Source: a virus
DNA: 24,902 nucleotides
Virus record (IMG/VR): IMGVR_UViG_3300020187_000202
Location: 1 to 24,902 of that record
Reading direction: 5' to 3' (one strand)
In this document: one piece after another, positions 1 to 24,902 of the stretch
Position numbering within the stretch: position 1 is the first letter of the stretch
Layout of the letters: each line of letters starts with the position of its first letter
Made by a program: the position numbers and the translations under genes
Notes under the pieces: model-generated
Database searches by the model: none
Seen by the model: the letters and a program-made list of their open reading frames with translations, nothing else
Told to the model about the DNA's origin: nothing

Positions 1-1
1 T

Positions 2-133
2 GACCCTTACATGGGGTCAGGTTCAACAGGCAAAGCCGCAGTGCAGGAGGGATTCAGCTTCGTAGGCTGCGAACTAGACAAGGACTACTTCGACATTGCA
101 ACAGCACGTGTCACCAACGAAAAAAATCGATAG
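2..133 (+). CDS. DNA methyltransferase, C-terminal end (5'-truncated by window edge)
   Basis: Only the last 43 codons are inside the window. The visible part opens with DPYMGSGSTG, the S-adenosylmethionine-binding motif I (usual form DPFxGSGTT), followed by the usual FVGCELDKDYFDIA segment and a short tail ending at TAG. Motif I near the C-terminus is the order found in beta-class amino-methyltransferases (N6-adenine or N4-cytosine), where the catalytic S/DPPY motif comes first. The rest of the enzyme, including the catalytic motif and target-recognition region, lies upstream and cannot be judged. It is followed directly by a second methyltransferase. The last codons fall inside a 77-base direct repeat that recurs after that second gene, so the boundary between the two may be recombinational. 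Confidence 0.85.
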   Translation, partial: DPYMGSGSTGKAAVQEGFSFVGCELDKDYFDIATARVTNEKNR

Positions 134-187
134 CTATGAAGATGAAAGAACTACTCGAAGAACTAAAAAAACTAAACGAAAAACTAT
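111..187 (+). repeat. 77-base direct repeat, copy A (upstream of methyltransferase)
   Basis: The stretch starting tcaccaacgaaaa and ending aaaaactat recurs at 982-1058 with only about four differences. It holds the stop of the preceding methyltransferase (TNEKNR-stop) and a small reading frame MKMKELLEELKKLNEKL. The two copies sit immediately before the starts of the methyltransferase and of the replication gene, so they bracket the methyltransferase exactly. Confidence 0.85.
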
Positions 188-189
188 GA
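136..189 (+). CDS. Possible 17-residue leader peptide, coupled to methyltransferase
   Basis: A short frame encodes MKMKELLEELKKLNEKL and stops at TGA 187-189. It overlaps the ATG of the methyltransferase at 186 in the arrangement ATGA that is typical of translational coupling. The peptide is a short amphipathic Leu/Lys/Glu helix. The same start is found in the second repeat copy at 1007, where the stop is missing and the frame runs on to 1210. A similar opening (RELLEEL) begins the gene at 3065. No function is known. It may instead be the remnant of a gene start carried by the repeat. Confidence 0.3.
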   Translation: MKMKELLEELKKLNEKL

Positions 190-971
190 TGAACCTAATA
201 CACGGAGATTGCATTGAGGAAATGGCAAAGATGGGCGCAAACAGCGTTGATCTCACTGTCACTTCACCGCCATACGACAACCTCAGAACATACGATGGTT
301 CACTGCAATGGAGCGAGGACATATGGAAGCAGGTGCTTGAAGGGCTGTATCGAGTGACTAAAGAAGGTGGCGTAGTCGTATGGGTAGTCGGAGACGCTAC
401 GATTAAGGGTAGTGAGACGGGGACAAGCTTTAAGCAAGCTTTGTATGCTATGGAGTGCGGGTTTAATTTGCACGATACCATGATATGGAATAAATCAAAT
501 CCAGTGCCAGGCGACGGGAAGCATAGGTATCATGCGGCATTTGAGTATATGCTTGTGCTTTCCGTTGGATCACCTGCATCGAGGAATCTGTTGAGAGATA
601 TTCCCAATGCCAGTTTCGGCAAGAACTGGCAGCCTTCAGGCGACCGAAGGACTAAAGACAACCTGAGTCGTCCAAAAGGAACGACGTGGGAGTGCCCAGA
701 ATATGGGTTTAGGACGAACGTGTGGAAGTCTCCAAACGCAAGCGGAGCCAGATCCCTACACCCAGCAGTATTCCCAGAAGCTATTGCGCATGACCACATC
801 ATCTCATGGAGCAACGAGGGCGACACAGTATTCGATCCGTTCCTCGGCAGCGGAACTACTGGACTAGCGGCGAAGCAACTCAACCGCAACTTCATCGGCA
901 TTGAGAAGGTTGAGAAATACTACGACATAGCGCAGGAGCGACTAGGCAACATTCAACCAACACTAATATAA
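186..971 (+). CDS. Site-specific DNA methyltransferase, beta class (N4-cytosine or N6-adenine)
   Basis: This enzyme transfers methyl groups from S-adenosylmethionine to the exocyclic amino group of a base in a short DNA target. The 261-residue product opens MMNLIHGDCIEEM, the usual start of this family. The catalytic motif TSPPYDN is at residues 26-32 and the cofactor motif DPFLGSGTT at about 217-225, so the order catalytic-then-cofactor marks the beta class. TSPPY rather than DPPY leans toward N4-cytosine, but N6-adenine cannot be excluded. The frame is open back to 96, but I place the start at 186 (or 189) because the family homology begins there and everything before it is the duplicated 77-base repeat. 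There is no Shine-Dalgarno; ATG 186 overlaps the stop of the 17-codon frame. No restriction gene is next to it, so it is probably an orphan protective enzyme. Its base usage is less biased to GATC/TCGA than the replication gene, which hints at separate acquisition. Confidence 0.9.
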   Translation: MMNLIHGDCIEEMAKMGANSVDLTVTSPPYDNLRTYDGSLQWSEDIWKQVLEGLYRVTKEGGVVVWVVGDATIKGSETGTSFKQALYAMECGFNLHDTMIWNKSNPVPGDGKHRYHAAFEYMLVLSVGSPASRNLLRDIPNASFGKNWQPSGDRRTKDNLSRPKGTTWECPEYGFRTNVWKSPNASGARSLHPAVFPEAIAHDHIISWSNEGDTVFDPFLGSGTTGLAAKQLNRNFIGIEKVEKYYDIAQERLGNIQPTLI

Positions 972-981
972 TATTATGTCA

Positions 982-1058
982 TCACCAACGAAAAGAATCG
1001 ATAGCTATGAAGAGGAAAGAACTACTCGAAGAAATAAAAAAACTAAACGAAAAACTAC
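982..1058 (+). repeat. 77-base direct repeat, copy B (upstream of replication gene)
   Basis: This is the second copy of the repeat at 111-187. It starts tcaccaacgaaaag and ends aaaaactac. A start like the leader peptide is kept (ATG 1007), but the TGA that closes the peptide in copy A is lost. It lies directly before the likely ATG of the replication protein at 1060, mirroring copy A before the methyltransferase ATG at 186. Confidence 0.85.
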
Positions 1059-1059
1059 T

Positions 1060-3057
1060 ATGCGAAATACAGGAAACACGGCAGGAAACTATGGAACTCG
1101 ATCTATCAGCATCGTTGAGCAAGCGAGAGCTACAGCGACTAAAGACTTCAAGCTCGAAAAGGTTATCGAATGGATCCGAAGCGGAAGCGGACGATTCGCC
1201 AAAAACATAACAGCAGTAAGAGAGGCGACCGAGAAGGGAGATCTGGACCGAGCCTCCGAGCTTAAGCGGAACCTCCCTGCGGTAATGTTTAGCGGACAGT
1301 TCGCCAGGAGATCGAGTAAGGATATAACGACTCACTCTGGACTTATCTGTATGGATGTCGATAAGATCGACGCTCCTGCGAAAAAGGTCGATGAAATGCG
1401 TTTCGATCCTCACATCGTCGCAGCCTTCGTCTCTCCCTCTGGCAACGGACTAAAAGCTATATTCGCTATCCCTGGCGACGTCGAGAAGCATCGCGACGCA
1501 TTCGAGGCAGCTAAACGCTACCTTTCGACCTACGGACTAGAAGCGGACGAGAGCGGGAAGGACGTAAGCAGGCTCTGCTTCCTCAGTCACGATGCCGAGC
1601 TACATTACGCTCCCGACGCAGTAGAGCTACCTGTGCATATCGAGGAGCAGTTTATTGCTCAGAAGGTTTCTAATGCTGCTACAGGCGATCGAATCGGCGA
1701 TCGATACGCTGCGGCTCCTAATGTTCGCGAGCGATCTGTAGCTATCCTGCAGCGTCTAGGATGGCAGATCCAGCGAGGCGACAGTCAGCGCACATACTGC
1801 ACTCGACCTGGTAAGCAGGGAGGCATATCGGGAGAGCTGCGCAGCGACGGATCGTTCTTCTGCTATACGGACAGCGCATCTCCTCTCGAGCCTCTGCAGA
1901 ACTACTCTCCCTTCGCGCTCTACACGGCTGCAGAGCATCGAGGAGACTTTAAGGCAGCAGCTCTAGCATTAGCAGAGGAGTTCGGCGATAACGAGCCTCC
2001 AGTAGACGGACGCGACTTCTACAATAAGACAGGAGCCGTCGAATCCCAGGAGGCAGAGATCGAAGATCGTAAGGCAGCAGCTATCGGATCTATGCCTACC
2101 TGGACATCCGCTAACGAGATCCCAGAAGATCTTAACAAGCTGATCATGCAGCGATATCCTGTTCTCATCGAGGGACTGCTGCACAGAGGGACCAAGATGG
2201 TCCTGGGAGGAGGATCTAAATCCTACAAGACCTGGACGCTACTTAATCTGGCAGCATCTGTAGCGAGCGGCACAGACTGGTTCGGACATAAGGTCGTAAA
2301 TACAGGACTCGATGTTATATTCCTTAACTTCGAGGTCCCTCATGAGTTCTTCCTAGATCGCGTTCGGGGCGTCTGTAAGGCGATGGATGTAGAACCTCCT
2401 GCGAATCTAAAGGTCTGGTCTCTTCGAGGCGTCTGCAATGATCTTAACCTTATCCTGGCAACGCTCCAGGAGCGGCTAAGTAATGGCTGCGCTCTCCTCT
2501 GCATCGATCCTATCTACAAGGCTATCGGAGATCGAGACGAGAACAGTGCAGGAGATATGGGTCTCCTAATGAATGAGATAGAGGCGATCGTCGAGAAGAC
2601 TGGAGCAGCCGTAGCATTCGGAGCGCACTACTCGAAAGGGAACCAGGCAGAGAAGGATCCTCTCGATCGTATAAGCGGCTCTGGCGTATTCGCTCGAGAT
2701 CCAGATACGATCATGGGACTAACAGCGCACGAAGAGGATAGCTGCTACACAGTCCACTCTGCGCTTCGAAACTTCCCAGGAAAAGAGCCATTCGTCGTCG
2801 AGTGGAACTTCCCTCTATTCAGCCTCCGAGACGATCTCGACGCTGGAAAGCTTAAGCGACCAGGGCAGAAAATCAGCGCGGGAAAAATCCTCGCAGAGAT
2901 TGATCATACGGGAGCCGATCCGAAGGACTTCGTCCCTGCGATGGCGTCGAAGTTCGATATAAGCGACCGAACCGTCTATCGGATCCTAAAAACTCTAAGC
3001 GACCAGTCTAAGATACATAAGACTGCTGGGAGCTACTTCATCACTCATAAATCATAG
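1060..3057 (+). CDS. Primase/helicase-type replication protein (BT4734/VirE-N-like domain + RepA-like ATPase)
   Basis: This is the only replication protein in view, of about 665 residues. The N-terminal part (about 70-190) has the pattern of the BT4734/VirE-N-like domain: SGLICMDVDK at 93-102 and SPSGNGLK at 125-132, associated with phage and mobile-element primase-helicase proteins. The C-terminal half is a RecA/RepA-type ATPase (AAA_25): Walker A GGGSKSYKT at 383-391, and Walker B LLCIDP ending at about D483. Residues 620-660 look like a winged helix (SDRTVYRILKTL). It probably unwinds or primes at the phage origin; direct primase activity is not shown by the motifs. The frame is open to 976, but residues from there to 1060 are the duplicated repeat, so I prefer ATG 1060; 976 is the alternative. 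The candidate origin at 4476-4708 lies 1.4 kb downstream. Confidence 0.8.
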   Translation: MRNTGNTAGNYGTRSISIVEQARATATKDFKLEKVIEWIRSGSGRFAKNITAVREATEKGDLDRASELKRNLPAVMFSGQFARRSSKDITTHSGLICMDVDKIDAPAKKVDEMRFDPHIVAAFVSPSGNGLKAIFAIPGDVEKHRDAFEAAKRYLSTYGLEADESGKDVSRLCFLSHDAELHYAPDAVELPVHIEEQFIAQKVSNAATGDRIGDRYAAAPNVRERSVAILQRLGWQIQRGDSQRTYCTRPGKQGGISGELRSDGSFFCYTDSASPLEPLQNYSPFALYTAAEHRGDFKAAALALAEEFGDNEPPVDGRDFYNKTGAVESQEAEIEDRKAAAIGSMPTWTSANEIPEDLNKLIMQRYPVLIEGLLHRGTKMVLGGGSKSYKTWTLLNLAASVASGTDWFGHKVVNTGLDVIFLNFEVPHEFFLDRVRGVCKAMDVEPPANLKVWSLRGVCNDLNLILATLQERLSNGCALLCIDPIYKAIGDRDENSAGDMGLLMNEIEAIVEKTGAAVAFGAHYSKGNQAEKDPLDRISGSGVFARDPDTIMGLTAHEEDSCYTVHSALRNFPGKEPFVVEWNFPLFSLRDDLDAGKLKRPGQKISAGKILAEIDHTGADPKDFVPAMASKFDISDRTVYRILKTLSDQSKIHKTAGSYFITHKS

Positions 3058-3064
3058 GAAAAAT

Positions 3065-3319
3065 ATGACTAAAATAAATAGAGAACTACTCGAAGAACTA
3101 GATCCAGATCTATTACTTATGGACGGATTCGACGACTGCATAGCAGGAATAGTAGAGCGATACGGAGAAGAGGATATCATCTGCTACGACAGGGATGCGG
3201 TCTGGGATAAGCTCGGTAAAATGGGGATGAGCTGAGAAGACGCAGTGGAGTTCTACTGCTTTAACCAGCTCGGAGCCTACATGGGCGAGCGGACGCCATG
3301 CTTCGTATACCAGCCATAA
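3065..3319 (+). pseudogene. Small conserved phage protein interrupted by an in-frame TGA
   Basis: The first open part (3065-3235) encodes 56 residues starting MTKINRELLEELDPD and ending KLGKMGMS at TGA 3233-3235. The same frame then continues for 27 more sense codons (EDAVEFYCFNQLGAYMGERT and on) to TAA 3317-3319. The second part resembles the C-terminus of a common small phage protein family (recalled pattern: DAVEYFEFN...GAYVGE.TP.F), so I read the two halves as one 84-codon gene. TGA may be a nonsense mutation (for example TGG to TGA), a sequencing error, or a readthrough site. Other genes here stop at TGA, so general recoding is excluded. It follows the replication gene by 7 bases and is probably co-transcribed. 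The start shares an 18-base match with the 77-base repeats. Confidence 0.6.
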
Positions 3320-3384
3320 ACTGCGATCAGCTATATTTTATATACATATCAAAACAGCTAACTGATATATCAAACGCAACTATC

Positions 3385-3570
3385 ATGAAACTAACACTAG
3401 AAATACATACTACTAAAACCATAATCGAGACAGACTACACTCCAGCTTTAATGGAGACAGTCGAACATCTGTATCGACTCTGCATCTGCGCTGGTTTCAG
3501 TCCGAAAGGAACAGCCGAAGCCTTTCTCGATCATGCAGAGGAGATTATCGAAGCTGAAAATCCCGAATGA
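3385..3570 (+). CDS. Small hypothetical protein, 61 residues
   Basis: The product starts MKLTLEIHTTKTIIETDY and is a single soluble domain with two likely strands then a helical second half (ETVEHLYRLCICAGFSPKGTAEAFLDHAEEII). I do not recognise a function; the helical half is common in small phage proteins of the early region. The frame is open back to 3298 but I choose ATG 3385, because the 5' part overlaps the end of the preceding gene and includes an A/T-rich stretch with the perfect palindrome TGATATATCA at 3363-3372, which looks regulatory. It ends at TGA and is followed 41 bases later by a terminator. Confidence 0.6.
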   Translation: MKLTLEIHTTKTIIETDYTPALMETVEHLYRLCICAGFSPKGTAEAFLDHAEEIIEAENPE

Positions 3571-3611
3571 AGTAGCTATAATAAATTCAAGTCAGAAAAA
3601 GCTGACATCGA

Positions 3612-3636
3612 GCCTCCAGGTCCAGGAGGCTTTTTT
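3612..3636 (+). terminator. Rho-independent terminator after the replication operon
   Basis: The stem GCCTCC / GGAGGC with a 7-base loop is followed by six T and then GTG. It ends the replication transcript and insulates the first small-gene cassette that begins just after it. Confidence 0.85.
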
Positions 3637-3644
3637 GTGTCCTG

Positions 3645-3711
3645 TAAAATAAAGTGAAAAAAAAGTGAAATAACTATTGACTTAACTATTCGTCTCTGCA
3701 TTCTTTAGATC
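3645..3711 (+). promoter_or_regulatory. Cassette promoter P1 (A-tract, TTGACT), no leader
   Basis: Two GTGAAA boxes in A-tracts precede TTGACT at 3677-3682. A 29-base stretch (3654-3682) is identical to that of P2 at 4004-4032. The -10 is unclear (ATTCTT at a 17-base spacing or TTTAGA at 21). The -35 box starts 35 bases before ATG 3712, so a normal transcript would start at or next to the start codon. Confidence 0.65.
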
Positions 3712-3951
3712 ATGAACAACGCAATCAGCTATATCCTCTCAAATGAAACAATCATGACTTTCCTCAAGTCCGAAGCTCGCGAGCAAGTAGCAAGCGACAT
3801 TCGCGCAAAGACAGGAAGCGGCACAACTGCAAAAGGCGTCGAAGTTCTCTTGATGAACGGCAACGACAAAAGCATCGCAGCTCGCTTCGATTCTTATCTT
3901 GCAGCAGGAGTCGCTGCTTGTGTGAAGCTTAGAATTGAAAGCTCGAAATAA
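3712..3951 (+). CDS. Small cassette protein, 79 residues, unknown
   Basis: The product starts MNNAISYILSNETIMTFLK and is Ala/Ser/Lys-rich and probably helical, with no membrane segment or signal peptide. I do not recognise a family. It stands alone between its own promoter P1 and its own terminator at 3959-3987, so it is an independent transcription unit. Arginine codons are CGC apart from the final AGA, unlike the AGA/CGA-rich replication gene, which suggests selection for strong expression. ATG 3712 lies 35 bases after the start of the TTGACT box and has no Shine-Dalgarno, so translation may begin on an almost leaderless mRNA. Confidence 0.6.
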   Translation: MNNAISYILSNETIMTFLKSEAREQVASDIRAKTGSGTTAKGVEVLLMNGNDKSIAARFDSYLAAGVAACVKLRIESSK

Positions 3952-3958
3952 TCTCACA

Positions 3959-3987
3959 AGCTCCCAGCTAACCCTGGGAGCTTTTTT
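3959..3987 (+). terminator. Terminator of cassette 1
   Basis: The perfect stem AGCTCCCAG / CTGGGAGCT with loop CTAACC is followed by a T run and GTGCCT. It is nearly identical to the terminator at 4379-4407. Confidence 0.9.
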
Positions 3988-3990
3988 GTG

Positions 3991-4110
3991 CCTATAAAAA
4001 AAGGTGAAAAAAAAGTGAAATAACTATTGACTCCCTCTATTCGCTAGTCTTTATTCCTGTCTATCGGAGCGATTAACGCGACGAACTAAACACTACAAAA
4101 CACGCACATT
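3991..4110 (+). promoter_or_regulatory. Cassette promoter P2 with hairpin leader
   Basis: The A-tract with GTGAAA boxes and TTGACT at 4027-4032 is followed after 17 bases by TTTATT as -10. The 5' leader then holds a hairpin TCGGAGCG-ATTAA-CGCGACGA with a tandem G-A mismatch, and an A/C-rich stretch up to ATG 4111. The -35 box starts 84 bases before the ATG, the same spacing as P3 (83) and P4 (84). Confidence 0.75.
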
Positions 4111-4353
4111 ATGAAAATCACAAACGCCATCAAAAAATTAGAAAAAGCAGGATTCGAAGTTATCAACGACGGATCTCGTTTCTCTGCTAGTCGCAAAAAC
4201 GATATCATCGAATTTATACAAAACGGCGGAGGCTCAGATCAAGCAATCTGCATTCGCATTATGAGCGCAAATGATCACGACGACATGATGACGGATTACT
4301 GTGCAGGAACTTTCTGCGACAACATTAGCCAAGCGATTCGCATCGCAGGTTAA
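4111..4353 (+). CDS. Small cassette protein, 80 residues, conserved-looking phage hypothetical
   Basis: The product starts MKITNAIKKLEKAGFEVIND and reads as a compact alpha/beta domain: an N-terminal helix, then strands (RFSASRKNDIIEFIQNGG, QAICIRIMSANDHDD), then a YCAGTFCDNISQAIRIA end. The pattern resembles small uncharacterised phage proteins that I cannot name. It has its own promoter P2, a structured 5' leader and its own terminator 25 bases downstream. Arginine codons are CGT and CGC, which fits strong expression. ATG 4111 is supported by the constant promoter-to-start distance seen in two other cassettes. No catalytic motif is visible. Confidence 0.65.
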   Translation: MKITNAIKKLEKAGFEVINDGSRFSASRKNDIIEFIQNGGGSDQAICIRIMSANDHDDMMTDYCAGTFCDNISQAIRIAG

Positions 4354-4378
4354 TTTCTCACATAATCTGCATGACACA

Positions 4379-4407
4379 AGCTCTCAGCTAACCCTGGGAG
4401 CTTTTTT
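4379..4407 (+). terminator. Terminator of cassette 2
   Basis: The stem AGCTCTCAG / CTGGGAGCT contains one T-G pair and the loop CTAACC, then a T run and GTGCCT. It differs from the cassette-1 terminator by a single base in the hairpin. Confidence 0.85.
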
Positions 4408-4475
4408 GTGCCTGGAGCGACTGAGTAGACTCGAGCAGATCTGCAGGCTCTCCTGGGGCATCCTGGAGGCTGCTA

Positions 4476-4614
4476 TTGACAGGTTTTGACAGACTTTGAC
4501 ACCTGTCAAAAGCGAAAAGGGGGGATCCATGCTTTGACAGGCTCTGTCAATTTTTAATTCCCAGATGATTAGAGACTTAGGAGATTATTGACACGACTTT
4601 TGACATGGCTGTCA
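4476..4614 (+). repeat. TTGACA repeat cluster (candidate iterons or operators)
   Basis: Six direct TTGACA units lie at 4476, 4486, 4496, 4534, 4588 and 4600; the first three are exactly 10 bases apart, one helical turn. Inverted units TGTCAA or TGTCA lie at 4504, 4545 and 4610. They form three dyads with centres of 2, 3 and 4 bases, for example TTGACAG-GCT-CTGTCAA at 4534-4550. The cluster sits in a 417-base gap between genes, near the replication gene. It could be an iteron origin or a set of operators. It is not a simple promoter, because most units lack a -10 at normal distance. Confidence 0.75.
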
Positions 4615-4628
4615 TTTTTGCCGACACC

Positions 4629-4650
4629 TATATAGTAATGTCACTATATA
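4629..4650 (+). promoter_or_regulatory. AT-rich inverted repeat next to the repeat cluster
   Basis: TATATAGT and ACTATATA flank AATGTC. An 8-base perfect dyad this AT-rich beside iteron-like repeats could be a DNA-unwinding site or a repressor site; the sequence alone does not decide. Confidence 0.5.
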
Positions 4651-4655
4651 TTAAT

Positions 4656-4708
4656 AGAACGCATACGAGACATCGCCCCGCAAGGGGGCGGCTGTCTCTC
4701 CGCGTTCT
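4656..4708 (+). ncRNA. Three-tier hairpin, possible structured RNA or origin hairpin
   Basis: Nested arms pair in order: AGAACGC with GCGTTCT, GAGACA with TGTCTC, and CGCCCC with GGGGCG around a GCAA-type apical loop. Small internal loops separate the three stems. There is no T run, so it is not an ordinary terminator, and no ORF spans it. It could be a 5' leader element of the operon beginning at 4771, a small RNA, or a cruciform at an origin. Confidence 0.55.
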
Positions 4709-4735
4709 GCTGTCGATGTCGTAGCTCTCTATGAT

Positions 4736-4770
4736 TTGACTTTGAACACAAGATAATCGATACTGCGAGG
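4736..4770 (+). promoter_or_regulatory. Promoter at the head of the packaging operon
   Basis: TTGACT at 4736-4741, a 17-base spacer and GATACT at 4759-4764 make a good sigma-70-type promoter. The expected transcription start, seven bases past the -10, is the ATG at 4771 itself, so the mRNA may be leaderless. A GAGG lies too close to the ATG to act as a normal ribosome site. Confidence 0.65.
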
Positions 4771-5040
4771 ATGAATGAAACCTACGAACTTACAGCACTC
4801 CGATCTATTCGGGAGATCAGCATCGCTATCCGCGATCTAGAGAATCAATCGTCCGCGACTTCTAAGCGATATAAGAAAGGGATTAAGATCCTGCAGGCAG
4901 AGGTAGATGCTATCGAGGCGTCTCTCGATGACGGAGGAACTCTACCAGGCACAGAACCCTGGAACATCCAGAGCCAGCAGATAAAGCTACTTATCGCGGA
5001 TCCTAGCCTATCGAACATCGAGGAGGATAACTCGATCTGA
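4771..5040 (+). CDS. Small helical protein, 89 residues, unknown
   Basis: The product starts MNETYELTALRSIREISIAI. Residues 10-55 form a probable coiled coil (heptad-like Leu/Ile spacing through KRYKKGIKILQAEVDAIEASL), and the acidic C-terminus ends EEDNSI. I do not recognise a family. It is the first gene after the control region, and its stop is followed one base later by the ATG of the next gene (TGA-T-ATG), so the two are translationally linked. Its place before the small terminase suggests a late regulator or packaging accessory, but no motif shows this. Confidence 0.6.
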   Translation: MNETYELTALRSIREISIAIRDLENQSSATSKRYKKGIKILQAEVDAIEASLDDGGTLPGTEPWNIQSQQIKLLIADPSLSNIEEDNSI

Positions 5041-5041
5041 T

Positions 5042-5440
5042 ATGAGGACAGTAAGGATAATCGAGGGGGTAGACTATCCAGGGGATAAGCCAGAGGCGTC
5101 TGCGCTTCATCACTCCCTAGCCTGCGAGATAGCCGCCAGGATACAGCAGCTCGACTCGATTATCCCTGGCGAAGGCTGTTCTCCTGCTGGGATGCGGCTG
5201 GTCCACAGACTCTCGAGCATAGCCAGGAGATCTCCCAGAGCTTATCGACTGCTGCTGGATATGCTAACATCCCAGGAGAGCTTCTCGCTTTCGTTCGACG
5301 AGCTAGCATCGAGGCACAACCACTCGAGGCAGTCATGGCTTCAGAACGCACAGGCAGACGTAGAGATCGTCTCAGAGGTCTGGGCGGAGGTCGGAGCAGT
5401 CATGTCTGAGCTGATAAAGCGCAGATCGATCGATGATTAG
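5042..5440 (+). CDS. Hypothetical protein with possible helix-turn-helix, 132 residues
   Basis: The product starts MRTVRIIEGVDYPGDKPE and is mostly helical. Residues around 92-112 (FDELASRHNHSRQSWLQNAQ) read like a helix-turn-helix, so it may bind DNA: a late-gene activator, or a packaging partner given its place two genes from the terminase. There is no known family name that I can assign. It starts one base after the stop of the preceding gene and ends 100 bases before the small terminase gene. Cys, His and Arg are scattered without a metal-binding pattern. Confidence 0.55.
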   Translation: MRTVRIIEGVDYPGDKPEASALHHSLACEIAARIQQLDSIIPGEGCSPAGMRLVHRLSSIARRSPRAYRLLLDMLTSQESFSLSFDELASRHNHSRQSWLQNAQADVEIVSEVWAEVGAVMSELIKRRSIDD

Positions 5441-5492
5441 CCCCCCATGCTTTGGGTCCTCCCATGAAAAAATCCTCTGCAAGTCGCGAGCG

Positions 5493-5539
5493 TTACTCAG
5501 CGTTTTTATGAGATTCTGTCTCAAAGGCTAACTGAGTAA
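5493..5539 (+). promoter_or_regulatory. Inverted repeats just before the small terminase gene
   Basis: Outer arms TTACTCAG (5493-5500) and CTGAGTAA (5532-5539) enclose an inner dyad TGAGA-TTCTG-TCTCA (5509-5523). The outer arm ends one base before ATG 5541. In lambda-like phages the cos/terminase-binding region lies just before the small terminase gene, so this is a candidate packaging site. A translation-regulating hairpin over the start is the alternative. Confidence 0.45.
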
Positions 5540-5540
5540 A

Positions 5541-6047
5541 ATGAACAAACCAATCGCAAAAACCTGGAAGCAGGTCGCAGAGGCTATCGGAGTCACTCAG
5601 CAGACGCTCTCGAAGTGGAGACGCGACTCGGATAACTGTCCGCAGACGAAGGACTTGGAAGCCTGGGAACTCTGGTCCGCAGAGCGAGCGATGTCGCAGG
5701 AGAGAGGAGCGGGAAGGATCGCGGTAGGCGGTCGAGAATATACTGCAGCAGATATCGCAGATCTAAAGGCGAAGCTTATCGCTGCGCAGGAGCGTCGGGA
5801 AAATGCGATGGCGCAGATTCGAGAACTAGAACTAGCGCAGAAGCGCGATAACTTAATCCCAGAGTCCGAGGCGACGGAGACTCTGATCAAACTCCTTACT
5901 CCATTACGACGGCTGCTCGATGCTCTGCCTCGCCAGGTCGCGTCACAGGCTAACCCTGCTAACCCTAACATCGCGGAGCTTGCCATCCGCAACGGACTTG
6001 ACGATCGCGTCTTTAGTGAGATAGAAAAACTTTTCCTCGGTAGGTAG
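5541..6047 (+). CDS. Terminase small subunit (Nu1-like)
   Basis: This is the DNA-recognition subunit of the packaging motor: it binds the packaging site and brings the large subunit to it. The 168-residue product has an N-terminal helix-turn-helix (residues 8-28, KQVAEAIGVTQQTLSKWRRD), a charged coiled-coil middle (about 68-110, IADLKAKLIAAQERRENAMA) for oligomerisation, and a C-terminal segment ending in EIEKLFLGR for contact with the large subunit. Length and layout fit the lambda Nu1 type (181 residues). The start at 5541 is supported by the helix-turn-helix beginning soon after it. Unusually, one unrelated gene separates it from the large subunit. Confidence 0.75.
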   Translation: MNKPIAKTWKQVAEAIGVTQQTLSKWRRDSDNCPQTKDLEAWELWSAERAMSQERGAGRIAVGGREYTAADIADLKAKLIAAQERRENAMAQIRELELAQKRDNLIPESEATETLIKLLTPLRRLLDALPRQVASQANPANPNIAELAIRNGLDDRVFSEIEKLFLGR

Positions 6048-6124
6048 TCTAGCTATTAAGACGCTAGTCGGTTTAGTCGTGTTTACCGTTTGTCCACCTG
6101 CTGAGGATTTAATTTATAAAGATC

Positions 6125-6892
6125 ATGTCTGGTAATTTAAAAATCAATTCGAAAGGATTTGATCAAATGATTAGAACGCTTAAGCGCAAGACGGGAGCGA
6201 GCTTCTCGGATGTCGTAAAAGGTTCGGCTGGATCTATCCTGGAAGGAGCCGCTCGATTCACTTATAAGTCTAAGGCGAAGATCATATCCGAAGCCGTAAA
6301 AGAATCTCTCTCGACTAAATTCGTATCGTCTAGAGGAGATAAGATTCGTAAGGCTAAGGACGGATCTGTTATCTTTAAAGAGAACGGATCAGCCGCAGGA
6401 CGCTGGATCCGAGTTCGAAGATCCTACAAGCTAAACGCAGTAGGACCGAAGAATCCCGCAGGGCGTTTCCTAGGCGACGACACGCAGACCAGAATTAACA
6501 AGGCTCTCGGAGAGCTTCGTAAACTGCAGGCTAAGATAATCAAATTAAAGAAGAGCAGAATCGCCTCGTCTCAAAAGAGCTTCCTGGTAATAATGTCCAA
6601 GCTAAGGATCCCTGTTAAGAATACCAGGGGACTAGGGACAGCGATGAAATCTAAGATGACGATTAAGCATGAGGCATCCGTATCTGGAAAGCTGTTAAAA
6701 GATAAGAAGCAGTCGGTGATCGTTATTAAGAGCAGATCACAGTCCGCGCTTAACCCTAAGTCTGGAGGGATTAACGCATTCGCTCGAGCTTTTAACGGAC
6801 AGACTAAAGCCTTCGCTACGGCGGCATCTAAAGATCTAGAAGGATATGTAAAAAAATTCGCGGCACGCAATGGGTTCACTGTTAAAAAATGA
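6125..6892 (+). CDS. Very basic protein between terminase subunits; possible HK97 gp10/lambda Z-like tail component
   Basis: This 255-residue protein starts MSGNLKINSKGFDQMIRTLK and is rich in Lys and Arg throughout. Its C-terminus (INAFARAFNGQTKAFATAASKDLEGYVKKFAARNGF) resembles the end of HK97 gp10/lambda Z-type minor tail proteins, which often finish with helices of this kind, though the similarity is weak. No such protein is found at the usual place between the head connectors and the tube gene, so this may be that protein moved to a new location. A DNA-binding packaging factor is the other reading, given its charge and its place between small and large terminase. It overlaps the start of the large terminase by 23 bases, which implies coupled translation. 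Confidence 0.5.
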   Translation: MSGNLKINSKGFDQMIRTLKRKTGASFSDVVKGSAGSILEGAARFTYKSKAKIISEAVKESLSTKFVSSRGDKIRKAKDGSVIFKENGSAAGRWIRVRRSYKLNAVGPKNPAGRFLGDDTQTRINKALGELRKLQAKIIKLKKSRIASSQKSFLVIMSKLRIPVKNTRGLGTAMKSKMTIKHEASVSGKLLKDKKQSVIVIKSRSQSALNPKSGGINAFARAFNGQTKAFATAASKDLEGYVKKFAARNGFTVKK

Positions 6893-8696
6893 AATAGGAA
6901 AGCTCTTTTCTCCCAGGAGACTGCAGCCTCCCGTAGACTGGGCGTTCGATAACTGCGTTTTACGCGACAACGTCTCCGAGCTTCCAGGATCTCTTAAGGT
7001 TTTCCCTTATGCGCAGGAGCCGCTAAACGCTTTAATAGATCCGACGATCAGTAAGATAACTCTCTGCTGGGGATCGCAGTCGAGCAAGACGACGACGATG
7101 TATGCAGGGATCGGCTACCTGCTCTCTGAGTTCCCGAAGGACACGCTCTGGATTATGCCTAGCGCAGAGAACGCTCGCAACTTTTCTAAGGGACGATGGC
7201 TACCCTTTATCGACGACTGTAAGCCGCTAAAGGATCAATGTCCTTTGAGCGCAGCTACGGGTCGAGTCGATAGCGACAAGATAACAAACATGAGGCAGGA
7301 GTTTCTGTCATGCACTCTAACCTTCGCGGGAGCAGGGTCCGAGAATAATGTAAAGTCTGCACCTGTCGCTTACCTGGTTCTGGACGAGATCGACGAGATC
7401 GATCCAGACATTCGCCTGGCTGCTCTCGAGCGGATCAAAGGACGGCGAGAATATAAGATCATTCAGACATCGACTCCGAAGGAAGAGACAGGAGGGATCT
7501 GGGAGGAGTATCTCTACGGCGACCAGCGCACTTACTTTATGCCGTGTCCTCATTGCAAAGAGTCTATCGAGTTTACCTGGAGACAGAAAGACAAGCGAGG
7601 CGACAGTCGTTACTCGATTAAGTTCGCAGAGGAGGCTAAACTAGAGGACGGGACATACGACTACGATATGGTCGCATCGACTGCAGCTTATCTCTGCCCA
7701 TGCTGCGACGGAGAGATCCTGGACGCTCATAAACCGACAATGGTTAAGAACGGAGAATGGCGATCGAAAAATCCGAATGCTCCCGCTAATCACAGGAGCT
7801 ACCATCTAAACTCTCTCTACGCTCCTGCGATGACATTCGCTACTCTAATGATTAACTGGCTCCAGGTCAGCTCCTCGATGCATGGATTAAAGAAGTTCGT
7901 CCAGGGTAACCTGGCTGAACCCTGGAAGGACGACTGGGCGAACCAGGAGCAGGCAGACGCGAACGAACTCGAACTCGACTATCAGCGAGGAGATCTTCGC
8001 GGAGAGTATCGCGTAATGGGAGTCGATACGCAGACAGACTCTTTCTGGTATGTGGTCCGAGGATTCGATCGCGACGGGATCAGTTATCTGATCGACTGCG
8101 GACAGGTCGCCTCATTCTCTGAGCTGGACATCACTTATGATATGCACAAATGCCACGCAGCTATAATCGACTGCGCAGGCGACAGAACGTCCGAGATCTA
8201 CGAGGAAGTATTTAAACGTCGCTCTAAATGGTTCGGCTCTCGAGGCTGGAAGAATCTCCAGGGCGATCAGCCTTATCGTCTACAGATGAAGGATCCTTTC
8301 ACGGGAGACACGAAAGGACGAGGAGGTCGATCGAAGATCCGCTACCTTCACGTTAATAAAAGCATCTACGAGGAGGAGCTTTCTCGACTGCGCTCGAGAC
8401 AGCTCTCTGGCTTCCATACTTTCACGGAGACTCCGCAGGTATACTACGACCAGCTCTTCTCTACTTACTGGACCAGGGAGACAGACAGGAGCGGACATAT
8501 CAAAGTCGTAAAGAAGCTTAAGCGCAGCAAGGGCGACCACTTATGGGACTGCGAGATCCTGGTTCGCGCTCTCTCTAAGTTTATCGGGATCGCTCGAATC
8601 GATCGAGGCAGTATGCCTACGATGCTAGACGAGCCAGCACCGAAGAAGAAGCGAGACGCATCGACTCGAAACAGGAGCGCGACTGGTTTCTGGTAG
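6870..8696 (+). CDS. Terminase large subunit (lambda gpA family)
   Basis: This is the packaging ATPase and nuclease that cuts concatemers and drives DNA into the prohead. The 608 residues follow the gpA plan: an N-terminal segment RRLQPPVDWA, Walker A-type loop GSQSSKTT at 68-75, Walker B YLVLDEIDEID at 168-178, then a metal-binding pair CPHC at 226-229 and CPCC at 276-279, typical of this family. The nuclease domain begins at VMGVDTQTDSFW with Asp386 as a likely metal ligand. Length is close to lambda gpA (641). The start at 6870 lies inside the preceding gene. Translation presumably depends on coupling, as no Shine-Dalgarno is visible. It is followed by two independent small-gene cassettes instead of the usual gpW gene. 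Confidence 0.95.
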   Translation: MGSLLKNEIGKLFSPRRLQPPVDWAFDNCVLRDNVSELPGSLKVFPYAQEPLNALIDPTISKITLCWGSQSSKTTTMYAGIGYLLSEFPKDTLWIMPSAENARNFSKGRWLPFIDDCKPLKDQCPLSAATGRVDSDKITNMRQEFLSCTLTFAGAGSENNVKSAPVAYLVLDEIDEIDPDIRLAALERIKGRREYKIIQTSTPKEETGGIWEEYLYGDQRTYFMPCPHCKESIEFTWRQKDKRGDSRYSIKFAEEAKLEDGTYDYDMVASTAAYLCPCCDGEILDAHKPTMVKNGEWRSKNPNAPANHRSYHLNSLYAPAMTFATLMINWLQVSSSMHGLKKFVQGNLAEPWKDDWANQEQADANELELDYQRGDLRGEYRVMGVDTQTDSFWYVVRGFDRDGISYLIDCGQVASFSELDITYDMHKCHAAIIDCAGDRTSEIYEEVFKRRSKWFGSRGWKNLQGDQPYRLQMKDPFTGDTKGRGGRSKIRYLHVNKSIYEEELSRLRSRQLSGFHTFTETPQVYYDQLFSTYWTRETDRSGHIKVVKKLKRSKGDHLWDCEILVRALSKFIGIARIDRGSMPTMLDEPAPKKKRDASTRNRSATGFW

Positions 8697-8707
8697 CGAA
8701 AATAGGC

Positions 8708-8825
8708 TCTAAAAAAAAGTTAATAAAAAGTGAAAAAAGGTATTGACTCTCTCTATTCCGTAGTTCTTTATCTGTCATATCGGAGCGACAAACGCTTCGA
8801 ATCTAACCTAAAAAAACTACACGAC
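8708..8825 (+). promoter_or_regulatory. Cassette promoter P3 with hairpin leader
   Basis: The A-tract with a GTGAAA box and TTGACT at 8743-8748 is followed by TTTATC as -10. The leader hairpin CGGAGCG-ACAAA-CGCTTCG lies at 8781-8799, then an A-rich stretch and actacacgacATG. The leader is almost identical to that of P4; the -35 box starts 83 bases before ATG 8826. Confidence 0.8.
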
Positions 8826-9206
8826 ATGACTACTACAAAATCTACAATCGACAGCGACTACAAGCTCCTCACTTATTCTAACGGCGTTGAATACATCGTA
8901 TATAATTCTGCCTCCTGGCTCGTCGGTGCAGACGATGAGATAGGTAACTCGCTTAAGAAAAAATACTTCCTAAAGAAAGCTACGCTCGAGCAACGCATCA
9001 AACAATGGTTCGAAAAACAGCGTTACGTCTCGACTCTAGGTCGCTCCTGCGGGAACGTAAAAAGCATAGCCGTTAAGCTCGGAGTAACTACTAACAAAAT
9101 TTATTCTGTTCTGCGTAACTCAGACTGGTGCGATGCTAAGGAAAGCTATACATCTACTCGATATAACGACTGCAAAAGCTACTTCGTCTATCGCTACAAC
9201 GGATAA
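8826..9206 (+). CDS. Small cassette protein with possible helix-turn-helix, 126 residues
   Basis: The product starts MTTTKSTIDSDYKLLTYSNG and has two parts: a strand-rich N-terminal half (YKLLTYSNGVEYIVYNSASWLVG) and a helical C-terminal half containing NVKSIAVKLGVTTNKIYSVL, which reads like a helix-turn-helix. It may be a small transcription regulator, but no family is recognised. The frame is open back to 8730, but that part overlaps promoter P3 and its hairpin leader, so ATG 8826 is chosen; the constant promoter-to-start distance in the sister cassettes supports this. It lies between the large terminase and the gpW-like gene, where lambda-like phages have no such gene, so it is an inserted extra gene. 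Confidence 0.65.
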   Translation: MTTTKSTIDSDYKLLTYSNGVEYIVYNSASWLVGADDEIGNSLKKKYFLKKATLEQRIKQWFEKQRYVSTLGRSCGNVKSIAVKLGVTTNKIYSVLRNSDWCDAKESYTSTRYNDCKSYFVYRYNG

Positions 9207-9366
9207 TAAATTCTCTTACGGGGCAGAGCATCCTACACTCTAACTTTAATCTTCAAAACTACACGACTCGAAGTTCGCATTCTTTAAGAGACCTACGGTC
9301 TCTAAGTAGTAAACGTGTTAGTGTTAGATAGGTTAAGCCTGCTCGGAGTCGTGTCTGAGCAGGCTT
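9207..9366 (+). other. Non-coding stretch: remnant of a cassette leader, small hairpin and terminator
   Basis: The tail of the cassette leader (aaaactacacgac) recurs at 9254-9266 but is followed by TCG instead of ATG. A 7-bp hairpin AGAGACC-TAC-GGTCTCT sits at 9287-9303, and a terminator follows. No plausible ORF is present. I read this as a decayed cassette or the 3' region of the preceding gene; a small RNA is possible. Confidence 0.5.
9335..9366 (+). terminator. Terminator of cassette 3
   Basis: The stem AAGCCTGCTC / GAGCAGGCTT with a 12-base loop is followed by a short T run (TTTT) and CGCG. It ends transcription from P3 just before P4. Confidence 0.8.
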
Positions 9367-9371
9367 TTCGC

Positions 9372-9491
9372 GTCTAAAAAAAAGTGAAGAAATAGTGAAA
9401 TTAGCTATTGACGCTATCAGATCTGTCGTTCTTACTCTGTCATATCGGAGCGACAAACGCTTCGAATCTAACCTAAAAAAAACTACACGAC
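9372..9491 (+). promoter_or_regulatory. Cassette promoter P4 with hairpin leader
   Basis: The A-tract with two GTGAA boxes and TTGACG at 9408-9413 has a weak -10 (TTACTC). The leader hairpin CGGAGCG-ACAAA-CGCTTCG at 9446-9464 and the remainder up to ATG 9492 match the P3 leader over more than 50 bases with one inserted A. The -35 box starts 84 bases before the ATG. Confidence 0.8.
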
Positions 9492-9785
9492 ATGAAAACT
9501 ACTACTACAAAATCAGAAAACTGGACTTCAGAAACAATCACTTTTAAAAGCAGCAAGACATCGATCGAGATGCTCGGCTATAAGTTCTCGATCGAGAAAG
9601 ACGTAGAGGAAAGCAGCGACGAGCTAGGCTTTGAATGCTGGGACATCATCGAAAGCGGAAGCGTCGCTTTTAGCGTCTCGAAATGGGACGACGATAAAGA
9701 ATACATGGCGATCTGCGGAGACATCGTAAGAGAAGCTCCTACAGTCGCAGAAGCTGCTGCGAAAATGATTACGAACATCTACTAG
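9492..9785 (+). CDS. Small cassette protein, 97 residues, unknown
   Basis: The product starts MKTTTTKSENWTSETITFKS and is acidic and strand-rich (ETITFKSSKTSIEMLGYKFSI, GSVAFSVSKWDDDKEYMAICG), with a final helix EAAAKMITNIY. I do not recognise a family. It forms a complete unit with promoter P4, the shared hairpin leader, and a perfect terminator 12 bases past its stop. It stands between the large terminase and the gpW-like gene as the second inserted unit. No signal peptide, membrane segment or catalytic motif is visible. The acidic, compact design would suit a small inhibitor or a host-takeover factor, but nothing in the sequence proves this. Confidence 0.6.
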   Translation: MKTTTTKSENWTSETITFKSSKTSIEMLGYKFSIEKDVEESSDELGFECWDIIESGSVAFSVSKWDDDKEYMAICGDIVREAPTVAEAAAKMITNIY

Positions 9786-9797
9786 GAAAAAAACTCG

Positions 9798-9829
9798 AAG
9801 CCTCCCTGCGAAAGCAGGGAGGCTTTTTT
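9798..9829 (+). terminator. Terminator of cassette 4
   Basis: The perfect 12-bp stem AAGCCTCCCTGC / GCAGGGAGGCTT with a GAAA tetraloop, followed by a T run and GTGTC, is the strongest terminator in the window. Confidence 0.95.
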
Positions 9830-9861
9830 GTGTCTGCATATTGACAGCGAGCCTCTCTTTA

Positions 9862-10104
9862 ATGGCAGCTACTACTACTACAGCGCAGCTTATCGCGATC
9901 CGCGACAAGATGCTTATCGCTATAAATAAACTAGCGGAGGACGGAATCACATCCTACAGCATAGGAGACCAGACTTTCTCCCTGGCTGACGTAGGCAGCT
10001 TAATCGACCAGGTCGAAAAGCTCGACAGACTGATCGCGCTTAAGGACCGAACCCTGGGAGCTAGAGGACAGAACAGAATATCGATCCGTAACTTTAATGG
10101 CTAA
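9862..10104 (+). CDS. gpW-like head-tail connector
   Basis: This small head-completion protein binds the portal after packaging and forms the platform for tail attachment in lambda-like phages. The 80-residue product starts MAATTTTAQLIAIRDKMLIA, with a helix, a short middle strand pair (GITSYSIGDQTFSLADVGSL) and a second helix ending in a basic Arg/Asn tail. The helix-hairpin-helix plan and length fit gpW (68 residues). It directly precedes the portal gene, the W-B order of lambda, and overlaps it by 8 bases. A TTG 21 bases upstream could serve as an alternative start, but ATG 9862 fits the family better; that TTG is part of a TTGACA box. Confidence 0.7.
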   Translation: MAATTTTAQLIAIRDKMLIAINKLAEDGITSYSIGDQTFSLADVGSLIDQVEKLDRLIALKDRTLGARGQNRISIRNFNG

Positions 10105-11755
10105 CAAAACTAAAAAACCGAGCAGAGTATCCTTCGCGATAAAGCAATTCGTCCGAGCCTTTCAAGGCTATGACGCTGTCAGTAATACTCGATACAGAGC
10201 ATCCAGGGGGAATACTCCCATCCGATCTGAGGAGGTCGAGCTTAATCAATACGATCGAGATCGACTGATCTCGACCTGTCTGGAGTTCCGTAGGAATAAC
10301 CCTGTGGTCGCTTCTTTATCCAGGCTGCGTAAGGCAGACATCGTAGGCAGGGGAGTAATCCCGCAGCCTGCGACTGGAGACGACGAGACAGACTCTAGCA
10401 TCCTGGAAGCCTGGAGCAAGTTCGCAGAGTCCCCAGAGGCGACGGGAACTATGGATATGCGCGAGATGCAGCAGCAGATGATCGACTCGCTGCTGTTCTA
10501 CGGAGACTGCGGTCTGATCGTAGGTAAGGACCAGGTTCAATTTATTGACGGCTCCAGGATCGGAAACCCTGGCGGGTCCGTTACATCTAACGAGGAGTCG
10601 AGCTTTCAGAACGGAGTAGAGATCGATAGGATCGGAAAGCCTGTATCTTACTCTGTAGGTAATCGCGTATCTGGAACCCTAAGAGACATCCAGCTAATCC
10701 CAGCTCGAGACTTTATTCCATTCCTGCGCAGAGTCAGACCGACTCAGTATCGAGGCGTCCCAGAACTGGCTCCTGTTATTAACACTCTGCAGGACTGCGA
10801 CGAATACGATCGAGTCGAAATGATGGCGGCTAAGGTAAGCGCGTCTCTAGCGGTCGCAGTAAAGCGAGAGAACTCTTACGAGTTCGAACTGCAGAATCGA
10901 ATGGATGGCGGCGAGCAGGACGCTCTAGGTAATCTAGAGGAGTTCCAGCCTGGGCGTTTTCACTACCTAGAACCAGGAGAGGACATTAGCGTTATCGGAG
11001 CGAACGGGCGTCCGAACGTAGACGGGATCCAATGGGTAAGCTATCTCCTGCGTAAAGTAGGAAGCGCAGTAGGAATCCCGCTCGAGTTCCTGTTAATGGA
11101 GATCGGAGGAAGCTCCTTCTCTGCGAGCCAGGGGGTCGTCCTTCAATACCAGCAGACAGTCGAGAGCTATCAGTCGGATCTGATCCGAGTCATGAGTAGG
11201 CTCTATCGTCGCTGGTTATCTCAGCAAATCGCAGCAGGTAATATAAATGTCTCGGCTGCAGCTAATCCCTTCGCGGTCCGATGGCAGCGTCCAGCCTTTC
11301 GCTGGATCAATAAGTCTGCGCAAGTTAAAGCGGACATGGAATACTTCAGAGCGGGAGCCATGTCTCTCGATGACATCACTGCTCCCTTCGGATATACTGC
11401 GGAGGAGGTAATGACTCGGAAGGCACAGAACATCGTCCAGGCTAAGAAGATCGCTAAGGAGAATAACCTGGGATCCTGGTATGATCTAGTAAATTTCTAC
11501 AATACAAGCGCGAGCGCGAACTTCTCAGAGCTTACCACGCAGGAGCAGTTTAAGTCACAGAGAGAAGGAGCAGAGGAGAGCGAGGTCGTCGTAGAGCCTC
11601 TCATAACTAAGATCGGAGTCGGAGGAGTCCAAGCCATAGGCGATCTCCTAAAGAGCCTAGGAGAAGGACTGATCGACGTAGAGCAGGTAGTTACTATGCT
11701 TACCTCGATCTTCGGATTATCAGAAGAGCAGGCGAGAAAAATAGCCAATGGATAA
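10097..11755 (+). CDS. Portal protein (lambda gpB family)
   Basis: It forms the dodecameric ring at one capsid vertex through which DNA enters and leaves. The 552 residues match the lambda portal family (533 in lambda): an N-terminal basic segment, YRASRGNTPIRSEEVELNQYDR, then LISTCLEFRRNNPVVASLSR, a typical opening of the conserved core. The middle carries RVRPTQYRGVPELAPVINTL and the conserved SAVGIPLEFLLME. The C-terminus (last 50 residues) is a helical tail. It overlaps the gpW-like gene by 8 bases and the protease-scaffold gene by 8 bases, so all three are translationally coupled. Nothing in it looks broken. Confidence 0.92.
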   Translation: MANKTKKPSRVSFAIKQFVRAFQGYDAVSNTRYRASRGNTPIRSEEVELNQYDRDRLISTCLEFRRNNPVVASLSRLRKADIVGRGVIPQPATGDDETDSSILEAWSKFAESPEATGTMDMREMQQQMIDSLLFYGDCGLIVGKDQVQFIDGSRIGNPGGSVTSNEESSFQNGVEIDRIGKPVSYSVGNRVSGTLRDIQLIPARDFIPFLRRVRPTQYRGVPELAPVINTLQDCDEYDRVEMMAAKVSASLAVAVKRENSYEFELQNRMDGGEQDALGNLEEFQPGRFHYLEPGEDISVIGANGRPNVDGIQWVSYLLRKVGSAVGIPLEFLLMEIGGSSFSASQGVVLQYQQTVESYQSDLIRVMSRLYRRWLSQQIAAGNINVSAAANPFAVRWQRPAFRWINKSAQVKADMEYFRAGAMSLDDITAPFGYTAEEVMTRKAQNIVQAKKIAKENNLGSWYDLVNFYNTSASANFSELTTQEQFKSQREGAEESEVVVEPLITKIGVGGVQAIGDLLKSLGEGLIDVEQVVTMLTSIFGLSEEQARKIANG

Positions 11756-13292
11756 GAGCTATAACGACTATCCAGAGGCAGCGTCTAATAACGCGAAGCG
11801 AGCTTTAAAATATAAGGACGAGAATCCCGATAACAAATGCGGGACTCCCGTCGGATGGGCGAGAGCTAATCAATTAGCGAAGCGCGAGAAGATCAGCCGC
11901 GATACGATCGCTCGTATGGCGTCATTTAAGCGACATCAAAAGAGTAAGGACGTTCCTTACTCGGAAGGCTGCGGCGGTCTAATGTGGGACGCCTGGGGAG
12001 GCTCTGCTGGAGTTAACTGGGCGTCCTCAAAACTCAAACAAATTGACAAGGAGCAGAACAGTATGTCGAAACAATTTGCATTCGGAGCAGCAGCTCTTAG
12101 CGAGACTCAAGTAAACAAGGAGCGAGGGACTATGTCTTCAGTAGCTCTAATCTCTATCGGTCCAGCTCTAGGACACGGACTTTATATTGACGAAAAATCT
12201 CTCGAGATGATCGAGGACGAACTAGACGGAGTTCGCTTGCCTGCTTACATTACTCACCATGGAGCGATCTTCGAGGATCGACTGACTCGCGAGATCGGTA
12301 TGTTCAATAACTTTCGCATCGAAGGCGATCGTCTCCTGGGAGACTTTCAGGCTTTCGAGTCCTTCATGGAGGACGAGTCTAAAAAATTCAATCGTCTATT
12401 CGAACTCGCGGAGAAGATGCCAGAACGATTCGGTCTCTCGATCGTGTTCTCTGCTAATGTTGCCTGGGCTACCGAAAGCGGAGACGTAGAAACTGAGGAG
12501 AGACCAGACGACGCTCTCTTCGACTATCCCTCTATTCGCGTAGAGGAGGTCTCGAGCGCAGACTTTGTAGATACTCCAGCCGCTAATGATCGCGGACTAT
12601 TTTCTAAAATTGACACTAAACCCACCAATAAGATGACTAAAGCAGAACTCATAGAACTAAACAAAGACCTAGAGGAGAAGAATAAATCTCTCGCTCTAAG
12701 CGTAACTGAAGCCGAAGCTCTAGTAGAAGAGTTGCAAATCAGCTTTAAAGATAAAGCCTCTCTCGTAGAAGAAGAGATCGAAGACGCAGAGGAATCTGTA
12801 GAAGATGCAGAAGAATCTGTAGAAGATGCAGAAGAATCTGTAGAAGATGCAGAAGATGCAGAAGATGTAGTCGCAGAAGAATCCGAAGAGGAAGAGATGC
12901 GCGAAAGCAAAACTCTTCCAGATGTTCGTCCCATGGAGGAGCAGATCGAAGAACTCGAAAAAGACATCGCCTCTAAGCTCGAAGAGATCGAGGAATTAAA
13001 GTCGAAGCTCGAAGAAAAAGACGAAGATCTATCCGAGAAAGGCGAAGAGCTAGAAACAAAAGAGGAGGAGATGCAGACTAAACTTTCTGAGATGTCCTCT
13101 GAAATCGCAACACTTAAGAAACTTATCGAAGGCTCTGATCTGATCGACGCTCCTGCGGGAGACGAAGTCTACGAGCCTGGTAAATCTAGCCGAGCTAAAG
13201 TTATCTCCGAGTTCGCAAAAGAAAACAATATCTCAGAGTTCGCAGCGACTCTTCGCCTCGGCAAAGATCGTCCAGAAATCTTCAAGCTCTAA
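11748..13292 (+). CDS. Three-part head protein: small conserved domain, prohead protease, coiled-coil scaffold
   Basis: The 514 residues fall into three parts. Residues 1-100 (YNDYPEAASNNAKRALK to CGGLMWDAWGGSAG) form a conserved small domain that I recall from other phage head proteins. Residues 106-290 look like a prohead protease: ITHHG places His170/171, and FGLSIVF places Ser231, in the order of the HK97-type His-Ser protease, with a closing SSADFVDTPAANDRGLF. Residues 296-440 are a long acidic coiled coil acting as scaffold, including a three-fold 7-residue repeat ESVEDAE. In lambda the scaffold Nu3 is read from an internal start of the protease gene C. Here an in-frame ATG at 12633 (MTKAELIELN) could do the same, and another at 12063 with AGGAG upstream could yield protease without the first domain. 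It is immediately upstream of the decoration and capsid genes. Confidence 0.8.
   Translation: MDKSYNDYPEAASNNAKRALKYKDENPDNKCGTPVGWARANQLAKREKISRDTIARMASFKRHQKSKDVPYSEGCGGLMWDAWGGSAGVNWASSKLKQIDKEQNSMSKQFAFGAAALSETQVNKERGTMSSVALISIGPALGHGLYIDEKSLEMIEDELDGVRLPAYITHHGAIFEDRLTREIGMFNNFRIEGDRLLGDFQAFESFMEDESKKFNRLFELAEKMPERFGLSIVFSANVAWATESGDVETEERPDDALFDYPSIRVEEVSSADFVDTPAANDRGLFSKIDTKPTNKMTKAELIELNKDLEEKNKSLALSVTEAEALVEELQISFKDKASLVEEEIEDAEESVEDAEESVEDAEESVEDAEDAEDVVAEESEEEEMRESKTLPDVRPMEEQIEELEKDIASKLEEIEELKSKLEEKDEDLSEKGEELETKEEEMQTKLSEMSSEIATLKKLIEGSDLIDAPAGDEVYEPGKSSRAKVISEFAKENNISEFAATLRLGKDRPEIFKL
12633..13292 (+). CDS. Possible internally started scaffold protein (Nu3-like)
   Basis: The in-frame ATG at 12633 would give a 219-residue product consisting only of the coiled-coil scaffold part, starting MTKAELIELNKDLEEKNKS. 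This matches the lambda C/Nu3 arrangement, in which free scaffold is made in excess over the protease fusion. There is no strong Shine-Dalgarno, but few genes here have one. A TTGACA box lies 23 bases upstream, as at several other starts. Confidence 0.4.
   Translation: MTKAELIELNKDLEEKNKSLALSVTEAEALVEELQISFKDKASLVEEEIEDAEESVEDAEESVEDAEESVEDAEDAEDVVAEESEEEEMRESKTLPDVRPMEEQIEELEKDIASKLEEIEELKSKLEEKDEDLSEKGEELETKEEEMQTKLSEMSSEIATLKKLIEGSDLIDAPAGDEVYEPGKSSRAKVISEFAKENNISEFAATLRLGKDRPEIFKL
12792..12854 (+). repeat. Three tandem 21-base units in the scaffold region
   Basis: Three near-perfect copies of a 21-base unit encode ESVEDAE each, followed by further GAT-GCA-GAA triplets. The repeat adds acidic coiled-coil length and is prone to gain or loss by slippage. 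Confidence 0.9.
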
Positions 13293-13311
13293 TCACTAAA
13301 TTATAATTATC

Positions 13312-13680
13312 ATGTCAGCAACTACTGTTCAAAATAACTCCCGCACTTTCGTAGCAGGCGAAGCACTAGATGCCTATATGCTTGTCGATATTGAGTCTGA
13401 TGGCTCAGTAACTAAAGCTTCGGAAACTAGCGTAGGCACTCAAATCGGATACACTATCGCTCCCACTGCTTCCGGCGAAGCAGCTGCAATCTCTCTCGTC
13501 GTTGGTGGTGGCACTAGCTACGCAATCGCAGACGGCGCAGTCGCTATCGGACAAGTCATTTACTCTGCGGCTGGAGGTAAAGTCTCCGCTACTGGAGTCG
13601 GTGCGCAACGAATCGGACTCGCTGTTTCTGCAGCAACTGCAGATGGCGACGTTATCGAAGTTATCGCATACCCTAACTAA
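13312..13680 (+). CDS. Capsid decoration protein, DUF2190-like, copy 1
   Basis: The 122-residue product shows the DUF2190 pattern: AGEALDAYMLVDIESDGSVTKA, then IGYTIAPTASGEAAAISL, GGGTSYAIADGAVAIGQVIY, and IGLAVSAATADGDVIEVIA. Proteins of this family stud or stabilise capsids, in the position of lambda gpD between the protease-scaffold and capsid genes. Its first 66 bases are nearly identical to those of the next gene, so the pair is a tandem duplication. Codon use favours CGC/GCA/CTC, as expected for a highly expressed structural protein. The start has no Shine-Dalgarno; it is preceded by A/T-rich ttataattatcATG. Confidence 0.8.
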   Translation: MSATTVQNNSRTFVAGEALDAYMLVDIESDGSVTKASETSVGTQIGYTIAPTASGEAAAISLVVGGGTSYAIADGAVAIGQVIYSAAGGKVSATGVGAQRIGLAVSAATADGDVIEVIAYPN

Positions 13681-13697
13681 TCTAAACTAAAATCATT

Positions 13698-14063
13698 ATG
13701 TCAGCAACTACTGTTCAAAATAACTCCCGCACTTTCGTAGCAGGTGAAGCACTCGATGCCTATCTGCTCGTAAAAGTCGAATCAGACGCAACCGTCATTA
13801 AAGCTACTGCATCTGCAAGCGAGCCTAAGGTCGGCTTCACTATCGCTCCTGCCGCTTCTGGCGAATCGGTTTCGGTCTCTCTCTCTCACGGAGGAGGCAC
13901 AAGCTACGGCATCGCTTCTGAAGCACTAGCAATCGGCGACAAAGTCTTCGGCGATGCAGGCGGCAAGCTTGCAGCAGCAGGTGGCGCAGGCGATCTCGTA
14001 GGCATTACTCTAACAGCAGCAACTGCAGACGGCGATGTCGTCGAGGTAGCTACAATCTACTAA
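13698..14063 (+). CDS. Capsid decoration protein, DUF2190-like, copy 2
   Basis: The 121-residue paralogue of the preceding protein has the same repeating beta-strand pattern (AGEALDAYLLVKVESDATVIKA, GFTIAPAASGESVSVSL, AIGDKVFGDAGGKLAAAGGAG). The first 22 codons differ from copy 1 at only two bases, whereas the rest has drifted to roughly half identity, which suggests gene conversion or strong constraint at the 5' end. Two versions may occupy different capsid sites, or one may be specialised for display. It starts 18 bases past the stop of copy 1 and ends 20 bases before the capsid gene. Confidence 0.8.
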   Translation: MSATTVQNNSRTFVAGEALDAYLLVKVESDATVIKATASASEPKVGFTIAPAASGESVSVSLSHGGGTSYGIASEALAIGDKVFGDAGGKLAAAGGAGDLVGITLTAATADGDVVEVATIY

Positions 14064-14083
14064 TCAATTAAATATAATATATC

Positions 14084-15004
14084 ATGAGCTTATATACTTC
14101 AGCTACATTCAATCCTGTCCTCTCAGAGGCACTTAACAAGATCGGCGAGAACAAATTCGTCGGAACTCAGATCCTTCCTGTTCGCGATGTCGCGACTAAG
14201 ACAGGTCAGTATCCTGTATTCGGCGACGACCAGTTCGATCTTAACGCATCGGTAGCTCGCGCTGCTGGTTCTGCATTCGCTCGTCGCGACTTCGCTTACG
14301 GTCAGCAAGACTACTCCTGTCAGCAATACGCTCTGGAAGGTCTGCTCCCAGACGAAGACGTTACTAAAGCAAGCGACGACGGCGTATCCGATTCGGCAGC
14401 AGCTATCGCTCAGAAGCTTCAGCGCGATATCATGGTAGGTCACGAACTCCGCGTCGCAGCAGCTATCAATGGCGCAGCGTTTAACGCGACTGCTCAAACA
14501 GGCGGCGCGATGTCTGACGCAGACGCAGCTAAACCAATCAGCTCGATCCAGAACGCAGTTGAGCGTCTCAACGGAAACGGCTTCTATGATAGCCTCGCTC
14601 TTATCATCGAGACTTCTCTCTTCAACGAGATGATTAACACTGTAGACGTTCGCGGGATCTTTAACGGAAATGGTCAATACACCAATCGCCAGGTCATCCT
14701 CGACGCTCTCGGCGTTAATCAAATCATCCTCTGCCCTACTCGCTATAACAGCGCGGCTAAGGGTAAGGCAGCAGCTCGCACTAAGATCTGGTCCGACTCG
14801 ACTTACTTCGTAGGTCAAGTAGGCGGCGGCGACTTCGCTAACGGCGGCTTCGGTCGGACTCTCGCTTACACTCCAGACGGAGGCGTATTCAGCGCAGAGT
14901 CTTATCGCGACGAGCCTATTAAGAGCGATGTCCTTCGCGTCTTCAATAGCGTAGACGAGGCGATCATCAATACGAACGCCTGCGAAAAGATCACAGCAGC
15001 GTAG
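14084..15004 (+). CDS. Major capsid protein
   Basis: This 306-residue protein builds the capsid shell. It starts MSLYTSATFNPVLSEALNKI and has the features of HK97-fold capsid proteins of the lambda/P22-like type without a cleaved delta domain: an N-arm, an E-loop region (VRDVATKTGQYPVFGDDQF), a spine helix (SDSAAAIAQKLQRDIMVGHE) and a P-domain with a long helix before LALIIETSLFNEMINT. A separate protease-scaffold upstream fits. The gene has the most biased codon use in the window (almost only CGC and CGT for arginine), as expected for the most abundant virion protein, and is followed by a strong terminator at 15029-15058. It is the last gene of the head operon. Confidence 0.9.
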   Translation: MSLYTSATFNPVLSEALNKIGENKFVGTQILPVRDVATKTGQYPVFGDDQFDLNASVARAAGSAFARRDFAYGQQDYSCQQYALEGLLPDEDVTKASDDGVSDSAAAIAQKLQRDIMVGHELRVAAAINGAAFNATAQTGGAMSDADAAKPISSIQNAVERLNGNGFYDSLALIIETSLFNEMINTVDVRGIFNGNGQYTNRQVILDALGVNQIILCPTRYNSAAKGKAAARTKIWSDSTYFVGQVGGGDFANGGFGRTLAYTPDGGVFSAESYRDEPIKSDVLRVFNSVDEAIINTNACEKITAA

Positions 15005-15028
15005 TTTTTCTCCTACCCTAAACTTCGA

Positions 15029-15058
15029 AGCCTCTCCCTTAACCAGGAGAGGCTTTTT
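15029..15058 (+). terminator. Terminator after the capsid gene
   Basis: The stem AGCCTCTCC / GGAGAGGCT with loop CTTAACCA is followed by TTTT and CGTG. It separates head from tail genes; partial readthrough is likely, since no clear promoter follows at once. Confidence 0.92.
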
Positions 15059-15084
15059 CGTGTTTACATGGAGGCTATTAGTAA

Positions 15085-15405
15085 ATGAGCCTAACAGATT
15101 TGATATCAGATAATCTAAAGTTCGCGATTGCGCAGATAAACGTCTCGCTAACTTCTCTCCCTGGTAACGGAGAAACTTACTCTGCGAACAAGCAGGACGC
15201 AGAGTCGAGCTTCGACATCTACGAGGACGGACGCGAGGAGATGATCGACACTAAGTTCTACCTGGCTCGAGCAGATTACTCTATCCTCCCGTCAAAGGGA
15301 ATGATCTTAACGGACGGGACTACTAACTACAAAGTAGTATCGGTCCACGACGACTGCGTCGGAGTCACTAGACGACTCGACTGCGCGTCTCAATATCAGA
15401 GATAA
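15085..15405 (+). CDS. Head-tail connector (lambda FII-like), 106 residues
   Basis: The product starts MSLTDLISDNLKFAIAQINV and is a small strand-rich protein with the fold pattern of gpFII-type joining proteins (YSANKQDAESSFDIYEDGREEMIDTKFYLARAD; then KGMILTDGTTNYKVVSVHDD). In lambda-like phages this protein joins the head connector to the tail terminator, and its place directly after the capsid gene and before the tail-terminator candidate fits. Similarity to a named family is partial, so position carries much of the weight. It ends five bases before the next ATG, so both are read from one mRNA. Confidence 0.55.
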   Translation: MSLTDLISDNLKFAIAQINVSLTSLPGNGETYSANKQDAESSFDIYEDGREEMIDTKFYLARADYSILPSKGMILTDGTTNYKVVSVHDDCVGVTRRLDCASQYQR

Positions 15406-15410
15406 TAAAA

Positions 15411-15884
15411 ATGGGATACCTAGACTTAGAGACTAACTTCGAGGACGCTGCGAAGATCTTTCTAGAAACTGCGACAGGGCTCCCTGCTTCGAGCTTCTAC
15501 GCTTCGCTAGATCAATCTACATTCGTTTCTCCTCGTCTTACTATACGAGCTGAAATAGGAGGAGCTGACGATCCTCCTACAGTCGTAGCAGGAGACGTTC
15601 TAGAATATACGCAGTATAATTTGACGCTCTCGATATCGATCGTATCAGACGCTGCGATAGACGGAACGCAGACGAATCACAGATCTTATCGAGAGTCGGT
15701 TCGCGCTGCGATGCTTTTAAACGCAGACAACTGGACGACCTTAGACGATGGAGTTCCTATCCTGCCATACTATCAGGTTAAATACATGAAGCCATCTGGG
15801 ACGGACTTCGAGGTGGACGGAGACCTGGCAGTCTCGACTCTTACTTACGAGATGAAATTTACGATCAATCCAGATCAGTTCTAA
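15411..15884 (+). CDS. Tail terminator/completion protein (gpU-like), 157 residues
   Basis: The 157-residue alpha/beta product starts MGYLDLETNFEDAAKIFLET. It has an N-terminal helix, strands (RLTIRAEIGG, QYNLTLSISIVSD), a helix ESVRAAMLLNADNW, and a final strand DLAVSTLTYEMKFTI, the order found in tail-terminator proteins of the gpU type. This ring protein caps the tube and binds the head connector. Its place between the connector and the candidate tube gene agrees with that. The catalogue similarity is not strong enough to be certain. Confidence 0.5.
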   Translation: MGYLDLETNFEDAAKIFLETATGLPASSFYASLDQSTFVSPRLTIRAEIGGADDPPTVVAGDVLEYTQYNLTLSISIVSDAAIDGTQTNHRSYRESVRAAMLLNADNWTTLDDGVPILPYYQVKYMKPSGTDFEVDGDLAVSTLTYEMKFTINPDQF

Positions 15885-15948
15885 AATTGACAGTCTCTGC
15901 TTTTTTGAACCTCAACTTTAAATTTAAACTTTAATTAACAAAATCATT
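15885..15948 (+). promoter_or_regulatory. A/T-rich upstream region with TTGACA before the candidate tube gene
   Basis: TTGACA at 15887-15892 starts 62 bases before ATG 15949, with A/T-rich DNA (tttaaatttaaactttaattaac) between them. No clear -10 lies at 17 bases. It could be a weak extra promoter raising expression of the abundant tube protein. Confidence 0.4.
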
Positions 15949-16275
15949 ATGGCTATTATTCAAGATGGAACCGAGCTTTTCGGTATTAACGACCCAGAGT
16001 TCGACGGGCTAATCGTCGAAAGCTTTTCTGTAACTACTCCAGCAAATCGAGTCGATCTCGATAACGGAGACGGCGAACCTCTCGGCTCGACTATCGTTCC
16101 TCAGCGTCAAGAAGTCTCTCTTACTGTGCAACTAGGAGACTCAGGAGCAGCTCCCGCTCTCGGAGACGTTATCGCTTATGGCTCTTACTCCGTTCGCTTA
16201 ACAAGCGTAGATCTTACAGAGACACAGGCTGACTATCGTCGCTTCTCTCTTAGCGGATATGTCTCTATAAATTAA
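15949..16275 (+). CDS. Candidate major tail tube protein, 108 residues
   Basis: The product starts MAIIQDGTELFGINDPEFDG and is almost entirely beta-strand (LIVESFSVTTPANRVDL, EVSLTVQLGDSG, SYSVRLTSVDL, FSLSGYVSIN), which fits the beta-barrel of tail tubes. It is the only candidate tube gene in the window and is in the correct place, between the tail terminator and the chaperone/tape measure. Arginine codons are chiefly CGT and CGC, as in the capsid gene, which implies high expression. At 108 residues it is shorter than most tube proteins, so a minor tail protein remains possible. It has its own upstream TTGACA region. Confidence 0.45.
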   Translation: MAIIQDGTELFGINDPEFDGLIVESFSVTTPANRVDLDNGDGEPLGSTIVPQRQEVSLTVQLGDSGAAPALGDVIAYGSYSVRLTSVDLTETQADYRRFSLSGYVSIN

Positions 16276-16281
16276 TATAGA

Positions 16282-16890
16282 ATGCACTTAAAGGCGGTCA
16301 GTTTAGATGATGCCGCCAGAGAGCGCATCGCAGACGCCGCAGCCTTTGAAAAGAGGCTGCGGCTCGAAGCTGTTATCGGAGTAGACCAGGAGGTCGCCTG
16401 CTTTAAGTTAAGGCAGATAACCGTAAGGGATCTGATCAATCTAGAGTTCTCAGAGAACAGGCTAGTCTCTGGAGAGATGCCAGGTCTAGACGATCTCCTG
16501 GCGTTCGTCTTCATGCTGTCCAGCGATCGATATTTCTTTAAGAAGAGATACGCCAGGAAGATAGGTAAGATCCTAAAGGATCATGAAACGGTAAGAGAGG
16601 AAATCATCTGCTACTTCCATGCAGCCTTTAATGATACGCCGTCATTCGGATCGTCGAACGCAGTAGAAAATGAGTTCGACAGCTCGGTATCTACCATGTC
16701 GCTCGTAGATAGCCTAGCATCTAATTATAGCTGGAGCCTGGACTCGGTATTAGATCTACCTCTATCGACGGCTCTACAGCTATTACAGCGCATTACACAG
16801 CGCAATCTAGGCGAGAAGTATTCTCTCCGCAATGGCATAACCCAGAAGGCGAAAGCCGCCGAACTGAAAAGACTAAACGAAGATGGCTAA
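16282..16890 (+). CDS. Tail assembly chaperone (gpG-like), 202 residues
   Basis: This helical protein starts MHLKAVSLDDAARERIADAA, with a C-terminal Lys/Arg-rich helix ending ELKRLNEDG. Genes in this slot, between tube and tape measure, encode chaperones that coat the tape measure during tail assembly. The gene overlaps the tape measure start by 8 bases (ATGGCTAA). Lambda and many phages make a longer version by a programmed frameshift; no room exists for a separate T-like extension, and no clear slippery site was found, so a single product is likely. The role rests on position more than on sequence. Confidence 0.5.
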   Translation: MHLKAVSLDDAARERIADAAAFEKRLRLEAVIGVDQEVACFKLRQITVRDLINLEFSENRLVSGEMPGLDDLLAFVFMLSSDRYFFKKRYARKIGKILKDHETVREEIICYFHAAFNDTPSFGSSNAVENEFDSSVSTMSLVDSLASNYSWSLDSVLDLPLSTALQLLQRITQRNLGEKYSLRNGITQKAKAAELKRLNEDG

Positions 16891-18748
16891 TTTCTCACTA
16901 CTCGCTAAAATAGGAATCGACTCGAAAGCTCTACAGACTGGTCTCGCGAAGGCAGAAGGTAGGGTAGGAAAGTTTAAGGCTGCTGTCGCAGCGATCGGAC
17001 CAGCTATCGCAGCGATCGGCTTCACTGCGATGGCTAGAAAAGCGATCGATCTAGGATCTAAAATTAGCGACCTCAGCGAGCAGCTACGAATAAATGCAGA
17101 GTCGCTCCAGGTTCTTATGGCGGTCGCTGCTAAGGCAGGCGTCGCACAGGGAACTCTAGAGAAAGCGTTAATGGCTATAACCATTCGGACGCAGGAGGCG
17201 ATGGATGGTAATAAGCTATACGCTGATTCATTCGATCGCCTGGGGATAAATCTAGCAGAGTTCGCACAGCTCCCTACAGAGAAGAAACTAGAAGCGATAG
17301 CTAAAGCCTATAATGCTGCAGGGAAATCCCAGGAGGCGTTCGCTGACATCGCAGCAATTCTAGGAACTCGAGCTGGTCCTAAGATGCTCGAGGTCTTACG
17401 ACGCATGAACGACGAGGGACTGCCTAGCTTGACGGAACAGATGAAAAAGGCTGGGCAGATAATGGATAACGACGTCATTAAGAAAATGGACGAAGCCGCA
17501 GACACGATCGGAATCTTCACGAATGGAATGACAGTAGCGACGGCTTATGTCCTTAGCTATGTTATTCCAACATTCGTTATCTTTAGAGAAACCTTCGGAC
17601 ACTTAGGAGACGCTATGGTCAGCCTATCTATAAAGCTAAGTTCGTTCCTTACACTCTTAGGATCGGGGTTAATGTCTACATTAGATCCTGCGATAAAGGC
17701 ATTCGAGGCGTTCGGACTTTCTATAAAAGCAGCAGGACAAGCGGCTAGCGGAGACTTCTCTGGAGCTAAAAAATCTATCGAAGAGGCTAAGAACGCAGCA
17801 AAGTCTGCAGGTAAAGAACTGCTGAATATACCGAAGGAGATAAAGGCGGCTTATAAAACAGCAGACGCAGAGATGAAGTCGGTTAATCAGTTAATGGAGA
17901 TAGACTCGAAGGAACGTAATAAGAAAATTAAGGACGGCTTCGCAGATCTATTCGGATATGCAGTAGACGAGAGTAAGAAGGCAGGAGAAGATATAGATGA
18001 AAACCTGGCGGGAGGAGACGGCGGCGATGATCCATCTGTATCTGGAAAGATTCTAAAAATGGAGGAAAAGATAAAAGCTCTAAAGCTAGAATCTATTCGC
18101 GCACAGGCAAGCGGAGACAAGGCAGCGCAGGAATCATTAGATCATAGAATTAAGATATCCGAGAAAGCGGTAAAATTAATGAAGGACTATAATCTTTCCC
18201 AGGAGGAAGCGATCGCTCTAGCGGAGAGACTAGCGGACGAGTCGGATCCAGACGAAGGGAAGAAAAAGAAGTTCGAGGAACTCGAGAAGAAGATTAACGA
18301 GATGAAGCTAAAAGCGATCCGCGCACAGGCGAACGGAGAAAAGGAAGCGCAGAAAGCGATGGAGCGCAGAGCTGAATTAGCCCAGAAGATCCTGGACCTA
18401 ATGAAGCAGTATAACATCTCCCAGGAGGAAGCGACTCTCCTGGCTAATAAGACTGCAGCGGCAGAAGATAAAGCAGAAGATAGCGAAGCTAAGAGTTCTC
18501 TAACTGGAAAGGATCTGAAGAAGGCATCTAACATAGCAGGAAAAGGTAAGGGAGAAAATGGAGAGGACATACGATTCGATCGTCTAGCTGGAGGCGGCTT
18601 CCAGCAGTTCGTCGGAGGGAAGAAGGGACGCAAGTTCACAGAGGAAGAGATGCAGGCAGGTTTACAAAAGCAGATAGATAAGGATCCGACAGAAGCTCTG
18701 CTCGAAAAAATTAACCAAACCTTAGAGGGCAAATTTGTTTCTCAATAA
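16883..18748 (+). CDS. Tail tape measure protein
   Basis: This 621-residue Ala/Lys-rich helical protein sets tail length and leaves with the DNA. Its opening (SLLAKIGIDSKALQTGLAKAEGRVGKFKAA) is the classic tape measure N-terminus. A hydrophobic segment lies at about 214-262 (MTVATAYVLSYVIPTFVIF and IKLSSFLTLLGSGLMSTL). Two coiled-coil units of about 65 residues (about 390-453 and 464-527) repeat with a 74-residue shift. At roughly 1.5 angstrom per residue the tail would be about 90 nm. It overlaps the chaperone by 8 bases. There is no peptidase or lysozyme domain visible. Confidence 0.88.
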   Translation: MANFSLLAKIGIDSKALQTGLAKAEGRVGKFKAAVAAIGPAIAAIGFTAMARKAIDLGSKISDLSEQLRINAESLQVLMAVAAKAGVAQGTLEKALMAITIRTQEAMDGNKLYADSFDRLGINLAEFAQLPTEKKLEAIAKAYNAAGKSQEAFADIAAILGTRAGPKMLEVLRRMNDEGLPSLTEQMKKAGQIMDNDVIKKMDEAADTIGIFTNGMTVATAYVLSYVIPTFVIFRETFGHLGDAMVSLSIKLSSFLTLLGSGLMSTLDPAIKAFEAFGLSIKAAGQAASGDFSGAKKSIEEAKNAAKSAGKELLNIPKEIKAAYKTADAEMKSVNQLMEIDSKERNKKIKDGFADLFGYAVDESKKAGEDIDENLAGGDGGDDPSVSGKILKMEEKIKALKLESIRAQASGDKAAQESLDHRIKISEKAVKLMKDYNLSQEEAIALAERLADESDPDEGKKKKFEELEKKINEMKLKAIRAQANGEKEAQKAMERRAELAQKILDLMKQYNISQEEATLLANKTAAAEDKAEDSEAKSSLTGKDLKKASNIAGKGKGENGEDIRFDRLAGGGFQQFVGGKKGRKFTEEEMQAGLQKQIDKDPTEALLEKINQTLEGKFVSQ

Positions 18749-18751
18749 GCT

Positions 18752-19513
18752 ATGTCATTTGAACTTATAGACGATCTTCCTGGAGATAGGAGTCAGAGAA
18801 TCGGACTCGACGATACTTCGAACTTCTTTATAAAGGACAGCAAGATTCCAGACTCATATGTCATAGTAGAGACCGCCGTTCAAAGTAAACAAGACTACGA
18901 ACCTACAAATGCTGGAGTCGCTCATCCCACAAAAACAGACTATTTTTTATACGAGGAAACAGTAACGGATATCGGAGGAGGTCTATTTAAGATTCAGTCT
19001 AAGTATGCAATAGTCCCGAAGACTTGGTATGACTTCGAAGTTATCCAGCTCCCGTATTTAAAATTCTGGGGACTCTCAGTTATTGGCGGCGGCGGCATAA
19101 GTATCGGAACATCCTACTTGTGGGCGTATTTGAATGTTCAATCGACAGACGATCTCTTCTTCTTTAATACTGAAGGGTTCACAGACTCTAAAGAAAAATC
19201 TGGGACAATAAACGCAGCTTGCCGTATTAAATATGAGTATGAAATCATAGAGCTAGAACAGAAACAAAGCGGAGAGATTAATTTACCTTTCGAAGTTTCT
19301 GCGAACGCTCAATCATTCGGCGATGGCGAGTATAACTGCGGTTACTTTGGACAGGCGGAAAATCCCACAGAAAATGTAAATATCGACGAGGAAAAAATAT
19401 TTACTTACTCGCCAACTGATCCGTCTCCAAAAGTTAGAATCGAGAGCGGAGTATATCTAGGAAATATTTATTACAGAAAGACATACGAACTAATCGGAGA
19501 GATTACTGTTTAG
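18752..19513 (+). CDS. Probable distal tail or tail-associated protein, 253 residues
   Basis: The product starts MSFELIDDLPGDRSQRIGLD and is strand-rich. Residues 100-125 form a hydrophobic glycine-rich stretch (LSVIGGGGISIGTSYLW), followed by FFFNTEGFTDSKEKSGTINA. No family is recognised. Position directly after the tape measure is where lambda gpM, gpL or distal-tail proteins lie, so it is probably a virion tail-tip component. It begins three bases after the tape measure stop and ends two bases before the next gene. Codon use is more A/T-rich than the upstream morphogenesis genes, shared with the next two genes, so these three may form a module acquired together. Confidence 0.45.
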   Translation: MSFELIDDLPGDRSQRIGLDDTSNFFIKDSKIPDSYVIVETAVQSKQDYEPTNAGVAHPTKTDYFLYEETVTDIGGGLFKIQSKYAIVPKTWYDFEVIQLPYLKFWGLSVIGGGGISIGTSYLWAYLNVQSTDDLFFFNTEGFTDSKEKSGTINAACRIKYEYEIIELEQKQSGEINLPFEVSANAQSFGDGEYNCGYFGQAENPTENVNIDEEKIFTYSPTDPSPKVRIESGVYLGNIYYRKTYELIGEITV

Positions 19514-19515
19514 TC

Positions 19516-20100
19516 ATGATCGAAAGAGTAAAAAAAGGGGAGTCTCCATCTCTGGTAGATACAGAGAAAGCGAATGAACTGATCGATGCTATTAATGCGA
19601 TCATGAATTCAAAAGGAGCAGCAGGCATACAAGTCAGAGCAGATCAGTCTGGATCTCTTACTATCTTTCCATCTGGAGCAGATGGCATACAGCCTACGTA
19701 TCACCCCTTTCAGATACTAGAAATAGGAGAAGAGTCTATCTCAATTAATACGGGAACAGTCAATAACGAGCTAGTCGTTCCAGTTGACGGCATCCCACAT
19801 AACGCAGTCGATGATCTTCGCTACTTAGTAATAGACATAGATGCTAGTTCGACGGGGATTAATTCCGCAGAGTTTAAAGTCGAATCAGAAGCTCCAGATT
19901 CTTTTGAATTTAGAGAAAATGAAATACCTCCGAGGATGCAGATTCTAGTCGCTGTCATTAAAAAATTTGGCTGGACTCAAATTGTTAATCGAAACTTAAA
20001 CGCCAATCTCTCTAGAGCTTATGAGAATCCAAAAGAGACTGTTCAGATCGGAGAATACGACGCAGACATTTTTTGGAGATGGTATGTAACATCTGCTTAA
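19516..20100 (+). CDS. Probable tail-tip/fibre-associated protein, 194 residues
   Basis: The product starts MIERVKKGESPSLVDTEKANEL. The opening (RVKKGESPSLVDTEKANELIDAINAI) resembles N-termini of small structural proteins next to fibre genes in other phages, where the segment anchors to the tail. The rest is beta-rich, with VDDLRYLVIDIDASS and MQILVAVIKKFGWTQIVNRNLNANLSRAYE. No enzyme motif is visible. It is tightly packed between the preceding protein and the large fibre-like protein, so it probably links the fibre to the tail or forms part of the tip. Confidence 0.45.
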   Translation: MIERVKKGESPSLVDTEKANELIDAINAIMNSKGAAGIQVRADQSGSLTIFPSGADGIQPTYHPFQILEIGEESISINTGTVNNELVVPVDGIPHNAVDDLRYLVIDIDASSTGINSAEFKVESEAPDSFEFRENEIPPRMQILVAVIKKFGWTQIVNRNLNANLSRAYENPKETVQIGEYDADIFWRWYVTSA

Positions 20101-20101
20101 A

Positions 20102-22720
20102 ATGGGTAGAAGATACGCTATATATTATACCGAAAACTCTTCTGGGTATAAGAAGCCAGCTAGTTTATATAACGGCGAAAGCTACACTCGAACCACTAAC
20201 GGATCGAATAATACTGGCGGCGTAACTCAATTAACTGAAGCTGGGACAACTTACCAAGCTGGAGCAATCGAAGGAGTTTCTACTTACGACAGATCGACAT
20301 CGAGATCCGATTCATATAATGGTTCAAACGGGGCAAGGTATAACAGTAATAATGAAGGTGCGACTCAAGCTTCTGGAGCAATAGGTGGCTCTGCTAGTTC
20401 TTCTAGCTCGAACGAAGGGAGAAACCCTAACAACGATACAAGCACGACGTATTCGACCTCATACGGTGGATCAAATAGCAGTTTTACTCAATCGGGCGAG
20501 CAAGTCTCCGCAGGGGCAAGAGTCGGAGACTACGAATCCAGAGGAGCGAATGCAGGAGAAACCTCATGGAATAGAACAGAATCGACATATAGTAGAAGCG
20601 GAAGCAATAAGGGGACAGGTGTGACTCAGACAGCTACTAAAAGAACTGTAAACTTCAGATCTTATAGTGATACGGACGGAGCTACTGTATATTTAAATTC
20701 TCAGTTTGGTGTAACGAGTCTAGAGGTCGCCAATAGTGTTGTCACTGCAGAAGCAGGAGGAACTGTTACTAATACTGCTGAAGCTGATAGTGATGGTAAC
20801 GCTACATTTACAGTTATCGCAACTAATTCTTATTCTGCATCAGGCGGCAATATAGGAGGCTATACAATAAGAGTCACTGATCACATAGAGAACGCTGAGA
20901 CGACTACGGACTTTATTGACGATAGAGTAATTGATTATACTGGATTCGTAACTGAAAGCTCGTCTAGCAGATCATACACGATACAGGTAAACCAAGGAGC
21001 TTCTACTAAACAAATCCAGACGCTAGGAAGGATAACTCTAAGCAAGTTCCAATCTACTACAGAGACTAGCAGCAGAATTCTAGGAACGTTCTTCGACGAG
21101 GAAATTACTCAGCGATATACTGCCATCGTCAGCACAGACAGTATCGAGCAGCTCAGAACTGCTACCGTGACAACGGAAGCAGCTACAGATTCTTGGGACG
21201 ACTCAGCCTATCAGTGGCTCATAAACTCTACTCTATCAGCAGATGGTGGAGTCTACGGCTATCTTTCAAATAATAAAGAATCTATCGGGACGAGCGTAAC
21301 GACATCGTCTTATTTATCTGAAGTGCAGGATTCATATTTCTACGAAGGACAAGACTGGATGCCCAAAAATGATCAATTTTACTCTACTAGAGGAACGGAA
21401 GATCCAGAATCATTTGACTCTACGAATACTTATTTAGGGGAAACTGGGGAGGCTCAAAGGACTGCACAAAGTGGGGTTACAGAAGAGTATTCTTTCATAG
21501 CTCGAGGCGGCGATACATCGTCCTATTATAAATCTCATGGTTTTCTAGACTCGACTATTGCTACTAACGATTCTCAAACATCGTCTGCAGAGATAACATG
21601 GGAAGAAACTTATGCGACGCAAGTAGCGAGCAGAGAAACTTTAACTACTACGAATAATATAGAAACTGGTCCGACTCAATCGATCGAAGATAACTTTGGA
21701 ACTTCGACATCTAGTTATCTAAAAACTATAGGCTCATCTTCTGTCGTCAGCACTTATAGTCTATCTTCTCGGTTAGTTAATATAAAAAGCACAAGCACCA
21801 GAATAGTTCAGAGCAGAAACGAGGATAACATCTCATGGAGTTCTATCGATAACAGTCCGAAGCCTTATGCTTTCGACAGATTTATATTTAGATATAATAG
21901 CGTCTACCCGATCTCCTATAGTAGCATGGAGTTTAACGATCCTTTCTTCGGCGGCGAGATTGCTTTCTGTTCTGTTACTGACATAGATCGTCAGTCTCGG
22001 AAAAAGGCAGAGCCTCCTAAATTAAAATACACCGAATGGTATTTATCGACTACAGACGTATCAGACGGAGTTACAATTTACGCTAAGACTTCAAGTTCTG
22101 GAGAAAGCTTTTTCGTTCCGCAGGCTAGAAGCTCTCTATTAAATGACATGATTTATATGCCAAAGGATCAAGACTTCCAAGTAGTAGATCACTTTACTAA
22201 TTCGATGTCTTTCTCGAGGAACAATACTCATACGCAAATCGTCGAAGCTACTTTTACTTGGACAACCGATGCAGATGACTTGACTAGATCTACTACATCA
22301 AACTTTTTAAGACTTTTCGAAGTTCAAGACGGACTTCAAACTGTAGAACAACCTAAAAGTTATCGAGACTTCGGAGGTGGTTTCTCGCGAGGAGGGACAT
22401 TCTTCGGAGGAGACAACGCATACGCAGACGCTGGGACTTTAGAGATTCGAGGAGACGCTGAAGTTACTGTATTTGATAACGATGGAGGTAGCACTTTATA
22501 TCAAAATAACTCGAGCGAGAACTTAGTAACAACTTCCACACTTCCTAGCAATCAGATGCTTTCTATTTCTGGTCAAAATCGTTTGATCCAAGAGCAGGCA
22601 ACATACAAGAATAATTACCGACTTACTTCTCGCTCTTATTTGCCGCCGACTTATAATCCTTATAATACTTCTACTCCTAGCTACTACTCTAGTTATTACT
22701 ATTACGGTCCGTATTACTAG
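20102..22720 (+). CDS. Large Ser/Thr/Tyr/Asn-rich tail fibre or tip protein, 872 residues
   Basis: The product starts MGRRYAIYYTENSSGYKKPA. The first 190 residues are low-complexity Ser/Thr/Asn/Gly with regularly spaced Tyr and Arg (TYDRSTSRSDSYNGSNGARY), resembling beta-solenoid or fibre spacer sequence. The middle continues in short Ser/Thr-rich strands. The last 24 residues hold ten tyrosines among Pro and Ser, an aromatic tail that could bind sugar or protein receptors. It is the largest gene of the distal-tail module and so the best candidate for host recognition. I see no peptidase or lyase motif. A long unstructured surface protein that is glycosylated is another possibility, given the sugar genes just downstream. 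Confidence 0.6.
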   Translation: MGRRYAIYYTENSSGYKKPASLYNGESYTRTTNGSNNTGGVTQLTEAGTTYQAGAIEGVSTYDRSTSRSDSYNGSNGARYNSNNEGATQASGAIGGSASSSSSNEGRNPNNDTSTTYSTSYGGSNSSFTQSGEQVSAGARVGDYESRGANAGETSWNRTESTYSRSGSNKGTGVTQTATKRTVNFRSYSDTDGATVYLNSQFGVTSLEVANSVVTAEAGGTVTNTAEADSDGNATFTVIATNSYSASGGNIGGYTIRVTDHIENAETTTDFIDDRVIDYTGFVTESSSSRSYTIQVNQGASTKQIQTLGRITLSKFQSTTETSSRILGTFFDEEITQRYTAIVSTDSIEQLRTATVTTEAATDSWDDSAYQWLINSTLSADGGVYGYLSNNKESIGTSVTTSSYLSEVQDSYFYEGQDWMPKNDQFYSTRGTEDPESFDSTNTYLGETGEAQRTAQSGVTEEYSFIARGGDTSSYYKSHGFLDSTIATNDSQTSSAEITWEETYATQVASRETLTTTNNIETGPTQSIEDNFGTSTSSYLKTIGSSSVVSTYSLSSRLVNIKSTSTRIVQSRNEDNISWSSIDNSPKPYAFDRFIFRYNSVYPISYSSMEFNDPFFGGEIAFCSVTDIDRQSRKKAEPPKLKYTEWYLSTTDVSDGVTIYAKTSSSGESFFVPQARSSLLNDMIYMPKDQDFQVVDHFTNSMSFSRNNTHTQIVEATFTWTTDADDLTRSTTSNFLRLFEVQDGLQTVEQPKSYRDFGGGFSRGGTFFGGDNAYADAGTLEIRGDAEVTVFDNDGGSTLYQNNSSENLVTTSTLPSNQMLSISGQNRLIQEQATYKNNYRLTSRSYLPPTYNPYNTSTPSYYSSYYYYGPYY

Positions 22721-22727
22721 CAGAGAT

Positions 22728-22762
22728 TTGACAGAAGCGAATATCCTATCTTTATAGATAAA
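22728..22762 (+). promoter_or_regulatory. Promoter of the glycosyltransferase-dehydratase pair
   Basis: TTGACA at 22728-22733 is followed after 17 bases by TTTATA (or TATAGA after 19). The box is part of TTTGACAG, the same octamer seen in the 4476-4614 repeats. The -35 starts 35 bases before ATG 22763, so the transcript would start near the start codon. Confidence 0.65.
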
Positions 22763-23779
22763 ATGAAGATCGCCACTGTCATAGTCGCTACAAAGTCCTA
22801 TCTCGATCCGCTCGAAGTCTGCCTGCGCAGAACTAGGACGGCTATCGATAACGAGATCTCAGAGTTCGAGCATAGGCTGATCGTTGTAACGGATAAGTCT
22901 AGTAAGACTCTAGTCGATAAAATGGCTGCAGACTTCGAAGATCGCGAGATCATAGCTATCGATATGGAGGAGAGCGGAGAACACTATAAGAAGGATAGAC
23001 AGATACTTATCGCTTCTCTTCAGTCTACAGGATTCGACGCTGCTCGTCGCTGGGGTTGCGACTTCCTCTGGAGCGTCGAAGCGGATGTCCTCGTTCCTTA
23101 TAACGCTCTATCAGTCTCTCTAGATATGTTACGCTTCGACAGAGGCTACTACGATGTCGCTTTCGTCACTTACCCTTCGCAGGGAGGAGGAAGCTTCCTA
23201 GGCGGCTACGGAAGCTATCGTCATCCGATCGCGGAGGACTATCTACCAGAGGAGAGGATTATCCCTGGGAAACTGCAGTTACTCCTGGACCGATGCGAGG
23301 AGAGACTTAAATCTAAGGACATCGACAGAGAGGCTATCGATAAGGAGCATAAAAGGATGGGTCGCATCCAGGAGAAAGTTAAGAAATGTCCACCGTCTGG
23401 CAACGTCTTTGAGCTTAACGCTAAGAAATGGCGGCGTCGAGGTTGGCTCGATAATAGTCACGTCGGAACGGGGAGAGGAGCTGTTATCGAGACTGACTGG
23501 ACTGGTCTCGGCTGCACTCTAATGAGCAAGACAGCAGCGAATCTAGCGCACTTCGACGGATACGACGGAGGAGGAACGCAAGACCTCTATCTTAACTGGC
23601 ATAAATGGCATCCAGAAGGACTCCGCTTCTGTTGTATTACGCATACAGTCTGCGATCACGTAGTAAGAGACGACAAGGCAGAAGGAGGACTCACTACTCT
23701 AAAGAGTTACCACGAACCAGAGGGAGAGACTAAAGGGCATCTGCGCTATCGCAGGGTTCCATTCCATAAATTTATATGA
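22763..23779 (+). CDS. Glycosyltransferase-like protein, 338 residues
   Basis: The product starts MKIATVIVATKSYLDPLEVC, a common opening of GT-A family glycosyltransferases that use nucleotide sugars. EAD at 106-108 (WSVEADVLVPYNAL) matches the DxD-like metal site position. Later segments DWTGLGCTLMSK and GGGTQDLYLNWHKWHPEGLRF look like acceptor or active-site parts. The enzyme would transfer a sugar to a host or virion acceptor; donor and acceptor cannot be read from the sequence. Its stop overlaps the ATG of the dehydratase (ATGA), so the pair is made together, which suggests the partner supplies or modifies the nucleotide sugar. It has its own promoter, separate from the tail genes. Confidence 0.7.
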   Translation: MKIATVIVATKSYLDPLEVCLRRTRTAIDNEISEFEHRLIVVTDKSSKTLVDKMAADFEDREIIAIDMEESGEHYKKDRQILIASLQSTGFDAARRWGCDFLWSVEADVLVPYNALSVSLDMLRFDRGYYDVAFVTYPSQGGGSFLGGYGSYRHPIAEDYLPEERIIPGKLQLLLDRCEERLKSKDIDREAIDKEHKRMGRIQEKVKKCPPSGNVFELNAKKWRRRGWLDNSHVGTGRGAVIETDWTGLGCTLMSKTAANLAHFDGYDGGGTQDLYLNWHKWHPEGLRFCCITHTVCDHVVRDDKAEGGLTTLKSYHEPEGETKGHLRYRRVPFHKFI

Positions 23780-24759
23780 AAAGAATACTAATAACAGGCA
23801 GCGCAGGCTTCGTCGGATCTCATACGGCTAAATGGATCCTGGAGAATACAGAATGGGAAGTCGTCGGACTCGACTCCTTTAGACACATGGGAGACGCAGA
23901 GCGGATCTCTGCGGATCCTCGATACTCGATGATCTGTCACGATCTAAACGCTCCTATCTCGAATAGAACTGCGGCTCGTATCGGAGACATCGACTACATT
24001 ATTAACTGCGCGTCTATCTCTCATGTAGATACATCGATCGAAGATCCCGTCTACGTGTGGGAATCAAACACTCGTCTAATCGGAAATATCCTGCAGTATG
24101 CTCGAGAGCTTCCTAGTCTAGAGAAGTTTATCCACTGCTCTACGGACGAAGTCTTCGGATCCGCTTACGGAGATCACTGCCACCATGAATGGGACGTTAT
24201 CGCTCCTTCTAATCCATACGCAGCATCGAAGGCAGCGCAGGACGCTCTCTGCTTCGCTTACTGGAGAACCTACGGAACGCCGATCGCCATAACGCATTGT
24301 ATGAATATGATCGGAACGATGCAGGACGCAGAGAAGTATCTTCCTAAGATCGTCTCCAGGGTCCATAAGGGGGAGACAGTTACTGTCCACGGTCAGCCAG
24401 ATAAAGTAGGATCGAGGATGTATATCGACTGTAGGAATCTAGCGGACGCCTGGCTCTTCATGCTCCAGGAGATCGACTTCGCGACCTACGGGGAAGAAGA
24501 TCGCATGACTAAATTTAACATCGCAGGAATCGAAGAGATAACGAACCTGGAACTAGCGCAGAGGATAGCAGATCGAATGGGGGAGGAGCTTAGATACGAG
24601 TTCGTAGACTTCCATAAGACTAGAGCAGGACACGATCTACGATACGCTCTAGACAGCAGCAAGATCTACGCTGCAGGATGGAAGCCTCCTATCGATCTCG
24701 AGCAGACATTCGACGAGGTTATCGATCACGTCCGAAAGAATGAAGCTTGGCAGGAGTGA
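23776..24759 (+). CDS. RmlB-like dTDP-glucose 4,6-dehydratase (extended SDR)
   Basis: This NAD-dependent enzyme of the extended short-chain dehydrogenase family converts dTDP-glucose to dTDP-4-keto-6-deoxyglucose, the first dedicated step toward rhamnose and other deoxysugars. The 327 residues show GSAGFVGSH at 8-16 for cofactor binding, STDEVFG with Thr123-Asp124-Glu125, and Tyr148/Lys152 (NPYAASK). The C-terminal segment HKTRAGHDLRYALDSSKI matches the RmlB signature. TDE is the dehydratase pattern, which separates it from UDP-glucose 4-epimerases. It is slightly shorter than typical RmlB (about 350). Its start overlaps the glycosyltransferase stop. No other rhamnose-pathway gene is in the window, so host enzymes would have to complete the pathway. 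Another nucleotide sugar is possible as substrate. Confidence 0.82.
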   Translation: MKRILITGSAGFVGSHTAKWILENTEWEVVGLDSFRHMGDAERISADPRYSMICHDLNAPISNRTAARIGDIDYIINCASISHVDTSIEDPVYVWESNTRLIGNILQYARELPSLEKFIHCSTDEVFGSAYGDHCHHEWDVIAPSNPYAASKAAQDALCFAYWRTYGTPIAITHCMNMIGTMQDAEKYLPKIVSRVHKGETVTVHGQPDKVGSRMYIDCRNLADAWLFMLQEIDFATYGEEDRMTKFNIAGIEEITNLELAQRIADRMGEELRYEFVDFHKTRAGHDLRYALDSSKIYAAGWKPPIDLEQTFDEVIDHVRKNEAWQE

Positions 24760-24783
24760 ACTTGACACTACCCTAATTAATAT

Positions 24784-24902
24784 ATGGGGCAATCAATATT
24801 TATAAACTTTGACTCCGAGACACTGACGTCCAGATGTCGAGGACTAGACGATCTTCGAACTAGAAAGTTCTCTCCCTTTGTTGCAGGCGACAGTATCGTC
24901 TT
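24784..24902 (+). CDS. Start of a further gene, cut by window end; structural-protein-like
   Basis: The open frame starts MGQSIFINFDSETLTSRCRG and runs off the window (39 residues visible). LRTRKFSPFVAGDSIV resembles N-terminal segments of phage structural proteins in which a FVxGD motif begins a small repeated domain. A TTGACA box lies at 24762-24767, 22 bases before the ATG. Function cannot be decided from so short a piece. Confidence 0.45.
   Translation, partial: MGQSIFINFDSETLTSRCRGLDDLRTRKFSPFVAGDSIV

Follow-up and report, generated by a model that had tools for sequence, protein, structure and literature searches.

A TTGACA array beside the replication gene of a tailed phage: a probable replication origin with words that vary with the DNA-binding helix of Rep

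The tandem and inverted TTGACA words that follow the replication gene (rep) of this lambda-like tailed phage are probably iterons, bound by the phage's own Rep protein at its replication origin. The window, that is, the whole stretch of DNA that was analysed (24,902 nt), is a fragment of the phage genome with a terminase of the gpA type (Pfam). We infer origin activity, melting, priming and the binding of Rep at the array from sequence comparisons. The sequence-only reading of this locus had left a choice between an iteron origin and a multi-operator switch; an origin is supported by the conservation of the array beside the replication gene, by an AT-rich element and by the co-variation of array word and Rep helix, while a switch, though conceivable, is not needed.

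Organization of the array

The repeats and the conserved genes beyond them are arranged as follows.

4476+, 4486+, 4496+, 4504-, 4534+, 4545-, 4588+, 4600+: exact TTGACA/TGTCAA units (n=8)
4476..4509, no strand: block A, three direct boxes at 10-bp spacing and an inverted one
4534..4550, no strand: block B, inverted pair TTGACAggctcTGTCAA
4588..4623, no strand: block C, TTGACA-N6-TTGACA-N4-TGTCAT-TTTTGCCG
4771..5040, + strand: ORF 4771, conserved, next to the array
5042..5440, + strand: ORF 5042, conserved, all-helical protein

With TGTCAT at 4610 as the ninth TGACA/TGTCA unit, all nine lie within 4476-4614 (139 bp), and three of them are inverted. The count of nine units in three groups, each closed by an inverted unit, was confirmed on recounting, and the 10-base distance noted earlier between the first three direct units (4476, 4486, 4496) is exact. 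The half-sites of the inverted pairs are not equally spaced (2, 4 and 5 bp). In 500 dinucleotide shuffles of the whole window the densest 140 bp held at most 4 units (mean 2.2) against 9 in the real sequence, and the maximum was again 4 in 5,000 dinucleotide shuffles of 4360-4770. The region had been described as non-coding, which holds except for a mechanical 62-aa ORF (4301-4489) that is without support and overlaps the first unit. The functional unit is larger than the array: it also takes in the TATA element and a stem-loop and covers about 4476-4710. A scan of the collection for the TTGACA N4 x3 pattern returned 70 places, among them the relatives' own arrays in L003 and L096; most of the remaining places are probably unrelated to the array.

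On its other side the array is separated from rep by a small promoter-ORF-terminator cassette with ORF 4111, in place of which relatives carry other small ORFs. ORF 4111 is flanked by nearly identical 39-nt intrinsic terminators (3955-3993 and 4375-4413). A leader- or promoter-like repeat of about 109 bp (...GTGAAATAACTATTGACT...) occurs in three copies, at 3992-4100, 8708-8816 and 9373-9481, each before small ORFs; these are probably repeated phage promoters for cargo genes.

Conservation and word switching in relatives

A first scan of genome contigs gave no relative, and a profile scan of them only remote ones; among IMG/VR contigs, relatives of the window are numerous. The sequence-only reading had staked itself on conservation of the array, and this was found: in all relatives with a readable stretch the array sits between rep and ORF 4771. 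Nine of them (L003, L005, L006, L020, L022, L038, L152, L154 and L155) have a TTGACA array in the same place and with similar block spacing, and the letters between the boxes vary while placement holds. Block A is reduced to 2-3 boxes in relatives and mostly lost in L155; the best conserved part is block C with the following TTTTGCCG.CACCTATATAG.

Other relatives have an array in the orthologous gap between rep and ORF 4771 that is written in a different word. In most loci the array word forms a denser cluster than any other 6-mer of the locus. L006, L155 and L189 are exceptions and L183 shows a tie, since coding or other repeats there match or surpass the array. The words, and the Rep recognition helices and residues at position 668 that go with them, are these.

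TTGACA: recognition helix SDRTVYR or SSRSIYR; Tyr
ACGACA (L165/L168, L166/L167, L039): recognition helix xxRT[VI]QR in three lineages; Gln
GCGACA (L188, L189): recognition helix GARTVER; Glu
TCCCGA (L156): recognition helix SEKTIRN; Arg
TTGGAA (L186): recognition helix GKSTVYS; Tyr
TGAGCA (L033): Rep with a different C-terminus

L181 has the helix TNRTIHR, on a contig that does not include the array. The GCGACA-type origin of L188 (10052-10230) also holds a second word, ACGCAT, in five copies. In L194, a GGCGGA array of 8 direct and inverted copies (9026-9170) directly follows a remote Rep, which shows 47% identity in the helicase part and has a different C-terminus; from this case, the layout of rep followed by an array may be widespread.

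The Rep protein

Rep combines in one ORF the activities that RSF1010 divides among RepA, RepB' and RepC.

976..3057, + strand: Rep, with a BT4734-like (archaeo-eukaryotic-type) primase N-terminus, a RepA/DnaB-type RecA-fold helicase and a C-terminal winged helix
2875..3054, + strand: C-terminal winged helix of Rep, recognition helix ..SDRTVYRILKTL.., with Tyr668 as the word-tracking residue

Pfam matches are to BT4734-like_N (PF08800, E 1e-23) and AAA_25 (PF13481, E 1e-25). The BT4734-like family has been placed in the archaeo-eukaryotic primase superfamily (PMC5862659). The alignment of the Rep family (A1), in which the motif ICMD.D is invariant, matches RSF1010 RepA (1g8y) by hmmsearch with E 7e-4. 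The AlphaFold2 model of the C-terminal domain has the order H-H-H-strand-strand, with pLDDT 83-90 within the domain, and in VIA-align it matches many winged-helix chains with Z of about 6-8, which establishes the fold only. The P4 origin-binding domain is absent from the fold-match lists for the Rep C-terminus, an absence that is uninformative. An 81-bp repeat (111-191 and 982-1062, 94%) precedes the DNA methyltransferase and rep; Rep of the relatives begins after it, which makes the repeat a probable leader, and the mechanically called proteins extend too far at their N-termini.

Array word and recognition helix

In a scan of the 693 Rep positions, complete separation of the TTGACA from the ACGACA phages was seen at two residues only, 638 (Ile/Val) and 668 (Tyr/Gln), and position 668 shows four residue types across the five words. 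When core distance is taken into account, the Rep windows with the strongest association to the word are at 656-666, abutting the recognition helix. The association of word and helix follows phylogeny in some part, core distance alone correlating at 0.70. In a tree of the Rep core, i.e. Rep without the C-terminal domain, L165/L168 (ACGACA, Gln) are nested in the TTGACA clade with 100/97 support, far from the other ACGACA phages. On this tree, pairs of ACGACA with Gln are thus split by a clade with TTGACA and Tyr, which means that word and residue changed together more than once. For L166/L167 the word ACGACA was foreseen from the Gln helix before the array had been inspected, and ACGACA was then found. 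The corresponding guess of TTGACA for L186, from its Tyr, was wrong: the array there reads TTGGAA, which shares TTG with TTGACA, a likeness seen post hoc. Tyr668 is therefore insufficient to fix the word, and a code must span at least several residues.

The neighbouring proteins behave differently. No column of ORF 4771 separates TTGACA from ACGACA phages, nor does any column of ORF 5042 in the half that is covered by more than one ACGACA phage, and the recognition helix of the terminase small subunit (TerS) is alike in TTGACA and TCCCGA phages. Since the word tracks the Rep helix and none of these three, the Rep winged helix is the likely reader of the array, and the covariation is good, if indirect, evidence that Rep would bind there. 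Of the binders suggested earlier, the product of the replication gene is now favoured because the words co-vary with its putative DNA-binding helix, and the protein encoded at 5042 is unlikely, its conserved core RQSWLQNAQ being unchanged when the array word changes. A fold search with ORF 5042 gave no PDB match worth naming.

Tentatively, and with somewhat less than even confidence, these phages may be viewed as a marine family with all-in-one initiators and origin boxes that have undergone repeated switches of specificity, in part by changes of single residues in the recognition helix (Tyr/Gln/Glu at 668), amounting to a natural recognition code for replication origins. As the independent word switches are few, such a code is put forward as a hypothesis. 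Escape from competitors that target the origin, or incompatibility of phages that infect the same cell, may be what drives the switching.

AT-rich element and stem-loop

Two further elements follow the boxes.

4622..4643, no strand: AT-rich element CGACACCTATATAGTAATGTCA between inverted boxes, candidate unwinding site
4656..4709, + strand: stem-loop AGAACGC..GAGACATCGCC..GGCGGCTGTCTC..GCGTTCT, with compensatory changes

The AT-rich stretch beside the repeats includes CCTATATAGTAAT and ACTATATATTAATAG at 4628-4657. The CCTATATAG element, standing between inverted boxes, is kept in relatives; CCTATATAGTAAT or TATAAGGAT is found between inverted boxes in nearly all classes, and the TATA core is kept in most box classes and recurs in all of those with winged-helix Reps, being weaker in L039 (CCCTAAAGG).

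The stem-loop is a candidate priming hairpin (ssi-like) or a structured RNA. It consists, in the TTGACA and the L165-type phages, of two helices, an outer and an inner one, and an internal loop ATAC/TCC. Its alignment has 16 pairs, 95.8% of cells paired and 5 pairs changed on both sides. The covariation score is 0.352 (shuffled, 0.131 +/- 0.028; slid controls, <=0.144), and is favoured by the structure having been derived from the same alignment. Stability gives a z of -3.5 for the region as RNA and -4.9 as DNA; G-U pairs, present at several positions, favour RNA without deciding the matter. In distant classes a hairpin stands in the same place, with arms that contain or resemble the box of that class. 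No Rfam family matches 4656-4709. Between the stem-loop and ORF 4771, L165 (6559-6621) and L168 have a 63-nt tRNA-like element, for which Rfam tRNA scores 33.6 bits in L165, above gathering, while ARAGORN calls nothing; in its start and T-arm the element is similar to the tRNA-like portion of tmRNA.

In the proposed mechanism, the C-terminal winged helix would bring Rep to the boxes, whose close packing would serve to load the RepA-type helicase ring of the protein. The CCTATATAG element, placed between inverted boxes, would melt, and the stem-loop at 4656-4709, once single-stranded, would provide the site, at or next to it, for a first primer laid down by the Rep primase domain. Overall this would be the layout of RSF1010 oriV with a single fused protein at work, as is the case for phage P4. 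No DnaA box (TTWTNCACA) occurs anywhere in the window, which is tolerable because a self-loading Rep would not need one. Cumulative GC skew, proposed earlier as a check, rises steadily without an extremum at the array in four complete or near-complete relatives; as almost all genes lie on one strand, it neither supports nor refutes an origin.

The cos site

The position of the cohesive ends was mapped from contig ends of relatives.

5482..5495, no strand: cos site, 14-nt cohesive end AGTCGCGAGCGTTA

Five relatives' contigs (L002, L013, L021, L023 and L025) start exactly at AGTCGC upstream of terS. The right-end contigs L152 and L155 end exactly 14 nt past this start point; further ones end close to it, at distances from a few bases up to some tens of bases. 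The array therefore lies about 0.9 kb from the right end of the virion DNA and is joined to terS only upon circularisation. Its earlier placement before the late operon thus fails for the virion, where cos intervenes, and stands for the circular genome. Further into the window, tandem duplicated ORFs (13312-13680 and 13698-14063, 80% identical as DNA in their first 133 bp) precede a capsid-like ORF at 14084 and are likely to encode decoration or stabilisation proteins.

Alternative explanations

Binding by Rep would also fit a purely regulatory site. The array could be such a region and not an origin, with Rep, alone or with host factors, repressing or timing a CCTATATAG promoter from which the stem-loop leader and ORFs 4771 and 5042 would be transcribed, together with the late operon once the genome is circular. 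It does lie between rep and a run of genes that extends across cos to the head genes, the letters of the CCTATATAG element, 19-25 nt ahead of the stem-loop, resemble a -10, and the stem-loop, with its G-U pairs and compensatory changes, is RNA-like. One weak sigma-70-like match ends at 4636. However, relatives lack a -35 at the right distance, promoter-like sites in a sigma-70 consensus scan were no commoner than in shuffles, and block A, 110-150 bp upstream, exceeds what an operator needs. Simple autoregulation of rep is impossible, as the array is downstream of that gene. An exclusively regulatory role is thus rather unlikely, while the same boxes may regulate the downstream genes as well as serve an origin, a coexistence that is compatible with all the evidence.

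Stoperator-like arrays comprise many operators in direct and inverted pairs. The boxes would fit this pattern if they were operators of a separate repressor, in an immunity or lysis-lysogeny switch, that co-vary with Rep by chance, and immunity specificities typically show such differences in word from one close relative to another. The co-variation is centred on the Rep recognition helix, no repressor or integrase is found among the ten early-region proteins of the relative G009 or the families detected in the window, and the variable half-site spacing is unlike that of a rigid dimeric repressor, all of which makes this explanation improbable.

A packaging signal, with the boxes as cosB-like or pac sites for the terminase small subunit, was suggested by the proximity of the lambda-like terminase operon and cos (0.9 kb) and by the HTH of TerS. 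It was dropped once cos was mapped to 5482-5495, 870 bp from the array, and is very improbable: the TerS recognition helix does not track the word, and in L029 and L039, with extra genes between ORF 5042 and terS, the array is still with rep.

Stacked promoters, with TTGACA as the consensus -35 hexamer of sigma-70, can be dismissed almost entirely, as the word becomes ACGACA, GCGACA, TCCCGA or TTGGAA in relatives, three of nine units are inverted and the scan found no good -10 box 16-18 bp after the array units. A promoter-like site does occur outside the array.

4736..4765, + strand: promoter-like TTGACT-17-GATACT, before ORF 4771

Its -35-like hexamer, about 30 bp before ORF 4771, is TTGACA or TTGACT in 12 of 13 relatives, irrespective of the word that their arrays use. 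This hexamer is kept while the array words switch, which argues that the latter are not promoter hexamers.

Comparison with known origins

Origins of uncultivated phages are seldom identified from sequence; here the comparative evidence points to an origin, its initiator, the DNA-reading helix and a candidate specificity residue. The natural pairs of word and helix are a ready series for swap tests. A primase-helicase-winged helix protein beside repeats and a stem-loop is a layout that could locate origins in other viral contigs. The kind of origin is already known, and its all-in-one variant appears to be new.

In iteron plasmids and at the lambda O origin, phased short repeats lie by an AT-rich unwinding element and adjoin the initiator gene. 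The array shares these features: phased short repeats by an AT-rich element, next to the gene of the initiator. In lambda, by contrast, the iterons are inside the O gene and P and host DnaB are needed, while here the helicase belongs to the initiator.

RSF1010 has iterons for RepC, unwinding by RepA, and priming by RepB' 3' of ssi stem-loops (PMC4234260). By layout, the order of iterons, AT-rich element and stem-loop is that of its oriV, the helicase domain of Rep matches RepA (1g8y), and the primase domain is of the AEP type. The three activities are here in one polypeptide, however, the boxes are 6 bp long and of mixed orientation instead of direct iterons of about 20 bp, and one stem-loop is seen in place of two ssi sites (ssiA/ssiB).

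Alpha of phage P4 has an SF3-type helicase. Like Rep, it is a single protein with primase, helicase and C-terminal winged helix (in Rep, as predicted by AlphaFold2) that is associated with short repeats; its winged helix acts on the origin repeats and its primase is Toprim-type (PMC4234260). Rep differs in its BT4734/AEP-type primase and RepA/RecA-type helicase (Pfam BT4734-like_N, AAA_25). No second array resembling P4 crr was found here.

ORF904 of pRN1 and the Rep of Bordetella phage BIP-1 are also primase-helicase-winged helix proteins with the origin directly downstream of rep, and their stem-loop, in pRN1 directly downstream of the rep gene, is kept in structure and not in sequence (PMC4234260). 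pRN1 differs in its SF3 helicase and in lacking iterons, whereas the present locus combines iterons with a stem-loop.

A parallel to the word switching is in the PLE satellites of Vibrio phage ICP1, where the DNA-binding domain of Rep and the origin iterons co-vary and switch together and the remainder of Rep is conserved (PMC8263062). The present results suggest that origin identity likewise diversifies among close phage relatives. In the PLEs, the domain is of the RepA_N type and sits at the opposite protein end, the iterons are about 30 bp long and modules are swapped, whereas here a few residues of one helix track a short word.

Follow-up and report, generated by a model that had tools for sequence, protein, structure and literature searches.

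The stretch of DNA analysed here, hereafter the window, comprises 24,902 bases of phage sequence from IMG/VR and encodes a DNA methyltransferase, a primase-helicase and the terminase, portal, capsid and tape-measure proteins (Table 1). The phage probably infects a member of the Bacteroidota, because A/T-rich sequence precedes its start codons, with few Shine-Dalgarno-like motifs, and because the only three bacterial genomes containing relatives of its primase all come from Bacteroidota, a phylum to which we take two of the three genera to belong. An NAD-dependent epimerase/GDP-mannose dehydratase-like gene lies at the contig end (23776-24756). The relative G001 also carries a sulfotransferase-like gene and, upstream of its primase-helicase gene, a gene for a protein of 98 aa in which Pfam recognises the C-terminal HTH domain of DnaA (L196 14777-15070; E 2e-8). 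GC skew gave no origin signal.

A noncoding stretch of 367 bases runs from a terminator-like hairpin (4378-4403) to a conserved 89-aa ORF, orf89, and contains the 2 elements described below, the AT-rich H1 and the hairpin H2. Two other terminator-like hairpins with T tracts occur in the window (3610-3632 and 3958-3983), and AAGCTC.CAGCTAACCCTGGGAGCTTTTTTGTGCCT is common to 2 of the 3. A 51-nt repeat with ATTGACTCCC... is found ahead of small ORFs at 3632-3682 and 3982-4032 (86% identical); it is multi-copy in relatives such as L006, L007, L008, and L032 and resembles a promoter or leader unit in dispersed copies. Further downstream, AGTCGCGAGCGTTA (5482-5495) is a probable cos end: the contigs of 8 relatives begin here (L005, L010, L011, L013, L019, L020, L022, and L026), those of L014 and L023 start one base before it, and those of L032 and L037 end 14 nt further.

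Table 1. Positions of the features discussed in the text, numbered along the window.
Feature	Position	Strand	Details
Primase-helicase, proposed initiator	976-3057	+	BT4734-like_N, AAA_25 (RSF1010 RepA-like) and C-terminal winged helix
C-terminal winged-helix domain	2821-3054	+	Recognition helix DRTVYRILKTLSD; AlphaFold2 model and alignment
Intrinsic-terminator-like hairpin	4378-4403	+	T tract; upstream boundary of the noncoding, putative origin region
Iteron cluster	4476-4605		TTGACA at 4476, 4486, 4496, 4534, 4588, 4600; TGTCAA at 4504, 4545
H1	4623-4642	+	Inverted GACA/TGTC half-sites around AT core CCTATATAGTAA (4627-4638); conserved in relatives
AT palindrome	4629-4650	+	TATATAGT 4629-4636 / ACTATATA 4643-4650
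H2, three-tier hairpin	4656-4708	+	53 nt; outer, middle and apical stems
H2 outer stem	4656-4708	+	AGAACGC 4656-4662 / GCGTTCT 4702-4708
H2 middle stem	4667-4698	+	GAGACA 4667-4672 / TGTCTC 4693-4698; contains the GACA iteron core
H2 apical stem	4674-4690	+	CGCCCC 4674-4679 / GGGGCG 4685-4690
Promoter-like box	4736-4741	+	TTGACT; downstream of H2, 35 nt before the next ATG
orf89	4771-5040	+	Conserved ORF of 89 aa, after the putative origin

The initial annotation had drawn attention to an AT palindrome followed by a three-tier hairpin without a T tract or any coding function, and had suggested a structured RNA leader, a small RNA or a hairpin origin. Every stem that it named is in place, no T tract follows H2, and a listing of ORFs of at least 80 aa has none over the hairpin. 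The 171-nt gap folds at −57 kcal/mol against −40.6 in shuffles (z −4.1, with 0/200 shuffles as good), H2 alone reaches z −6.0 as RNA and −5.6 as DNA, and it ranks first in stability among all 60-nt windows (step 5) on the + strand. The palindrome is also present as drawn, but only the closest relatives have it in that form. The part common to the relatives is a core, C[CT]TATA[AT][AG][AG] (4627-4635), flanked by inverted GACA/TGTC half-sites at 4623-4626 and 4639-4642, and it is this arrangement that we call H1. Rfam yielded no match at the gathering score in the window and none at E 1 in 4400-4800, and a tRNA search of the window returned nothing. In L042, a 63-nt tRNA-like element (4468-4530) lies between H2 and the 89-aa ORF; it scores 33.6 bits with the Rfam tRNA model (gathering score 29), was missed by ARAGORN, and has a 5' part that is presumably tmRNA-like.

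Relatives that have H2 ahead of orf89 are L002/L004 (near identical), L006, L034/L008/L032/L046, L037, L038/L016/L012, and L039/L042. An alignment of 7 sequences (A4) was compared with shuffles and with slid registers. Pairing is kept in 88.7% of cells versus 79.1% in shuffles, and 12 cells are changed on both sides versus a shuffle mean of 4.3, values that none of 500 shuffles reached; all slid registers were lower in both cells paired and covariation score. The number of pairs with a change on both sides lay within the shuffle range (153/500). Variation with compensation is seen in the outer stem of A4, and the middle stem GAGACA/TGTCTC becomes GTGACA/TGTCAC in L034/L046. Two members of this group are weak folders, L037 (RNA z −2.6, DNA z −2.5) and L038 (RNA z −2.3, DNA z −1.9).

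More distant relatives (L184, L185, L189, L186, L027, and L028), with primases 54-65% identical where measured (59% for L028), have a nested hairpin of 46-49 nt in the same place whose sequence cannot be aligned with H2. Outer stems across the set include AGAACGC/GCGTTCT, AGGACGA/TCGTCCT, GCTCGC/GCGAGC, GATTAGG/CCTAATC, GATAAGG/CCTTATC, GGGAAGG/CCTTCCC, and GGAACT/AGTTCC. The compensatory changes that had been proposed as a check on the hairpin are therefore there to be seen, both in A4 and in the outer stems of distant relatives. The hairpin lies about 1.6 kb downstream of the primase-helicase gene in the window and directly after that gene in L184, L185, L189, and L041. When viral contigs were scanned for exact matches to the H2 core pattern, most of the matches listed were chance or coding; the real ones among them were known relatives and one close relative of L034. 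The comparison leaves out L191-L195, and also L031, L033, L036/L179, L174, L176, and L187, where the origin apparently lies beyond the contig; a search of these last contigs other than L036 found no orf89 homologue.

Counting clustered 6-mers ahead of each hairpin revealed a set of iterons that ends at H2. Eight of the window's 14 copies of TTGACA/TGTCAA fall within 4476-4605, a number reached in 0/60 shuffles of the gap, and such clustered repeats are a mark of iteron origins. The repeated word differs between lineages: TTGACA in the window, L034, L038, and L006; CTGTCA in L037; ACGACA in L039, L189, and L041; GCGACA in L184 and L185; TCCCGA/TTCCCG in L186; and TTCCAA in L027 and L028. Stems of the hairpin differ in step with these repeats (GCGACAT/ATGTCGC, ACGACAT/ATGTCGT, CGACACC/GGTGTCG, and GTTTCC/GGAAAC). 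In an automatic test, which took the most stable 60-mer of the gap as the hairpin and the top 6-mer outside it as the iteron, 9 of 15 origins matched their own iteron over at least 5 nt, versus 16/210 cross-pairings, and the observed sum of matches was reached by 0/20,000 permutations. An earlier word test on 7 lineages gave 92/5040 permutations and 0/20,000 arm shuffles.

Sharing is weakest in the clade of the window itself, where the common word is only the 4-nt GACA (GTGACA in L034), and in the automatic test L006, L038, and L039 reach a score of 3. In L213, a distant uncultured relative, the repeats are GGCGGA and the iteron recurs in the top stem of a nested hairpin; L212 has no clear repeat cluster. 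Among about 56 freshwater relatives (L214-L269), 11 of which were looked at, some have CGGGAGC clusters; these lie about 1 kb or more downstream of the helicase in L215, L227, L230, L253, and L264. The nested hairpin was not seen in L227, the single freshwater relative folded, and the origin of this group may differ.

In 13/13 loci, H2 is followed by a TTGACW box ahead of the next ORF, even where the iterons are quite different, and in the 10 loci with an exactly placed ATG the distance to the start codon is 34-37 nt, a promoter-like position that fits the −35 element of a nearly leaderless transcript. Since this box comes after H2, the hairpin is unlikely to act as the mRNA leader of the gene that follows (orf89 in the window), and we rejected that option. 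The hairpin could instead head a small RNA, a replication primer or a regulator, with the TATA core (4627-4635) as a −10 element and a start near 4642. The distance from the TATA-like core to the hairpin is fairly constant in most loci, and A4 has 6 G-U pairs against 2 A-C mismatches in its outer and middle stems, which suits a folded + strand, although single-stranded + strand DNA would explain this bias equally well. We consider such an RNA unlikely: the full TATA core is missing in L184 and L189, inspection of L027 and L041 by eye showed no TTGACW box ahead of H2 at the spacing of a promoter, Rfam is silent even at E 1, and the stem follows the DNA iterons, which an RNA role would not require.

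The protein proposed to read this putative origin is the primase-helicase of the phage. Pfam identifies a BT4734-like_N domain (E 1e-23), an AAA_25 domain (E 1e-25) and weak HTH matches at residues 655-691, and a PDB profile search matches the helicase to RepA (1g8y, E 3.4e-4). An AlphaFold2 model of the C-terminal domain (pLDDT 81) has the 3 helices and beta wing of a winged helix; the model of the full-length protein (mean pLDDT 58.6) was set aside. The winged helix is a common fold in Foldseek and VIA searches, with the C-terminal domain of MCM as the best VIA match (Z 8.0); P4 alpha is absent among the 50 matches listed, which carries no weight. The helicase core is strongly conserved, whereas identity between the window and distant lineages is only 34-37% over the last 78 residues. 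In the alignment, the recognition helix varies between lineages with unlike iterons: DRTVYR or SRSIYR goes with TTGACA/CTGTCA, QRTIQR and VRTVQR with ACGACA, ARTVER with GCGACA, EKTIRN with TCCCGA, and KSTVYS with TTCCAA.

Two cases are instructive. L039 has the flanks of the window clade, but its helix has Q for Y and its iterons are ACGACA for TTGACA, as in the distant L041 and L189. For L041/L182 (VRTVQR), ACGACA was forecast before the repeats were computed, and ACGACA and CGACAC proved to be the tied top 6-mers; H1 of L041 reads GCGACGACA-CCTATATAGAGA-TGTCGTCGC, and its H2 is a nested hairpin with CGACACC. The counter-case is L028, which has Y as in the TTGACA lineages, yet TTCCAA iterons. 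The primase-helicase appears to read the repeated word, on a putative link that is drawn from few lineages and is partly phylogenetic. Because no orf89 homologue was found after the L041 origin, where both H1 and H2 are present, the element goes with the primase-helicase and not with orf89.

Besides Sfi21 and DT1, 11 named records matched by the window's primase-helicase were fetched. After the gene, the best hairpin is more stable than in 60/60 gap shuffles in L270 (uncultured), FP_Lugh, BCASJ1c, P12024S, EFC-1, Vadim, and Javan85; it is not significant in Javan249 (8/60 shuffles as good) or Dulem virus 35 (5/60), and in Castelnaud and phi46:1 no gap follows the gene. The nested hairpin of EFC-1 and Vadim comes immediately after the related helicase gene and has the full 6-nt iteron in its stem, and the hairpin of L270 contains 5 nt of its iteron in the automatic test. 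FP_Lugh has iterons, a CCTATATATAATA core and a hairpin without the iteron; P12024S has no excess of repeats (18/60 shuffles as high).

Two other functions of the region were considered. The TTGACA repeats and half-sites could be regulator sites for orf89 and orf132, with the hairpin as a secondary dyad; the region does directly precede the promoter-like box, and TTGACA pairs surround short spacers as dimer sites would. We regard an operator cluster as very improbable, given that pairing is kept in the outer and apical stems, which lack the repeat, that the layout persists in L041 without an orf89 homologue, and that in unrelated phages it comes after the primase-helicase. A packaging element of a cos region upstream of the terminase genes would suit a hairpin about 0.8 kb from the probable cos end and near terS. 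There is scarcely any likelihood of this, as in L041 and in the Firmicutes phages the layout comes after the primase-helicase, with other genes intervening, and terS is about 3-4 kb farther downstream in L184 and L189.

Among described systems, the closest model is pRN1, in which, according to passages of PMC4234260, replication depends on a stem-loop located 3' of the gene for a primase-helicase-winged-helix protein; a stem-loop in the BIP-1 phage is proposed there as its counterpart. In common with these are a multidomain primase-helicase with a C-terminal winged helix, a structured element downstream of the gene, and a stem-loop that is conserved, here as there, in structure and not in sequence (PMC4234260). 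The helicase of pRN1 is of the SF3 type and its origin is said there to lack iterons, whereas the protein here combines its winged helix with an AAA_25/RepA-type helicase, and iterons are present, one of them in a stem. In Streptococcus phage Sfi21, a 302-bp noncoding region after a putative primase gene, also termed a phage-encoded resistance element, is annotated 'origin of replication'; it contains 9 copies of AGTAAC, an AT-rich core and nested hairpins, a stem of which includes AGTAAC. The same repeats occur in DT1, along with similar hairpins. In Sfi21 the genes annotated as primases and helicase are different ones. A passage of PMC6356513 refers at second hand to the Sfi21 region as an independent replication origin.

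Two further systems resemble the window in part. The RSF1010 oriV (ssiA/ssiB) has iterons, a RepA-type helicase (1g8y) and hairpins recognised by a primase, but, in the passages of PMC4434180 concerned, it employs 3 separate proteins and one ssi per strand, and ssiA is a simple hairpin of about 40 nt in which no iteron is mentioned. Recognition of H2 by the primase on single-stranded DNA in the manner of an ssi would be an analogy only. P4 alpha is likewise a primase-helicase with a winged helix that binds origin repeats; its primase is of the Toprim type, and the relevant passages of PMC4234260 mention no hairpin at the P4 origin.

The region thus contains an iteron cluster, a core, a hairpin with compensating changes and a word shared between repeats and stem, and the winged helix varies with the iterons. 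We consider it likely that H2 is part of an iteron-plus-hairpin phage replication origin and that the primase-helicase of the phage itself reads it. An origin is preferred over an RNA leader because the iterons are shared with the stem, the winged helix varies with the repeats, and a separate promoter-like box of the next gene lies beyond H2; of the options in the initial annotation, the hairpin origin is accordingly the one that is well supported.

From the sequence we infer binding of the protein, opening and hairpin folding of the DNA, priming and replication, along the following lines. The primase-helicase would bind the TTGACA iterons and the inverted half-sites at the AT-rich core (4623-4642) and open the duplex at that core, whereupon the opened + strand could fold into the three-tier H2. 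The middle stem would then present a further copy of GACA, double-stranded, on otherwise single-stranded DNA, and this copy may hold or re-bind the primase-helicase beside the core. In this way H2 might fix the site and strand of the first primer, by analogy with what the RSF1010 ssi hairpins do for RepB'.

Two features seem new here, an iteron that lies within the hairpin and a recognition helix, iterons and stem that change in parallel; literature listings returned no description of an iteron inside the origin hairpin of such phages. More tentatively, this could perhaps be a general device in phages with a one-piece primase-helicase-winged-helix protein, the origin hairpin being an iteron displayed on single-stranded DNA and re-bound by the duplex-opening domain, which would set the strand and site of the first primer; helix, iterons and stem would then form a co-varying triad across Bacteroidota and Bacillota phages. 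A repeat cluster together with a hairpin bearing that repeat would serve as a sequence rule by which origins could be located in uncultured phages whose primase-helicase is of the AEP type, and iteron specificity would be tied to a winged-helix recognition helix that differs by lineage. The long-standing question of what hairpins do at phage origins is thereby made testable, with EFC-1, Vadim and the Sfi21 origin region on offer as test systems.
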